Below are positions 1 through 64,000 of a stretch of 64,000 nt of DNA, piece by piece; the first letter of the stretch is position 1, and each line of letters starts with the position of its first letter. Location of the stretch: assembly GCA_003282865.1 (NCBI GenBank), contig QBYK01000004.1:1-64000 (forward strand), given 5' to 3'. The position numbers were made by a program, and so were the translations under genes. This DNA comes from SAR116 cluster bacterium AG-325-I21 (lineage in GTDB: Bacteria; Pseudomonadota; Alphaproteobacteria; Puniceispirillales; Puniceispirillaceae). The notes beneath the pieces were generated by a model. The model made no database searches. It was not told where the DNA came from and was given only the letters and a program-made list of their open reading frames with translations.

Positions 1-19
1 TTTCCGCATAAAGGATAAT

Positions 20-94
20 TGGAGCGGGTGAAGGGATTCGAACCCTCGACCCCAACCTTGGCAAGGTTGTGCTCTACCACTGAGCTACACCCGC
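20..94 (-). tRNA. tRNA-Gly (anticodon GCC)
   Basis: Read on the minus strand, a 75-nt cloverleaf begins GCGGGTG and ends with the pairing CACCCGC strand, a T discriminator and an encoded CCA. The D-arm (AGCTCAGTGGTAGAGC), the anticodon stem-loop with TTGCCAA (anticodon GCC, glycine) and the T-arm core GGTTCGAATCC are all visible. The gene decodes GGC and GGU glycine codons. It is the only tRNA I found in the window. It lies in the same orientation as the sugar-modifying genes to its right, with about 217 bp between them. Confidence 0.97.
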
Positions 95-311
95 GCTACC
101 TCTTGATGTTTGAAACGAAGTTTCAACACGTTGAAACGTCGAAGGGTTTCGTTCAAATACACAAAACGCGTTCCGCTTCGAGTGTGTATAATCGAAGCTA
201 CATTCGCGTGCAAGAGACAAATTACGTAATTAATTATTCATGATTTTTGGTTTTTGCAGGGTCATAGGCTGAACCTTCGACAAACTCGTCAAAGATTCTT
301 ACCAATGTTAT
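95..311. repeat. Intergenic region with short inverted repeats
   Basis: No credible gene is seen between the tRNA and the aminotransferase. The stretch holds several small inverted repeats: TTGAAAC-gaa-GTTTCAA near 108-125, a further copy of the TTGAAAC half just after it, and CTTCGA ... TCGAAG flanking a TATAAT at 187-192. These could fold as hairpins in a transcript or mark a regulatory or recombination site. No T-run follows any of them, so I do not call a terminator. Confidence 0.4.
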
Positions 312-1439
312 CTAGGCTAATGCTTGCTTGAGGCTTGCGGCAATATGTTCTTGCTGTGCGGCCTCAAGATAGGGATGCATCGGCAGTGCAAGGACCCGGT
401 CGCAAAGGTCCATCGTTACAGGCAAATTGCACCCGCTTACCGGGTATTGCGTGTAGGGTGACTGTTGATGCATTGGAATTGGGTAATAGATTGCAGTTGG
501 TACCCCTGCTGTTTTCAGTTTCTGAATGAGGGCCGCCCTGTCTATTCCTCGTGGTAATTTAATGACATATTGCGCCCAGCTAGAGGTGGCACCTCGGTAA
601 AGGACAGGCACACCCACCAAGTGCTCTAGCAGCGCAGCATAACGATCAGCCGCCTGTTGGCGGAGGGCAAGTTCATCGACAAAAATATCTAGTTTGGCGT
701 CTAGAACAACTGCTTGCATGCTATCCAGCCGACCAGTCATCCCAATGCGGACGTTTTCATATTTGTTATGTCCCATCCCATGAACCCGGCAGGACCGGAT
801 AATTTCGGCGATTTTGGCATCGTCAGTAAAAACTGCCCCGCCATCACCGTACGCTCCAAGAGGCTTTGCAGGAAAAAAGCTGGTGCAAGTTACATCAGCA
901 AGCTGGCCAACAGGATGGCCATTTAGTGTTGCCCCAAAGCTTTGTGCGGCATCATCAACAAGCCAAAGTCCATGATCATTAGCAAAAGTTTTTATGTCTG
1001 CATAGTTGGCAGGCTGGCCAAAAAGGCCAACACCAATGATCCCGACAACATCAATGCCGGATTTCTTTCCAGCGGCAAGCGCAGCAGACAATTTCTCCGG
1101 GTTCAAGTTGAAACTATCGTCTTCAATTTCGGCAAAAACTGGAATTGCACCCATACAAGGCATTACCTCTGCGCTAGCGGCAAAGGTGAAGGATGGCACT
1201 ATTACGCCCTGTCCCGCTTTTAATTCGAGCCCCATTAGTGTCAGGAGGAGGGCGTCGGTTCCTGATGAACAGGTTATGTTGTGCGTGGCACCTGTCCAGT
1301 CACCAAGGCGAGCTTCTAAGGAGGTAATTTCTGGTCCCATAATATAGGCCCCATGATCAAGGACTGCACTCAAGCCAGTTTCAATTTTGTCACGAATTCG
1401 CGCTTGTTGGGCTTTTAAGTCAATAAAGGCAATGCTCAT
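312..1439 (-). CDS. DegT/DnrJ/EryC1/StrS-family sugar aminotransferase (WbpE-like)
   Basis: A PLP-dependent aminotransferase of 375 residues, full length for the family that transaminates keto groups on nucleotide-activated sugars. Visible motifs are SSGTDAL (58-64), VDDAAQSFGA (161-170) and the cofactor-lysine segment FFPAKPLGAYGDGGA, with Schiff-base Lys about 192. The wording of that segment and of the following RVHGMG stretch resembles enzymes acting on UDP-2-acetamido-3-keto-hexuronates (WbpE type), though the substrate cannot be read from sequence. The ATG is 16 bp downstream of the preceding dehydrogenase gene on the same strand, so the two are probably co-transcribed and act in sequence: oxidation at one carbon, then amination of the resulting ketone. 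This suggests surface-polysaccharide precursor synthesis in the cytoplasm. Confidence 0.88.
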   Translation of the reverse strand: MSIAFIDLKAQQARIRDKIETGLSAVLDHGAYIMGPEITSLEARLGDWTGATHNITCSSGTDALLLTLMGLELKAGQGVIVPSFTFAASAEVMPCMGAIPVFAEIEDDSFNLNPEKLSAALAAGKKSGIDVVGIIGVGLFGQPANYADIKTFANDHGLWLVDDAAQSFGATLNGHPVGQLADVTCTSFFPAKPLGAYGDGGAVFTDDAKIAEIIRSCRVHGMGHNKYENVRIGMTGRLDSMQAVVLDAKLDIFVDELALRQQAADRYAALLEHLVGVPVLYRGATSSWAQYVIKLPRGIDRAALIQKLKTAGVPTAIYYPIPMHQQSPYTQYPVSGCNLPVTMDLCDRVLALPMHPYLEAAQQEHIAASLKQALA

Positions 1440-1455
1440 GGTATGTTTTTGCTCG

Positions 1456-2436
1456 CTATCGGGTTGTATATCTGAATGATGTGTCGATTAGATTATCCTG
1501 CAGCATTTCAAGCACCTGCTGGACGGCAACAGCTTCGTTGATGTCTGTTGGAGTTGGGCTGTCATTATCACAGCTCTGAATAAACGCCCGCATTTCAGCC
1601 TGTAATGGTTCAGCTTGGGTAAGTGGCAGAGTGATTGGGCTTGCTCGGTCAATAAGAAAATGATCGCCATTCAATTTCATCTGGTCTTGGAACAATGTCA
1701 ACTTTTCAGGCCAAGATTTGGTGTCATCGAACACCATTGCTCCAGCGCTCCCGGTGACAGTCAATCGGTGTTCTTTGAAAGGGCTCAACCAGCTAGTCTG
1801 CATACCAGCTGAAACACCGCCATTGAAACCAAGAAAGCTCGTCAAAAAATCCACTATGCCGGGTGTCATATGACTTGCGCCAACACAATGGATTTTGGCT
1901 GGTAGATCACCAACGAGCGCGAGAATGAGCGATAAATCATGAGGGCATAAATCAAATAGTACAGACTCAGTTGTCCGAATGCGCCCCATTGCCAGGCGGT
2001 TTGCTTGCACATGGCACAGGCTACCAATCGTACCTTCGGCAAGCTGTTTTTGTAATTCGATAAAAGCTGCATGATAGCGGATTAAATGCCCAACCATAAC
2101 CTGTCTTTGTGCGGATTTTGCTGCATCACGGATTGCCAGCGCACCGACAAGTGACAACGACAGGGGTTTTTCAATGTAGATATGTTTGGTAGCCGTAAGT
2201 CCCGCAAGGGCAAGCTCATCATGACTGTCGGCTCCAGTGGCGATGACAATACCATCAATATTTTTGTGTTCAATCAATTTATCTACTGACATTGCCGTGA
2301 CATTGAAGGCTGACGCAAACGCATCGGCGGCTTTGGCATTTCGATCTGCAACAGCAACCAAAGCGTCAAGATGGACAAGATTGCGGGCCAAATTGTCCCC
2401 CCACATTCCACACCCAATCAAACCAATCTTTGCCAT
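1456..2436 (-). CDS. Gfo/Idh/MocA-family NAD(P)-dependent sugar dehydrogenase (WbpB-like)
   Basis: A 326-residue oxidoreductase with an N-terminal Rossmann fold (IGLIGCGMWG, residues 4-13) and the family signature EKPLSLS (89-95), whose lysine takes part in catalysis in characterised members. The C-terminal half is the alpha/beta dimerisation and substrate domain. I start at the ATG giving MAKIGLIG; an in-frame GTG 18 bases upstream (2454) would add six residues unlike the family. It precedes the DegT aminotransferase by 16 bp. In known pathways such a pair makes 3-amino sugars from UDP-GlcNAc uronates, which is the suggested role; the exact sugar is inference. A palindrome and a possible -35 element lie just upstream. 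Confidence 0.85.
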   Translation of the reverse strand: MAKIGLIGCGMWGDNLARNLVHLDALVAVADRNAKAADAFASAFNVTAMSVDKLIEHKNIDGIVIATGADSHDELALAGLTATKHIYIEKPLSLSLVGALAIRDAAKSAQRQVMVGHLIRYHAAFIELQKQLAEGTIGSLCHVQANRLAMGRIRTTESVLFDLCPHDLSLILALVGDLPAKIHCVGASHMTPGIVDFLTSFLGFNGGVSAGMQTSWLSPFKEHRLTVTGSAGAMVFDDTKSWPEKLTLFQDQMKLNGDHFLIDRASPITLPLTQAEPLQAEMRAFIQSCDNDSPTPTDINEAVAVQQVLEMLQDNLIDTSFRYTTR

Positions 2437-2757
2437 TACATAACTTTCACACACTAATACTGCAGGACTATTGAGCGTACTTTCATTGTGTCTTAATACG
2501 ACGCGATATACGCGTCAATTGTTGCATTTTGTTACATTTTCGGGGGGAGTATGAGGAAGTATGGGGTAACGCGAAAACTGGTATGAAGGGGAGCTCATTC
2601 TGCTGCCAGCCTTGTTTCACATGTTGCTTTAAGCATTATCTTAAGCTTTGCTGGTAATATAGTAAGGCATTTATCTTCTCTTTAAAGGAAACATGAATAT
2701 CTACACAATTTTCACTGATTTGCTTCGTGATAACCGCATTACTTCAAGGATCTTAAA
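2437..2757. other. Divergent intergenic region, no gene seen
   Basis: About 320 bp separate two divergent genes. Near the left end is the palindrome described separately. The remainder is A/T-rich with a G-run (about 2541-2547) and shows no ORF with coding character, tRNA or terminator. It must hold promoters in both directions; no hexamer pair stands out clearly on the plus strand. Confidence 0.5.
2500..2516. promoter_or_regulatory. Perfect inverted repeat, possible operator
   Basis: GACGCG-ATATA-CGCGTC is a perfect 6-bp inverted repeat with a 5-bp spacer, about 64 bp upstream of the dehydrogenase ATG. On the minus strand its distal half forms part of TTGACG, a good -35-like hexamer. A dimeric regulator binding here would occlude RNA polymerase. 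The matching -10 is not clear (TATTAA lies only 14 bp away), so promoter assignment is weak while the symmetry itself is plain. Confidence 0.4.
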
Positions 2758-3276
2758 ATGGATGCAACATCAAAATTCAAAAATACATTGCCAACCACGC
2801 CGGAAACATTGCTAATGCTTTTGGACAGGTTGCAGATTGCCTATGAGATGCACCGGCACCCACCATTGCGTACCGTTGAAGATTCAAAGGCGCATCGTGA
2901 CAACATGTCAGGGTTACACACAAAGAACCTTTATCTTCGCGATCGGAAAAAACGGAATTTTCTTCTTGTGCTTGAAGAAGACCGGCAGATTGACATGAAA
3001 AGCCTCAATAAAAAAATTGGTTGCGAACGTCTGTCTTTTGGCAGTGCAGAACGACTGTTTGAAATGTTGGGAGTGCGGCCTGGTGCGGTCAGCCCATTAA
3101 CCTTAATTAATGATCCTGATCAAAAGGTTCATTTGGCGTTAGACATCGCCCTTCAGACCAATGAGACGATTTATGCGCACCCCCTTGTCAATGATATGAC
3201 GCTTGGCATCGAGGGATCACATTTACAACAATTTTTTGCTTACACGGGCCATAAGGTCCAATGGCTCGATTTTTAA
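2758..3276 (+). CDS. prdX: YbaK/ProX-type aminoacyl-tRNA deacylase (ProXp-ala-like)
   Basis: A 172-residue single-domain protein of the YbaK/EbsC superfamily, which hydrolyses mischarged tRNA in trans. The H-P-P segment at residues 34-36 and GLHTKNLYL (52-60), with the conserved lysine about 56, match the free-standing ProXp-ala/PrdX group that clears Ala-tRNA(Pro). Length is normal for that group. It lies alone on the plus strand, 168 bp before the thioredoxin-like gene, so it may have its own promoter. The exact tRNA and amino acid specificity is inferred from family resemblance. Confidence 0.85.
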   Translation: MDATSKFKNTLPTTPETLLMLLDRLQIAYEMHRHPPLRTVEDSKAHRDNMSGLHTKNLYLRDRKKRNFLLVLEEDRQIDMKSLNKKIGCERLSFGSAERLFEMLGVRPGAVSPLTLINDPDQKVHLALDIALQTNETIYAHPLVNDMTLGIEGSHLQQFFAYTGHKVQWLDF

Positions 3277-3444
3277 TCAATGGCGTCGCAGTGCTCGCTG
3301 AGGCGTAAACTATTTCTGATAGCTCTTGTTTCAAGAAGGTGAATGCCCACATAACGATTAGAGACAAAAGAGTTTGCTTTTGAACATTGTCTGGCTGGTA
3401 CATTATCGCCGGATATTCGGCATCAAAGAAGGTTGACGACAAGA

Positions 3445-4347
3445 ATGGAACAGCTAATTTCTGCAGGGGTATCCAACGACCCTATCGATGTTGATGTGAA
3501 TAATTTCATGACCGAAGTGGTTGAAAGTTCATCAACCACTCCAGTTGTGGTTCAATTTTGGGCACCATGGTGCGGACCCTGCAAACAGCTTGGCCCAGTG
3601 TTGGAAAAAACTGTTTTTGCTGCGAAGGGCAAAGTGCGGATGGTCCGGGTAAATATTGATAATAATCAACAAATTGCTCAGCAGCTGAGGGTTCAGTCAG
3701 TGCCTACGGTCTATGGCTTTTATAATGGCCAACCAGTTGATGCGTTTGCTGGCGCACAACCTGAGTCTGCAGTGATAAAATTTATTGAAAAGTTGGCAGC
3801 AATGGCTAACGATGGTCCCGATATTGTGGCGATCGTTGAGGAGGCAAATCGCTTGCTTGACCTGCAGGATTATGAAGGGGCGTTGTTACAATTTCATGAA
3901 ATAATGGCAGCTGATCCCGAATCGGCTGACGGTCTTGCTGGTATGGTCCGCTGTTTGGTGGGTATGAATGACTTTGATGGGGCTCGTGAAATTGTTGATC
4001 AGCTTGATGAGGAATTTCGGAAAAACCTCTCGGTGGCGGCAGCAATTGATGTGCTGCTGCTATCTGAAAAAGCGTTAAAATCTGCTGGCGGTATAGATGT
4101 CGCCCAAGCTGCCGTTGATGCTGACCCAGGTAATTTAACGGCGCGTCAGGACTTGGCAATGGCGCTTTTTGCAATTGGTCAACAAGAAAGTTCGATGAAC
4201 CACTTACTCGAATCAATTCGCATTGATCGTGACTGGAATGATGGGGCGGCCCGCACCCAGTTGCTCGAATTTTTTAAAACACTAGGCCCAACCAATCCCA
4301 ATGTTATGGCCGCACGCCGTAAATTATCCACATTGCTGTTTGCATAA
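3445..4347 (+). CDS. cnoX: Thioredoxin-TPR chaperone, CnoX (YbbN) family
   Basis: A 300-residue protein with an N-terminal thioredoxin domain carrying an intact WCGPC (42-46) and the cis-proline segment QSVPTV, then a C-terminal helical tandem repeat region of TPR character typical of CnoX/YbbN. Characterised members hold clients in a redox-protected state and hand them to GroEL or DnaK. The E. coli protein lacks one active-site cysteine, whereas this one has both, so true thiol-disulfide reductase activity is expected. I chose ATG 3445 over the in-frame TTG at 3433, which lies directly on the AAGAAGG purine tract that could serve as the Shine-Dalgarno. No signal peptide, so cytoplasmic. Confidence 0.9.
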   Translation: MEQLISAGVSNDPIDVDVNNFMTEVVESSSTTPVVVQFWAPWCGPCKQLGPVLEKTVFAAKGKVRMVRVNIDNNQQIAQQLRVQSVPTVYGFYNGQPVDAFAGAQPESAVIKFIEKLAAMANDGPDIVAIVEEANRLLDLQDYEGALLQFHEIMAADPESADGLAGMVRCLVGMNDFDGAREIVDQLDEEFRKNLSVAAAIDVLLLSEKALKSAGGIDVAQAAVDADPGNLTARQDLAMALFAIGQQESSMNHLLESIRIDRDWNDGAARTQLLEFFKTLGPTNPNVMAARRKLSTLLFA

Positions 4348-4461
4348 AAAAGGTTGGTGAACAGTCGTGTATGTAAGCAGTGTGTTAATACGATGGTCAC
4401 ACTTCTAAGTGACTTTATAACTACAGCCATAATATGTTATTGAAAAAGATAGGGAGTGATT

Positions 4462-5133
4462 ATGGTAGGCAGAAAATTTGACCCAGAATTTGACCAGCTT
4501 CCGGCACGCATTCCCATTTTCCCATTACCAAGCGCGCTGTTGCTTCCCGGTGGGCAATTGCCGTTAAATATTTTTGAACCTCGATATTTGGCTATGGTCA
4601 CGCATGCCTTGTCAACGCCTTCACGACTGATTGGAATGGTCCAACCACTTGGTGAAAACACTCAAACTGACGCTGCTGGTAACCCACTATTGTTCGAAAC
4701 CGGGTGCGCGGGGCGGTTATCATTTTTTCAGGAAAGTGACAACGGACGGTTTGTAATAGCCCTCACTGGCCTATGCAGATTTAACCGTCGTGATCAGCAG
4801 TTAGACCCGAACGGGTTTTTGGTTGCAGATGTTGATTGGCATCCTTTTGCCCATGATTTGCGGATTGATGGAAGTGCATTTGACCGCGGTCCATTGATGA
4901 AGGTGATGAGACGTTATTTCGCCCTGAAAGGCTTTGAGACAGACTGGACGCAGATAGAAAATTCGGATAACCATCAGTTATTGGCAACGTTATCGATGGT
5001 TTGCCCGTTTGAGATAGCTGAAAAACAGGCTCTTTTAGAGGCTGACACGATAGTTAAGCGTGCCGAGCTCCTTATTGCAATGATGGAAATGGCGCTGCAC
5101 AATGAATCCGGAGGCAACGATGCCCGACACTGA
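4462..5133 (+). CDS. LON peptidase N-terminal (substrate-binding) domain protein
   Basis: A 223-residue protein consisting essentially of the LON N-terminal domain ([25 protein letters not shown] near the start, a C-terminal helical bundle) without the AAA+ or protease domains. Stand-alone LonN proteins are common in alphaproteobacteria; their role is not settled, and substrate or adaptor binding is the usual suggestion. ATG 4462 is preceded by AGGGAG with 5 nt spacing, which rejects the in-frame GTG at 4456. Its end overlaps the next gene by 14 bases, implying translational coupling. Confidence 0.85.
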
Positions 5134-5326
5134 CCCCAGAGTTGGTCATGAAATTGATCGTCGCCTTCTTGAAGTCTTGGTTTGTCCGTTGACAAGAGGA
5201 CCGTTGGTTTATGATCGTGTCAATAATGAATTGATTAGTCATCAGGCTCGCAAAGCGTACCCGGTGCGCTCTGGTGTGCCAATCATGCTTGTTGATGAAG
5301 CACGCGATTTGGGTAGGGACGAATAG
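5120..5326 (+). CDS. Trm112-family protein (UPF0434, YcaR-like)
   Basis: A 68-residue protein with the typical [14 protein letters not shown] opening and [17 protein letters not shown] ending of the bacterial Trm112-like family. Bacterial members lack most of the zinc cysteines of eukaryotic Trm112; only one Cys is present here. A methyltransferase-activator role is known for eukaryotic and archaeal homologues, while the bacterial function is uncertain. GGAGG lies 5 nt before ATG 5120; the earlier in-frame ATG 5102 lacks this. It begins inside the LonN gene, and this pair is often adjacent in alphaproteobacteria. Confidence 0.85.
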
Positions 5327-5370
5327 GCTGCTAAAATTTGGCCAGCAGGTTGTAAAAGGATAGCGTTTCG

Positions 5371-5760
5371 ATGAAAGAGCCAACCAAAAAGCGACCAGCA
5401 TCAGGAACAGATGTTTGGCCGGAAGAAATTCGTCTTGCAAAAACGAAGAGCCTGTTAGACGTGAGGTTTGACAATGGCAAAAGCTTCTCTCTTTCGGCCG
5501 AATTATTACGGGTGGAGTCCCCCTCGGCCGAAGTGCAAGGACATGGTCCTGGCCAGAAAACCACGCCTATTGGTAAACGGGATATTTTGATCAGTAGCAT
5601 AGAACCGGTTGGTAATTATGCCATCCGTATTGGTTTCAGTGATGGCCATGATACCGGTATTTTCAGCTGGAACACGCTATATGATTACGGTCTTCGGCAA
5701 GATGAATTAATGACGGATTATCTTTCACGCCTCAAAAATGACGGAACTACCCGCAGCTAG
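5371..5760 (+). CDS. DUF971 domain protein
   Basis: A 129-residue protein matching the DUF971 pattern: WPEEIRL near residue 16, a central DNGKSFSLSAELLRVESPSAEVQGH region, and IRIGFSDGHDTGIFSWNTLYDYG toward the end. The domain also forms the N-terminal part of gamma-butyrobetaine hydroxylase-like proteins and occurs alone or beside Mrp/ApbC-type Fe-S proteins. No enzymatic activity is established for the stand-alone form. It follows the Trm112-like gene by 44 bp and probably ends this small operon; the next gene converges on it 28 bp away. Confidence 0.85.
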   Translation: MKEPTKKRPASGTDVWPEEIRLAKTKSLLDVRFDNGKSFSLSAELLRVESPSAEVQGHGPGQKTTPIGKRDILISSIEPVGNYAIRIGFSDGHDTGIFSWNTLYDYGLRQDELMTDYLSRLKNDGTTRS

Positions 5761-5788
5761 AAAGCTATGCTCGACATTTTAGCCGGTA

Positions 5789-7048
5789 CTATTCTGGCAA
5801 ACGCCCCTCTAATAAATTTGCCCGCATTAATTGGCCGCCCATCGCACTTTTCTGAAACACTGTTTTTAGCGGGCTGCGATTCACTAAACCCATGCCTGCC
5901 CCTACGATTTTGGCCATCTTTGGCTGAAATGACATAAGTTGGTTCAGCGCACTTGTCATGGCGGTCATGGCGACGACTTCTAGCTGTCGTCTGTCACTGT
6001 AGTCACTGCAAATAGATTGATGACCAGCATTCAGCCCGCGCTGATTAGCATGTGCCAGACAATCAGCAAGGGCGGCCGCATCCCCGAGGGCCAGATTATA
6101 ACCTTGTCCGGCAAGAGGGTGAATTGCATGGCTAGCATCGCCGGCAAGAACCAGATTATGACTTGTCATTTTACGGGTGATAGTTGGTTGTAGTGGCCAG
6201 CTCAGGCGCGGACCATCAAGCCGCAACCCACCAAGTGTCTCGCCAAATGCCGTCAGAACCAGGTTTGCAAATTCATCTTCATTAAGGGTTAAGATTGTTG
6301 ATGCCTCATCTTTTGGCAGGCTCCAGACAAGTGATAGGCGGCGTTCGCCGTGGGGCATAAGCGCAATAGGCCCACCCGGCAGAAACCGCTGAAATGCTGT
6401 ATTCTCATGAGCTCGTTCACTTATTAGATTTGCGATAATGGCAGTTTGTCGATGCGGCTCTCTAAAGGTTCGAATAGACGCATAATTGCGGAGCTTACTG
6501 TTTGCGCCATCACATGCAACAACCAGTTGGCAGCGCAAATCTGGACGACTTTCAAACTGCAGGCGAGCAAAATCATTTCCCGAATCAAACCCGGTAACCT
6601 CATGCCCGGTAATCTGAATAATGGGTCGTGCTGCCAGTCTGTTATAAAGTGCGTCAATGAGGTCTTGATTGCTAACGACATAGGCCAAAGGTGTTTCATC
6701 ACTCTGCCATTCCAACAAGAATTCAGATCGTTGACGCAGGTTGAGCCTTCCACGATCTGGTTGGCCATGTGCAACTTTGATACGGGAAATTGGTGTTGCG
6801 TTTTTGGCAACCAAAGGCCACACATCCAGCGCATTGAGCATTGCCATACCTGCTGCATGAACTGTTGTTGTGCGGTGGTCACGTGTTGCGTTTTGGGCTT
6901 TCGCATCTGTTTGATTGGCCCGGTCTATTAGGGTGACCGCCGGTGCTGATAGCGATCCATAACCACAGTGGGACAACGCAAGCGCGGTCATCACGCCCGT
7001 GAGACCTGCCCCAACCACGACGATTTGATGAATTTGGTGATCAAGCAT
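5789..7048 (-). CDS. FAD-dependent ubiquinone-biosynthesis hydroxylase, UbiH/COQ6 family
   Basis: A 419-residue flavoprotein monooxygenase. An N-terminal dinucleotide-binding motif (VVGAGLTGVM, 11-20), a central ACDGANSKLR motif and the C-terminal LVLAGDASHAIHPLAGQGYN FAD-ribityl motif define the UbiH/UbiF/VisC/COQ6 family, which hydroxylates the ubiquinone ring using O2 and NAD(P)H. Which ring position is modified cannot be read from sequence: alphaproteobacteria use varied sets of such enzymes (UbiH, UbiL, UbiM, UbiF). The ATG overlaps the end of the upstream phosphatase gene by 8 bases. Membrane-associated activity is expected although no transmembrane segment is obvious. Confidence 0.87.
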   Translation of the reverse strand: MLDHQIHQIVVVGAGLTGVMTALALSHCGYGSLSAPAVTLIDRANQTDAKAQNATRDHRTTTVHAAGMAMLNALDVWPLVAKNATPISRIKVAHGQPDRGRLNLRQRSEFLLEWQSDETPLAYVVSNQDLIDALYNRLAARPIIQITGHEVTGFDSGNDFARLQFESRPDLRCQLVVACDGANSKLRNYASIRTFREPHRQTAIIANLISERAHENTAFQRFLPGGPIALMPHGERRLSLVWSLPKDEASTILTLNEDEFANLVLTAFGETLGGLRLDGPRLSWPLQPTITRKMTSHNLVLAGDASHAIHPLAGQGYNLALGDAAALADCLAHANQRGLNAGHQSICSDYSDRRQLEVVAMTAMTSALNQLMSFQPKMAKIVGAGMGLVNRSPLKTVFQKSAMGGQLMRANLLEGRLPE

Positions 7049-7580
7049 GTGTCTTTCCTATTTTTATGGGGAAATGGGTAGACATAACTTGCTTGGCAAG
7101 GTCATCAAGATTATTTTGGATGAAGAGATAGCTTTTTGCGCCAGCTCTGCGTCCGGCTTCCACATCGCTATCACGGTCACCAATCATAACCGACGCGCTG
7201 AGGTCAATTTCCCATTTTTGGGCGAGTTTAAATAACAAGCCCGGCTCTGGTTTACGACAACCACAAGCTATTGCCATTGCCGGATCTGGCGATAGGGGAT
7301 GATGAGGGCAAAAAGCGATATCGGTAATCAAGCCGCCAGCCTTGTTGGCAGCGGCAATGATATGGTTATTGAATTGATGCATCTGATCTTCGCTGAATAT
7401 GCCGCGCCCAATACCGCCCTGATTTGTAACTATGAAAACGGGAATATTGGCCTCGTGAAACCGCTTTAACGCGGCAGCAGCCCCATTGATCCAAGCAAAT
7501 TTTTCGATTTCGTAAATATGGCCGTCATCGTGAATTAAGGTGTTATCACGATCAAGAAATATGGCAGGTTTTTGCGACAT
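7041..7580 (-). CDS. gmhB: HAD phosphatase, D,D-heptose 1,7-bisphosphate phosphatase (GmhB) type
   Basis: A 179-residue HAD-superfamily enzyme with motif I DRDNT (Asp10 nucleophile, Asp12 acid/base), motif II VTNQGGIGRG (51-60), the structural zinc ligands C91-P-H93 and C106-G-C108, motif III lysine 110, and motif IV GDRDSD. This layout is that of GmhB and the related histidinol-phosphatase half of HisB. GmhB dephosphorylates heptose 1,7-bisphosphate for LPS core synthesis; histidinol-phosphate or another sugar phosphate is the main alternative because no heptose or histidine genes are adjacent. ATG 7580 has AGAGGA upstream; an in-frame start at 7637 would add 19 atypical residues. It overlaps the ubiH-type gene. 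Confidence 0.8.
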   Translation of the reverse strand: MSQKPAIFLDRDNTLIHDDGHIYEIEKFAWINGAAAALKRFHEANIPVFIVTNQGGIGRGIFSEDQMHQFNNHIIAAANKAGGLITDIAFCPHHPLSPDPAMAIACGCRKPEPGLLFKLAQKWEIDLSASVMIGDRDSDVEAGRRAGAKSYLFIQNNLDDLAKQVMSTHFPIKIGKTHA

Positions 7581-7789
7581 TGAGGTAGGATCCTCTTTGA
7601 TGGGGCGTTTAAGGTGCGGCGTATACGGTACAGCCAAGCCATCTTATAAATTTATTAGTGGTTTCCCAGTTTACTGAAATCAGGGCATTTTGCTAGTAAG
7701 TAACGCCACTGCAGCCATTGCCCCACAGCCGCGCATACGCTACCAATAGAGTTCTAATTTCCTCTTTTTTCTAATGCCGGTGAAAATTC

Positions 7790-8995
7790 ATGAAGCTAAA
7801 CCCCGCACACGCAATTTTCGATGGAAATATGTTTGTCCAGCTTAGGGCCCTGCTTGACCCTATAACCCCCCCTGCTGACTTGCCAATTCTTGATATGTCG
7901 ATTGGTGAACCGCAACAGCCACCTGCGAAACTATTAACCGACAGCGTATTGCGCTATAATGATAAATGGCAATTCTATCCCAAGGCAACGGGAAGTCCAC
8001 ATTTTACCGGGGCGGTAGAAACCTACATGGCGCGGCGCTGGCCAGACGCTGCCGGCCTTGCCCATCAAAGTCAAATTATCCCAGTTCCCGGAACGCGTGA
8101 ACCTCTTCATCTACTGGGGCATCTTGTTAGTGGTAGCAAGGCAAATGCAGCTGCCCTTGTTACCAACCCATTTTATCATGCGTGGCGGGCCGGTGCTTTG
8201 GCCAGTGGTGGTGAAATCATTTATTTGAATAGTGGGGCGAACCATAATTTTTTGCCTGACCTTCATGCACTTGACCCCGCAACGTTGGACCGGACATGCA
8301 TTTTGTTTCTATGCAGCCCAACCAATCCGCAAGGCTGCGTGATGGACCTTGATTATCTTGTGGCGGCACTTCAGCTTGCCCGCGCACATGATTTTTTATT
8401 GGTAATGGATGAATGCTATGCCGATATCTGGCGGGGTTGCCCACCCGCTGGCATGATGCAGGCAGCGGCTTTTTTGGCCACGAAAGATGGGGCTAAAAGC
8501 AGTCATGATCCGCTTGCGAATTTGGTGGTGCTGAACTCTTTATCAAAACGATCGGGGGCTGCTGGGCTGCGGGCCGGGTTTATGGTGGGTGATAAGCAGG
8601 TGATTACCCAGTATCTCAAACTTGTTGCCAATGGCGGCTCATTGGTGCCAACACCTCTGTTGTCCGTGGCAGCTGACCTTTATGAGGATGAGGCGCATGT
8701 TGTCGATATTCGTGCATATTATGATGCGAATTTTGAACTTGTTAAACGGCACCTTGGCATCAGCCCGCCACAAGGTGGCTTTTTCCTATGGTTAAAAGTT
8801 GATGATGATGTGGAGTTTGTAAAACGGTTGATGGCCGATCAGGCGGTACGGGCGTTGCCTGGGTCATTCATGGGAGAGGAAACCGCCAATGGTAATCCGG
8901 GGGCTGGATATGTCAGGTTGGCGCTTGTCCATGACGCGAAAATCACTGATGAAGCCCTTGGGCGTATAGCAAAAATTTACAAAAGCCAGGCATAA
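7790..8995 (+). CDS. dapC: Class I/II PLP aminotransferase, probable succinyldiaminopimelate transaminase
   Basis: A 401-residue fold-type I aminotransferase: SIGEPQQPPA near the N-terminus, NPFYHAW, SPTNPQG, VMDECYADIW (D207, Y210) and the PLP-lysine segment SLSKRSGAAGLRAGF with Lys253. Full length. Close alphaproteobacterial relatives are annotated DapC, which makes N-succinyl-LL-diaminopimelate for lysine and peptidoglycan; dapF lies 4.2 kb downstream in the same direction, which fits but is not proof. Other aromatic or aspartate-family transaminases cannot be excluded. The gene diverges from gmhB across about 210 bp and is followed after 75 bp by ftsK. Confidence 0.75.
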   Translation: MKLNPAHAIFDGNMFVQLRALLDPITPPADLPILDMSIGEPQQPPAKLLTDSVLRYNDKWQFYPKATGSPHFTGAVETYMARRWPDAAGLAHQSQIIPVPGTREPLHLLGHLVSGSKANAAALVTNPFYHAWRAGALASGGEIIYLNSGANHNFLPDLHALDPATLDRTCILFLCSPTNPQGCVMDLDYLVAALQLARAHDFLLVMDECYADIWRGCPPAGMMQAAAFLATKDGAKSSHDPLANLVVLNSLSKRSGAAGLRAGFMVGDKQVITQYLKLVANGGSLVPTPLLSVAADLYEDEAHVVDIRAYYDANFELVKRHLGISPPQGGFFLWLKVDDDVEFVKRLMADQAVRALPGSFMGEETANGNPGAGYVRLALVHDAKITDEALGRIAKIYKSQA

Positions 8996-9070
8996 CAGTT
9001 GCCCACAGTAATGGCTACAGCAAGCTCTATAGCTAGATTGCTGCACCATTTTATTTTATAAAGGATGGCA

Positions 9071-11425
9071 ATGGCCAATCGTGACAACAAAAAGCCTATT
9101 TTTTCAACCTCGATGATGCATTTTTTGCGACACCGACTTATGGAAATTTTTGGTCTGGCCCTGTTCTTGCTTAGCGGTTTGCTGATGATTGCATTGATGA
9201 CGGCCGACAAGAATGATCCGTCCTTCACCAATATTTCTAGTGCCAATGTGAACAATTGGCTAGGCCCAATTGGCGCTAATATTTCGGCGGTATTAATTAA
9301 CTGGATTGGGCTTGCGGCGTTTTTTCTGGCCCTTGTGCCTTTGTTCTGGGGTGTGTCTTATTTTCGAAAGCAACCGGTACCATTGCTGGGGTTGCGGTTA
9401 CTATTTTTGCCTATTAGCCTGGTATTTTTAGCGGGCGGTCTGTTTGCCCTTGATGGGGCTGGTATTAGTGATATTGGTGGCGGTGCTGCTAAAGTTATAA
9501 TTGTTTTTATCATGAAATTTATGCAGAGTATTCCATCATTTCTTGGTCTACAAACAATTGATTATGTTGGCATTGCCGTTTTGTTTCTGGGTTTTGTGGG
9601 CTGGCTCTGGGTTGCTGCTATTTCACGCCAACAATGGCTGCATGTAAGTGATCAAACCACCAAGTTTGGCCGCATTTTTCAAGGGCTTTTTGGGATGGGC
9701 CAAAAGGTTGCTGGTATTTTTGCTCGTGTCCAGAAATATGTTACCCCAGCGCCACCACAAAAATCCAAAACATTAAAACAGCGGCAAGAACCTGTGCTCG
9801 TTGCCGAAACGGGTGATCAAATTGCCAGCCAAGTTGTTAGTTACTCATTGTCGTCGAGCCCGCAACGAAGAAACAGAAGAAATGCAAAACAGGAAACACT
9901 GGATTTTGGCAGTGGATCAGGTTTTCATATACCACCTGTCCGTCTCCTGAATCCACCTGTCAAGGCCCAGTTTGGACCATCTAAATCGGCCCTCGAGGAT
10001 CATGCGAGCCAACTTGAAAAGGTGTTATCTGATTTCAGTGTGAACGGCACAATTGCTGACGTGCGGTTTGGACCAGTGGTAACGCGATATGATTTAAATC
10101 CTGCTCCAGGAACAAAATCGCAACGTGTGATTTCGCTTGCTGATGATATAGCCCGGTCAATGAGTGCTATTTCTGTTCGCGTTGCCGTTGTACCAGGTCA
10201 AAATGTGATTGGAATTGAGTTGCCAAATTTGGACCGGCAGGTTGTCCTGCTTCGTGATATTTTGGATCATGATGCCTGGGGCAAAGACCAGTCAAATTTG
10301 CCGATGGCGCTTGGAAAGGATATTGCGGGTGCACCCGTAGTTGTTGATCTGGCAAAATTCCCGCATCTTCTTGTGGCGGGCACCACCGGTTCGGGAAAAT
10401 CGGTTGGTATCAACTCGATGATATTGTCTTTGCTCTACAAACATACACCTGAAACCTGTCGTATGATTATGATCGATCCAAAAATGCTGGAGTTGTCGGT
10501 TTATGACGGCATACCGCATTTGCTTAGTCCGGTGGTAACCGACCCGACAAAAGCTGTAACGGCTCTGAAATGGGCGGTTCGTGAAATGGAAAATCGCTAT
10601 CGAAACATGGCTAAAATGGGGGTCCGAAACATAGGCGGCTATAATGAACGACTTGCTCAAGCAAGGGCAAAAGGTGACACCTTGACAAGGCGCGTTCAAA
10701 CCGGGTTTGACTCTGAAACTGGCAAGCCGATTTATGAGGAGGAAATTCTGGATCTTGTCCCATTGCCCTTTATTGTTGTGGTGATTGATGAAGTGGCGGA
10801 TCTCATGCTTGTTGCCGGAAAAGAAATCGAAAGCGCGGTTCAGCGTTTGGCACAAATGGCGCGCGCAGCGGGCATTCATGTTATTATGGCAACTCAGCGG
10901 CCATCGGTGGATGTGATTACTGGAACAATCAAGGCAAACTTCCCAACTCGCATCAGCTTTCAGGTAACATCGCGCATTGACAGTCGCACTATTCTTGGTG
11001 AACAGGGCGCCGAACAGCTCCTTGGGCGCGGTGATATGCTGTTTATGGAAGGTGGTGGCAGAGTTGTAAGGGTGCATGGCCCGTTCGTCGATGATGGCGA
11101 GGTTGAGTCGGTTGCCAATTTCTTACGCCAACAGGGTGAACCTGAATATGATGATCGCGTTGTCGAAGAGGTGGAAGCTAGCGTAGACTTGACAGATACT
11201 GTTCAGGGAACTGCTAATGGCGGTAGTCTTTATGAGCAAGCTGTCGCTTTGGTTGTGCGTGAACAAAAAGCGTCAACAAGTTTTGTTCAAAGACATTTGA
11301 AAATCGGCTACAACCGTGCTGCGACGATTATAGAGGAAATGGAGAGTAGTGGCATTATTTCGGCAGCTAATCATGTTGGAAAACGTGATGTTTTGGTTAC
11401 AGATGATGGAAATGGGGTCTCGTAA
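9071..11425 (+). CDS. ftsK: DNA translocase FtsK
   Basis: A 784-residue septal DNA pump that moves the chromosome terminus and activates XerCD at dif. Four to five hydrophobic segments occupy roughly residues 20-185, followed by a short linker, the alpha-beta motor with Walker A AGTTGSGKS (about 435-443) and Walker B-like VVVIDEVADL, and a C-terminal winged-helix gamma domain (SLYEQAVALV to RAATIIEEME) that reads KOPS. The linker is much shorter than in E. coli, as is usual in alphaproteobacteria. ATG 9071 has AAGG six bases upstream, while ATG 9065 abuts that sequence. The stop codon overlaps the lolA start by one base. XerC is encoded at 38.4-39.3 kb. Confidence 0.97.
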   Translation: MANRDNKKPIFSTSMMHFLRHRLMEIFGLALFLLSGLLMIALMTADKNDPSFTNISSANVNNWLGPIGANISAVLINWIGLAAFFLALVPLFWGVSYFRKQPVPLLGLRLLFLPISLVFLAGGLFALDGAGISDIGGGAAKVIIVFIMKFMQSIPSFLGLQTIDYVGIAVLFLGFVGWLWVAAISRQQWLHVSDQTTKFGRIFQGLFGMGQKVAGIFARVQKYVTPAPPQKSKTLKQRQEPVLVAETGDQIASQVVSYSLSSSPQRRNRRNAKQETLDFGSGSGFHIPPVRLLNPPVKAQFGPSKSALEDHASQLEKVLSDFSVNGTIADVRFGPVVTRYDLNPAPGTKSQRVISLADDIARSMSAISVRVAVVPGQNVIGIELPNLDRQVVLLRDILDHDAWGKDQSNLPMALGKDIAGAPVVVDLAKFPHLLVAGTTGSGKSVGINSMILSLLYKHTPETCRMIMIDPKMLELSVYDGIPHLLSPVVTDPTKAVTALKWAVREMENRYRNMAKMGVRNIGGYNERLAQARAKGDTLTRRVQTGFDSETGKPIYEEEILDLVPLPFIVVVIDEVADLMLVAGKEIESAVQRLAQMARAAGIHVIMATQRPSVDVITGTIKANFPTRISFQVTSRIDSRTILGEQGAEQLLGRGDMLFMEGGGRVVRVHGPFVDDGEVESVANFLRQQGEPEYDDRVVEEVEASVDLTDTVQGTANGGSLYEQAVALVVREQKASTSFVQRHLKIGYNRAATIIEEMESSGIISAANHVGKRDVLVTDDGNGVS

Positions 11426-12120
11426 TGGCTCATGCAACCGCAAAACATGGCTATGTTATTGGGAAGCTATCAACAATAGCAGGTCGCTACACGTTGGCTT
11501 TGAGCTGTGGTTTTGTTTGTGTTACACGTGCATGCGTAATTTGTGTGGTTGTAATTTTTGTTGGGTCTGCCGCTGCTGCAGATGAAGTCACGCGCGCTGA
11601 GGAGTGGTTCAATAAAATCAAATCCATTAAAGCAGATTTTGTTCAGGTTGCCTCAGACGGGACATCTGCTAAAGGCAAGTTATTATTCCGACGCCCATCG
11701 CAGATGAAAATCACCTATCTAAATGAGAATGGTGGAAAAGGTTTACAACTAATTACTAGCAAAATTTGGCTCCATGTTGACCGGCCAGATGAAAAGCTAC
11801 TGACCAGTTACCCTTTATTGGAAACGCCATTATCATTAATTTTGGCGCCAAAGGTTTCACTGCGGCCAAATGGATATGAGACGCGGATCAAATCTTCATC
11901 TGCTGGTGTTGTGCAGATTCTGGTTGCCAAGGAGGAGGGCGAGGGCGCAGGCCGTCTCACCCTTGAATTTTCGGAAAAACCTTTTCAGTTCAGGCGATGG
12001 ATTGTTGTTGATGCAGCGGGCATACAAACCAGCGTAACTTTATATAATCTTGCGTTTGACACACCCATTCCTAATGTGGCGTTCAAGCTCCCCTCCTATC
12101 CAGCAGACAATGGATTGTGA
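11425..12120 (+). CDS. lolA: Outer-membrane lipoprotein carrier protein LolA
   Basis: A 231-residue periplasmic protein. A long N-terminal region ends with a hydrophobic stretch and a signal-peptidase site at about AAAA|DEV (residues 49-53); the mature part has the LolA features RAEEWFNKIKSIKADFVQV, KGKLLFRRPSQMKITY and LLTSYPL. LolA ferries lipoproteins from LolCDE to the outer membrane. The position directly after ftsK (TAATG overlap) is the common alphaproteobacterial arrangement and supports the call. The signal region, about 52 residues from this ATG, is unusually long; a later start is possible but no internal ATG precedes the hydrophobic core. Confidence 0.9.
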   Translation: MAHATAKHGYVIGKLSTIAGRYTLALSCGFVCVTRACVICVVVIFVGSAAAADEVTRAEEWFNKIKSIKADFVQVASDGTSAKGKLLFRRPSQMKITYLNENGGKGLQLITSKIWLHVDRPDEKLLTSYPLLETPLSLILAPKVSLRPNGYETRIKSSSAGVVQILVAKEEGEGAGRLTLEFSEKPFQFRRWIVVDAAGIQTSVTLYNLAFDTPIPNVAFKLPSYPADNGL

Positions 12121-12371
12121 TATGCGCAAACCCCATTGCCAATGCTAGAGATATCTTGACACAAGACTATTTTAAAGCAGAAATATTATCACGATCCAAA
12201 AGTGAGTTTACCAGATCAATATGATGATAACGCAACATTGTTCGGTTGCTGTAGCGATGGAATCCCATCACCTTTTATTCTCGTTTACCCTAAATTGATT
12301 ATTAAAATCGTGTTTAATTTCCTGATCCTTCGACAAATATAAATTAACACACCTCCATCAAAGAGGACCGA

Positions 12372-13151
12372 ATGAAAATCGCAACTTGGAATATTAATAG
12401 TATACGTTTGCGCCTTGATCTCGTGCTCGGATTTTTGCAGCAAGCTGATATTGATGTTTTATGCCTGCAGGAAACTAAAACACAGGATATGCACTTTCCA
12501 GGTGAAGCCTTTACCGCTGCTGGGTGGCCGTATCAAGTGATTCGAGGTGAAAAAAGCTATAATGGTGTGGCTATAATTTCGCGTCAGCCACTTGTCGAAA
12601 CAAACTACATTAACTGGGCCGGCAAGACTGATTGCCGACACATTTGGGCAAGGACCCAAGACGGGATTGGGGTTCATAATTTCTATGTACCAGCGGGCGG
12701 TGATATTCCTGCTATCGACGAAAATGCAAAATTTGCGCATAAGTTACAATTTATTGCGGAAATGACCACTCATTTTGGGATCAATAAACCTCAAACGGAA
12801 GTTTTGGTTGGTGATTTGAATATTGCGCCTTTGGCAAGCGATGTGTGGTCAAGTAAACAGCTGCTAAAGATTGTCAGCCATACACCTGTTGAAACAGACG
12901 GGTTAAAACGACTAGTCGCTGATGGAGGTTGGCATGATGCGGTGCGTGCCTATTTCGGTGATGAACAGAAACTATATTCTTGGTGGTCTTATCGTGCGCG
13001 TGATTGGGCAGGAAGCGATCGTGGGCGTCGACTGGATCATATATGGGTTAGCCTTGACCTCGCTGATAGGATTGTAATGGCAGAAATTCACCGCGGTCTG
13101 CGCGGTGCGGACAAGCCGTCTGATCATGTGCCAATTAGTCTGACACTGTGA
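12372..13151 (+). CDS. xthA: Exodeoxyribonuclease III (AP endonuclease)
   Basis: A 259-residue member of the EEP nuclease superfamily. It opens MKIATWNINSIR (Asn7), carries LQETKTQD with the metal-binding Glu34, GDLNIAP with the catalytic Asp/Asn pair, the DRGRRLDHIW segment and the terminal SDHVPI with the catalytic His. It cleaves at abasic sites and degrades 3' ends of duplex DNA in base excision repair. Preceded by a 251-bp intergenic region and AGAGGA before the ATG, so likely separately transcribed; dapF follows after 76 bp. Confidence 0.95.
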   Translation: MKIATWNINSIRLRLDLVLGFLQQADIDVLCLQETKTQDMHFPGEAFTAAGWPYQVIRGEKSYNGVAIISRQPLVETNYINWAGKTDCRHIWARTQDGIGVHNFYVPAGGDIPAIDENAKFAHKLQFIAEMTTHFGINKPQTEVLVGDLNIAPLASDVWSSKQLLKIVSHTPVETDGLKRLVADGGWHDAVRAYFGDEQKLYSWWSYRARDWAGSDRGRRLDHIWVSLDLADRIVMAEIHRGLRGADKPSDHVPISLTL

Positions 13152-13227
13152 TAAGTTAGTATCGACCTACTCTTCCTTTTGCCTCTTTCCCTTTTGTCTT
13201 ATAGAAAAACCGGTTATATGCATTGTT

Positions 13228-14097
13228 ATGACAGCGTTTTTTAAAATGCATGGCCTTGGCAATGATTTCATTGTTCTTGATGCGCGCGAGCCTGCCAAGG
13301 GCATCCCTGATGTGATCAGCAAGACCGCAGCAACCGCGCTCGCTGACCGTCATTTTGGCATTGGTTGTGATCAGATTCTTGTGATCCGGCCCTCGAAGGA
13401 GGCTGACATTTTCCTGCAGATTCTCAACAGTGATGGCAGTGCGGCTATGGCATGTGGCAATGGCACAAGATGCGTTGCCGACCATATTATGCAAGAGTTT
13501 GAACGGGACCGACTTGCTATTGAGACTGACGCTGGCATTCTGCAAAGCTGGCGGTCAGTTGAATATCCTAATCAGATTTCTGTTGATATGGGGGCGGCCT
13601 GCCTTGACTGGGCGGCCGTGCCATTGGCCAACGAGGCAAATACATTATCAGTGGATCTTGGACCGCTTGCACCAGTGCCAGCGGTTTGTCATTCGTTAGG
13701 AAATCCGCATGCAGTGCTGTTTGTTGATGATTCTGAAGCGATAGATCTTGAAAATGTTGGCCCAACGCTCGAGCATCACCCGCTATTCCCGGAACGGGCA
13801 AATATTTCTTTTGCACATCAAATTGGACCTGACAAGTTTCGGATGCGGGTGTGGGAACGTGGCGTCGGCATTACCTTTGCCTGTGGCAGTGGGGCTTGCG
13901 CAGTTGGGGTTGCGGTTCACCGGTCTAGACGAGGATCGCGAAAAACCGAAATTATTATGGATGGCGGGTCGATTTTCATTGACTGGCAAGATGATGGAAC
14001 CGCTGGAGGGCGAGTGATTATGCGTGGACCAGTTGCCTATGTTTTTGATGGCATCCTTTCCGCGAACCTTAATGGTTTGTTGAGGGCTGGCAAATGA
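13228..14097 (+). CDS. dapF: Diaminopimelate epimerase
   Basis: A 289-residue enzyme converting LL- to meso-diaminopimelate, the substrate for lysine and for peptidoglycan cross-links. Both catalytic cysteines are present in the canonical settings: ACGNGTRC (Cys76) and FACGSGAC (Cys219). The MHGLGNDFIVLDAR opening is typical and fixes the start at ATG 13228. The stop overlaps the mtaB start in an ATGA, so dapF-mtaB-ftsY form a tightly coupled operon. Confidence 0.97.
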   Translation: MTAFFKMHGLGNDFIVLDAREPAKGIPDVISKTAATALADRHFGIGCDQILVIRPSKEADIFLQILNSDGSAAMACGNGTRCVADHIMQEFERDRLAIETDAGILQSWRSVEYPNQISVDMGAACLDWAAVPLANEANTLSVDLGPLAPVPAVCHSLGNPHAVLFVDDSEAIDLENVGPTLEHHPLFPERANISFAHQIGPDKFRMRVWERGVGITFACGSGACAVGVAVHRSRRGSRKTEIIMDGGSIFIDWQDDGTAGGRVIMRGPVAYVFDGILSANLNGLLRAGK

Positions 14098-15380
14098 CCA
14101 GGCGAAATACGCCCCAAGTGCGAACATTTGGATGTCGGCTAAATATTTGGGAATCAGAAGTCTTACGCGAACAGGCTGCTGCTGCTGGCCTATCGGACGC
14201 TATTATTTTCAATACGTGTGCGGTGACTGTCGAGGCAGAAAAACAAGCCCGTCAAGCCATTCGGAAAGCCCAACGTGATAATCCGGGTGCCAAAATTATT
14301 GTCACTGGTTGTGCCGCACAGATTGCTCCTGAAAAATGGGCTGATATGCCCGAGGTTACACAAGTGCTTGGCAATCATGACAAGCTAAAACCCGAAAGTT
14401 GGAAGAAGCTGGTGGCAAGCAATGCGCCATCGCTCCTTGTTAGTGATATTATGGAAGTGCGTGAAACTGCATCACATCTGTTGGACAGTTTTCACGAACA
14501 TACGCGGGCGTTTCTCCAAATTCAGCAGGGCTGTGATCATCGCTGCACTTTTTGCATCATTCCTTTTGGCCGAGGAAATAACCGATCGGTACCTGCAAGT
14601 GGGTTAATTGATGCCGCCAAAAATCTTGTTGATAACGGCTGCAAAGAGCTGGTTTTGACAGGCGTTGACATCACCTCATGGGGCAGTGATTTACCCGGGC
14701 GGCCGCGACTTGGAAATTTAGTGCGTCAACTTTTGAGCAAAGTTAGAGACCTGCCAAGATTACGGCTATCGTCAATTGACCCTGCTGAACCAGACGCAGA
14801 TTTGATGGCTGTTTTGGCTGATGATCCGCGTCTGTTGCCGCATTTGCACCTATCGGCACAGCATGGTGATGACGTTATATTGAAGCGGATGAAAAGGCGC
14901 CATCTTGCACGAGATATTTTGCGGTTTTGTGATGAGGCGCGCCGCCGCCGCCCAGATGTCGTATTCGGTGCGGATGTGATTGCAGGTTTTCCAACGGAGA
15001 GTGATCAGGCACATCAGGCAAGCTTTGATATGATTGAAGCAGCTGGTATTACTCATCTTCACGTCTTTCCATATTCACCGCGCTCGGGAACTCCGGCTGC
15101 TGCGATGCCCCAGCTTTCGCCAGAAATCATCAAGGCCCGAGCACGTGCTTTACGTCAGTTTGGCTTACAACGGCTGGAAGAATTTTTAGACTGTAGGGTT
15201 GGCAGCACGGATCAGCTTTTAGTCGAGATGGGCAATCGTGGCCATGGGCGCAATTTTGCTAAAATTCGGCTAGATGGCTCATGCTACCCATCGGGGTCTT
15301 TGGTTGATGTTAATATTGTGGGGCGTGATGGTGATAGCCTTGTTGGACGGGCACATACTAGGGGAGAGCAAGGCGTATGA
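14094..15380 (+). CDS. mtaB: tRNA t6A37 methylthiotransferase MtaB
   Basis: A 428-residue radical-SAM enzyme of the methylthiotransferase family, adding a methylthio group to t6A37 of ANN-decoding tRNAs. The N-terminal UPF0004 domain carries its three cluster cysteines (C14, C42, C73), the radical-SAM motif CDHRCTFC holds C147, C151 and C154, and a C-terminal TRAM-like region follows. FNTCAVTVEAEKQARQAIRK is typical of MtaB rather than MiaB or RimO. It overlaps dapF and ftsY by 4 bases each, an arrangement frequent in alphaproteobacteria. Confidence 0.93.
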   Translation: MTRRNTPQVRTFGCRLNIWESEVLREQAAAAGLSDAIIFNTCAVTVEAEKQARQAIRKAQRDNPGAKIIVTGCAAQIAPEKWADMPEVTQVLGNHDKLKPESWKKLVASNAPSLLVSDIMEVRETASHLLDSFHEHTRAFLQIQQGCDHRCTFCIIPFGRGNNRSVPASGLIDAAKNLVDNGCKELVLTGVDITSWGSDLPGRPRLGNLVRQLLSKVRDLPRLRLSSIDPAEPDADLMAVLADDPRLLPHLHLSAQHGDDVILKRMKRRHLARDILRFCDEARRRRPDVVFGADVIAGFPTESDQAHQASFDMIEAAGITHLHVFPYSPRSGTPAAAMPQLSPEIIKARARALRQFGLQRLEEFLDCRVGSTDQLLVEMGNRGHGRNFAKIRLDGSCYPSGSLVDVNIVGRDGDSLVGRAHTRGEQGV

Positions 15381-16315
15381 ATTGGTTTAAGAAACTAAAA
15401 GACGGGCTTAGCAAATCCACTAAAAAGGTCTCTGAATCGTTGGCTAACCTGCCGTCCCTATCGGCGCTCATCGGCAAGTCAAAACTAGACGCGACATCGC
15501 TTGAAGAAGTTGAAGATGCGCTGATTGCTGCCGATCTTGGCACCGCCTCATCGATACGCCTTGCTGCTGCGCTAAAGGCTCATAAATTTACTGGACCAGT
15601 TGACACAAAATCGATTGCACTCGCCCTCGCAGAAGGGTTGGAGACGATACTGGAACCGGTAGCCAAGCCATTGAAAATAAAAGCTGAAAACCGGCCGCAC
15701 GTAGTTCTTCTCGTTGGAGTGAACGGATCTGGCAAGACTACGACGGCGGGAAAGCTTGCACAAAACTGGCATGCACAGGGTAAAAAAGTTTTGCTAGCAG
15801 CTGGTGATACATTTCGGGCGGCGGCAGTTGAACAGTTACAAATCTGGGGCAAGCGAACTGGCACATCTGTGATTGCTGATACCAATGGGGGGGATGCTGC
15901 AGCATTAGCTTACCGTGCATTGGCACAGGCTATCGAAGAAAATGCAGATGTGCTGATCATTGATACGGCAGGACGTCTACAAAACCGAAGTGAATTGATG
16001 GATGAGTTGGCAAAGATTATCCGCGTAATCCGCAAACTGGATAAAAGCGCCCCACATGATTCGGTTATTGTTTTGGATGGGACCGTTGGCCAAAATGCAC
16101 TATCCCAAGTCAAGGCTTTTTCAGCCGTAGCTGATGTATCTGGCCTGATCGTTACCAAACTTGACGGATCTGCAAAAGGCGGTGTTGTCGTGGCCCTTGC
16201 AGAAGAGTTTGGCCTACCCGTCCATGCTGTTGGTGTTGGCGAAGAGGCTGATGATTTGCAGCCCTTTGCCGCTGATGAATTTGCCAAGGCGCTTGCCGGG
16301 GTTGGGGTCGATTAG
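15377..16315 (+). CDS. ftsY: Signal recognition particle receptor FtsY
   Basis: A 312-residue SRP GTPase: N-domain four-helix bundle at about 1-95, G1 GVNGSGKTTT (114-123), DTAGR, and the guanine-specificity TKLDGSAKGG. It docks Ffh-ribosome complexes at the inner membrane. The long acidic A domain of E. coli FtsY is absent; only a short basic, amphipathic N-terminus (MNWFKKLKDGLSK) precedes the N domain and probably provides lipid binding. Last gene of the dapF-mtaB-ftsY operon; the partner ffh lies 1 kb downstream. Confidence 0.96.
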   Translation: MNWFKKLKDGLSKSTKKVSESLANLPSLSALIGKSKLDATSLEEVEDALIAADLGTASSIRLAAALKAHKFTGPVDTKSIALALAEGLETILEPVAKPLKIKAENRPHVVLLVGVNGSGKTTTAGKLAQNWHAQGKKVLLAAGDTFRAAAVEQLQIWGKRTGTSVIADTNGGDAAALAYRALAQAIEENADVLIIDTAGRLQNRSELMDELAKIIRVIRKLDKSAPHDSVIVLDGTVGQNALSQVKAFSAVADVSGLIVTKLDGSAKGGVVVALAEEFGLPVHAVGVGEEADDLQPFAADEFAKALAGVGVD

Positions 16316-16351
16316 GCGTTCTTTTTTTGGAATATATGGCCTGACCTGGGG

Positions 16352-17143
16352 TTAATTGGGTAAAAGGTTTGTGCTGCGACCTGTTAGGTAATAGACCAAC
16401 AAGCCGGCATATTCATGCAGGCTTTGACGTAGAAGTGAAATGCCCCCTACCATGCTCCATGAACTTGTGTGTCCGGTTTTTGGCGTCTGGTAATCAACAG
16501 GATAGGGAATAATTCCCGTCCATCCCGCTGCAGCAAAACTGCCAACAGCCCTTGGCATGTGATTTGCAGATGTGATAAGTATCCAATTAGTGCCTGGCTC
16601 AACGACGAAAACTCGCCGGCTATTAACTGCATTTTCATATGTGTTTCGGCTGTTTTCTTCATAGAGAACAGTTGTATTCAAACCACCAAGCTCGTGAATC
16701 AGGTCACGAATATTATCGCTTTCGCGCCATCCGCGTTGGATCAAATCACCAGAAAATCCACTGAATAAAATTGGTGTTTTCGGTAACTGGCGGGCCAACA
16801 CCATGGCGGCAGTAAATCTTTCTGCGCTACCGTTCAGCCCATATTGATTATGGCTCTCGGCAACTACGCCGTTGCCTGTAAAGCCTCCAAGAACGATGAT
16901 TCCGTCAATGCGTTTTGCGCCAATTTCACCGCGGGGAATGCGGTTCTCAAGAAATTGTATTGGAAGGCTAGAAAGTGGCAAAATGCCAAAAGAAAGAGGC
17001 AGAACTATCGCGGTTGTAAATGAAAAGCGCATGATCCACTGCCATCGTCGCCAACGGGCAATGACACCGATGGCGAGAAACAGATAGGGAATAACAAGTG
17101 GCTCGAGTAAAAGGCCAAGTGTCTTAGACAAAATAAAAAACAT
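16352..17143 (-). CDS. YdcF/ElyC-like DUF218 membrane protein
   Basis: A 263-residue protein with two N-terminal hydrophobic segments (about 5-27 and 36-58) and a periplasmic DUF218 domain: DGIIVLGGF, SGSAERF-like segment NGSAERFTAAMVLAR, ENSRNTYENA and ITSANHMPRA. This is the architecture of ElyC/SanA/YdcF, linked in E. coli to envelope and peptidoglycan-precursor homeostasis. It faces ftsY (36 bp apart) and diverges from ffh. A second DUF218 gene begins at the far right edge of the window. Confidence 0.85.
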   Translation of the reverse strand: MFFILSKTLGLLLEPLVIPYLFLAIGVIARWRRWQWIMRFSFTTAIVLPLSFGILPLSSLPIQFLENRIPRGEIGAKRIDGIIVLGGFTGNGVVAESHNQYGLNGSAERFTAAMVLARQLPKTPILFSGFSGDLIQRGWRESDNIRDLIHELGGLNTTVLYEENSRNTYENAVNSRRVFVVEPGTNWILITSANHMPRAVGSFAAAGWTGIIPYPVDYQTPKTGHTSSWSMVGGISLLRQSLHEYAGLLVYYLTGRSTNLLPN

Positions 17144-17341
17144 CGTCTATTCTTGACAATTGCTGGCAAGAAGCGCAATAAAATTAAGCAACCATGTCAT
17201 CTTTGAATGTCATGACCTTAGCGGGTTACGCACGTCCTTGAAGTTTTCGAGCACGGGCGCCAGTTGAACGTTTGCAATTCGGATGATCGTTGGTTCAGGT
17301 TGAACGATTGAAATAATAATGAGGCAACCGGGTTCAAAACC

Positions 17342-18847
17342 ATGTTTGATACGTTGAAAAGTAAATTAGCTGAAGTTTTTGACGGGCTTGCTCGTCGAGG
17401 AGCGCTTAGCGAGTCTGATGTTGGTGCCGCGCTTCGTGAAGTTCGGCTTGCTTTGCTTGATGCTGATGTTGCGTTGCCCGCGGTAAAAGCCTTTACAGAA
17501 AAAGTGCGTGAACAGGCGGTTGGTGTTGCTAGCATGCGGGCGGTCCGGCCTGATCAGCAGGTGATCAAGATTGTTCATGATGCGTTGATTGAGATGCTTG
17601 GTGGAGACGCTGAATCATTGAATATCTCAACGAACCCACCTTCGGTTATTCTTCTGGCCGGCTTACAAGGTTCTGGTAAAACAACGACGGCAGGCAAACT
17701 GGCCTTGCGCCTTCGGACACGTGATCGCAAAAAAGTGATGCTAGCCTCGCTTGATATAACCCGCCCGGCGGCGCGGGAACAATTGCGGATGCTTGGTGGT
17801 CAGGCCGGGGTTGGTGTGCTGAATGAGGTAGATGGCGAAAGCCCGGCGCAGATTGCCAAACGTGCTTTGCAAGCGGCAAAATTGCAAGCCTATGACGTTT
17901 TAATTCTTGATACGGCTGGCCGCCTGAGCATCAATGAAGTCTTGATGGCCGAACTTCGCGACATCAAAAAACTGACCAAGCCTCATGAAATCCTTTTAGT
18001 CGCTGACTCGATGACTGGTCAGGATGCCGTGAACACGGCCGAGGCCTTTCATAAGGCGGTTGGTTTAACGGGTATTGCGCTGACACGTCTTGATGGTGAT
18101 GCGCGAGGTGGTGCGGCTCTCTCAATGCGCCATGTCACTGGATGCCCAATCAAGCTGGCAGGTATTGGCGAAAAACAGGATGCGCTTGAAGATTTTGATC
18201 CGGCGCGCCTTGCTGGCCGCATTCTGGATATGGGCGATGTTGTCGCGCTGGTTGAGAAGGCAGCTGAGGCCATCGAAGTTGAAGAAGCTGAGAGACTGGC
18301 CAAACGCATGGCTAAGGGCCAGTTCGACATGAATGATTTTCTCACCCAAATTCGCCAGCTTCAAAAGATGGGTGGGTTCGGAGGCTTAATGGGTATGTTG
18401 CCCGGCATTGGTAAGATGCAAAAGCAAATTGCGGCTGCGGGCATTGATGACAGAATGATAAAAAGGCAAGAAGCCATCATTCTGTCGATGACGAAAAAGG
18501 AACGCATTTCTGTAGGGTTGCTGAATTCATCACGGCGCAAGCGTATTGCGGCCGGCTCGGGAACTTCGGTTCAAGAGGTGAATAAGCTGGTGAAACAATA
18601 TCAGGATATGGCTCGGATGATGAAAAAGCTTGGTGGCAAAACGGGCGCCGCAGCGATGAAGGCGATGCTTGGTGGTGCTGGGATTGGCGCTGTTGGAATG
18701 GGCAATGCCAGTGGCGTTCCAGATCTTAGTGTTTTATCACGCGGCCTTGGAAAAGGATTGGGCGGCGGTGTCGCACAGGGACTGGGAAGTGGTCTAGCCA
18801 ACGGATTACCCGGTTTGGGTGGCAAACCCGCCGGCAAGAAGAAATAG
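17342..18847 (+). CDS. ffh: Signal recognition particle protein Ffh (SRP54)
   Basis: A 501-residue SRP GTPase. N domain about 1-90, G1 GLQGSGKTTT (107-116), DTAGR, TRLDGDARGG, then the methionine-rich M domain with PGIGKMQKQ and the SRP-RNA/signal-sequence helices (RKRIAAGSGTSVQEVNKLVKQ). After the M domain comes a glycine-rich, low-complexity tail of about 50 residues ending GGKPAGKKK. It binds 4.5S RNA and nascent signal sequences. It heads the classical ffh-rpsP-rimM-trmD-rplS operon. The ATG follows a 198-bp gap containing an isolated TTGACA. Confidence 0.97.
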   Translation: MFDTLKSKLAEVFDGLARRGALSESDVGAALREVRLALLDADVALPAVKAFTEKVREQAVGVASMRAVRPDQQVIKIVHDALIEMLGGDAESLNISTNPPSVILLAGLQGSGKTTTAGKLALRLRTRDRKKVMLASLDITRPAAREQLRMLGGQAGVGVLNEVDGESPAQIAKRALQAAKLQAYDVLILDTAGRLSINEVLMAELRDIKKLTKPHEILLVADSMTGQDAVNTAEAFHKAVGLTGIALTRLDGDARGGAALSMRHVTGCPIKLAGIGEKQDALEDFDPARLAGRILDMGDVVALVEKAAEAIEVEEAERLAKRMAKGQFDMNDFLTQIRQLQKMGGFGGLMGMLPGIGKMQKQIAAAGIDDRMIKRQEAIILSMTKKERISVGLLNSSRRKRIAAGSGTSVQEVNKLVKQYQDMARMMKKLGGKTGAAAMKAMLGGAGIGAVGMGNASGVPDLSVLSRGLGKGLGGGVAQGLGSGLANGLPGLGGKPAGKKK

Positions 18848-18886
18848 GGTCTATAGACGACTAACGCCAATGAAAGGGATAAATTC

Positions 18887-19378
18887 ATGGCTTTAAAAAT
18901 CAGACTGGCACGCGGCGGTGCAAAAAAACGCCCATTTTATCGGATTGTTATTGCCGAAGCATCATCGCCACGTGATGGACGCTACGTGGAACGTGTTGGC
19001 ACCTATAACCCAATGGTTCCAAAAGAGCATGAACAGCGTATGACGTTGAATAGCGAGCGGATTAAATTCTGGCTTGGCAAAGGTGCCAAACCAACTGAGC
19101 GCGTTCACAAGATGCTTGCTGTGGCTGGACTTGTTGAACCTTTGGTCATTCGCGACCAGCCGAAGAAATCAGCGCCCGGCAAAAAGCGAGCAGAACGTGA
19201 AGCCGAAGCCGCCGAGGCTGCGGCTGAAACACCTACTGAAGAGGGCGCACCTGCTGAAGAAGCTGCGGCCGAAACACCTACTGAAGAGGGCGCACCCGCT
19301 GAAGAAGCTGCGGCTGAAACACCTATTGAAGAGGGCGCGTCCGCCAAAGAGGAAACCGACGGAAAGGCAGACAGCTAG
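18887..19378 (+). CDS. rpsP: 30S ribosomal protein S16 with acidic repeat tail
   Basis: The first 85-90 residues are canonical S16 ([41 protein letters not shown]), a primary-binding protein of the 30S body. The chain is 163 residues, about twice the usual length: after [15 protein letters not shown] comes a tail of three 15-residue Ala/Glu/Pro repeats (residues 111-155). Such tails occur in some alphaproteobacterial S16 proteins but their function is unknown. AAAGGGA precedes the ATG. The stop overlaps the rimM GTG by one base. Confidence 0.97.
19217..19351 (+). repeat. Three tandem 45-bp repeats inside rpsP
   Basis: Units at 19217-19261, 19262-19306 and 19307-19351, each starting GCTGCGGC(T/C)GAAACACC. 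The first two differ at very few positions; the third diverges at its 3' end. All are in frame and encode AAAETPxEEGAxAxE. Near-identity at DNA level points to recent slippage or duplication. Confidence 0.95.
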
Positions 19379-19926
19379 TGTCATTTGGCAAGCTGCCAAT
19401 CGGTATGATTGTCGGTCCGCAGGGAATCGGGGGACATTTCAAGGTAAAGCCATTCACCGAGGCCCCCAAATCGCTATCGGTATACGGTCCTGTTACAACC
19501 GATAATGGCCAGCAACTGATGTTGCAAATCTTGTCGATTAATTCAAAAGGGCTTGCAATTGCTCGTGCTAACGGAGTTGATACACGAGACGCGGTCGAGT
19601 CCTTGCGCGGTGTGACTTTGTATGTCGCTCGGGAAAGCCTGCCAGAGCCCAGTGATGGCGAGTTCTATCATGCAGATTTGCTGGGGATGGAAGTGAAAAC
19701 GCAAGATGGTGCCCCGCTCGGTAGTTTGTTAGCGATTCATGATTTTGGTGCTGGGGAAGTTGCCGAGTTAGCACCTCGTAAAGGTCCAACGATAATGGTT
19801 CCTTTTGGCGGTGATCGGCTAATCGCTGTTGACATGGTGGCAAAAGAACTTTGCCTTTCATTGCCCGAGGGTTTGCTTGATGAAACCACTGTAGGTGATG
19901 AAACTAGTGGGGATAAAATTAGCTGA
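19378..19926 (+). CDS. rimM: Ribosome maturation factor RimM
   Basis: A 182-residue 30S maturation factor: an N-terminal RimM beta-barrel (IGMIVGPQGIGGHFKVKPFT) and a C-terminal PRC-barrel (YHADLLGMEVKTQDGAPLGSLLAIHDFGAGEV, IMVPFG). It binds S19 and assists 16S 3'-domain folding. The start is a GTG whose first base is the last base of the rpsP stop (TAGTG), so translation is probably coupled to rpsP. Confidence 0.93.
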   Translation: MSFGKLPIGMIVGPQGIGGHFKVKPFTEAPKSLSVYGPVTTDNGQQLMLQILSINSKGLAIARANGVDTRDAVESLRGVTLYVARESLPEPSDGEFYHADLLGMEVKTQDGAPLGSLLAIHDFGAGEVAELAPRKGPTIMVPFGGDRLIAVDMVAKELCLSLPEGLLDETTVGDETSGDKIS

Positions 19927-20002
19927 CGAGGCCAAAGAAATGAGGCTGAGTTGGAATGCCTGCACTTAGTAAGGATGGACAAACTGGGAAAGGATGGGTG
20001 CG

Positions 20003-20770
20003 ATGGCGAAAATGTCGCCCGAGTTGAACCAGGAAACCGACGGTCATACCGCTTTGCCCTTTTGGCAAGCAACGGTTTTAACGCTTTTCCCAGAAATGTT
20101 TCCCGGACCATTGGCACATTCATTGTCAGGAAAATCGTTAAATGAGGGCATTTGGTCGCTGAAAAAACTGGACATTCGCGAGTTTGCGCGCGATAAGCAT
20201 CGAACCGTAGACGATGCTCCCCTTGGCGGAGGCGCCGGTATGGTGTTAAAACCAGATGTCGTGGCAGCTGCGCTTGATGCTGTAAAAGACTGTCCGGGTC
20301 CAAGGATTTACCTTTCACCACGTGGCAGTGTACTGGATCAGGCGTTGGTTCATGATCTGGTTGCCGCAAAAGGTGTGGTACTTTTGTGTGGACGCTACGA
20401 AGGAGTCGATCAACGGGTGATCGAATCGGCCGATATGATGGAAGTCAGTGTCGGCGATTTTATTTTGTCGGGTGGTGAAATAGCTGCGCTGACATTGATG
20501 GATGCGGTGGTCCGCCTGCTGCCGGGTGTGATGGGCAAGGAATTGAGCCACCGCGAAGAAAGTTTTGAGACCGGGCTGCTGGAGCATTCGCACTTCACCC
20601 AGCCCCGTGTTTGGAATGGAATTGAAGCGCCAGAAATTCTGGCTTCAGGCCACCACCGCAAAATCGCTGAATGGCGACAGGCGGAGGCAGAAAAAGAGAC
20701 GCAGCGTCGCCGGCCGGATTTGTGGCAGCACTATCTGAACCAGTTGGCACTGCAAAAGAGTAAAAAGTGA
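20003..20770 (+). CDS. trmD: tRNA (guanine-37-N1)-methyltransferase TrmD
   Basis: A SPOUT-class methyltransferase of 255 residues that makes m1G37 and prevents +1 frameshifting. Visible are [13 protein letters not shown] near the N-terminus, the trefoil-knot SAM site [15 protein letters not shown] and [10 protein letters not shown], and the C-terminal tRNA-binding helices. I choose ATG 20003, nine bases after AAAGG; ATG 19994 abuts that sequence. About 20 N-terminal residues precede the family core. It lies 76 bp after rimM, in the standard order. Confidence 0.95.
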
Positions 20771-20849
20771 GTTACCTGCCATCAAGGGGCTACAGATCGG
20801 ATCCAGCATTCGGTCGGGGTAACACGGAACGGATGAAGGGAATCGGGCG

Positions 20850-21230
20850 TTGAACATCATTGACCGCATAGGCAATAAACAGATCGAAAATGTGCTTGGC
20901 CAACGGAAGTTGCCAGAATTTGCACCTGGTGACACGTTACGTGTTGATGTCAAAGTGATCGAAGGCACGCGCGAGCGTATCCAGGCCTTCGAAGGGGTCT
21001 GCATTGCGCGAAAAAGCAAAGGCGTAAATTCATCATTCACCGTTCGGAAAATTTCCTACGGTGAAGGTGTTGAGCGTGTGTTTCCAACCCATGCTCCGCA
21101 AGTTGCCGGTGTGACTGTTATGCGGCGTGGACGGGTTCGTCGTGCCAAGCTATATTATTTGCGTGGCCGGACTGGTAAGGCAGCGCGTATCGCTGAAAAA
21201 ACAACCTATCGCGAGGCGTCATCTTCTTAA
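20850..21230 (+). CDS. rplS: 50S ribosomal protein L19
   Basis: A 126-residue L19: [27 protein letters not shown], the [18 protein letters not shown] segment and [23 protein letters not shown] at the end. It sits at the 30S-50S interface near bridge B8. The start must be TTG 20850 (reading MNIIDRIG), since no in-frame ATG or GTG fits; a six-codon ORF (ATG 20833) ends in a TGA that overlaps this TTG. Last gene of the SRP/ribosome operon. Confidence 0.95.
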
Positions 21231-21287
21231 ATCGTCCGACTGGCCTTGTGAGATGACCTCCTCGCCGGTAGCAAACAGGAGAATGCT

Positions 21288-22691
21288 ATGTCGGCTCCAA
21301 AAACTTTATTTGATAAGATCTGGGATGCGCATGTCGTGCATCAGCAAGATGATGGTACATGCCTGATTTACATTGATCGGCATCTTGTTCATGAAGTGAC
21401 AAGTCCGCAGGCCTTCGAGGGTCTTCGAAACAATCACAGGGTGGTGCGTGCACCGAATCGTACACTTGCCGTTGCTGACCACAATATCCCAACAACGGAC
21501 CGTTCCGTTGGTATTGAAGACGAAGAAAGCCGAATTCAGGTTGAAGCCCTAGAAAAAAATGCGGCTGACTTTGGTGTTCCTTATTTTGCAATGGATGATA
21601 TCCGTCAGGGCATTGTTCATGTTATTGGTCCAGAGCAGGGTTTTACTCTTCCTGGGATGACCATTGTTTGCGGGGACTCGCACACCGCAACGCATGGGGC
21701 GTTTGGCGCTCTCGCTTTTGGCATTGGCACATCTGAAGTTGAGCACGTTCTGGCCACACAGACATTGATCCAAAAGCCAGCCAAGAATATGCGTATCAGA
21801 GTTGATGGTGAACTTGCCGATGGTGTAACTGCTAAGGATGTGATCCTGGCTATTATAAGTAAAATCGGAACAGCCGGCGGTACGGGCCATGTGATGGAAT
21901 TTGCTGGATCGGTTATTCGCGGTCTGTCGATGGAAGGCCGCATGACAGTTTGTAATATGGCCATTGAAGCTGGCGCGCGTGCTGGAATGATTGCACCAGA
22001 CGAAGTAACATATGATTATTTAGCCGATCGCCCAATGACCCCAAAGGGTCAAAACTGGGATAACGCTGTCGCCTATTGGCAAACTTTGCCATCCGATATC
22101 GATGCTAGCTATAATACTGAGATCATTCTCCCAGCCGAAGATATTGCTCCAACTGTTACCTGGGGAACAAGCCCTGAAGACGCTCTGGCAATCACTGAGA
22201 GTGTTCCAAACCCGGAATGTGAGAAAGACGTCAGCAAACGTTCAAAGATGGAAAGGGCGATTGCCTACATGGGCCTGACACCGGGCCAAAGGTTGACTGA
22301 TATTAAAGTTGATACAGTTTTTATCGGCTCGTGCACAAACAGTCGTATTGAAGATCTTCGTGCCGCTGCGGCACTAGCCCAAGGTCGCAAGGTTGCAGAC
22401 GGGATGCGTGCACTTGTGGTTCCAGGATCAGGGCTTGTCAAAGAACAGGCTGAAGCCGAAGGGCTGGATAAGGTTTTTGTCGCTGCTGGTTTTGAGTGGC
22501 GTGAGCCGGGCTGTTCAATGTGCCTTGCCATGAATGCTGATAAACTGACCGATGGCGAGCGCTGCGCATCGACTTCAAATCGGAATTTTGAAGGCCGTCA
22601 GGGCCGTGGTGGCCGCACCCACCTTGTCAGTCCCCAAATGGCTGTTGCTGCCGCATTGTCTGGGCATCTTACCGATGCCCGAAAAATTTGA
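21288..22691 (+). CDS. leuC: 3-isopropylmalate dehydratase, large subunit
   Basis: A 467-residue aconitase-family subunit. The 4Fe-4S cluster ligands are seen in [14 protein letters not shown] and [37 protein letters not shown] is the signature substrate region. With LeuD it isomerises 2- to 3-isopropylmalate in leucine synthesis. CAGGAG precedes the ATG. First gene of leuC-leuD-leuB-asd, 57 bp after rplS; neither a leader peptide nor an attenuator was recognised. Confidence 0.97.
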
Positions 22692-22710
22692 GCGGAAAAG
22701 GAGCAATCTT

Positions 22711-23316
22711 ATGCAAAAATTTGAAAAATTGACTGGCGTTGCTGCGCCGTTGGATATTTTGAATATTGATACAGATATGATCATTCCAAAGCAGTTTTTG
22801 AAAACTATAAAAAGATCTGGCCTGGGTAAAAACTTGTTTGACGAAATGCGTTTTAATTTGGATGGAAGCGAGATTGGTGATTTTGTGTTAAATCAGGCGC
22901 CGTATCGGAATGCAGAAATTCTGGTTGCTGGCGATAATTTTGGTTGCGGGTCGAGTCGCGAGCATGCACCATGGGCTCTGCTTGATTTCGGCGTTCGTTG
23001 TGTGATTTCAACAAGTTTCGCAGACATATTTTATAATAATTGTTTTAAGAACGGTATTCTACCCATCGTCGTCAGCGCTGATGAACGCAACGCTTTGATG
23101 GCCGATGCCACAGATAGAGAGAATCCGGAACTAACGGTCGATTTGTCCAATCAGACGATCCAGCGACCAAACGGCCCAACCGTGTCATTTGATATTGATC
23201 CTTTCCGCAAGCAATGCCTTCTGGAAGGTCTTGATGATATTGGCCTGACCCTTGAAAAAGCAGGTGACATTGACCAATTCGAGGCGAGACGCGATCAAAA
23301 TCAGCCGTGGTTGTAA
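22711..23316 (+). CDS. leuD: 3-isopropylmalate dehydratase, small subunit
   Basis: A 201-residue swivel-domain subunit: [23 protein letters not shown] near the start and [24 protein letters not shown] as the active-site segment. It pairs with LeuC to complete the catalytic cleft. ATG 22711 is preceded by AAGGAG and gives the standard length; the reading frame is open a further 159 bases upstream inside leuC but that extension does not resemble LeuD. Twenty bases separate it from leuC. Confidence 0.97.
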
Positions 23317-23358
23317 ATAGACCGTCTTTTATAAAACCGCAGGTTTAAGGAAAAGAAG

Positions 23359-24471
23359 ATGGCGTCTAACCGTAAAATAATGGTATTGCCCGGCGATGGA
23401 ATTGGCAATGAGGTAATGCAAGCCAATATGAAACTCATTGACTGGCTGTCAAAACATCGCAGTATAGGTTTTGATATATCCGAAGGGCTCGTTGGTGGGG
23501 CTGCCTATGATGTGCACGGCACCCCATTGACCGATGAAACCCTTGCCGAGGCAATGGCCAGTGACGCGGTTCTTTTTGGTGCTGTCGGGGCGCCAGAATA
23601 TGATGATGTTCCATTTGAGGTTCGCCCCGAGGCAGGTTTGCTTCGGTTGCGGAAGGAATTAGACCTTTTTGCCAATTTACGCCCTGCCATGGTGTTCCCA
23701 ACATTGGTTAATGCGTCAACGTTAAAGCCCGATGTGGTATCAGGGCTAGATATTATGATTCTCCGTGAATTATGCGGTGGGTCTTACTTTGCCGAACCGC
23801 GTGGTATTGATGATATGGGTAGTGGCGTAAAAAAAGGTTATGATACAAACGCTTATACAACCCCTGAAATTGAGCGAATTGGACGTGTTGGGATGGAGCT
23901 TGCACGCAAACGTGATGGTCGTTTGACATCAGTTGAAAAGGCTAATGTTATGCACTCGGGTGTTTTGTGGCGGCAGGTTATGACAGCACTTCATAAGGCT
24001 GAAGGTGACGGCGTGAAGCTTAGCCACATGTATGCTGATAATTGCGCCATGCAGTTAGTCCGTAATCCAAAGCAGTTCGACGTAATTGTAACTGATAACC
24101 TGTTTGGTGACCTTTTATCGGATTGTGCCGCCATGCTCACGGGATCGCTTGGCATGCTGCCATCTGCATCGCTTGGCCAGCCAGATCCTGCAACTGGCCT
24201 GCCCAAGGCAATGTATGAACCAGTTCATGGATCAGCACCAGATATTGCTGGAAAAGACCTCGCCAACCCTTTGGCACAGTTCCTTAGTTTTGCCATGATG
24301 ATGCGCTATAGCTTTGATCAAGGAGATGAAGCTGATTTGGTAGAGCAGGCTGTTAATATGGCTCTTGAAAACAAACGGACGGGCGACATTATGGCACCGG
24401 GTTGCGAGCAGACGGGAACCGAAGGTATGACCAAAGCTGTACTTGACGCAATGGATCGTTTGGGTCGTTAA
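23359..24471 (+). CDS. leuB: 3-isopropylmalate dehydrogenase
   Basis: A 370-residue isocitrate/isopropylmalate dehydrogenase family enzyme. It shows [11 protein letters not shown] near the start, [16 protein letters not shown] (substrate arginines), [15 protein letters not shown] (catalytic Lys) and the cofactor segment [18 protein letters not shown], which indicates NAD use. It oxidises and decarboxylates 3-isopropylmalate to 2-oxoisocaproate. The start follows AAGGAAAAGAAG. Third gene of the leu operon. Confidence 0.97.
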
Positions 24472-24556
24472 ATAACATCTCCATTTTTTTGATGGCGCGC
24501 TCAACTTCGTTCTACTTCAAAGTATGGATTTTGGGCATCGATATGAGGATACCACC

Positions 24557-25591
24557 ATGGGGTATAAAGTTGCTGTTGTAGGCGCGACAGGTGCGGTTGG
24601 CCGTGAAATGTTGCAAACTTTGGCTGAGCGGAATTTTCCGGCGGATAAAGTTTATGCACTGGCATCGTCAAAGTCTACTGGTCAAGAAGTATCATACGGG
24701 GATGATAAAGTCTTGACTGTTGAAGCGCTTGATAAGTTTGACTTTGCTAAAGCTGAAATTGCACTGTTTTCAGCTGGAGGTGATACGGCCAAAACCTACG
24801 CACCGATCGCAGGTCAGGCTGGCTGTCTTGTTATTGATAATTCATCTGCGTTTCGTATGGATGTTGATGTGCCATTGATGGTACCGGAGGTAAATCCGGG
24901 CAGTGTTGCGTCCTGCCTGACGGAGAACGGTGGGCGTAATATCATTGCTAATCCAAATTGCTCGACAGCCCAGCTGGTGGTAGCCCTCAAACCGCTTCAT
25001 GATGCGTTTATGGTCAAACGGGTTGTTGTTTCAACTTATCAGGCGGTATCGGGAGCAGGCCGGCCAGCTATGGATGAATTATTTAATCAGACAAAGGGCA
25101 TCTATGTGAATGATACGGTGCAACCGGAAATTTTTACCAAGCAGATTGCTTTTAACGCGATCCCTCATATTGATGTTTTCCTTGATGACGGCTTTACCAG
25201 GGAAGAATGGAAAATGACTGCCGAGACCAAGAAAATCTTGGACCCGACCATTGAGCTTGTTGCGCATTGTGTGCGAATTCCAGTTTTTGTTGGTCATAGC
25301 GAGGCGGTCTTTATTGAGACGGAAAGGCCTATGACTGAAAAAGCTGTACGAAATCTTCTGAACGAAGCGCCCGGTGTTATTGTGGTTGATCATCGGGCGA
25401 ATGAGGGTTACGTAACGCCGCATGAAGCTGCGGGTGAAGATGCTGTTTATATTAGCCGTATTCGCCAAGATCCTACCGTGCCAAACGGCATGGTGTTCTG
25501 GTGCGTGTCTGATAATCTTAGAAAAGGCGCTGCATTGAATTCTGTTCAAATTGCTGAATTGATTGCTGCGCAAGATATTCGTGGGCGCTAG
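24557..25591 (+). CDS. asd: Aspartate-semialdehyde dehydrogenase
   Basis: A 344-residue enzyme reducing aspartyl-phosphate to the semialdehyde that feeds lysine/DAP, threonine and methionine. It opens MGYKVAVVGATGAVGREML (NADP-binding), carries the nucleophile in NPNCSTAQLV (Cys135), STYQAVSGAG, and the catalytic-His region CVRIPVFVGHSEAV. GAGGAT precedes ATG 24557; the in-frame ATG 24524 would add 11 unrelated residues. leuCDB-asd adjacency is common in alphaproteobacteria. It converges on pdxY with only 28 bp between. Confidence 0.97.
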   Translation: MGYKVAVVGATGAVGREMLQTLAERNFPADKVYALASSKSTGQEVSYGDDKVLTVEALDKFDFAKAEIALFSAGGDTAKTYAPIAGQAGCLVIDNSSAFRMDVDVPLMVPEVNPGSVASCLTENGGRNIIANPNCSTAQLVVALKPLHDAFMVKRVVVSTYQAVSGAGRPAMDELFNQTKGIYVNDTVQPEIFTKQIAFNAIPHIDVFLDDGFTREEWKMTAETKKILDPTIELVAHCVRIPVFVGHSEAVFIETERPMTEKAVRNLLNEAPGVIVVDHRANEGYVTPHEAAGEDAVYISRIRQDPTVPNGMVFWCVSDNLRKGAALNSVQIAELIAAQDIRGR

Positions 25592-25619
25592 CTATTGTTC
25601 AATTGGCACTTGGGTAATT

Positions 25620-26441
25620 TCACAATTTTGGTATCGGTTTTAACAGATCGATGTTTTCCAATAATTTGATTTCTAAGTGATTGTTGCTACGGTCAATTAT
25701 GGCATGCGCCTGTGCGCTGGCAGCTTTAAAGCTGTTGTTGACAGAATGGCCAGACGCAAGCCAGCTTGCAAATATTGTTGTTAGTAAATCACCACCTCCA
25801 GCTATTCCGCTAGTTCGTTTTTGGAAGGACATATCAACAAGGTCAGTTTGACTAATCAAACGATCATGAATGCTGTTATCGGTATGGTTAATGCCAGTAA
25901 CTAAAACACCGTTGAGATGAGGGTATTGTTCTAGGAGATGCCGAGCCGCTTTATCAGCGCTCGGCACATCTTCTACCGTCTGGCCAGATAGGAGTTCAAG
26001 TTCAAACTGATTGGGCGTGACAAAGTTAGCTAGCGGTAACAAATTATCACGCATTACTTTAACTAGTTTGTTGTCAACATAGATACGACCATTATCGCCA
26101 AGCACTGGATCAAGAATATAAGATCCCTCTTTTTGCTCTAGTTGCCAGGTGTTAATCAACTGAAAGATGGCATTGACCTGTGTGAGGGCGCCCAGATAAC
26201 CGGTGATAACAGTTCCGATAGTTTTTAATCTCCCCAGAGTCGGTAAAGCGCCAAGAATTGCATCAAAAGTGGCATCCGGCATTGGTCCTCCAGCGAACAA
26301 ACCGTAGCCTGGATGAGCCGCAAGAGCAACTGTATTCACCAGTAAAGGCTGGTGCCCAAGATGGATAATCACCGGCCCAGCAACATTATTGCCAACGAAC
26401 CCAACTGTGACGGTGGACTGAATTGATAAGATCTGTTCCAT
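25620..26441 (-). CDS. pdxY: Pyridoxal kinase, PdxY-like
   Basis: A 273-residue ribokinase-superfamily protein with the pyridoxal-kinase opening ILSIQSTVTVGFVGNNVA, the YILDPVLGDNG segment (phosphate and metal site), TPNQFELELLSG and a C-terminal GIAGGGDLLTTIFASW containing the catalytic Asp of the anion hole. It phosphorylates pyridoxal in B6 salvage. The glycine-rich motif reads GGGDLL rather than the usual GTGD, a mild deviation. It is a single gene facing asd and divergent from sdhC. Confidence 0.85.
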   Translation of the reverse strand: MEQILSIQSTVTVGFVGNNVAGPVIIHLGHQPLLVNTVALAAHPGYGLFAGGPMPDATFDAILGALPTLGRLKTIGTVITGYLGALTQVNAIFQLINTWQLEQKEGSYILDPVLGDNGRIYVDNKLVKVMRDNLLPLANFVTPNQFELELLSGQTVEDVPSADKAARHLLEQYPHLNGVLVTGINHTDNSIHDRLISQTDLVDMSFQKRTSGIAGGGDLLTTIFASWLASGHSVNNSFKAASAQAHAIIDRSNNHLEIKLLENIDLLKPIPKL

Positions 26442-26583
26442 TAAGATTTGTTGTGCCGCGCTTTTGGCAAAAAGGCAAATGCAATTAAATCAGATAAATT
26501 TGGAAAAAATTTTACAATGATGCGGACGTTCGGTTGGGTTGTTGTTAGGGAGTAATTTTGGAGACAGATTTTTTCCTTACGCA

Positions 26584-26612
26584 TTGACTATTTGAGACTG
26601 GTATCTCATATA
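26584..26612 (+). promoter_or_regulatory. Candidate sigma-70 promoter for sdhCDAB
   Basis: TTGACT (26584-26589), a 17-bp spacer, then CATATA (26607-26612, running into TATAAC). The element lies about 65 bp upstream of the sdhC ATG in the 237-bp gap between divergent pdxY and sdhC. Predicted from sequence pattern only. Confidence 0.45.
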
Positions 26613-26678
26613 ACAACAATAATAGGCTAGAATCTAGATACTCTATTTTTTCGCCTGAACTCTATTTTGAGGGCCCAA

Positions 26679-27050
26679 ATGGCAAAGCCTCGTCCATTAT
26701 CACCGCATCTTCAGGTTTACCAGCCCCAGTTAACATCGGTAATGTCGATTATGCATCGTGCTAGCGGTGCGGTACTCGCGACTGGCAGTTTCATGTTAGT
26801 AGTTTGGCTGACCGCGCTTGCGGCAGGAGACGATGTTTTTGGTTTCGTTACGGCTGCGTTGCATCATCCAATTGGACAGTTGGTTTTGTTTGGCTACTCG
26901 TTAGCGCTCGTTTATCATGGTTTAAACGGTGTTCGTCATTTGTCGTGGGATTTGCGGATTGGCCTGGAGATTAGGCAGGTCTATCTATCTGGTTATCTGG
27001 TGCTTGGTCTTACCTTTACAGTGACTGCAGCGCTATGGCTTTTAGTGTAA
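26679..27050 (+). CDS. sdhC: Succinate dehydrogenase cytochrome b556 subunit
   Basis: A 123-residue membrane anchor of complex II with RPLSPHLQVYQPQLTSVMSIMHRASGA (quinone-site Ser/Arg), three transmembrane helices and the haem-ligand region YHGLNGVRHLSWD. GAGGG lies 5 bases before ATG 26679; the in-frame TTG 26667 overlaps that purine tract. Order sdhC-D-A-B is complete. Confidence 0.95.
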   Translation: MAKPRPLSPHLQVYQPQLTSVMSIMHRASGAVLATGSFMLVVWLTALAAGDDVFGFVTAALHHPIGQLVLFGYSLALVYHGLNGVRHLSWDLRIGLEIRQVYLSGYLVLGLTFTVTAALWLLV

Positions 27051-27063
27051 AAAGGGACTGGTC

Positions 27064-27426
27064 ATGGCAAACCTATCTGCACGACATACGCGTGAACCTG
27101 GATATGGTCATTGGCGCTGGCAGCGTATAAGTGCGATAATAACACTGATCTTGATGGTCTATTTTACCTATCTTATGGCTTCGCTGGGACCGCTTAGTTA
27201 TACGGAAGCCCTTAGCTTTGTTGCGACGCCGCACCAGGGGGTTGCTCTTGGGCTGTTGGTGATTGTGGGTCTCTTCCATGCGGCGCTCGGCGTGCAAATG
27301 ATTATTGAGGATTATATCCCGCTTGCCAGTGGCCGTTTGGCGCTGGTGGTCATGGCGAGGGGCGTTTTCGCCATTGCTTCTTTGGTGAATCTTATTGCGG
27401 TTGGTCATATAATGGGATGGATATAG
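27064..27426 (+). CDS. sdhD: Succinate dehydrogenase hydrophobic membrane anchor subunit
   Basis: A 120-residue three-helix subunit: [18 protein letters not shown], a second helix with [14 protein letters not shown] (haem/quinone-proximal His and Asp-Tyr) and a third helix at the C-terminus. It anchors SdhAB with SdhC. Thirteen bases after sdhC and 65 before the chosen sdhA start. Confidence 0.94.
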
Positions 27427-27491
27427 GGGGCAGTGTAAAGTTCAGTATTGGATATATCAGCGAAACTGTCGCGAAGAAAAGGTTGAAGTTA

Positions 27492-29282
27492 ATGAGTGCT
27501 TATGAAATTACTGACCATCAATATGATGTTGTCGTTGTTGGTGCAGGCGGTGCCGGGTTGCGTGCAACCCTCGGCATGGCTGCTGGTGGATTGAAAACAG
27601 CCTGCATTACGAAAGTTTTTCCCACAAGGTCGCATACCGTTGCCGCCCAAGGTGGTATTGGGGCGGCATTGAACAATATGGGCGAGGGTGATAATTGGAA
27701 GTTTCATATGTATGATACTGTTAAGGGGTCAGATTGGCTTGGCGATCAAGACGCCATTGAATATATGTGCCGAAATGCTATACCGTCGGTGACCGAGTTA
27801 GAAAATTATGGTGTGCCTTTTTCGCGAACTGAGGAAGGCAAGATTTATCAGCGTCCATTTGGCGGCCATACGCTGGATCACGGTAAATCAATGGCTCGGC
27901 GGGCTTGTGCTGCAGCTGATCGGACGGGTCATGCTATCCTGCATACTTTGTATCAACAATGTTTAAAATATCAGGCGCATTTCCATATTGAATATTTTGT
28001 CCTTGACCTATTGATGACCGATGAGGGTGAATGTGCAGGCGTCCTAGCACTATGTATGGAAGATGGCAGCCTTCATCGGTTCTGGGGGCAGCAAACGGTC
28101 CTAGCAACTGGCGGTTATGGCCGTGTTTATTTCTCCTGTACATCGGCCCACACCTGCACTGGCGATGGAAATGCTATGGCACTTCGGGCTGGATTGCCGC
28201 TTCAAGATATGGAGTTTGTTCAGTTTCACCCAACCGGGGTTTATGGCGCCGGTGTTCTGATTACCGAAGGCGCTCGAGGTGAAGGTGGCTATCTGACTAA
28301 TTCTGAAGGCGAACGTTTTATGGAACGGTTTGCCCCAACCGCTAAGGACCTAGCAAGCCGTGATGTGGTGAGTCGGGCGATGACGATTGAGATTAACGAG
28401 GGACGCGGCGTCGGGCCGAACAAGGACCATATAATGCTGCATCTTGAACACATCGATTCTGCAACATTACATACTCGGCTCCCGGGTATTACTGAAACAG
28501 CAAAGATTTTCTGTGGTGTTGATGTGACGCGTGAAGCCATTCCAGTCTTGCCAACGGTCCATTATAATATGGGTGGCATACCAACAAACTATCATGGTGA
28601 AGTGTTGGCTCCAACCAAGGATGATGAAAATGAAGTTGTGCCCGGTCTTATGGCAATTGGTGAGGCAGCCTGCGTTTCGGTCCATGGAGCGAATCGCCTC
28701 GGCACGAACTCGCTTCTTGACATTGTGGTCTTCGGCCGGGCTGCAGCTCACCGCGCAACTGAAATTGTTACACCTGATGCCACCTCGAAGCGGGCACCCC
28801 TTCATGCAACAGACAAAGTGATTGCTCGTTTTGATCGAATGCGTAACGCGAATGGCAGCAAAAGTGCAGCATCGATTCGACTTGAAATGCAACATGCGAT
28901 GCAGCGTCACGCTGCGGTGTTTCGATCTAGCGAATCACTAGAACGTGGTGTCGGAACAATGGATGAGATTGCTGGCAAGATGGGACATATTGGCGTTGCA
29001 GATAAATCACTTATCTGGAACACTGACCTAATTGAGGCACTGGAACTAGAAAATTTGATGGGCCAGGCGTTGGTTAGCATAAGATCTGCCGCCCAAAGAC
29101 AGGAGTCACGTGGCGCGCATGCACATGAAGATTGGCCTGAGCGTGACGATGAAAATTGGATGAAACATACGGTTATGTGGCTTGATGAACAAAATAAGTC
29201 AAAACTGGATTACCGGAGGGTTGGGATGACGACGTTGAGCAACGATATTGCCCCAATTCCGCCAGCACCGAGAGTTTACTAG
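27492..29282 (+). CDS. sdhA: Succinate dehydrogenase flavoprotein subunit
   Basis: A 596-residue flavoprotein. Rossmann motif [12 protein letters not shown], covalent-FAD histidine in [12 protein letters not shown] (His48), substrate segments [22 protein letters not shown] and HANRLG-type [14 protein letters not shown], and the C-terminal [13 protein letters not shown]. It oxidises succinate to fumarate. I start at ATG 27492 ([12 protein letters not shown]); the frame is open to 27417, overlapping sdhD, but those 25 extra residues do not look like the family. Confidence 0.97.
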
Positions 29283-29302
29283 GTAAGGACGGAAAATTAG
29301 AA

Positions 29303-30079
29303 ATGGCCGAGTTCAGACTGCCCAAAAATTCACGCATGACTGATGGCATGGTTCATAAGGCCCCTGTCGGGTCAAAAAATGTTAAAACCTTCAAAATATA
29401 TCGTTGGTCACCCGATGATGACGCCCAACCGCGCATTGATGCTTTTGACATCGATCTCGATGATTGCGGGCCAATGGTTTTGGATGCGCTAATTAAAATT
29501 AAAAATGAGACGGACAGTAGTCTGACTTTTCGTCGGTCTTGCCGTGAGGGAATCTGTGGATCGTGTTCAATGAATATTGACGGCACAAACACTCTTGCAT
29601 GTCTAAAAAGTATTAAAGACGTTAAGGGCGATGTTAACATATATCCGTTGCCGCATATGCCTGTTGTGAAGGATCTGGTGCCAGATCTCAGCAATGCTTA
29701 CCGGCAATTGACCTCAATTGAGCCATGGTTAAAAGCAGACAACTCGGCACCTGAGGGGGAAGAACGCCGCCAGTCACCTGACGAGCGTGAAAAGCTGGAT
29801 GGGTTGTGGGAATGTGTTTTGTGCTTTAGCTGTTCCACTGCCTGTCCAAGTTATTGGTGGAATAGTGATGATTATCTTGGCCCGGCAGTTCTTTTGCAGG
29901 CCTATCGCTGGATTTCTGATAGCCGCGATGACCGAAAACGCGAACGGTTAGATGCGCTAGATGATAGTTTTTCATTATACCGTTGTCATACGATTATGAA
30001 TTGCGCCAAGACTTGTCCGAAAGGTTTAAACCCCGGAAAGGCAATTGCAGGCATAAAAAGTGAAATGGGACAACGTTAG
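29303..30079 (+). CDS. sdhB: Succinate dehydrogenase iron-sulfur subunit
   Basis: A 258-residue subunit passing electrons from FAD to ubiquinone. The 2Fe-2S ligands lie in [17 protein letters not shown], the 4Fe-4S ligands in [17 protein letters not shown] and the 3Fe-4S ligands in [20 protein letters not shown]. Full length. AAGGACGG precedes the ATG; 20 bp after sdhA. Confidence 0.97.
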
Positions 30080-30119
30080 CCTTATCTGCTTGATCGCATT
30101 CGCAAGGTGGTAAATTTCG

Positions 30120-31262
30120 ATGACCAATGGCCGGCGAAACCATTGTAATTATCCGAGCCAACAATTGGCTGGGAGGATAGCTAATCATACCTTAAACCCT
30201 GACGCGGCACAGACAGGGGTCGCCCTCAAGCTTGATCATTTGCTCGACCGGTTGATGGCTGCTACGTTGCCGCGTGGATTTGTAGCAGACGCAGTCAACT
30301 CAGCATTGCGCTGGATGGGGTTTTTTCAAAGGGATAATGTAAAAGGCCTCTATATTTACGGTGGCGTTGGCCGCGGTAAAACCATGTTGATGGATATGTT
30401 CCATGAATCGGCAAAGACATTACCACTGGAGAGGGATGGGGTGCCTACAGTTTGGCGATTGCATTTTCATGATTTCATGGTTCTGGCCCAAGATTTCATT
30501 CATGCGGCGCGGCAAAACGGTGCTGATGATCCGATTGAAAGTGCGGCGGCTGAATTGGCAGCGTGCGGAATGGTGGTTTGTTTTGATGAAATGGAAGTGC
30601 GTGACATCGCGGATGCGATGATACTTGCACGACTGTTTTCGGGTATGCTTGATCGCGGTGTGGTTGTGGTGGCAACATCGAACCGTCATGCTGATGATTT
30701 ATATAAGAATGGTCTTCATCGTGATAGGTTTCTTTCATTCATAGCGCTTTTAAAGGAACGTTGTGAGGTGTGCCAGCTAAATGATGGCACCGACTGGCGT
30801 AGCGTTGAACTTGCTAGCATGCCTGCATGGTATACACCGTCACACGCAAATTGTGACCAGCTTAATGCAGCATTCGAAAAGCTTGCTGAAGGAGTTGTCG
30901 TTACTGATGAAACTATTCGTGTGGCGGGCCGTGAGATCATTATCGAGAGAGTTGCCGGTGACATAGGTTTTGCCAGTTTTGCCAGTCTTTGTGATGTACC
31001 GCTTGGCGCGCGTGATTATCTTGCTATTGCTGGACGGTTTGCCGGCCTCGTGTTAAGCGGTGTGCCAAATTTTACCGATGACAATGACCATGTGGCGCGC
31101 CGATTTATGTGGTTGATTGATGCGCTATATGATCGTGGAAGATTTCTTATAGCGTCAGCAGATGCCAATATTGCTGACCTTTATCAGGGTTACCAATGGC
31201 AGTTTGAGTTTAAAAGAACGGAATCACGACTTGGTGAAATGACACAGCGCGGAAAGCTGTAG
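30120..31262 (+). CDS. zapE: Cell-division ATPase ZapE (AFG1-like)
   Basis: A 380-residue AAA ATPase. Walker [11 protein letters not shown] (81-90), Walker B-like [15 protein letters not shown], a sensor segment [25 protein letters not shown] and the C-terminal domain of the AFG1/LACE1/ZapE family. E. coli ZapE interacts with the Z-ring; mitochondrial homologues act in protein quality control. Placement between sdhB and mdh is typical of alphaproteobacteria. AAGGTGG precedes the ATG. Confidence 0.92.
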
Positions 31263-31391
31263 GTTAACTTTTGATTGCTGCCAATTTTTAGGTTTGGTCT
31301 TGAATGTCGTTTGATAGTTATGTACACCAAATCACGAGCCGCGCGTATCAACTTTGTTTAGATCGTGGCGTGGCACGTCTCACCTATGTAA

Positions 31392-32357
<966 letters not shown>

Positions 32358-32404
32358 CATTGCTTGGATGTTACAGCAAACGACGACAGAAACCAGAATC
32401 ATTT

Positions 32405-32432
32405 GGCCGGTAATTACCGGCCTTCTTTATAG
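32405..32432 (+). terminator. Rho-independent terminator after mdh
   Basis: An 18-bp perfect palindrome GGCCGGTAATTACCGGCC (32405-32422) is followed by TTCTTTAT. It lies 48 bp past the mdh stop and about 145 bp before the sucA ATG. The stem is GC-rich; the following T-tract is short and interrupted. Confidence 0.75.
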
Positions 32433-32566
32433 CCATGTTCACGAGTTTAAACCGGGAAAATTCTATACGACTTGAAATACCAAAATTAACGAATACACTA
32501 TAAATTGAACAAGAGAATAAATGTTGTAATTAGGTCCTTATACGCTAGGGGGTTGTATCTTTTTTC

Positions 32567-35509
32567 ATGGATGATTCCGTTTCAAATTTGGGTGATGCTG
32601 AGAATTTTGCATCGATTGATTTCAGCCTTCTTTCGGGTGCAAATGCTACCTTTATCGCCGAAATGAACAAGGCATGGCGAGAAAACCCTTCATCAGTTGA
32701 CCCCCATTGGGCAACTTATTTTGAGCAACTTGGTAGAACGGCTGATTCTGGGGCGGACGTCGAAGCTGGTCCCAGCTGGGGACGTACACAAAGCCGTGTT
32801 GTTGGGGCTGTGGATCCCGAGGCATCAATAAAGGCAGTTGCGCAAGCACACGGATCTGGAAGACGAATCAATGCGGGTGATATGCGAGCTGCAACGCTGG
32901 ACTCATTGCGAGCTGTGATGTTGATTCGAGCATATCGAAGTAATGGACACCTTTTGGCAAAACTTGACCCATTAGCTCTTGAAGAACCAGATCTCCATCC
33001 TGAGCTTGACCCAAGTAATTATGGTTTTGGTAACGGTGATTGGGAGCGGCCAATATTCATTGATAATGTGTTAGGGCTTGAAACTGCCACATTGACCGAA
33101 ATCATTGAACGGCTTCGTCAAACTTATTGTGGAACAATAGGCGTTGAGTTTATGCATGTTCAGGATCCAAAACAGAAAGCTTGGATACAAGAACGGATTG
33201 AGTCCATTAACAATCAAACTGACTTTACGCTGAGGGGTAAGTCAGCAATTTATGAGCGACTTGTTGATGCGGATGAGTTTGGTAAATACCTCCATAAAAA
33301 ATTTCCCGGCACAAAAAGATTTGGTTTAGATGGCAGTGAGGCCGTCATTCCCGCTTTAGAACAAATATTAAAGCGAGGCAGCCAATTGGGGCTGAGTGAA
33401 GTCGTTGTTGGAATGGCGCATCGGGGACGGTTGAACATTCTGCATAATGTGCTGCAGAAGCCCTTTCGTGCAATTATTTCTGAGTTTCATGGGAGATCGG
33501 CAACCCCTGAGGATGTTGGTGTCTCTGGAGATGTTAAATATCACATGGGTGCTTCGTCTGATCGCGTTTTTGATGATATGAATGTGCACCTGTCATTGGC
33601 GCCTAACCCATCGCATCTTGAAATTGTTGACCCTGTGATTGTCGGACGTGTTCGTGCCAAACAGCAGCAATTAGGTGACTCCAACCGAACCAAGGTTTTG
33701 GGAATTTTGTTGCATGGGGATGCTGCCTTTGCAGGACAAGGCGTGGTTGGTGAGACCTTCGCTTTTTCAGCTTTACGTGGTTATCGAACTGGTGGCACGA
33801 TTCATATCATTATTAACAATCAGATTGGTTTTACAACGAGTCCTCAATATTCGCGGTCATCACCATATCCAACGGATGTGGCAAAAATGGTAATGACACC
33901 AATCTTTCATGTGAACGGAGACGACCCAGAGGCTGTAATCCATGTGGCACGAATAGCAACGGAATTTCGTCAAACATTTAGCTCTGATGTTGTCATTGAT
34001 ATGTTCTGTTATCGTAAATTTGGGCATAATGAAGGTGACGAGCCAATGTTCACACAGCCGCTAATGTATAAAGAAATTGAGCGGCATAAGTCAGTTCGAG
34101 AAATCTATGGTCAGCGCTTAATTCAAGAGGGGGTTTATGATGCAGATGGCGCACAAAAGGTGATTGATGACCGGATAGCTTATCTCGACGCTGAGTTTGA
34201 AGCAGGGACAAATTATCTGCCAAATAAGGCTGATTGGCTGGAGGGCAAATGGTCGGGTATGGCGGCAGCACACGGTGATGATCGTCGGGGCGATACTGCT
34301 GTGAATTTAGAAGAGTTACAGAAAATTGGTGCGGTGATGACAAACCCGCCAGAACATTTGAACTTAAACTCAAAACTGAATCGTATTCTTAAGGCGCGTG
34401 CTTCTGCGATTATATCTGGCATGGGCATTGATTGGGCCACTGCAGAACATTTGGCGTTTGGATCGCTTTTATTGGAGGGCAATCCTGTCCGCTTGTCTGG
34501 GCAAGATTCTGGCCGTGGGACTTTCAGTCAGCGGCATTCGGTGTTTGTTGATCAGGAGACTGAAGAGCGTTACACGCCTCTTTCTAACCTTTCCTCAAAT
34601 CAGGCTATGTTCGAGGTCATTGACTCTCCATTATCTGAGGCTTCAGTGATGGGGTTTGAGTATGGATTTTCGCAAGTTGAGCCCAATGCCTTGGTTATGT
34701 GGGAGGCCCAGTTTGGTGATTTTGCAAACGGTGCACAGGTGGTAGTTGATCAGTTTATATCGTCTGGCGAATCCAAATGGCTGCGTATGAGTGGCCTTGT
34801 TCTTTTGCTTCCTCACGGATACGAGGGACAAGGTCCAGAACATTCATCAGCGCGTCTTGAGCGTTATTTACAATTGTGCGCAGAGGACAACATGCAAGTG
34901 GTAAATTGTACCACGCCAGCCAATTATTTCCATGTTCTGCGCCGTCAAGTGCGCCGCGATTTCCGTAAGCCGCTCATCGTCATGACTCCCAAATCACTGT
35001 TGCGGCATAAAGCGGTGGTCTCAGACCTTGCTGATATGGGGCTTGGCACGAGTTTCCACCGGGTTCTGGATGAAAAGGACACCGAGGTTAAGCACGGCAA
35101 AGCCAAGCGAATCGTCATGTGTTCAGGTAAAGTCTATTATGATCTGGCTGCCGAACGCGATGAGGCAAAGGCATGGGATATTGAAATTCTGCGCCTTGAG
35201 CAGCTTTATCCATTCCCACACAAATCTTTGTTGCGGCGACTTCAGAAAACGCCAGATGCTGAGCTTGTATGGTGTCAAGAGGAACCAAAGAATATGGGAA
35301 GCTGGACATTCATTCGTGATTTTATTGAAGAGGTTATGCAAGAGATTGGAACGCGCCAGCAGCGCCTCAATTATGCTGGCCGCGCCGCTGCCGCATCACC
35401 TGCCGCTGGCTCATTGATGAGACATAGTCGTGAACAAAATGCTCTTGTTATTGAAGCGCTTGGCCCATTTGCCACAGCAAAAAAAGAAACTGGCGCCAAA
35501 AAGAAGTAA
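32567..35509 (+). CDS. sucA: 2-Oxoglutarate dehydrogenase E1 component
   Basis: A 980-residue ThDP-dependent dehydrogenase/decarboxylase. The N-terminal E2-docking segment (FIAEMNKAWRENPSSVDPHWATYFEQL), VVGMAHRGRLNIL, the HGDAAFAGQGVVGE ThDP site, QIGFTT and the C-terminal YPFPHKSL region are all present. It decarboxylates 2-oxoglutarate and succinylates the E2 lipoyl arm. A 209-bp gap with a terminator separates it from mdh, so a separate promoter is expected. The succinyl-CoA synthetase genes often found between mdh and sucA are absent. Confidence 0.97.
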   Translation: MDDSVSNLGDAENFASIDFSLLSGANATFIAEMNKAWRENPSSVDPHWATYFEQLGRTADSGADVEAGPSWGRTQSRVVGAVDPEASIKAVAQAHGSGRRINAGDMRAATLDSLRAVMLIRAYRSNGHLLAKLDPLALEEPDLHPELDPSNYGFGNGDWERPIFIDNVLGLETATLTEIIERLRQTYCGTIGVEFMHVQDPKQKAWIQERIESINNQTDFTLRGKSAIYERLVDADEFGKYLHKKFPGTKRFGLDGSEAVIPALEQILKRGSQLGLSEVVVGMAHRGRLNILHNVLQKPFRAIISEFHGRSATPEDVGVSGDVKYHMGASSDRVFDDMNVHLSLAPNPSHLEIVDPVIVGRVRAKQQQLGDSNRTKVLGILLHGDAAFAGQGVVGETFAFSALRGYRTGGTIHIIINNQIGFTTSPQYSRSSPYPTDVAKMVMTPIFHVNGDDPEAVIHVARIATEFRQTFSSDVVIDMFCYRKFGHNEGDEPMFTQPLMYKEIERHKSVREIYGQRLIQEGVYDADGAQKVIDDRIAYLDAEFEAGTNYLPNKADWLEGKWSGMAAAHGDDRRGDTAVNLEELQKIGAVMTNPPEHLNLNSKLNRILKARASAIISGMGIDWATAEHLAFGSLLLEGNPVRLSGQDSGRGTFSQRHSVFVDQETEERYTPLSNLSSNQAMFEVIDSPLSEASVMGFEYGFSQVEPNALVMWEAQFGDFANGAQVVVDQFISSGESKWLRMSGLVLLLPHGYEGQGPEHSSARLERYLQLCAEDNMQVVNCTTPANYFHVLRRQVRRDFRKPLIVMTPKSLLRHKAVVSDLADMGLGTSFHRVLDEKDTEVKHGKAKRIVMCSGKVYYDLAAERDEAKAWDIEILRLEQLYPFPHKSLLRRLQKTPDAELVWCQEEPKNMGSWTFIRDFIEEVMQEIGTRQQRLNYAGRAAAASPAAGSLMRHSREQNALVIEALGPFATAKKETGAKKK

Positions 35510-35587
35510 GCAAGTAAGTAAGTAAAACGAGACTGCCACCCTGGTAGGGTAAGAAATAAGACAAGGTACTGTAGGAGGGTGCTCGCT

Positions 35588-36850
35588 ATGGCAATTGATA
35601 TTCATGTTCCAACACTAGGTGAGTCGGTCAGTGATGCCACGATTGCACGCTGGATTAAAAAGGCAGGCGAAACAGTCGCCGTGGATGAGCCGGTTGTTGA
35701 ACTTGAAACCGATAAGGTAACGCTTGAAGTTCCAGCACCTGTCGCCGGCATACTTGAAGAAATCATTGGTGCTGAGGGTGACACGGTTGAAGTTGGCGCA
35801 CTTTTAGCGCGGGTCACTGGTGGTGCTGCCGGTAAAGCTGACAAACAGCCAACAGCAAAAGCTGCGGAACCTGCGACTTCAGTTGCGCCAGCGCCAACAG
35901 CGCCTGCGGCAATAGTAGCTCCAGCAACAACATTTGATGTATCGAGCCTTTCGCCTGCGGTTCGCCGTTTGGTTGAAGAACATAACCTAAACCCAACAAC
36001 AATTTCCCCGAGTGGTGTCGGTGGACGTCTGACGAAGGCCGATGTTCTAGCGGCAATCAAAACAACGCAACCAGCGTTCCCTGAAAATAGGGCTGGTAGT
36101 GGACCCGGGGCCGCAAACATGCCGCGATCAACACCCCGTGATGTGGATGCTGCGCGCGAAGAACGGGTGCGGATGTCAAAATTGCGGCAAGTCATTGCGA
36201 GCAGGTTGAAAGCAGCACAAAATAACGCCGCCATGCTGACCACTTTTAATGAGGTGGACATGTCGGCAGTTATAAAGTTGCGCGCTGACTACAAAGATGA
36301 GTTTGCGACAACACATGAAGTTCGCCTTGGATTTATGGGTGTTTTTGTTCAGGCCGCAATTTTGGCGCTTCGCGAATTTCCGGCGGTAAATGCCGAAATT
36401 GATGGCACCGATATAATTTATAAAAATTATTATAACATCGGTGTTGCTGTTGGGACACCACAAGGGCTTGTGGTGCCGGTTATTAAAGATGCTGGAGAGA
36501 TGAGTTTGGCTGATATCGAACGGGTTATCTCAGACTTTGGCCTCCGTGCACGCGATGGCAAAATTACTCCGGATGAGATGGCTGGTGGCACATTTACTAT
36601 TTCTAATGGTGGAGTCTATGGATCAATGATGTCGACACCGATTTTGAATCCGCCGCAAAGTGGTATTTTGGGTATGCACAAGATTCAAAAGCGGGCGGTG
36701 GTGATTGATGACCAGATTTTGGTCAGGCCAATGATGTATCTGGCATTGTCATATGATCATCGTATCATTGACGGCCGTGAGGCGGTATCATTCCTCGCGC
36801 GGGTGAAGGAAATGGTTGAAGATCCGCGCCGGTTATTTTTGGGCGTTTAG
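35588..36850 (+). CDS. sucB: 2-Oxoglutarate dehydrogenase E2, dihydrolipoyl succinyltransferase
   Basis: A 420-residue E2: one lipoyl domain with the lipoylated lysine in [14 protein letters not shown] (Lys43), an Ala/Pro-rich hinge (about 78-112), a peripheral subunit-binding domain ([16 protein letters not shown] to GRLTKADVL), a second linker and the catalytic domain ending with [16 protein letters not shown] (active-site His/Asp). AGGAGG sits 9 bases before ATG 35588 and would overlap the in-frame GTG 35579, deciding the start. Confidence 0.97.
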
Positions 36851-36899
36851 GTGTCTGAAACGGCCTACCAAAACGTCCCGTGATTAGAAGGGAAATGAA

Positions 36900-38309
36900 A
36901 TGCAGAATACCAGCTTTGATCTAATTGTCATTGGTGCCGGCCCAGGCGGGTATGTTGGGGCCATTCGGGCGGCTCAGCTTGGTATGAATGTCGCGTGTAT
37001 TGATAGACGCGAAACGCTTGGTGGCACCTGTTTGAATGTCGGTTGTATTCCTTCTAAGGCTTTGTTGAACGCATCAGAACATTTTGCCAATGCGGCATCC
37101 GGATCGCTTGGCAATATGGGGGTCTCAGTTGGTAAGGTCAGGCTTGACCTTGACCAGATGATGCAATCAAAAAGTGATATTGTGGGCACGCTCACTGGTG
37201 GCATTGATTTTCTTTTTAAGAAAAACAAAATAACCCGTTTTGAAGGTACGGCAAGCATCATCGCTCCCGGCAAAATCAAAATTGCAACTGGCAAGGATAA
37301 GGGTGACTATCAAGCTGAAAAAATTTTGATTGCCACCGGCAGCCATCCATCAAGCTTGCCGGGGATTACAATTGATGAAAGCCGCATTGTTAGCTCAACT
37401 GGTGCGCTTAGCTTTGAAACTCTGCCAAAAAAATTGTTGGTAATTGGAGCTGGCTATATAGGCCTAGAACTCGGCACGGTGTGGGCGCGTTTGGGTGCTG
37501 AGGTTGAAGTGATCGAATATTTGCCACGTATTCTTCCCGGCATGGATAGCGAAGTTGCCAAGAAATTTATGGCCATCGCGAAAAAGCAGGGATTGAAATT
37601 TCGCCTTAGTACTGCGGTTAAATCAGCCATGCCGGAAAAGAATGGTGTTACACTTACGGTCACTCCTGCCGATGGCGGTGCAGAAGAAACAGTTAGAGCT
37701 GATATTGCGTTGGTTTCGGTTGGGCGCCATCCGGCCACTGATGGGCTAGGACTTGACAAGCTTGGCGTAACCATGACGCCGCGTGGCCGTATTGCGGTTG
37801 ATGGAAGATTTGAGACTAGCATCGAAGACATTTATGCCATTGGTGATGTGGTTGACGGGCCAATGCTGGCGCATAAAGCCGAAGAAGATGCGGTAGCCGC
37901 CGTTGAAATGATGGTGGGCAGGGCTGGGCATGTTGATTATGATCAGGTGCCAGGCATTGTATATACTGCTCCAGAAATTGCCACGCTTGGAAAATCTGAG
38001 GACGAGTTGAAGGATGCTGGTATTGACTATGCCAAGGGTGTATTTCCATTTTCAGCCAATAGCCGCGCGCGGGCGCAGGGTCATCCTGATGGATTTGTAA
38101 AGATTTTGGCTTGTTCAAAAACGGACAAGGTTTTGGGAGTGCATATCATTGGTCATGAAGCAGGAACGGTGATTCACGAATGCGTAACAGCGATGGCCTT
38201 TGGCGCCTCATCTGAAGATATTGCTAGAACATGCCATGGCCACCCAACCTTAAATGAGGCTGTAAAAGAGGCGGCTCTAGCGGTCGATGGCCGCGCGATT
38301 CATGTGTAA
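36900..38309 (+). CDS. lpdA: Dihydrolipoyl dehydrogenase (E3)
   Basis: A 469-residue flavoprotein disulfide reductase. FAD motif IGAGPGGYVGAIRAAQLG, redox-active disulfide GGTCLNVGCIPSK (Cys44, Cys49), NAD motif VIGAGYIGLELG, AIGDVVDGPMLAHKAEEDA and the C-terminal catalytic His-Glu in CHGHPTLNEAVKEAAL. It reoxidises lipoyl groups of E2. Fifty bases after sucB and the last gene of sucA-sucB-lpd; the same E3 may also serve pyruvate dehydrogenase or glycine cleavage. Confidence 0.96.
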   Translation: MQNTSFDLIVIGAGPGGYVGAIRAAQLGMNVACIDRRETLGGTCLNVGCIPSKALLNASEHFANAASGSLGNMGVSVGKVRLDLDQMMQSKSDIVGTLTGGIDFLFKKNKITRFEGTASIIAPGKIKIATGKDKGDYQAEKILIATGSHPSSLPGITIDESRIVSSTGALSFETLPKKLLVIGAGYIGLELGTVWARLGAEVEVIEYLPRILPGMDSEVAKKFMAIAKKQGLKFRLSTAVKSAMPEKNGVTLTVTPADGGAEETVRADIALVSVGRHPATDGLGLDKLGVTMTPRGRIAVDGRFETSIEDIYAIGDVVDGPMLAHKAEEDAVAAVEMMVGRAGHVDYDQVPGIVYTAPEIATLGKSEDELKDAGIDYAKGVFPFSANSRARAQGHPDGFVKILACSKTDKVLGVHIIGHEAGTVIHECVTAMAFGASSEDIARTCHGHPTLNEAVKEAALAVDGRAIHV

Positions 38310-38371
38310 ATTGGCGCTATTTGAGGTAGTCAAATCTATGTTGATTGCTACTCACGCTGCCCAGCCTAATT

Positions 38372-39268
38372 TTAGCGGCGGGCACGTGGGTGGGTATCAC
38401 GATGGATCTGGATCAGATGGCTTTCATCAACATGCGTGTAACGTTGAGTTGTTGAAAGACTAGCATGGCCAAGTAATTCTTGAATCGCACGAAGATCCCC
38501 ACCATTGCTAAGAAGATGGGTAGCAAAGGCGTGGCGCAGGCTGTGCGGTGTTACATGGGCTGGTAAATCAAGCTCGAAACGCAGTCCCTCCAGCAATCGT
38601 TGAACGGCCCGCGCCCCTAGCGGCTTGCCGCGGCTACTGAGAAACAACGCCGCGTCAGGCCCATCATCAAAAGGGCATTCCCCCATATAATCATCAACCG
38701 CTTCACTAGCGGCTCTCAACACTGGCACATCGCGCATTTTCCCGCCCTTTCCAGTGATGCTAAGCCATTCGCCAAGCGGGGCATCTTTGCGAAACAGGCC
38801 TAATGCCTCGGAAATGCGCAAGCCAGCACCATATAATAGCATCAAAACGGCAAAATCGCGTTTTTTGGTCCAATCAGCCCCACGTCGGTTAAAGATTGCC
38901 TGCAAAAGTGCCTGCGCATCATCAGTTGATAATGATTTTGGCACTGCACGTGGTGGCCGTGGGGCGTGAAGCCAAGCAAGATCGGGCACTTCAAGAAGCT
39001 GGTTTTGGCCACAAAACCGGTAAAAGCTGCGCAGTGATGAAACACGTCGGGCAATCGTGGTGCGGGCTAGTTGCCGTGCTGCCATGTGGGCCAGCCAACC
39101 GCGAAAAAGCTGCCGCGATAAAGGCATATCACGGGCAATGCTTCTGCTGTTTACATAGCTGGAAAAATCATCAAGATCGCGTTTATAAGCATCAAGTGTA
39201 TTTTGCCCATATCGTTTTTCACTGGCCAGCCAGCGTAGCCATGCAGTCTGATGTGAGGTAGTAATCAT
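38372..39268 (-). CDS. xerC: Tyrosine recombinase XerC
   Basis: A 298-residue site-specific recombinase with the N-terminal SAM-like core-binding domain and a complete catalytic set: Arg151 (GAGLRISEALG), Lys174 (TGKGGK), His242-x-x-Arg245 (PHSLRHAFATHLL), His268 (LGHASLSTTQ) and nucleophile Tyr277 (RYTHV). With XerD it resolves chromosome dimers at dif, activated by FtsK. XerC is preferred over XerD or an integrase from its length and its chromosomal context next to DUF484, the usual xerC neighbour. It overlaps DUF484 by 4 bases. Confidence 0.93.
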   Translation of the reverse strand: MITTSHQTAWLRWLASEKRYGQNTLDAYKRDLDDFSSYVNSRSIARDMPLSRQLFRGWLAHMAARQLARTTIARRVSSLRSFYRFCGQNQLLEVPDLAWLHAPRPPRAVPKSLSTDDAQALLQAIFNRRGADWTKKRDFAVLMLLYGAGLRISEALGLFRKDAPLGEWLSITGKGGKMRDVPVLRAASEAVDDYMGECPFDDGPDAALFLSSRGKPLGARAVQRLLEGLRFELDLPAHVTPHSLRHAFATHLLSNGGDLRAIQELLGHASLSTTQRYTHVDESHLIQIHRDTHPRARR

Positions 39269-39999
39269 CGCGCTGGGTCCTGTAGTTCCAGCCGGGCAGC
39301 AAGTGTCACCCAGACCATTTCAGCCAGCAGCACCAGCAACTCACTGCCAAGATCGGGCTGAAAGCTATTCGCGGTTTTTCCGCCAAGTAGCAGCAAAGCA
39401 TGCGAATCTGGATTAGGAAACCGGTATGGTAGCCGGATAATTGCGAGGCTTTCGGCAGGCGTCAACAGCAACTTTTGGGCAGCATGATTCGGCATGCCAA
39501 GGTATAGGCTGCGGCTGTAAATTGCAGCGTCAATTTGGGTGGCTGGATAAAGGCTAAGGCCAGTATCGGTTATATTTTGCATGACCACTTCTTCCTCGAT
39601 AATGAGCTGCCACTGGTTAAGGCCAAAAATCAACGGAAACTCATTGGCAATTACCTGACACATGACGGGCAAATCAGAGCTGGCAAGAAGCCCCAATGTG
39701 GCTTGATGCACTCTCTTCCAGCTCAGCATGCTTTCGGCAGCAACTCCTAGCAGCGACTCGTGATTCTCTTTGATCTTGCGGGCATCCTGGCGGGCCTTGA
39801 AAGCAAACGCTGGACTCAAATCAACAACTTTTGAATCTACCTGTTTATTGTCTCGGGCATGATCGCTTGCTACCGCTATACAAAGCGCCGAGAGTTTTGG
39901 ATGGCCTGATAGCATATCGGTGATAGAGTCCGTATTATTGGTCAAAAAGGCGGTAATATCTTTGGCAGTAATGTTTTTTATTGGATTATTATCTGCCAT
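39265..39999 (-). CDS. DUF484 family protein
   Basis: A 244-residue protein of the DUF484 family, which adopts a GAF-like fold. Recognisable are the N-terminal ITAKDITAFLTNNTDSITDML helical region, LSPAFAFKARQDARKIKENH and a C-terminal GAF-like part (ESLAIIRLPYRF to ALLLLGGKTANSFQPDLGSELLVLLAEMV). It is typically found directly upstream of xerC, as here, but its biochemical role is not known. A link to recombination or division is inferred only from this conserved neighbourhood. Confidence 0.88.
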   Translation of the reverse strand: MADNNPIKNITAKDITAFLTNNTDSITDMLSGHPKLSALCIAVASDHARDNKQVDSKVVDLSPAFAFKARQDARKIKENHESLLGVAAESMLSWKRVHQATLGLLASSDLPVMCQVIANEFPLIFGLNQWQLIIEEEVVMQNITDTGLSLYPATQIDAAIYSRSLYLGMPNHAAQKLLLTPAESLAIIRLPYRFPNPDSHALLLLGGKTANSFQPDLGSELLVLLAEMVWVTLAARLELQDPAR

Positions 40000-40086
40000 A
40001 TCGCTGCCTTTGCCGGTTTATAATATTTTGATGGCAGCCGACTGTTTGGTCCCGTCCTCCCACGCAACGGCGTTTTGAAGCTGGAA

Positions 40087-40740
40087 TTATAGAATTGACT
40101 GGCCGGTCGCCTGCCAATCTTTTAAAAAAGCATCCAATCCGCTATTGGTTAGGGGGTGTTCGTAAAGCGCTGTCAGAATTTTTGGTGGTAAGGTTACCAC
40201 ATCGGCTCCCATTAACGCTGCATCAACAACGTGGGATGTGCTGCGGACCGATGCCACCAACACGTTTGTATCGAAATCATAGTTTGCATAAATGCTGCAA
40301 ATTTCTTCGATTAGACCCATGCCGTCCTGGCCAATATCATCGAGCCTACCAACAAAAGGCGAAATAAATTTGGCACCCGCCTTAGCAGCAAGAAGGGCCT
40401 GTCCGGCGGTAAAGCACAAGGTAACATTCACGTTGGTACCGGCATCGCTTAGTGCTCGGCATGTCATTAGCCCATCACGGGTCAATGGCACTTTTACTGC
40501 TACATTAGGTGCAATGGCGGCTAGTTTACGGCCCTCTGTTAGCATCGTGTTGAAATCGGTGGCTGTTACTTCGGCACTTACCGGCCCGTCAACAAGGTTA
40601 CAAATCTGTGCAATCGTGTCCAAAATATTTCGCCCGGACTTGGCAATTAGCGATGGATTTGTTGTTACTCCATCAATAAAGCCCGTATCAAGAAAGTCGG
40701 TGATCTCTCCGATATCGGCGCTGTCGAGAAAAATTTTCAT
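40087..40740 (-). CDS. fsa: Fructose-6-phosphate aldolase / transaldolase (TalC-FSA type)
   Basis: A 217-residue TIM-barrel class I aldolase of the small transaldolase subfamily: [13 protein letters not shown] (Asp6), GVTTNPSL, Schiff-base lysine in VAVKVPLT (Lys83), [19 protein letters not shown] and [12 protein letters not shown]. Members act either as transaldolase or as fructose-6-phosphate aldolase, which sequence alone does not settle. It lies 87 bp upstream of DUF484-xerC on the same strand and divergent from priA, the common arrangement next to atpHAGDC. Confidence 0.92.
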
Positions 40741-40755
40741 ACTATTGATCCTGTT

Positions 40756-40784
40756 TTGAACGGATTGGCCCTTGCGATTTTATG
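40756..40784 (+). promoter_or_regulatory. Candidate sigma-70 promoter for priA
   Basis: TTGAAC (40756-40761), 17-bp spacer, TTTATG (40779-40784) in the short divergent gap between fsa and priA. The -10 overlaps the most upstream in-frame ATG of priA (40782), which argues for a downstream translation start. Pattern-based only. Confidence 0.35.
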
Positions 40785-40850
40785 CTGTACCTCTCAAGTT
40801 TACTTGAAGAGATAGCGCAAATCCAGAAACTTAATAATGTGGGCTTAAGA

Positions 40851-43064
40851 ATGCAGCAGGCTACATCTGCCATATCAAGTCAGCCTATGATGAGCATAGC
40901 AGTAGCCGCACCGGTTGGCGGGCCATATGACTACCTAGCAGGCCCAGCTATGGGCGCTGTTCGGGGCAGTCTTGTAATAGTTCCATTCGGTGGGCGGCAA
41001 TTGCCTGGAATTGTCATGGGGCCAGCGAAAGGTCATTTACCTCCAGTCAAATTGCGAGAGGTATTACTGGCGATAAAATTACCGCCGCTGTCCGACGCCA
41101 TGGTGCAGTTTATCGAACGTGTTTCCGCCTGGACAATGGCTCCGTTGGGCGCTGTGGTGAAAATGGTTTTAAGCCAGCCAGCTGCACTTGGCCGCCCTCC
41201 GCAGCAAAAGTTTTATCGGCTTGCCGCGTGGCAGGACGGAATAAGGTTAACCGCAGCACGCCAGCTTGTACTTGATTATCTTGGCAACCCAGACCAGCTA
41301 AATCACGGTGATTTTGCCGCTGGTATTATCGCCGCGTGTGGGGTTAGTCAGTCCGTGTTGAACGGAATGGAGACTGCCGGTCTATTAGAGGTTGACCTTA
41401 TTTCAGCTGACCGCCTGCCATCTGAGCCATTGTGTGATCGTAATCATCTTGCGTTGACTGATGATCAGCGGAATGCTGCGCGAAACCTTTGTGCCACAAT
41501 TGGGCAGGGGTTTCGGGTCAACCTTCTTGATGGAGTTACAGGGTCCGGCAAAACCGAAGTTTATTTTGAAGCGGTAGAGGCTACCATTAAAGCTGGCCAG
41601 CAGGTGTTGATATTACTTCCCGAAATTGCTCTCTCGCCGGCATGGCGCACCCGGTTTACTACCCGTTTTGGCGTTGCCCCAGTGGAATGGCATTCGGATA
41701 TTTCGCCCGGCCAAAAGCGCAAATCATGGCGGTTTGTTCTGCAAGGGCGCGCGTCAGTTGTGGTTGGTGCGCGTTCAGCGCTATTCCTCCCATTTTCCAA
41801 ACTTGGCCTTATCATTGTTGATGAAGAACACGAACATGCCTACAAGCAAGAGGACCAGGTTATTTATCAGGCACGAGATATGGCGGTACTTCGTGGGCAG
41901 CTCGATCGGCTGCCAGTTATTCTGGCTAGCGCCACCCCATCATTGGAAAGCTGGGTAAATGCTGGCAAGACAGGCGCGCCGCCGCGCTATGGTTATCTTG
42001 CATTGCCAAAACGGATTAATAATGCCCAGCTTCCTATCATAACTGCAATTAACCTTCGTAAAACCCGGCCAGAACGTGGGCGATGGCTTGCTCCACCGTT
42101 AGTAGAGGCTATTAGTACGCGGCTTGAAGTTGGAGAACAGACTTTGCTCTTTTTGAACCGGCGCGGCTTTGCGCCGCTAACGTTGTGTGGATCGTGTGGA
42201 ACGAAATTAATCTGTCCAAATTGTGACTCTTGGATGGTGGCTCACCGGTTGGCAGGCCGAATGCGGTGTCATCATTGCGGTCATGAATCGCGACCAAGCA
42301 AGGATTGTAGTAGCTGTGGCAGCAAGAACTCAATGCAGGCTTGTGGACCCGGCGTTGAACGGCTTGCTGAAGAGGTTTTATGGAGGTTTCCCGATGCGCG
42401 GTTTGCCGTGTTATCTAGCGATACAGTCGGAACACCAAAAGCTGCGGAGGCCTTTATTCAGTCGGTAAGTGAGGGAGAGGTTGACATCATTATTGGCACG
42501 CAAATGGCGGCTAAGGGCCATCATTTTCCGCATTTAACGCTTGTTGGGGTTGTCGACGCTGATCTAGGGCTTGCTGGTGGTGATTTGCGTGCAGCAGAAC
42601 GAACATTTCAAATGCTAAGCCAGGTTGCCGGGCGTGCGGGCCGCGAATCGCGTCCGGGGATAGCAATGCTCCAAACTCTAGAACCTGAGAGTCCGGTTCT
42701 TGGCAGCCTGATTGCCGGTGACCGGGATGCTTTTTTGGCTCAAGAAGCAACCGCTCGCATCTCAGCTGGTATGCCACCTTTTGGCCGTTTAGCGGCGATT
42801 ATCATTGCTTCGCCGCATGAAGATCGCCTACACCATGCAATGCAACAGCTTTTGGTCAGTCGTCCAAATATTCAATCGGTAAAGATTTATGGGCCAGCAA
42901 TTGCTCCAATTGGATTTTTGAGGGGAAAACACCGAGCTAGATTGCTTGTTTCCGCTGATAAGAGTGTGAAAATCCAACATATTTTGGAAGACTGGCTTGG
43001 TCCGATTAAATTCGCATCATCTGTACGCATGCAGATCGACATCGATCCCTACAGTTTCCTTTAG
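40851..43064 (+). CDS. priA: Primosomal replication restart helicase PriA
   Basis: A 3'-5' helicase that reloads the replisome at collapsed forks. The N-terminal 3'BD domain begins at about AVAAPVGGPYDYLAG; next are Walker A LLDGVTGSGKTEVYFEAVE, the DEEHEHAYKQE box, a zinc-binding insertion with the cysteines of CGSCG, CPNC, CHHCG and CSSCG, then helicase motifs IIGTQMAAKGHHFP and VAGRAGR. The start is uncertain: the frame is open from ATG 40782, but that codon overlaps a candidate -10. ATG 40851 and ATG 40887 are alternatives, none with a strong Shine-Dalgarno. I list 40851, giving 737 residues. Confidence 0.93.
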   Translation: MQQATSAISSQPMMSIAVAAPVGGPYDYLAGPAMGAVRGSLVIVPFGGRQLPGIVMGPAKGHLPPVKLREVLLAIKLPPLSDAMVQFIERVSAWTMAPLGAVVKMVLSQPAALGRPPQQKFYRLAAWQDGIRLTAARQLVLDYLGNPDQLNHGDFAAGIIAACGVSQSVLNGMETAGLLEVDLISADRLPSEPLCDRNHLALTDDQRNAARNLCATIGQGFRVNLLDGVTGSGKTEVYFEAVEATIKAGQQVLILLPEIALSPAWRTRFTTRFGVAPVEWHSDISPGQKRKSWRFVLQGRASVVVGARSALFLPFSKLGLIIVDEEHEHAYKQEDQVIYQARDMAVLRGQLDRLPVILASATPSLESWVNAGKTGAPPRYGYLALPKRINNAQLPIITAINLRKTRPERGRWLAPPLVEAISTRLEVGEQTLLFLNRRGFAPLTLCGSCGTKLICPNCDSWMVAHRLAGRMRCHHCGHESRPSKDCSSCGSKNSMQACGPGVERLAEEVLWRFPDARFAVLSSDTVGTPKAAEAFIQSVSEGEVDIIIGTQMAAKGHHFPHLTLVGVVDADLGLAGGDLRAAERTFQMLSQVAGRAGRESRPGIAMLQTLEPESPVLGSLIAGDRDAFLAQEATARISAGMPPFGRLAAIIIASPHEDRLHHAMQQLLVSRPNIQSVKIYGPAIAPIGFLRGKHRARLLVSADKSVKIQHILEDWLGPIKFASSVRMQIDIDPYSFL

Positions 43065-43121
43065 GCTGCCTCGTTTCACGCACAACGGTAAACCATCAAA
43101 AAATTCGTCAATTTTCCTGGT

Positions 43122-43149
43122 TAGACAGCTTGCCTTTCGGGCATGTCTA
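43122..43149 (+). repeat. Stem-loop upstream of the atp operon
   Basis: TAGACA ... TGTCTA form a 6-bp outer stem with an inner GCC-TTTCG-GGC pairing. It lies 58 bp after priA and about 100 bp before atpH. No T-run follows, so a terminator is doubtful; it may be a leader or mRNA-end structure. Confidence 0.4.
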
Positions 43150-43247
43150 TGATAGCAACCTCGCGTCATAAAAAGTTAAAGTTGAATTGGCGCACTCTTC
43201 AGTGTGTACCCAAAAAATAGGTTTGTTTCAGGGTGAGGATCTAATCA

Positions 43248-45334
<2,087 letters not shown>

Positions 45335-45387
45335 TAACTAATTGAGGCATTTGCGGTAATTTTGTACAGCATAATGGAGTTTGGCAA

Positions 45388-46260
45388 ATGGCATCTTTGA
45401 AAGATTTAAAGACGCGCATTAATAGCGTCAAGTCCACGCAGAAAATCACTGCTGCTATGAAAATGGTTGCAGCGGCGAAACTACGCCGGGCGCAAGAAGC
45501 CGCAGAGTCAGGTCGTCCTTATGCTGATCGGATGCGTCTTGTTACATCTAATCTTGTGGCAAGGGCCGATGTGAGTTCGGCACCCGCATTGCTGATTGGT
45601 AATGGCAAGTCGACGACGCATTTGCTGGTTGTCATTTCCGCAGACCGCGGCCTTTGTGGCGGTTTTAACGGATCAATTACCCGGCAGACGCGTACTGAGT
45701 TAACACGCCTTCAAGATGAAGGGAAAACAGTAAAGTTGTTAATGGTAGGACGGAAGTCTGCTGATGCGCTTCGCCGTGAATATGGCAAGCAGTTTATTGA
45801 TAGCATTGAGGGAATTCAGGGCACGTCAGTGTCATTTTCTGATGCGGCATCACTTGGCGATACAATCCGAACTGGATTTGAAGCTGGTGATTACGATGTT
45901 TGCACGATGATTTATAACAAATTTGTCAATGCCATCACTCAGGAAATTACGTTAACTCAGCTTATTCCTGCAGAAATGAATGTCGTTGATGACAGCAATG
46001 CGAGCGTTAATTATGAATATGAACCAGAAGACGATGAGCTCTTGGGCAGTCTCCTGCCCCGTATCTTGTCAACACAGCTATACAGCGCATTACTTGAGTC
46101 TTCAGCGGCCGAATTAGCGGCAAGAATGACGGCGATGGACAATGCAACGCGGAATGCTGGCGATTTGATCGACCGCCTGACTTTGGTATTTAACCGAACT
46201 CGTCAAGCCGCGATTACGAATGAACTCATAGAGATTATCTCGGGTGCTGAAGCGGTATAA
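45388..46260 (+). CDS. atpG: F1F0 ATP synthase gamma subunit
   Basis: A 290-residue rotor subunit. The N- and C-terminal coiled-coil helices are recognisable (ASLKDLKTRINSVKSTQKITAAMKMVAAAKLRRAQ and TAMDNATRNAGDLIDRLTLVFNRTRQAAITNELIEI split around an alpha/beta domain), with ISADRGLCGGFN in between. It transmits rotation from the c-ring. ATGGAG precedes the ATG; 53 bp after atpA. Confidence 0.97.
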   Translation: MASLKDLKTRINSVKSTQKITAAMKMVAAAKLRRAQEAAESGRPYADRMRLVTSNLVARADVSSAPALLIGNGKSTTHLLVVISADRGLCGGFNGSITRQTRTELTRLQDEGKTVKLLMVGRKSADALRREYGKQFIDSIEGIQGTSVSFSDAASLGDTIRTGFEAGDYDVCTMIYNKFVNAITQEITLTQLIPAEMNVVDDSNASVNYEYEPEDDELLGSLLPRILSTQLYSALLESSAAELAARMTAMDNATRNAGDLIDRLTLVFNRTRQAAITNELIEIISGAEAV

Positions 46261-46282
46261 TTCAGCATCTGAGTGCAAGTAA

Positions 46283-47764
<1,482 letters not shown>

Positions 47765-47805
47765 GGGCATCACTCTCTATTTATCCACTATGAGGATACG
47801 GTAGC

Positions 47806-48159
47806 ATGGCTGAAACAACATTATTGGAATTGGTAACACCGACTCGCATTATGGCCCAAAAAGCGGTGCAAATGGTTGTAGCACCTGGCGTTGAGGGCTT
47901 ATTTGGTGTCTTACCGCGTCATGCCCCATTGCTCGCCGGCCTTGGGCGCGGGATCGTTGAAGTGCATGAAGATGGCAAGATTACCGACCGGATCATGATT
48001 GATGGCGGGCTCGCTGACGTATCAGGCGACTCTATAACCATCATGGCTGAACGGGCTATTGATCTTGGCACAGCTGATTCGGCCGCTCTAAAGGAAGCAG
48101 TGGCGGCGGCCAATGAAGCTGAAGCTGATTTTTTGAATGCGGTGGTTGCGGAGCTATAA
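47806..48159 (+). CDS. atpC: F1F0 ATP synthase epsilon subunit
   Basis: A 117-residue subunit: N-terminal beta-sandwich (VTPTRIMAQKAVQMVVAPGVEGLFGVLPRHAPLLAGLGRGIVEV) and a short C-terminal helical hairpin. The second helix is brief compared with E. coli, as in many alphaproteobacteria. It couples gamma to the c-ring and may inhibit hydrolysis. Final gene of the operon; convergent with rppH 93 bp away. Confidence 0.94.
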   Translation: MAETTLLELVTPTRIMAQKAVQMVVAPGVEGLFGVLPRHAPLLAGLGRGIVEVHEDGKITDRIMIDGGLADVSGDSITIMAERAIDLGTADSAALKEAVAAANEAEADFLNAVVAEL

Positions 48160-48252
48160 TTTTCAGCCAGTTGGTTTATTAGATATGTAGAAACGGACTG
48201 CCAACATTCTGATAGCCTTTTCGATGAGGTAGGAGCGAATGGTACGAGCTCA

Positions 48253-48729
48253 CTAGACAAAGCCCTTGAAGGCGTCTAACACGTCGTCATAGACATCACG
48301 TTTAAACGGAACTGCCAAGTTAACCAGCTCGGCTGGGGAAAGCCATCGCCATTCGCAGAATTCTGGATTCTCCGTGTTGATATTGATCTCTGCATCACTA
48401 CCGGTAAAGCGCAACGCCATCCATTTCTGCTTTTGGCCCTTATATTGGCCGTGCCATAACTCGTCGGCAAGCGGAAGTGGGATATCATAATATAGCCATT
48501 CACTGTGCTCGCAAAGCAATTCGGCAGATGATGTGCCAATTTCTTCGGCCATTTCGCGCATACAGGCATCCACAACAGTTTCACCCGGATCAATCCCTCC
48601 TTGAGGCATTTGCCATGCTTCGGCGCGGCTATCGATACGACGACCACTAAAGACCTGCTTCGAATAATTGATAAGAAAGATACCAACACAAGGCCGATAA
48701 GGCCGCTCTTCATAAGGAATATCGCGCAT
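48253..48729 (-). CDS. rppH: RNA pyrophosphohydrolase RppH (Nudix)
   Basis: A 158-residue Nudix hydrolase opening YRPCVGIFLINYSKQVFSGRR, with the Nudix box GGIDPGETVVDACMREMAEEIG and the RppH-type QMPQGG lead-in, ending with FCEWRWLSPAELVNLAVPFKRDVY. It removes pyrophosphate from mRNA 5' ends and so initiates decay. Two bases after ctpA on the same strand, the usual alphaproteobacterial neighbour. Confidence 0.93.
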   Translation of the reverse strand: MRDIPYEERPYRPCVGIFLINYSKQVFSGRRIDSRAEAWQMPQGGIDPGETVVDACMREMAEEIGTSSAELLCEHSEWLYYDIPLPLADELWHGQYKGQKQKWMALRFTGSDAEININTENPEFCEWRWLSPAELVNLAVPFKRDVYDDVLDAFKGFV

Positions 48730-48731
48730 AA

Positions 48732-50075
48732 TTAGGGTCTTGTAGCCTCGTTATTGAAGATGGATACGCCACGTATTAGGTCCAGTGCCCGCGCAAGCTG
48801 ATAATCAACCTTTGATTGATCAGTCTTTGGCGGTTTGACTGACTTGCCTTCAGTATTTTGTTTTATGTTGCTTGTATCAACTTCTTTTCCATTGTCGAGT
48901 GCCCCTCTCAAATCCTCTTCACGAGTAATTCCACCTTCTAATTTTTCGATACGGGCGAGAGCCACTTCGATGTCTGGCGTAATCCCCTTTGCCTGAATTG
49001 AAACGCCAGACGGAGTGTAATAGCGCGCTGTGGTAAGCCGCATTGCGCTATTGCCCGATAACGGAATGACTGACTGGACCGAACCTTTGCCAAATGACCG
49101 GGTGCCGAGGAGCACGGCACGACGATGATCTTTCAGCGCACCAGCAACAATTTCCGAAGCTGATGCTGATCCTGAATTGATCAACACGACAACTGGCAAA
49201 CCCTTGGCAATGTCACCTGGCCTTGCATAGGCACGGCTGGCATTTTCATTACTACGGCCGCGCGTTGACACTATTTCGCCCTGTTCTAGAAAAGCATCAC
49301 TGACTGAAATAGCTTCGTTCAATAAACCTCCTGGATTATTGCGCAAATCGAGAACAAAACCTTGCAGTTTTTCGCCATGTTCGAGAAACATTTGTTCTAT
49401 TTCCTTGGTCAAACCGGATGTTGTCTGTTCGGAAAAGGTGGTAACTCTCAGATAGCCGATACCCTCAAACATCTTAGCCCGCACTGACCGAATTTTGATT
49501 GTGTCACGTTTCAAGGTAACATCAAAAGGCTTGAGTGTGCCACGCTTTACAGTGATGGTCACCTTGGACCCTACTTTGCCGCGCAGCTTGTCAACCGCAC
49601 CACTGAGGGTCATGCCACGTATTGGTTTATCATTCACAGCGATAATCAAATCTCCGGGTTGCAATCCAGCTTTGGCTGCCGGTGTATCATCAATTGGTGA
49701 TACGATTTTTATCACACCATCTTCCATGGTGATTTCGATACCGAGTCCCCCAAACTTTCCTTTAGTTTGAACCTGCATGTCACTAAAATTGTCGGTATTC
49801 AGAAAAGATGAATGCGGATCAAGAGAGGTCAGCATGCCGTTAATTGCCGCTTCAACCAAATCTTTTTCGTTGACTTCGTCAACATAGCTCTCGCGCACGC
49901 GCTGGAATATATCGCCAAACAAACCAAGTTGGCGATAAATCTCATCATTCTTGCCAGATTGCGCCGTGGTTAAAGTTGGAAGCGCGGCACCGGTAATCAA
50001 AACACCGCAAATGAAGGGTACAAAAATTTGTCGCAAGCGAGGTACGCGAGTAGAAAGAAAGCTAACAATTTGCAT
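48732..50075 (-). CDS. ctpA: Carboxy-terminal processing protease CtpA (S41)
   Basis: A 447-residue periplasmic serine protease. An N-terminal hydrophobic signal/anchor (about 16-40) precedes a helical region (YVDEVNEKDLVEAAINGMLTSLDPHSSFL), a PDZ domain (GGLGIEITMEDGVIKIVSP to GDLIIAVNDKPI) and the S41 domain with nucleophile Ser in INSGSASASEIVAGAL and catalytic Lys in GTRSFGKGSVQ. It trims C-termini of exported proteins. AGGAGC lies 8 bases before the ATG. The M23 peptidase gene (envC-like) that commonly precedes ctpA is absent here. Confidence 0.95.
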   Translation of the reverse strand: MQIVSFLSTRVPRLRQIFVPFICGVLITGAALPTLTTAQSGKNDEIYRQLGLFGDIFQRVRESYVDEVNEKDLVEAAINGMLTSLDPHSSFLNTDNFSDMQVQTKGKFGGLGIEITMEDGVIKIVSPIDDTPAAKAGLQPGDLIIAVNDKPIRGMTLSGAVDKLRGKVGSKVTITVKRGTLKPFDVTLKRDTIKIRSVRAKMFEGIGYLRVTTFSEQTTSGLTKEIEQMFLEHGEKLQGFVLDLRNNPGGLLNEAISVSDAFLEQGEIVSTRGRSNENASRAYARPGDIAKGLPVVVLINSGSASASEIVAGALKDHRRAVLLGTRSFGKGSVQSVIPLSGNSAMRLTTARYYTPSGVSIQAKGITPDIEVALARIEKLEGGITREEDLRGALDNGKEVDTSNIKQNTEGKSVKPPKTDQSKVDYQLARALDLIRGVSIFNNEATRP

Positions 50076-50381
50076 TTAACATTGCTCCTGATGTCTTGCG
50101 AACGGATTGAATAATTCGGCCCTTTGATAAGACTGGGTTTTGTCTGTGACTGCGAAATAGGAATTCTGCGCCAAACAAGCGATGGTGGCACTTCTTATTT
50201 GTCAGCCATGGTGCCAGTCAATTTATTTGCATACAAGTGTAACTAGCCTACTCGGTCAAAAGATTTTACCCTTTAATGAAATTGCCTACCTTGACTTGCA
50301 GCGGGTGAAATAAATTCAAGTTACCCATCCTAGGCTGTTGGTCAATTACAGTCCTACCGACAATTCATAATCAAGTATAAT
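50076..50381 (-). other. Gap between gpmI and ctpA, no gene seen
   Basis: The 306 bp hold no reading frame with coding character on either strand. A candidate ctpA promoter lies within (separate entry). No terminator is evident after gpmI. Confidence 0.6.
50231..50259 (-). promoter_or_regulatory. Candidate sigma-70 promoter for ctpA-rppH
   Basis: On the minus strand TTGACC (50259-50254), a 17-bp spacer, then TTGTAT (50236-50231). The implied transcript would have a leader of about 150 nt before the ctpA ATG. Pattern-based only. Confidence 0.4.
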
Positions 50382-51920
50382 TTAATTGGGTATTAATAGA
50401 CTTCTGCCAGTCATTTGGTCCGGCTGGGCGATACCCATCATGGCCAGTATGCTTGGCGCGAGATCGGCAAGTCGGCCTGCTGCAAGGCTGGTATTAGTGT
50501 TACCATTGACCAAAATTAATGGCACCGGATTGCTGGTATGTGCTGTATGTGGTGCGGCTTCAGCTTGATCCCACATTATTTCACAATTACCATGATCCGC
50601 TGTTACCAGCATCTGTCCATCACTCTCTGTTACGACATTTGCTAGAATGCCGACACACCGGTCTACGGTTTCGACCGCTGCTATCGCAGCATCAAGATCC
50701 CCCGTATGCCCAACCATGTCAGGATTGGCAAAATTGATAATCAGAAAATCATGGGCTTTAGTGCGTAAGCTGGAAATTGCCGCTTCTAAAATGGCGTTCG
50801 CGCTCATTTCAGGCTGCAAATCGTAGGTCGCAACAGCAGGTGATGCAATCATTTTCCTTTCTTCTCCTGGCCGCAATGTTTCGTCACCACCATTCAAAAA
50901 AAAGGTTACGTGCGGGTATTTTTCGGTTTCAGCTAGGCGCAATTGGTATTTGCCAGCCTTTGCGATTGTTGCCCCCAGGGTGTCTTGCAAGTTAGGTGTC
51001 GGGTAAAGAGCCACAATATGTTTATCAAGTGATTGTGAGTAGCTGGTCATGCCAGCCATGCAAATAAGGTTGAGGGGTTGAATGTCACAACCAGAATTAT
51101 TTGGGTCACAAAAACAGGTAAGCAACTGGCGAGCCCGGTCAGCTCGGAAATTCATCATCACGATAGCATCACCATTTTGCATACCCCCATAGTTACCAAT
51201 AATGGTTGGTGTAATAAATTCATCGCCATCGCCACGAGCGTAAGATGCTTCTAAAGCCGTTAATGCATTAATGGCAAAAATGGGTGCGCGCGCAGTGGCA
51301 ATAGCATCGTAGGCAGCTTGTGTACGCTCCCATCGGCTATCTCGGTCCATGGCAAAATAGCGTCCAATGATACTAGCCATTTTGGCACCAGGGGGAAGCG
51401 CCTCTAAAAATCTGGGCAAGTCCTGCTTTGCGGCTTGAGGTAGTGTATCACGACCATCGGTAAAGCCGTGGATGGCGACCGGAACACCGGCTGTGACTAG
51501 ACCATTAATGACCGCCAGAAAATGATCCTGATGAGCATGAACCCCGCCGGGTGATAACAGGCCCATCACATGCGCAGTGCCGCCGGATTGAAGCAGGCTT
51601 GCAGCAAGGCTGGCGAGCGCGTCATGAGCGGCAAGTGATCCATCCTGAACAGCTTTATTTATGCGGGGCAAAGCCTGCATCACCACACGACCTGCACCAA
51701 TGTTCATGTGACCAACCTCCGAATTGCCAACCTGCCCGTCAGGTAAACCAACATCGGCTCCTGATGCTCCAAGCAGGCTATGTGGCTGACTGTTAATCAA
51801 GCCATCAAACACGGGTGTTCTGGCAAGTGCAATGGCGTTATTGCCACGCTCGGTGCGATGACCCCAACCGTCCATAATACATAAAACAACCGGGCCACTA
51901 GATGGCTGATATTTAGACAT
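50382..51920 (-). CDS. gpmI: 2,3-bisphosphoglycerate-independent phosphoglycerate mutase
   Basis: A 512-residue two-domain Mn-dependent enzyme of the alkaline-phosphatase superfamily. VLCIMDGWGHR (metal Asp), phosphoserine-forming Ser67 in GNSEVGHMNIGAGR, IHGFTDGRDTLP, NFRADRARQL, and the C-terminal metal ligands in INFANPDMVGHTGD and LVTADHGNCE. It interconverts 3- and 2-phosphoglycerate in glycolysis and gluconeogenesis. On the minus strand after rlmH, in the standard order. Confidence 0.97.
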   Translation of the reverse strand: MSKYQPSSGPVVLCIMDGWGHRTERGNNAIALARTPVFDGLINSQPHSLLGASGADVGLPDGQVGNSEVGHMNIGAGRVVMQALPRINKAVQDGSLAAHDALASLAASLLQSGGTAHVMGLLSPGGVHAHQDHFLAVINGLVTAGVPVAIHGFTDGRDTLPQAAKQDLPRFLEALPPGAKMASIIGRYFAMDRDSRWERTQAAYDAIATARAPIFAINALTALEASYARGDGDEFITPTIIGNYGGMQNGDAIVMMNFRADRARQLLTCFCDPNNSGCDIQPLNLICMAGMTSYSQSLDKHIVALYPTPNLQDTLGATIAKAGKYQLRLAETEKYPHVTFFLNGGDETLRPGEERKMIASPAVATYDLQPEMSANAILEAAISSLRTKAHDFLIINFANPDMVGHTGDLDAAIAAVETVDRCVGILANVVTESDGQMLVTADHGNCEIMWDQAEAAPHTAHTSNPVPLILVNGNTNTSLAAGRLADLAPSILAMMGIAQPDQMTGRSLLIPN

Positions 51921-52026
51921 AAGCTTCTTATAATGGCGGCGTGAAATGATGTACAGATAGATTATATGTGTAAATGATGTTGACAGGTCATGAGGGGCTG
52001 TTGGCTCGCTAAAAAATAAACTGGCC

Positions 52027-52485
52027 CTAATTGGCGCGGTGATACGGATGGCCTACAAGGATTGCGTTCGCTCGGTATAATTGTTCAGCAAGCATTGCCC
52101 TAAATAGCATATGCGGCCATGTTGCGCGTCCAAGGGCTATGATATGTTTGGCCTCTTGGTGTAAAATATTAGCATGGCCATCAGCTCCCCCAATCGCAAA
52201 AAATGCTGATCCAAATCCTTCATCACGCCATCTGCCAATCAAGGCAGCAAAATCTTCTGATGAATAATCTTTGCCGCGCGGATCTAAAACCCCGAGGGCT
52301 GCGCCATCTGGTATCGCCCGCAAAAGGCGCTGGGTTTCATCTTCGGTCCGTTTTGGCCCGGCTGGTAATTTTGACTCGATTTCGATGATCTGGCCGGCTG
52401 GTTTTAGCCGTGACAGCCAGCTTTGCGCCAGGGCGTTTTCCGGTGTGGCACGGCCCTTGCCAATGGCAACGATGGAAAGCTGCAT
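52027..52485 (-). CDS. rlmH: 23S rRNA pseudouridine1915 N3-methyltransferase RlmH
   Basis: A 152-residue SPOUT methyltransferase: LSIVAIGKGR opening, ALGVLDPRGKDYSSEDFAALI, AFFAIGGADGHA (SAM-knot region) and the C-terminal LGRATWPHMLFRAMLAEQLYRANAILVGHPYHR. It methylates pseudouridine 1915 in helix 69 of 23S rRNA on assembled ribosomes. It follows rsfS by 33 bp, the common order. Confidence 0.95.
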   Translation of the reverse strand: MQLSIVAIGKGRATPENALAQSWLSRLKPAGQIIEIESKLPAGPKRTEDETQRLLRAIPDGAALGVLDPRGKDYSSEDFAALIGRWRDEGFGSAFFAIGGADGHANILHQEAKHIIALGRATWPHMLFRAMLAEQLYRANAILVGHPYHRAN

Positions 52486-52518
52486 AGAGTCATCCTGTTT
52501 GGTTTCGCAGAGCTTTGG

Positions 52519-52854
52519 TTAGACGTCACCGCCAATTTTTACAATTTCCGCCGATATGTCACTCGTCCACATGCGTTCAAGCCCGTAAAATTCACGAACT
52601 TCTGGGCGGAAAATATGGACGATCACATCATTGGCATCAATTAATACCCAGTCGGCCTGCCGCAGACCTTCAAGGCCAAGAATATCAACTTTCTTCTGCT
52701 TTAGCTTAAATTCAAGACGTTCAGCCATAGCGGTGACCTGCCTAGACGAAACTCCTGACGCAACAACCATGTAATTAGCCATTGCTGATTTTCCGTCCAA
52801 AGGAATTGTAAGGATGTTTTCGGCTTTGTCGTCGTTAAGAGAGGTAGTAATCAA
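52519..52854 (-). CDS. rsfS: Ribosomal silencing factor RsfS
   Basis: A 111-residue protein with the RsfS/Iojap core: MVVASGVSSRQVTAMAERLEFKLK, GLRQADWVLIDANDVIVHIFRPEVREFYGLERMW. It binds L14 and blocks subunit joining in starvation. The start is a TTG at 52854 with AGG about 8 bases upstream; an upstream in-frame stop and lack of a suitable ATG leave it as the only fitting start. Between nadD and rlmH as usual. Confidence 0.93.
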   Translation of the reverse strand: MITTSLNDDKAENILTIPLDGKSAMANYMVVASGVSSRQVTAMAERLEFKLKQKKVDILGLEGLRQADWVLIDANDVIVHIFRPEVREFYGLERMWTSDISAEIVKIGGDV

Positions 52855-52954
52855 ATGAAGGACCTGGTTTGGATTTAATTCAGTTCGCGCTTTGGTGATG
52901 TGTATCTCCTCTTTAAATATCCACGCCTCTTGAATGGTGGCATCGAACGGATCA

Positions 52955-53599
52955 TTAGCATGTGCGGTCTAATGTACGCCGACGGATTTCCGTGGCCGAA
53001 GCCGCATTAAGCTGTCCAGCTATAAAGCACCAACTCGGCAGGTTCGGAGATCTAGTCGCAATTGCGTAGCGCATCTTTGTAACCTTAGTTCGCCGTCCTA
53101 GCAACTGCCGAGCAGATGCAATAGCCTTAAAAGAATAGCTTGGACGGTCAACAACAGCAATGGGTAGAAGTCGAATCATATCACGGTACCGGTACCAGCG
53201 GGCAAAGTGATCTAAATTATCGGCGCCCATCACCCAGATAAGACGTGAGAGTGGCATGGTTTTTATGATATACTTCAATGTGTTATATGTATAATTGCTC
53301 GGCAGGTCAGACTCGGGCTCTATAACCCGCAAAAAGGGGTATGGGGTGGCAATCTTGCGCGCATCATCCAGCCGTTTTTCATGCGGGGCCATGCCAAGGC
53401 TGCTTTTCAGGGGGTTTTGAGGGCTGACGAGCCACCATATCTGGTCAAGGCCCAGTTGCTGGCGGGCTTTTAGGGCGATATGGATATGGCCACCATGCGC
53501 TGGATTGAACGATCCGCCAACAAGCCCAATTTTTAGGCGTGACCGACTGTGAAATACAGCTGGCATGTGGTGACGATATTTACTTACGGGTTTGACCAT
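52955..53599 (-). CDS. nadD: Nicotinate-nucleotide adenylyltransferase
   Basis: A nucleotidyltransferase with the HxGH-type motif [43 protein letters not shown] and a C-terminal ISATEIRRR-like segment ([10 protein letters not shown]). It makes deamido-NAD from nicotinate mononucleotide. The start is uncertain: ATG 53614, 53599 and 53566 are all in frame and the family core begins at about residue 23 from 53599. I list 53599 (214 residues), which overlaps the end of proA by 20 bases; 53566 would not overlap. Confidence 0.92.
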
Positions 53600-54860
53600 T
53601 GCCACGAACAACATATTTAAAACTTGTTAATTGGGCGGCCCCAACTGGTCCGCGGGCATGCAGTCTGCCAGTGGCAATGCCAATTTCAGCCCCCATGCCA
53701 AATTCACCGCCATCGGCAAATTGGGTGGATACGTTATGCATGACAATAGCGCTATCGACTTCGGCAAAAAACCGTTCTGCGGCGTGATGGGACTCGGTGA
53801 TGATTGATTCGGTGTGTGATGATCCATATTTTCCAATATGCGCAATTGCCATATCAAGGTCATCAACCACCCGCACTGACAGGATGGAGTCAAGATATTC
53901 GGTGTACCAGTCCACTTCCTTTGCCGCCGTCATTTTGGGTACAAGGGACACAGCGGCCACATCACCACGAAGTGCGCATCCGGCTTCTGTGAGATCTGCC
54001 ACGATTATTTCTAGCAAATTACCAGCAACACTTTTATCTATAAGGAGTGTTTCAGCAGCACCGCAAATGCCGGTTCGACGCATTTTAGCATTCAGCGTGA
54101 TCTTTCGGGCCTTTTCGGGGTCTGCATCTTTATGGATATAAATATGACAGATGCCCTCAAGATGCGCGAATACTGGCACGCGTGCCTCGGTTTGGACCCG
54201 TTCAACAAGCGAGCGCCCACCCCTTGGAATCACTACGTCAATACCGCCCACTGCACTCAACATGGCGCCAACGGCCTCTCGGTCTGTAGTTGGGACCATT
54301 TGCACGCCATCGCGCGGCAAGTCAACGGTCTCGAGGCCATCGCCCATGATGGTGGCAAGAAGACTTGCGGTTAGCTGGCTATCACTGCCGCCCCGCAAAA
54401 TGGCGGCATTACCCGCAATAATGCACAATCCCGCTGCATCAATTGTTACATTGGGCCGTGATTCGTAGATAATGCCAATGACCCCGAGTGGGGTTGAAAT
54501 ACGAGCGATATCAAGCCCATTAGGCTGTTGCCAGCGCGCTAGTTCAGCTCCAACTGGATCAGGCAGCTTTATCATAGTTTCAAGGCCGGTAGCCATGGAT
54601 TCGATACGGGTTTCATCAAGGGTCAGCCGGTCAATAAAGGCGTGGCTGACGCCATTTGCGTTGGCGCGGGCTACATCTTGTTCATTCGCATCCAAAATGG
54701 CTGTACTTTGGGCCCGTATCGTGGCTGCTGCCGCCTGTAAAGCAGCACAGCGTGCGATAAAATCACTTTTGCCAAGACTTGACTGGGCCACACGTGATCT
54801 TTTCACCATCGTATCAATCAAAGCGTTGGCATTTATCTGCTCATTTCCCAACTGTGACAT
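53580..54860 (-). CDS. proA: Gamma-glutamyl phosphate reductase
   Basis: A 426-residue aldehyde-dehydrogenase-superfamily enzyme. [35 protein letters not shown] spans the NADPH site, the catalytic Cys lies in [14 protein letters not shown], and [10 protein letters not shown] plus [25 protein letters not shown] close the fold. It reduces glutamyl phosphate to the semialdehyde in proline synthesis. GAGGGA lies 7 bases before ATG 54860, deciding against the in-frame GTG 54875. proB follows the family order upstream, 90 bp away. Confidence 0.97.
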
Positions 54861-54949
54861 AGGTAAGTCCCTCACCCTCTAATCATGCATGTCCCGCCAC
54901 ATTTACAATTTCTGGCAGTAGCTTTTCATATATAGCTACAATGTTTATT

Positions 54950-56095
54950 TTATATATCGCTAATAACTAGGTTATCTGCATGGATCATTTCATCGCGTCC
55001 ACGATAGCCTAACACGATCTCTATTTCATTGCTTTTATGACCGCAAATTAGCATGGCGTCATCACTGCCATAGCTGGATAGCCCGTGCCCGATGACCACT
55101 CCAGCATTGTTTTCAACTTCAATAAGATCACCGCGGTCAAACTGGCCGGTTACGGAAATCATACCGGCCGGAAGAAGCGAGCGCCCGCTCTCTAATGCGG
55201 TCACCGCACCATCATCGATACAGATTTTTCCCTTTGGGGTCAGGGATCCGGCGATCCATTGCTTGCGAGCCGTATGTGGCGATTGCATCGCGGTAAACAG
55301 TGTATGTTTTGCACCTGTTTGCAGCCGTGTTAGGGGACCAGGTTTTTGCCCATTACAAATAATCATCTGGCAACCAGCAGATGTGGCAATCCGTGCGGCT
55401 TCCAGTTTGGTAACCATCCCACCAGACGCAAAAGCCTCGTTTGCTGGACCAGCCATCGCTAAAATATCAGGGGTTATCTGTGAGACCTTGGAGAGGTGGG
55501 TTGCCGTGCCATCACCATTTGGATTGCCCGTATATAGCCCATCAACATCAGACAACAAGACCAGCACATCTGCTCCAATCATCGCTGCAACACGTGCAGC
55601 AAGCCGGTCATTATCCCCGAAACGAATTTCAGCTGTAGCCACCGTATCATTTTCATTTACCACCGGTACCGCGTCAAGTTGCAAAAGGGCCAGCATTGTA
55701 GTGCGGGCGTTCAAATGTTTGCGCCTGGTTTCAGTATCATCGGGCGATAGCAGGATTTGGGCCGTTTGCACCTCGTGGGCGCCAAGAGCTTCCATCCAAG
55801 CGTGAGCCAGCAAGACCTGGCCCGCTGCTGCAGCGGCCTGTTTTTCTTGCAATTTCAGTTTACCATTTTGAATGTTTAGTAATCTGCACCCAAGCGCAAT
55901 CGCCCCGCTTGAAACCACTACAACATTTTTCCCACTCTCTTTTAGCGCAACTATATCGCCGGCGATCCCCTCAAGCCATGCAGTGTTAATGGCACTTTTA
56001 TCATCATCGACAAGCAAGGATGATCCAACCTTAATCACGATTATTTTACTGCGATTAAACAAGTGCATTCTATCTAATGGGTTTATGGAGACCAT
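54950..56095 (-). CDS. proB: Glutamate 5-kinase with PUA domain
   Basis: A 381-residue enzyme: amino-acid-kinase domain ([73 protein letters not shown]-like [12 protein letters not shown]) and a C-terminal PUA domain (about 285-370). It phosphorylates glutamate and is usually feedback-inhibited by proline. ATG 56095 overlaps the obgE end by 13 bases and has AGAGG upstream; ATG 56068 is the alternative. Confidence 0.96.
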
Positions 56096-57117
56096 GGGAC
56101 CGCCTCTTTTGGTTCTTGCTCTTTTGCCCGGCTTGACTCAATGACATGAATAAGCTGGCGCAGCATTCGCGTTACACCGGCTCCAGTGACCGCCGAAAGG
56201 GTCAGCACCTTGCCAGCACCTTCATCCTTTAAGGCTCTGGTAAGATTGGCTGTGTAACCTTCTGGGGTGGCGTCTAATTTGGTCAAACCAATAATCTCGA
56301 GCTTGTCATAAAGATTACCTCCATAGGCTTTTATTTCGGCGCGAAGCATCTTCCAAGCAGCAACAGGGTCCTCGCCAGTAGCGTCGATCAGGTGCAGCAA
56401 AGTTTGGCAGCGTTCAACGTGCCCTAGAAAGCGGTGTCCAAGGCCAGCGCCTTCGTGTGCTCCTTCAATCAAGCCTGGAATATCAGCCATCACAAATTCC
56501 TTACCATCAATACCAACCACCCCAAGATTAGGATGAAGTGTGGTAAATGGGTAAGCGGCAATTTTTGGCCGAGCTGCGGAAACAGCACTTAGAAATGTCG
56601 ATTTGCCAGCATTTGGCATGCCAAGGAGGCCGACATCAGCAATAAGTTTCAGCCGAAGCCAAACCCACATTTCATACCCATCTTCACCCGGTTGCGATTT
56701 GCGTGGGGCGCGGTTGGTCGATGATTTGAAAAAAGCATTTCCTCTACCGCCGAAGCCACCCTTGGTAAGAATGATTGACTGGCCTTCACGTGTCAGATCC
56801 GCAAGCACGGTTTGCTTGTCATCAGATAGAATCTGTGTGCCAATGGGAAGCCGTATAATTACATCCTTTCCGGACGCACCGCTTCTGTCACGGCCTGCTC
56901 CGGGACGTCCCGATTCGGCTTTGAAATGCTGCTGATAGCGATAATCAATAAGTGTGTTTAGCCCATTGACCGCCAATGCCACAATATTTCCACCGCGTCC
57001 ACCATCGCCGCCATCTGGGCCACCAAATGGTACATGAGCCTCGCGCCGAAAGCTAATAGCACCGGGACCACCATGCCCTGATTGTGTGTATATTTTAGCC
57101 TCATCAAGAAATTTCAT
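56083..57117 (-). CDS. obgE: GTPase ObgE/CgtA
   Basis: A 344-residue Obg GTPase: glycine-rich N-terminal Obg fold ([39 protein letters not shown]), G domain with [28 protein letters not shown] and [23 protein letters not shown], and TKLD. It acts in 50S assembly and stress control. Start at ATG 57117 ([11 protein letters not shown]); upstream in-frame starts add residues outside the family. The C-terminus is short and charged. Confidence 0.97.
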
Positions 57118-57258
57118 TACCATTGTTCCGATAAATGCTTCGGGGCATATCAATATTACGTCAAAACAAGCCTTAATATTACGCCCTTAACACATTGGCC
57201 ATTATTCACAATGTTAGGCCTTTTGCGACAATAGATCCTTTATCGCGGTGGGGTCTAT

Positions 57259-57296
57259 GCAAAAAACAAAAGGGGAATAACAGTTGTCATCCCCCC
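57259..57296 (-). terminator. Probable rho-independent terminator after rpmA
   Basis: On the minus strand a G-run, an imperfect stem pairing GGGGA with TCCCC around an ACAACTGTTA loop region, then CTTTTGTTTTTTG. It lies about 70 bp past the rpmA stop and before obgE, so rplU-rpmA may be a separate transcript from obgE onward. Confidence 0.55.
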
Positions 57297-57363
57297 TCTC
57301 ATCATTTGCAGGGCCGCCAATAATCAGCTGCCTTCTGTAAATCATTGTTTGATGCTATGAGTG

Positions 57364-57633
57364 CTATTCAGCAGCGTCGAACATTGGCATTACATTTACA
57401 AACATTTTACCGCCCGATTTTTTACGAAAAGCCACTTTGCCTTCAACTAATGCAAATAATGTGTGGTCTTTGCCCATACCAACATTCTGGCCTGGGTTAA
57501 CCTTCGTTCCACGCTGGCGCACAATGATGTTACCAGCTAAAACGCTTTCGCCGCCAAATTTCTTAACACCAAGTCTTCGCCCGGCCGAGTCGCGACCGTT
57601 TCTGGAGCTACCACCTGCTTTTTTATGAGCCAT
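57364..57633 (-). CDS. rpmA: 50S ribosomal protein L27
   Basis: An 89-residue L27: [30 protein letters not shown] then [34 protein letters not shown]. Its N-terminus reaches the peptidyl-transferase centre. No N-terminal leader requiring Prp cleavage, as expected outside Firmicutes. It follows rplU by 49 bp. Confidence 0.98.
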
Positions 57634-57682
57634 TTTCTTCCAACCTCTTTGCGAAATACCGCGTCTGCGGCGTTATCCCTGT

Positions 57683-58168
57683 CTATTTTTTCGTCATTGT
57701 CTTTTTTGCTGCTGGCTTTTTTGCTGCTGCCTTTGGTTCTGCCTTTTTTGTCACTGACCGCTTTGCTGAGGTTGCGTCTTTAGCTGCCTTCGTTGGTGCT
57801 GCAGCCCTCTTCGGTGATTTCTTAGCAGCGGGTTTTGTTGTTTTTAGGCTCTTCGCGTCTTCAGCAATTTCGTTAATTTTTAGCAGAGTAAGGTCTTGTC
57901 TGTGCCCCTGGGTGCGGCGATGGTTTTTCCGGCGCTTGCGTCGGAAGATAATAACTTTTGGCCCGCGTGTCTGGCGCATTACTGTAGCTCTGACGCCGGC
58001 TCCATCAACACGCGGTGTGCCGATTGTAACCTTGTCCCCATCGCCAAGCATGACAATGTCGCTCAAAATAATTTGTTCGCCCTCTTCTGCAGACAGCCTT
58101 TCAACCAGAATGGTATCATCCTTAGAAACACGGTATTGTTTGCCACCGGTCTTCACCAAAGCATACAT
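57683..58168 (-). CDS. rplU: 50S ribosomal protein L21 with basic C-terminal tail
   Basis: L21 core (MYALVKTGGKQYRVSKDD, VTIGTPRVDGAGVRATV, KVIIFRRKRRKNHRRTQGHRQDLTLLKI) in the first 100 residues, then a Lys/Ala-rich tail of about 57 residues ending AAKKPAAKKTMTKK. Total is 161 residues against roughly 103 in E. coli. It binds 23S rRNA domain I near L20. AAGGA precedes ATG 58168; the frame is open to 58231 but those residues are not L21-like. Confidence 0.97.
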   Translation of the reverse strand: MYALVKTGGKQYRVSKDDTILVERLSAEEGEQIILSDIVMLGDGDKVTIGTPRVDGAGVRATVMRQTRGPKVIIFRRKRRKNHRRTQGHRQDLTLLKINEIAEDAKSLKTTKPAAKKSPKRAAAPTKAAKDATSAKRSVTKKAEPKAAAKKPAAKKTMTKK

Positions 58169-58555
58169 GGCAATTTTCCTTATCAAAACAGTTAGACGCC
58201 GAGAGGGTCTGGCCAAGCCGGGAACGCTCAAATCATCATAGTCATCACACTAGCTATGGTCAGGGTTACTGACCATTCACTTGTTGGCCAAACAAGGCTT
58301 ACTATACTAGGCCGATGTTTTAAACCGCTATAATGGTTCGGAATATACGCTTTGAGGTAATGCTGTCAAGTGTCCCGAAACTTTTATTCTGTTTTTACAT
58401 CATGGCCTTAAGCCTTTTTAGTAATGCCACTTTTACTGTCTGAGCGTTGTTTTACCTGGGCCTTGTCCTCGCCGCTGGATTAACATTGCTGGCCCGAGGG
58501 CTGTCTGGTTGCATCTCAATGGCTCATCAAAGCCTGAGCCATGTGTTACTCTGCC
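58169..58555. other. rplU leader and intergenic region, no gene seen
   Basis: About 390 bp without a credible gene. The rplU promoter and leader must lie here on the minus strand. A second small hairpin (GGCTCA ... TGAGCC, 58521-58540) without a T-run is present near the right end. A plus-strand frame starting at 58447 runs antisense to the split gene described next and has no family resemblance. Confidence 0.5.
58258..58274 (-). promoter_or_regulatory. Perfect hairpin in the rplU leader
   Basis: GGTCAG-GGTTA-CTGACC is a perfect 6-bp stem with a 5-nt loop (plus-strand reading), 90 bp upstream of the rplU ATG. If transcribed it would sit in the mRNA leader. L21 autoregulatory leaders are known in other bacteria, but this one matches no structure I can name. 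Confidence 0.3.
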
Positions 58556-58973
58556 TTATCTTAAGAAGTAATGACGGAACATATCATAGTTTTTCCTTAT
58601 CAACTGGTCTATCCAGCCCCACCCTAAGACTTCGTATTGTTGGCCGGTGGATATGTACATTTTCACAGCAAAAAGCTTGCCGCTTAGGAAATCGTATACT
58701 GTTCGGTCTAATGTCAAGCCATTTCCAGACCACTGGAAACGCCCTACATCGGTGAATCGGGGTGATTCTAAAATTCTGATGTATGTGCCCGGTGTCAGAA
58801 AGGTTTCGATCAAATAGACTTAAGTTATCAGATGGTGGGTAAGCGCATTCGCCACCATATTGAATAGGGTTCTTCATCAAAACTGGCGGTATTAATGTTA
58901 CCAAAAACACAAATGCCGCAGGTGGTTTCAAAGTTTTAAATTTTCCTTTGTTCTTATAAACTCTGGGTGGCAT
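58556..58973 (-). pseudogene. Putative exported small protein, apparently split by a frameshift
   Basis: Two overlapping minus-strand frames look like one gene. The first part, from ATG 58973, begins KNKGKFKTLKPPAAFVFLVTL, a basic-hydrophobic signal-peptide-like start, and runs to about YPPSDNLSLF (near 58815). After that this frame turns rich in Arg, His and Cys and loses coding character. In the frame offset by one base, coding character resumes with IETFLTPGTYIRILESPRF and continues with GRFQWSGNGLTLDRTVYDF and YEVLGWGWIDQL to a stop at 58556. Joining them gives an approximately 138-residue secreted or membrane-anchored protein. The shift lies near a TTT within CTATTTGATC. I do not recognise a family. 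Real decay, a sequencing indel, or two unrelated frames are the alternatives. Confidence 0.45.
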
Positions 58974-59156
58974 TTGTCTGGATTCTCCGTTGAAAAATTT
59001 CTATGGCTGATGAGCGCATGCGAGAAAAAACTACAAATACCCTCTATTTCATATGGGCTGGGTTCAGGTGTCTAGAAAGTTATGCCTGTTATGATTATGC
59101 TGGAGCTTTTAACAGGGCTTTGGTCCTCGGTTTGAGTTTTAAGGAATGGAGTTTAT

Positions 59157-60158
59157 GTGGTAATGGTGCAGATCAAGCAGGTAAATATTCCAGCTGCGGA
59201 CGCAATTGGGCTAAGTGATGTTGTGGAAATTTATCAGGCCTTGCGACCATCTATGCCCGTAGGAAGAATGGGGCAGGCTAAGCCAGCGTCAAGGCTAATC
59301 GATCTTCTTGATGAGTTTGACGGGTTGGTCCTCGACGGTTATGGAGTTATCAATGTAGGTGATGGTCAAATTGATGGTATTGCCGCCCTTCTAGATGCCG
59401 CTGCCAGCAGAGATAAACCGGTGCTTGTTTTAACCAATGGCGGCAGTTTTTCAGCAGAACACACATGGGAAAAATATCGGGATTGGCAACTACCCATTGC
59501 GCGTGATGATGTCATATCAAGCCGGGATGCGTTTGTTTTAGAAACTGGCAAGCGTCAAACCGAGGTAATGAATGTAACCAAAATTGGCTGTTTTGGGCGC
59601 AACATCGAGGCACTTAATGGTGATAATATTCTAGCCTATGGCCGTGACGATGATTTCTGGCAGCAGGCAGATGAATTTGTGTTTCTTGGTGCGCTTGATT
59701 GGCAGGAGGACGATCAAGCTGCTTTTGAAGTCGCGATGATCACTTATCCGCGGCGCCTTCACATTGCGAATCCTGACGTAACAGCCCCACAGGCTGACGG
59801 CAGTTTTTCGAGTGAGCCTGGATATTGGACGGCAAGAATGATGCAGGCGGCCGCTAATCAGGGGGTAGAAGTTGATGTTAGATGGTATGGCAAGCCCTTT
59901 AGTCCGGCTTTTAATTTGGCATTGGTGCGAATGCAAACAAGGCTTGGTAACCTCTACAGTCGTACGCTCGATCAACCTTTTGATGCGTCTCGCATTGCTA
60001 TGGTTGGTGATAGTTTACACACTGATATTTTGGGTGGTGCCGCCGTTGGCATGGCAACAGTTTTGATTACTGATCATGGGTTGTTTCGGGGGCAGGATGC
60101 ATTGCCCATCTGTATTTCCTGCGGATTACTTCCTGACTGGATAGTTAAAACCCTTTAG
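59157..60158 (+). CDS. HAD-superfamily class IIA hydrolase (NagD-like)
   Basis: A 333-residue HAD hydrolase with a IIA cap. Motif I reads LVLDGYGVINVGDGQ (nucleophile Asp at about residue 59; the +2 position is Tyr rather than Asp), motif II VLTNGGS, motif III lysine in WYGKPFSPAF, motif IV MVGDSLHTDILGGAAVGMATVLI. This set resembles the alphaproteobacterial subfamily with an aromatic +2 residue (DVWG type). Substrate unknown; sugar or nucleotide phosphates are typical of relatives. GTG 59157 has GGAG 5 bases upstream; ATG 59163 is the alternative. folB follows after 16 bp. Confidence 0.82.
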   Translation: MVMVQIKQVNIPAADAIGLSDVVEIYQALRPSMPVGRMGQAKPASRLIDLLDEFDGLVLDGYGVINVGDGQIDGIAALLDAAASRDKPVLVLTNGGSFSAEHTWEKYRDWQLPIARDDVISSRDAFVLETGKRQTEVMNVTKIGCFGRNIEALNGDNILAYGRDDDFWQQADEFVFLGALDWQEDDQAAFEVAMITYPRRLHIANPDVTAPQADGSFSSEPGYWTARMMQAAANQGVEVDVRWYGKPFSPAFNLALVRMQTRLGNLYSRTLDQPFDASRIAMVGDSLHTDILGGAAVGMATVLITDHGLFRGQDALPICISCGLLPDWIVKTL

Positions 60159-60174
60159 CGTTATTGGAGTGGAA

Positions 60175-60525
60175 ATGGAAAGACGGTTTATTTTGCAAGG
60201 TATGGAGACCCAGGCCTCAATTGGTATTTATGATCATGAACGGGTGACCCCTCAACGCATTATAATAGATGCCGAATTGTGCCTTTACGCAACAGCTGAA
60301 CCGCTAGATGACCAAATCGAAAGTACACTCAATTACGATATTATTCGCGAAACAATTTTGGATATTGTCTCAGCCCAGCATTATGATCTTCAAGAAACTC
60401 TAGTAAGAAAGTTGTTTGATGCATTGCAATCGCTTAATGGTGTGCGGTCGCTAAGGGTAAGGTCATCAAAGCCTGATGCATATAATGACTGTGAGATGAT
60501 TTCTTATCAGCTAAGTAATCTATAG
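60175..60525 (+). CDS. folB: Dihydroneopterin aldolase
   Basis: A 116-residue FolB: ILQGMETQASIGIYDHERVTPQRIIIDAEL, the catalytic Glu/Tyr region LNYDIIRETILDIVSAQHYDLQETLV and the catalytic Lys in VRSSKPDAY. It cleaves dihydroneopterin to 6-hydroxymethyl-dihydropterin in folate synthesis; some relatives epimerise dihydromonapterin. TTGGAG lies 5 bases before ATG 60175, deciding against GTG 60169. Probably co-transcribed with the HAD gene. Confidence 0.9.
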   Translation: MERRFILQGMETQASIGIYDHERVTPQRIIIDAELCLYATAEPLDDQIESTLNYDIIRETILDIVSAQHYDLQETLVRKLFDALQSLNGVRSLRVRSSKPDAYNDCEMISYQLSNL

Positions 60526-60562
60526 AAACCGGCTATCCCAAACGTTCAAGCTGGGCTTTTAA

Positions 60563-60954
60563 CTAGTCTAATTTGGTGCGAATTAAACCCAGATGATCAT
60601 TCTTTGAATTGGTAGCGCCATTAAGAATATGATCAAGGCTGGCTTCAGGCGTATCTTGAGCATCACCTTGGTGGTTACAGAATGAATCCATGGGGCGTTC
60701 CAGGTAGCGCAATATAATGGGCCCCATGTGATCCCCATACACCTGGATTAAGCGTCTTGGAACGCTTCTGGGCAGCAATCTGTGGCTTTCAGACTCAATT
60801 TCCAGAATAACCTGAACCAACGTAAGCCTATTATATCGAATCTGTTTGTGGCATCTACAATATGAATGAAAATATTATCTCTTACCATCACGCTTAAATC
60901 ATCTATCGTCACAAAGCGTGAAGCACCGTTGTCATAAGAGGTGGCAATTGGCAT
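60563..60954 (-). pseudogene. Unrecognised small gene, apparently split by a frameshift
   Basis: On the minus strand a frame from ATG 60954 (MPIATSYDNGASRFVTIDD, VRDNIFIHIVDAT) has good coding character for about 40 residues, then degenerates. A second frame, open across the same region, continues with KQIRYNRLTLVQVILEIESE, RLIQVYGDHMGPIILRYLE and a charged end, stopping at 60563. Crossing near 60840 would give one soluble protein of about 130 residues. The second frame could also be an independent gene starting at TTG 60820 with AGG upstream. No family recognised. It converges on folB and is followed on the other side by a 185-bp gap before the methyltransferase. Confidence 0.4.
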
Positions 60955-61139
60955 GTTTGCCGACGATTACCTGATTTTCAGCGTGTTTTAGCATCATAGA
61001 TAGCCTTTTTTACCAACGAGGCGACCCTGTCATTAAAGGTTAAAATGGATGCAATGTTGCGATGCAAAATAAAATTTTGTAACAAGAAATGGAAATATTG
61101 GCCATTATAGTGCAACGCAGCAAACAAGGTCTGCTTTAA

Positions 61140-61925
61140 ATGTATGATGACATCGCCGAATTTAGAGGTTTTTATCAAACGAGCCTTGGGCGGCGTGTAT
61201 CCAGTCTGATTACGCGTCAGCTATGCGCGTTTTGGCGGAGTGGATCATCCCTTTCAACAGCATGCCTTGGTTATGGGTTTCCCTTCGTTGCTAAAACGAT
61301 GCCTCTACTTGCTTTTATGCCAGCGCGGCGTGGTGCAATTGTTTGGCCGTCAGCTTCTTCTGTACGTGGCTGTTTAACAGAACCCGATGTTTTACCACTT
61401 CCAGATGTCCACCTGGACCGTTTGCTTTTGATTCATGCGCTTGAATTTGAGCATGATCCGGGGCGCGTTCTGGATGAATGTTGGCGGGTGCTAGATGGAG
61501 CTGGACAGCTTATGGTTGTTGTGCCAAATCGGCGCGGGTTGTGGGCGCGCGCTGAAAGATCCCCCTTTGGTCATGGCCGCCCATTTTCTGGCCGGCAGCT
61601 TCGCCGGTTATTGAAATTACACGGCTTTGAGCCGCGTAGCACACATCGCGCCGTTTTTATCCCACCATTAGCTGGACGCTTTTTTCAGCGCTTTGCCCCA
61701 GCGATTGAACGCATTGGCGCTAGACTATGGCCGGCGTTGGGCGGCGTCCTTCTTGTCGAGGCGGATAAAATACTCTATGCAGCTTCAGGGAAGGAACGTA
61801 AACTTCCCACACGAAAAATTTCTGACACGTCTTTGTTAATTGGGCAAACGCGAGATGTATTATTGCCTAAAATTTTATCAAAGGCCCAACAGCAAATAGC
61901 TGATGGTCTATCGAATTGGCGTTAA
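61140..61925 (+). CDS. Class I SAM-dependent methyltransferase
   Basis: A 261-residue protein of the Methyltransf_11/UbiE-like fold. The SAM-binding glycine motif is visible but altered (ACLGYGFPF, about 40-48); the post-motif segment DVLPLPDVHLDRLLLIHALEFEHDPGRVLDECWRVLDGAGQLMVVVPNRRGLWARAERSPFGHGRPFSG is characteristic of an alphaproteobacterial group annotated only as methyltransferase. In related genomes it often lies next to a hydroxyacylglutathione hydrolase gene, which is not seen here. Substrate unknown. Single gene, 32 bp before the chorismate mutase on the same strand. Confidence 0.85.
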   Translation: MYDDIAEFRGFYQTSLGRRVSSLITRQLCAFWRSGSSLSTACLGYGFPFVAKTMPLLAFMPARRGAIVWPSASSVRGCLTEPDVLPLPDVHLDRLLLIHALEFEHDPGRVLDECWRVLDGAGQLMVVVPNRRGLWARAERSPFGHGRPFSGRQLRRLLKLHGFEPRSTHRAVFIPPLAGRFFQRFAPAIERIGARLWPALGGVLLVEADKILYAASGKERKLPTRKISDTSLLIGQTRDVLLPKILSKAQQQIADGLSNWR

Positions 61926-61963
61926 TCGTAAAATGGTGATTCAGAAGATTAGGAAAGGTGAAC

Positions 61964-62647
61964 ATGGTTGAAGATCTGAGTCAGTTGCGAGAGTCAATTG
62001 ATGTTCTTGACGACGAGATTCTAAAAGCGCTGGCAAAGCGCATGAAGCTGTCTGACCGGGTGATCGCCGCCAAAAATGGCGTTGCTGCTTTTCGTCCCGG
62101 ACGTGAGGCGGCATTGGTTCGTCGGCTTGTTGCCAAAGTAAAAGCAGATGGGCTCGATATTGCCCCCGAGTTTGTTCTCTGCGTATGGCGGCAAGTCATG
62201 GCGGCCAGTCTGGGCCGCCAGGGCGGTGTACTGGCTTGTGGAGTTCATCACGACGCCATGCCAGCAGCAGCATGGCACATGGGAAGTGCTTTTTCGGCAT
62301 TTGTCGATAACGATATTGCTCGTTTGATAGAAGCATTAGCAGCCGGCCAATGTCGTTATGTGTTGGTGCCTGTTCGTGACGATAATCATCGTGATCTTCT
62401 TGCCTGCCTTGATCAGCATCATCATTTAAAAATCATCGCGCGGACGCCTCTTTATAGCATACGAACTGTGCATCCAGCATTTATTATTGCTGATTACTTG
62501 CCAGACTCTTCTGGCGATGACATAAGCCTTTATGCTGTTCGGACGCATCAAGGCTTTGATCTTGTTGGTGTCGCAGGGCATCATGAATTGTTAACAACAT
62601 CCCGCTTGCCAGACGGTGCAAGACTTATTGGGGCATATGCGCGCTAA
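61964..62647 (+). CDS. Chorismate mutase (AroQ type) with extra C-terminal domain
   Basis: A 227-residue protein. The first ~90 residues are an AroQ chorismate mutase: LSQLRESIDVLDDEILKALAKRMKLSDRVIAAKNG with the active-site Arg and Lys, FRPGREAALVRRL, and VWRQVMAASL. It makes prephenate from chorismate. The remaining ~130 residues (GVLACGVHHDAMPAAAWHMG onward) form a further domain not typical of a simple mutase; parts faintly recall a periplasmic-binding-like or prephenate-dehydratase fold, but I see no catalytic TRF motif. AGGAAAGG lies before ATG 61964, rejecting GTG 61958. The product is used by the prephenate dehydrogenase gene 71 bp downstream. Confidence 0.85.
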   Translation: MVEDLSQLRESIDVLDDEILKALAKRMKLSDRVIAAKNGVAAFRPGREAALVRRLVAKVKADGLDIAPEFVLCVWRQVMAASLGRQGGVLACGVHHDAMPAAAWHMGSAFSAFVDNDIARLIEALAAGQCRYVLVPVRDDNHRDLLACLDQHHHLKIIARTPLYSIRTVHPAFIIADYLPDSSGDDISLYAVRTHQGFDLVGVAGHHELLTTSRLPDGARLIGAYAR

Positions 62648-62718
62648 GAAGCTGCATATTAGAGTTTTATTTGCCGATGCTAATGACTTGGTGATCAAAG
62701 CACATTTGGGGAAGAAGA

Positions 62719-63597
62719 ATGACACTGATTTACGACAAGGTGACGGTAATTGGCATGGGTCTTATCGGAACCTCTATTGCATTGTCTATTCGTCGTGGCG
62801 GGCTTGCTGGACAGGTTATTTGTAGCGACTGTTCAACTAATGTTGCAAAAGCTGTTTCAAGATTAAACATAACTAACCAGTTCGAAGCTGATCCCGCAAT
62901 CGCGACAAAGGATGCTGATCTTGTGATTATGGCTGTGCCGGTTGGAGCGGTTGGCAAACTTGCAGAGCAAATTATTCCGCACATGAAGTCCGGGGCTGTT
63001 CTAACCGACACTGGGTCAACTAAAATATCGGTATTGCGGGATGTGTCACCGCACTTGCGTGAGGATATTTATTGGTTACCATCACACCCGCTTGCCGGAA
63101 CCGAACATTCGGGGCCAAGCGCGGGATTTGAGTCTTTGTTTGACGGGCGCTATTGGATTGTTCTGCCGCTTGATTGTGAAGAGGTGGTGGTTTCCAAGTT
63201 TGAAACATTTGTCACTGGTCTTGGGTCGGTTACGGAACGCATGCAGGCTGATTACCATGACAAAGTTCTGGCCCTGACATCACATTTACCGCATTTGATC
63301 GCTTACACTATTGTTGGCACAGCAGTCGATCTTGAAACACAGTTGAAAAATGATGTTATCCGCTTCTCAGCATCTGGGTTCCGTGATTTTACCCGAATCG
63401 CGTCATCTGATCCGGTAATGTGGCGGGATGTGTTTTTGAACAATGACGCAGCGGTGCTTGAAATGCTGCAGCGTTTTTCCGAAGATCTCAGCTATCTCCA
63501 GCGTGCAATCCGCTGGCAGGAAGGTGACAAGCTAGAAGAAATATTTACCCGTACTCGCGAAATCCGCCGTTCAATCATTGATGCAGGTCAAGATTAA
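62719..63597 (+). CDS. tyrC: Prephenate / arogenate (cyclohexadienyl) dehydrogenase
   Basis: A 292-residue TyrA-family enzyme: VIGMGLIGTSIALSIRRGG (NAD site), VIMAVPVGAVGKL, the active-site segment WLPSHPLAGTEHSGP and the helical dimerisation domain with SHLPHLIAYTIV and FRDFTRIASSDPVMWRDVFLNN. It oxidatively decarboxylates prephenate or arogenate in tyrosine synthesis; specificity is not evident. GGGGAAGAAG precedes the ATG. In many alphaproteobacteria hisC lies between the mutase and this gene; it does not here. It overlaps the convergent DUF218 gene by 3 bases. Confidence 0.93.
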   Translation: MTLIYDKVTVIGMGLIGTSIALSIRRGGLAGQVICSDCSTNVAKAVSRLNITNQFEADPAIATKDADLVIMAVPVGAVGKLAEQIIPHMKSGAVLTDTGSTKISVLRDVSPHLREDIYWLPSHPLAGTEHSGPSAGFESLFDGRYWIVLPLDCEEVVVSKFETFVTGLGSVTERMQADYHDKVLALTSHLPHLIAYTIVGTAVDLETQLKNDVIRFSASGFRDFTRIASSDPVMWRDVFLNNDAAVLEMLQRFSEDLSYLQRAIRWQEGDKLEEIFTRTREIRRSIIDAGQD

Positions 63598-64000
63598 ACG
63601 CGTAAATGCTCGGTCAAATATTTTGCGTATTCACGAGCTAGAAGCCTTATGATATCAGGTTTTTGCCACCACGTTTCAAGAGTTAAATCAGCTGGGCTGA
63701 CTGGCCAGAAATAAAACTCTATATCTGGCATCTTGTTGGTGAACACATGTTTTGCTCTGGGCATATGGTAATTTGATGTCACAAGGCGCAGGGATTGGAA
63801 TTTGTTTTTTGCGGCCCATTGTGATGCGGCCAAAGCATTGCCTCGGGTGTCGTTTGCAGCAAATTCTAACGTTACGCAACACTTAAGTAACGTCATGACC
63901 GGTGCGCCAAGATCTAGCTCGTCGGCTAATATAGACTTACTCACTCCGAGGCCAACACCTGAAACCAATAATGCCTTACCAGCCCCAATCTGAAGCAGGC
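63594..64000 (-). CDS. YdcF/DUF218-family protein (5' end beyond window)
   Basis: The C-terminal ~135 residues of a DUF218 protein: GAGKALLVSGVGLGVSK, the NDTRGNALAASQWA segment, LVTSNYHMPRAKHVF and a C-terminal REYAKYLTEHL. The frame stays open to the right edge of the window on the minus strand, so the start is not visible and a TTG at 63968 is not the true start. Related to the DUF218 gene at 16352-17143 but clearly diverged. A envelope-related role is inferred from the family. Confidence 0.85.
   Translation of the reverse strand, partial: LLQIGAGKALLVSGVGLGVSKSILADELDLGAPVMTLLKCCVTLEFAANDTRGNALAASQWAAKNKFQSLRLVTSNYHMPRAKHVFTNKMPDIEFYFWPVSPADLTLETWWQKPDIIRLLAREYAKYLTEHLRV

Follow-up and report, generated by a model that had tools for sequence, protein, structure and literature searches.

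The closest described systems for the feature analysed here are the mandelate racemase / muconate lactonizing enzyme (MR/MLE) family, part of the enolase superfamily, and the ordinary bacterial pseudogene. Streamlining in SAR116 is the topic of PMC8547437, in whose main text the words 'racemase' and 'enolase' do not occur, and a literature search for SAR116 together with mandelate racemase found no paper linking the two. In the window (the whole 64,000-nucleotide stretch of SAR116 cluster bacterium AG-325-I21 that was analysed), one segment is homologous to part of the N-terminal third of an MR/MLE protein that is intact in a relative, the genome G007. Unlike members of the family, however, the window copy is broken and has no recognisable C-terminal domain. 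It resembles the ordinary bacterial pseudogene in its frame changes, stops, truncation, weak codon-position pattern and absence from sister genomes, and differs from such gene relics in no notable way. We estimate a probability of about 0.95 that what remains here is the 5' portion, now in decay, of a gene of the MR/MLE family once situated between rplU and a HAD-like gene. On this reading the feature is a pseudogene relic of an ordinary kind, from a known enzyme family, and the result of ordinary gene loss.

The locus and its intact gene in relatives

The original prediction concerned two open reading frames (ORFs), both lying in a 994-bp spacer with an rplU-like gene on one side and a HAD-like gene on the other. 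The features of the locus are the following:

57683..58162, minus strand: rplU-like gene (ribosomal protein L21), the left neighbour, matched in 58 of 61 genomes
58506..59034, minus strand: 529-bp segment, absent as a block from the closest two relatives in the genome set (G014 and G006) in the L071 and L072 alignments
58556-58813, minus strand: 85-aa ORF with a TTG start, the second half of the predicted gene
58584-58973, minus strand: 129-aa ORF with an ATG start, the signal-peptide half of the predicted gene
58673..58940, minus strand: degraded copy of roughly codons 25-121 of an MR/MLE-family gene, from tblastn, a frameshift-tolerant profile and DNA alignment
59157..60158, plus strand: HAD-like hydrolase gene, the right neighbour, matched in 56 of 61 genomes

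We take the left neighbour to be rplU because of its sequence and the genes around it, and the right neighbour is presumably a HAD hydrolase gene. An Rfam search over 58100-59200 gave no match at E up to 1, no tRNA gene was found in the 20 stretches fetched from relatives, and promoter and terminator patterns occur in the spacer about as often as by chance (3 against a mean of 2.6, and 1 against 1.3). A sigma-70-like site on the minus strand (58342-58369, 11 of 12 matches) lies upstream of rplU and outside the relic; it is possibly the rplU promoter, though such sites are no commoner than in shuffles.

The DNA between or beside the rplU-like and HAD-like genes was fetched from 20 relatives, as spacers or contig ends. 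A stop-free full-length MR/MLE gene stands at the locus on the rplU strand in 15 of them (14 genes of 406 codons and one of 403), a partial gene in two (G003, cut by contig ends, and G011, truncated) and a broken copy in one (G010); the gene is absent from this place in the other two, G014 and G006. The HAD-like gene of G015 and G003 is on another contig than rplU, so that the full arrangement is not visible there. The G007 protein matches both Pfam MR_MLE_N (PF02746) and MR_MLE_C (PF13378) above cut-off, and the solved chains 4e5t, 4e4u, 3rcy, 3t4w and 4j3z at E 1.6e-133 or better. Its match to the NCBIfam galactonate dehydratase, at 236.8 bits, is below the cut-off of 311, and for this reason no substrate is assigned to the intact gene. 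In a wider collection of genome contigs, at least 567 stretches encode an MR/MLE relative, the best 80 of which were kept. Across the taxonomic family, 37 of the 61 genomes gave a match at E 1e-40 or better; the other 24, which gave none, include the window's genome, G014, G006 and G010, and elsewhere in the window's genome (79.7% complete) the MR/MLE matches have 26-33% identity only.

In G007, a DM13-domain gene stands beside the MR/MLE gene in divergent orientation (L073 330-833). The Pfam test for DM13 covered L073, and similar ORFs were recognised by eye at L077 308-811, L085 1884-2384 and L083 290-898. When eight genomes were searched, the DM13-domain gene turned up in three (G003, G004 and G007), whereas the window's genome, G014, G006, G010 and G011 gave no match. 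The two genes may belong together functionally.

Homology and lesions of the relic

Searching by tblastn with the G007 protein returned two collinear pieces in two frames, 58929-58717 and 58732-58673, at E 4e-6 (with the window and 20 loci as the database, and no filter or composition correction). As DNA, the segment matched G003 best (66% over 212 bp, E 2.9e-6 for that genome). A genus-wide DNA search matched it in five of 15 other genomes at E 0.01 or better; the remaining 10 gave no match, including six with an intact gene (G004, G015, G009, G001, G002 and G012). We also used a frameshift-tolerant profile, built from 14 of the 15 intact proteins (omitting the 403-residue one of L088). The window segment scored 122.2 against this profile, a value reached by none of 600 controls: 300 pieces of the window had a mean of 31.7 (sd 4.5, maximum 46.9) and 300 dinucleotide shuffles a mean of 29.3 (sd 4.2, maximum 51.8). 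The other strand scored 28.4, the reversed profile 34.6, the G014 and G006 stretches at most 35.5 and the adjoining parts of the spacer at most 34.2, while the broken stretch of G010, taken as positive control, scored 358.6. In the traceback, which runs from codon 25 to codon 121, the segment and the G007 protein share 46 of 91 aligned residues. The homology of 58673-58940 to the MR/MLE gene is beyond chance, and the relic has the position and strand of the relatives' intact gene, beside rplU and on the rplU strand. We considered whether a mobile element had brought the segment in, and rejected this because the homologous gene of the relatives is at the same place and on the same strand.

Identity between the relic and six intact copies is low, at 55-58% of aligned DNA columns, so that the places of its lesions are approximate and short pieces, for example 58829-58796, could be aligned otherwise. 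Neither 58506-58672 nor codons 1-24 aligned clearly with the MR/MLE gene; the former, at the 3' end of what is retained, may have eroded further or may have a different origin. An exact 13-base direct repeat has one copy in this poorly aligned part (58591-58603, with an ATG after it on the minus strand) and the other just upstream of the rplU start (58174-58186); it may be due to chance.

The reading frame of the relic is disabled. Its traceback contains six frame changes between codons 29 and 106 (near codons 29, 48, 62-75 and 99-106) and two in-frame stops, both within the 58794-58720 piece. At four of the six places, near codons 28, 48, 69 and 100, the DNA alignment shows length differences that are no multiple of three; the relic carries a minimum of four frame changes, besides its two in-frame stops, where the original prediction had a single one-base frameshift. 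The switch point that it had placed near 58810 does correspond to a real frame change in the homology alignment, which passes there from 58829-58809 to 58810-58796, and is one among several. A functional MR/MLE enzyme would have one open frame with both N- and C-terminal domains; the window retains about codons 25-121 in several frames and with stops, and whatever else the gene contained is gone or can no longer be recognised.

The frame change near 58810 is also what programmed ribosomal frameshifting near the T-run at 58805-58820, one of the explanations first offered, would predict. However, six aligned relatives have one continuous frame across the homologous site, where their sequence is unlike the window's, and in the window the additional frame changes and stops would require recoding as well. 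Programmed slippage is thus extremely improbable. Equally little credence can be given to an assembly or sequencing error, which had been proposed too: the genome is a draft of 122 contigs with an estimated completeness of 79.7%, and single-base errors are possible, but it would take several independent errors, and the loss of the DM13 gene and most of the MR/MLE gene as well, to produce this locus; two relatives align with the flanks, and 42-45% of aligned columns (misalignment included) differ between the copy and six intact ones.

These differences were also sorted by codon position, over 113 codons within MR codons 14-136, using columns with a base in the window copy and six intact genes. 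Positions 1, 2 and 3 account for 0.32-0.35, 0.25-0.26 and 0.39-0.43 of the differences between the window copy and the intact copies, and the third-position share among the intact copies themselves is 0.58-1.00 (15 pairs). Such shares fit a gene now free of protein-level selection, with the caveat that misalignment would flatten the signal likewise.

Two open reading frames over a dead gene

The two ORFs exist in different frames of the minus strand, as originally described, and do not form the halves of one small exported protein. Their overlap, thought to be a few bases, amounts to 230, since the 129-aa ORF stays open to 58584. When the 994-bp spacer was shuffled 2000 times with dinucleotides preserved, counting both strands, an ORF of at least 85 aa appeared in 33.8% of the shuffles, one of at least 129 aa in 3.3% and two of at least 85 aa in 5.4%. 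With ORFs this long occurring at such frequencies, ORF length by itself is weak evidence and carries little weight.

A genuine small exported-protein gene with one recent frameshift would explain two overlapping ORFs and the hydrophobic stretch near the N-terminus of the 129-aa ORF (judged by eye). However, protein searches with the two ORFs singly found no homologue at E 0.001 or better beyond the window's own genome. Among 61 genomes, the 85-aa ORF matched its own genome alone, and in the wider contig collection, where the search reaches close relatives only, 27 stretches matched a pattern and none was confirmed. For the N-terminal 55 aa of the 129-aa ORF, the best match in any other genome had E 0.157, and neither ORF matched a Pfam family at E up to 1. 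This lack of a homologue of either frame across the collections searched (60 relatives, the contig collection and Pfam) speaks against the original prediction, as does the homology of the same DNA to the MR/MLE gene in other frames, and we consider an exported-protein gene very unlikely.

The profile traceback places both ORFs relative to the dead MR/MLE gene. The 129-aa ORF is a +1 shadow frame of that gene over 58926-58870 and 58794-58720, two of the best-aligned pieces, where the ancestral frame is used by neither ORF; it is in the ancestral frame at two short pieces only (58940-58926 and 58829-58809). The 85-aa ORF follows the ancestral frame over 58810-58796 and 58720-58673, and a shadow frame in between. 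Joining the two frames, as had been proposed, does not restore the ancestral coding frame in the best-aligned pieces, and because the ancestral frame is mostly not that of the ORFs, protein searches with the ORFs find nothing. Compared by BLASTP with the ORF in the +1 shadow frame of G007's intact gene, the 129-aa ORF had 25 of 84 residues identical at E 7e-7, in a single comparison whose partner ORF was picked by eye. Over the first 150 codons of the 15 intact genes, the +1 shadow frame has a longest open run of 59-109 codons, depending on the gene. We infer that both ORFs are stretches open by chance, partly inherited from the shadow frames of the MR/MLE gene, and are not in use. It seems to us a very slim prospect that the shadow-frame 129-aa ORF instead yields a small membrane or exported protein, new and specific to the lineage, as a gene born by overprinting on a pseudogene. 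Recognising the relic removes a false lead, and comparing the DNA of the same spacer across relatives solves a case that ORF protein searches cannot.

Loss of the gene among relatives

The stretches L071 and L072, from the closest two relatives, align to 58000-58505 and resume at 59035 (to 59387 and 59359); 10-11 bases separate the two matches, so that these sister genomes lack the 529-bp segment as a block. In a tree of the HAD and rplU proteins from 19 of the 61 genomes (G003 is among those omitted, its HAD match being in pieces), G014 and G006 group with the window's genome with support 100/99, and the four states of the locus need three changes, the least possible. The events may have followed this order: an MR/MLE gene once occupied the spacer between the rplU and HAD-like genes, where relatives still have it; with selection gone, a lack that we infer as the cause, small insertions, deletions and stops would have piled up in it; the greater part of it would have disappeared, along with the DM13-domain gene next to it; and the sister lineage of G014 and G006 would have lost what was left. 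Recent decay was among the explanations first offered. Decay is supported, that of a larger and known MR/MLE gene and not of an exported protein of about 138 aa, whereas 'recent' is doubtful: the divergence of the window copy (42-45%) suggests, as far as sequence comparison goes, that its decay is not recent.

The same locus is damaged elsewhere in the genus. G010 has a broken copy (L079 591-1130), which may be an independent loss. G011 has a 5'-truncated copy of which the 3' half alone is left (L078 305-919); it groups with G013 (support 89/90), whose gene is intact, and its truncation is therefore probably a separate loss event. Within one genus, this single locus records the stages of a loss: intact, truncated, relic and gone.
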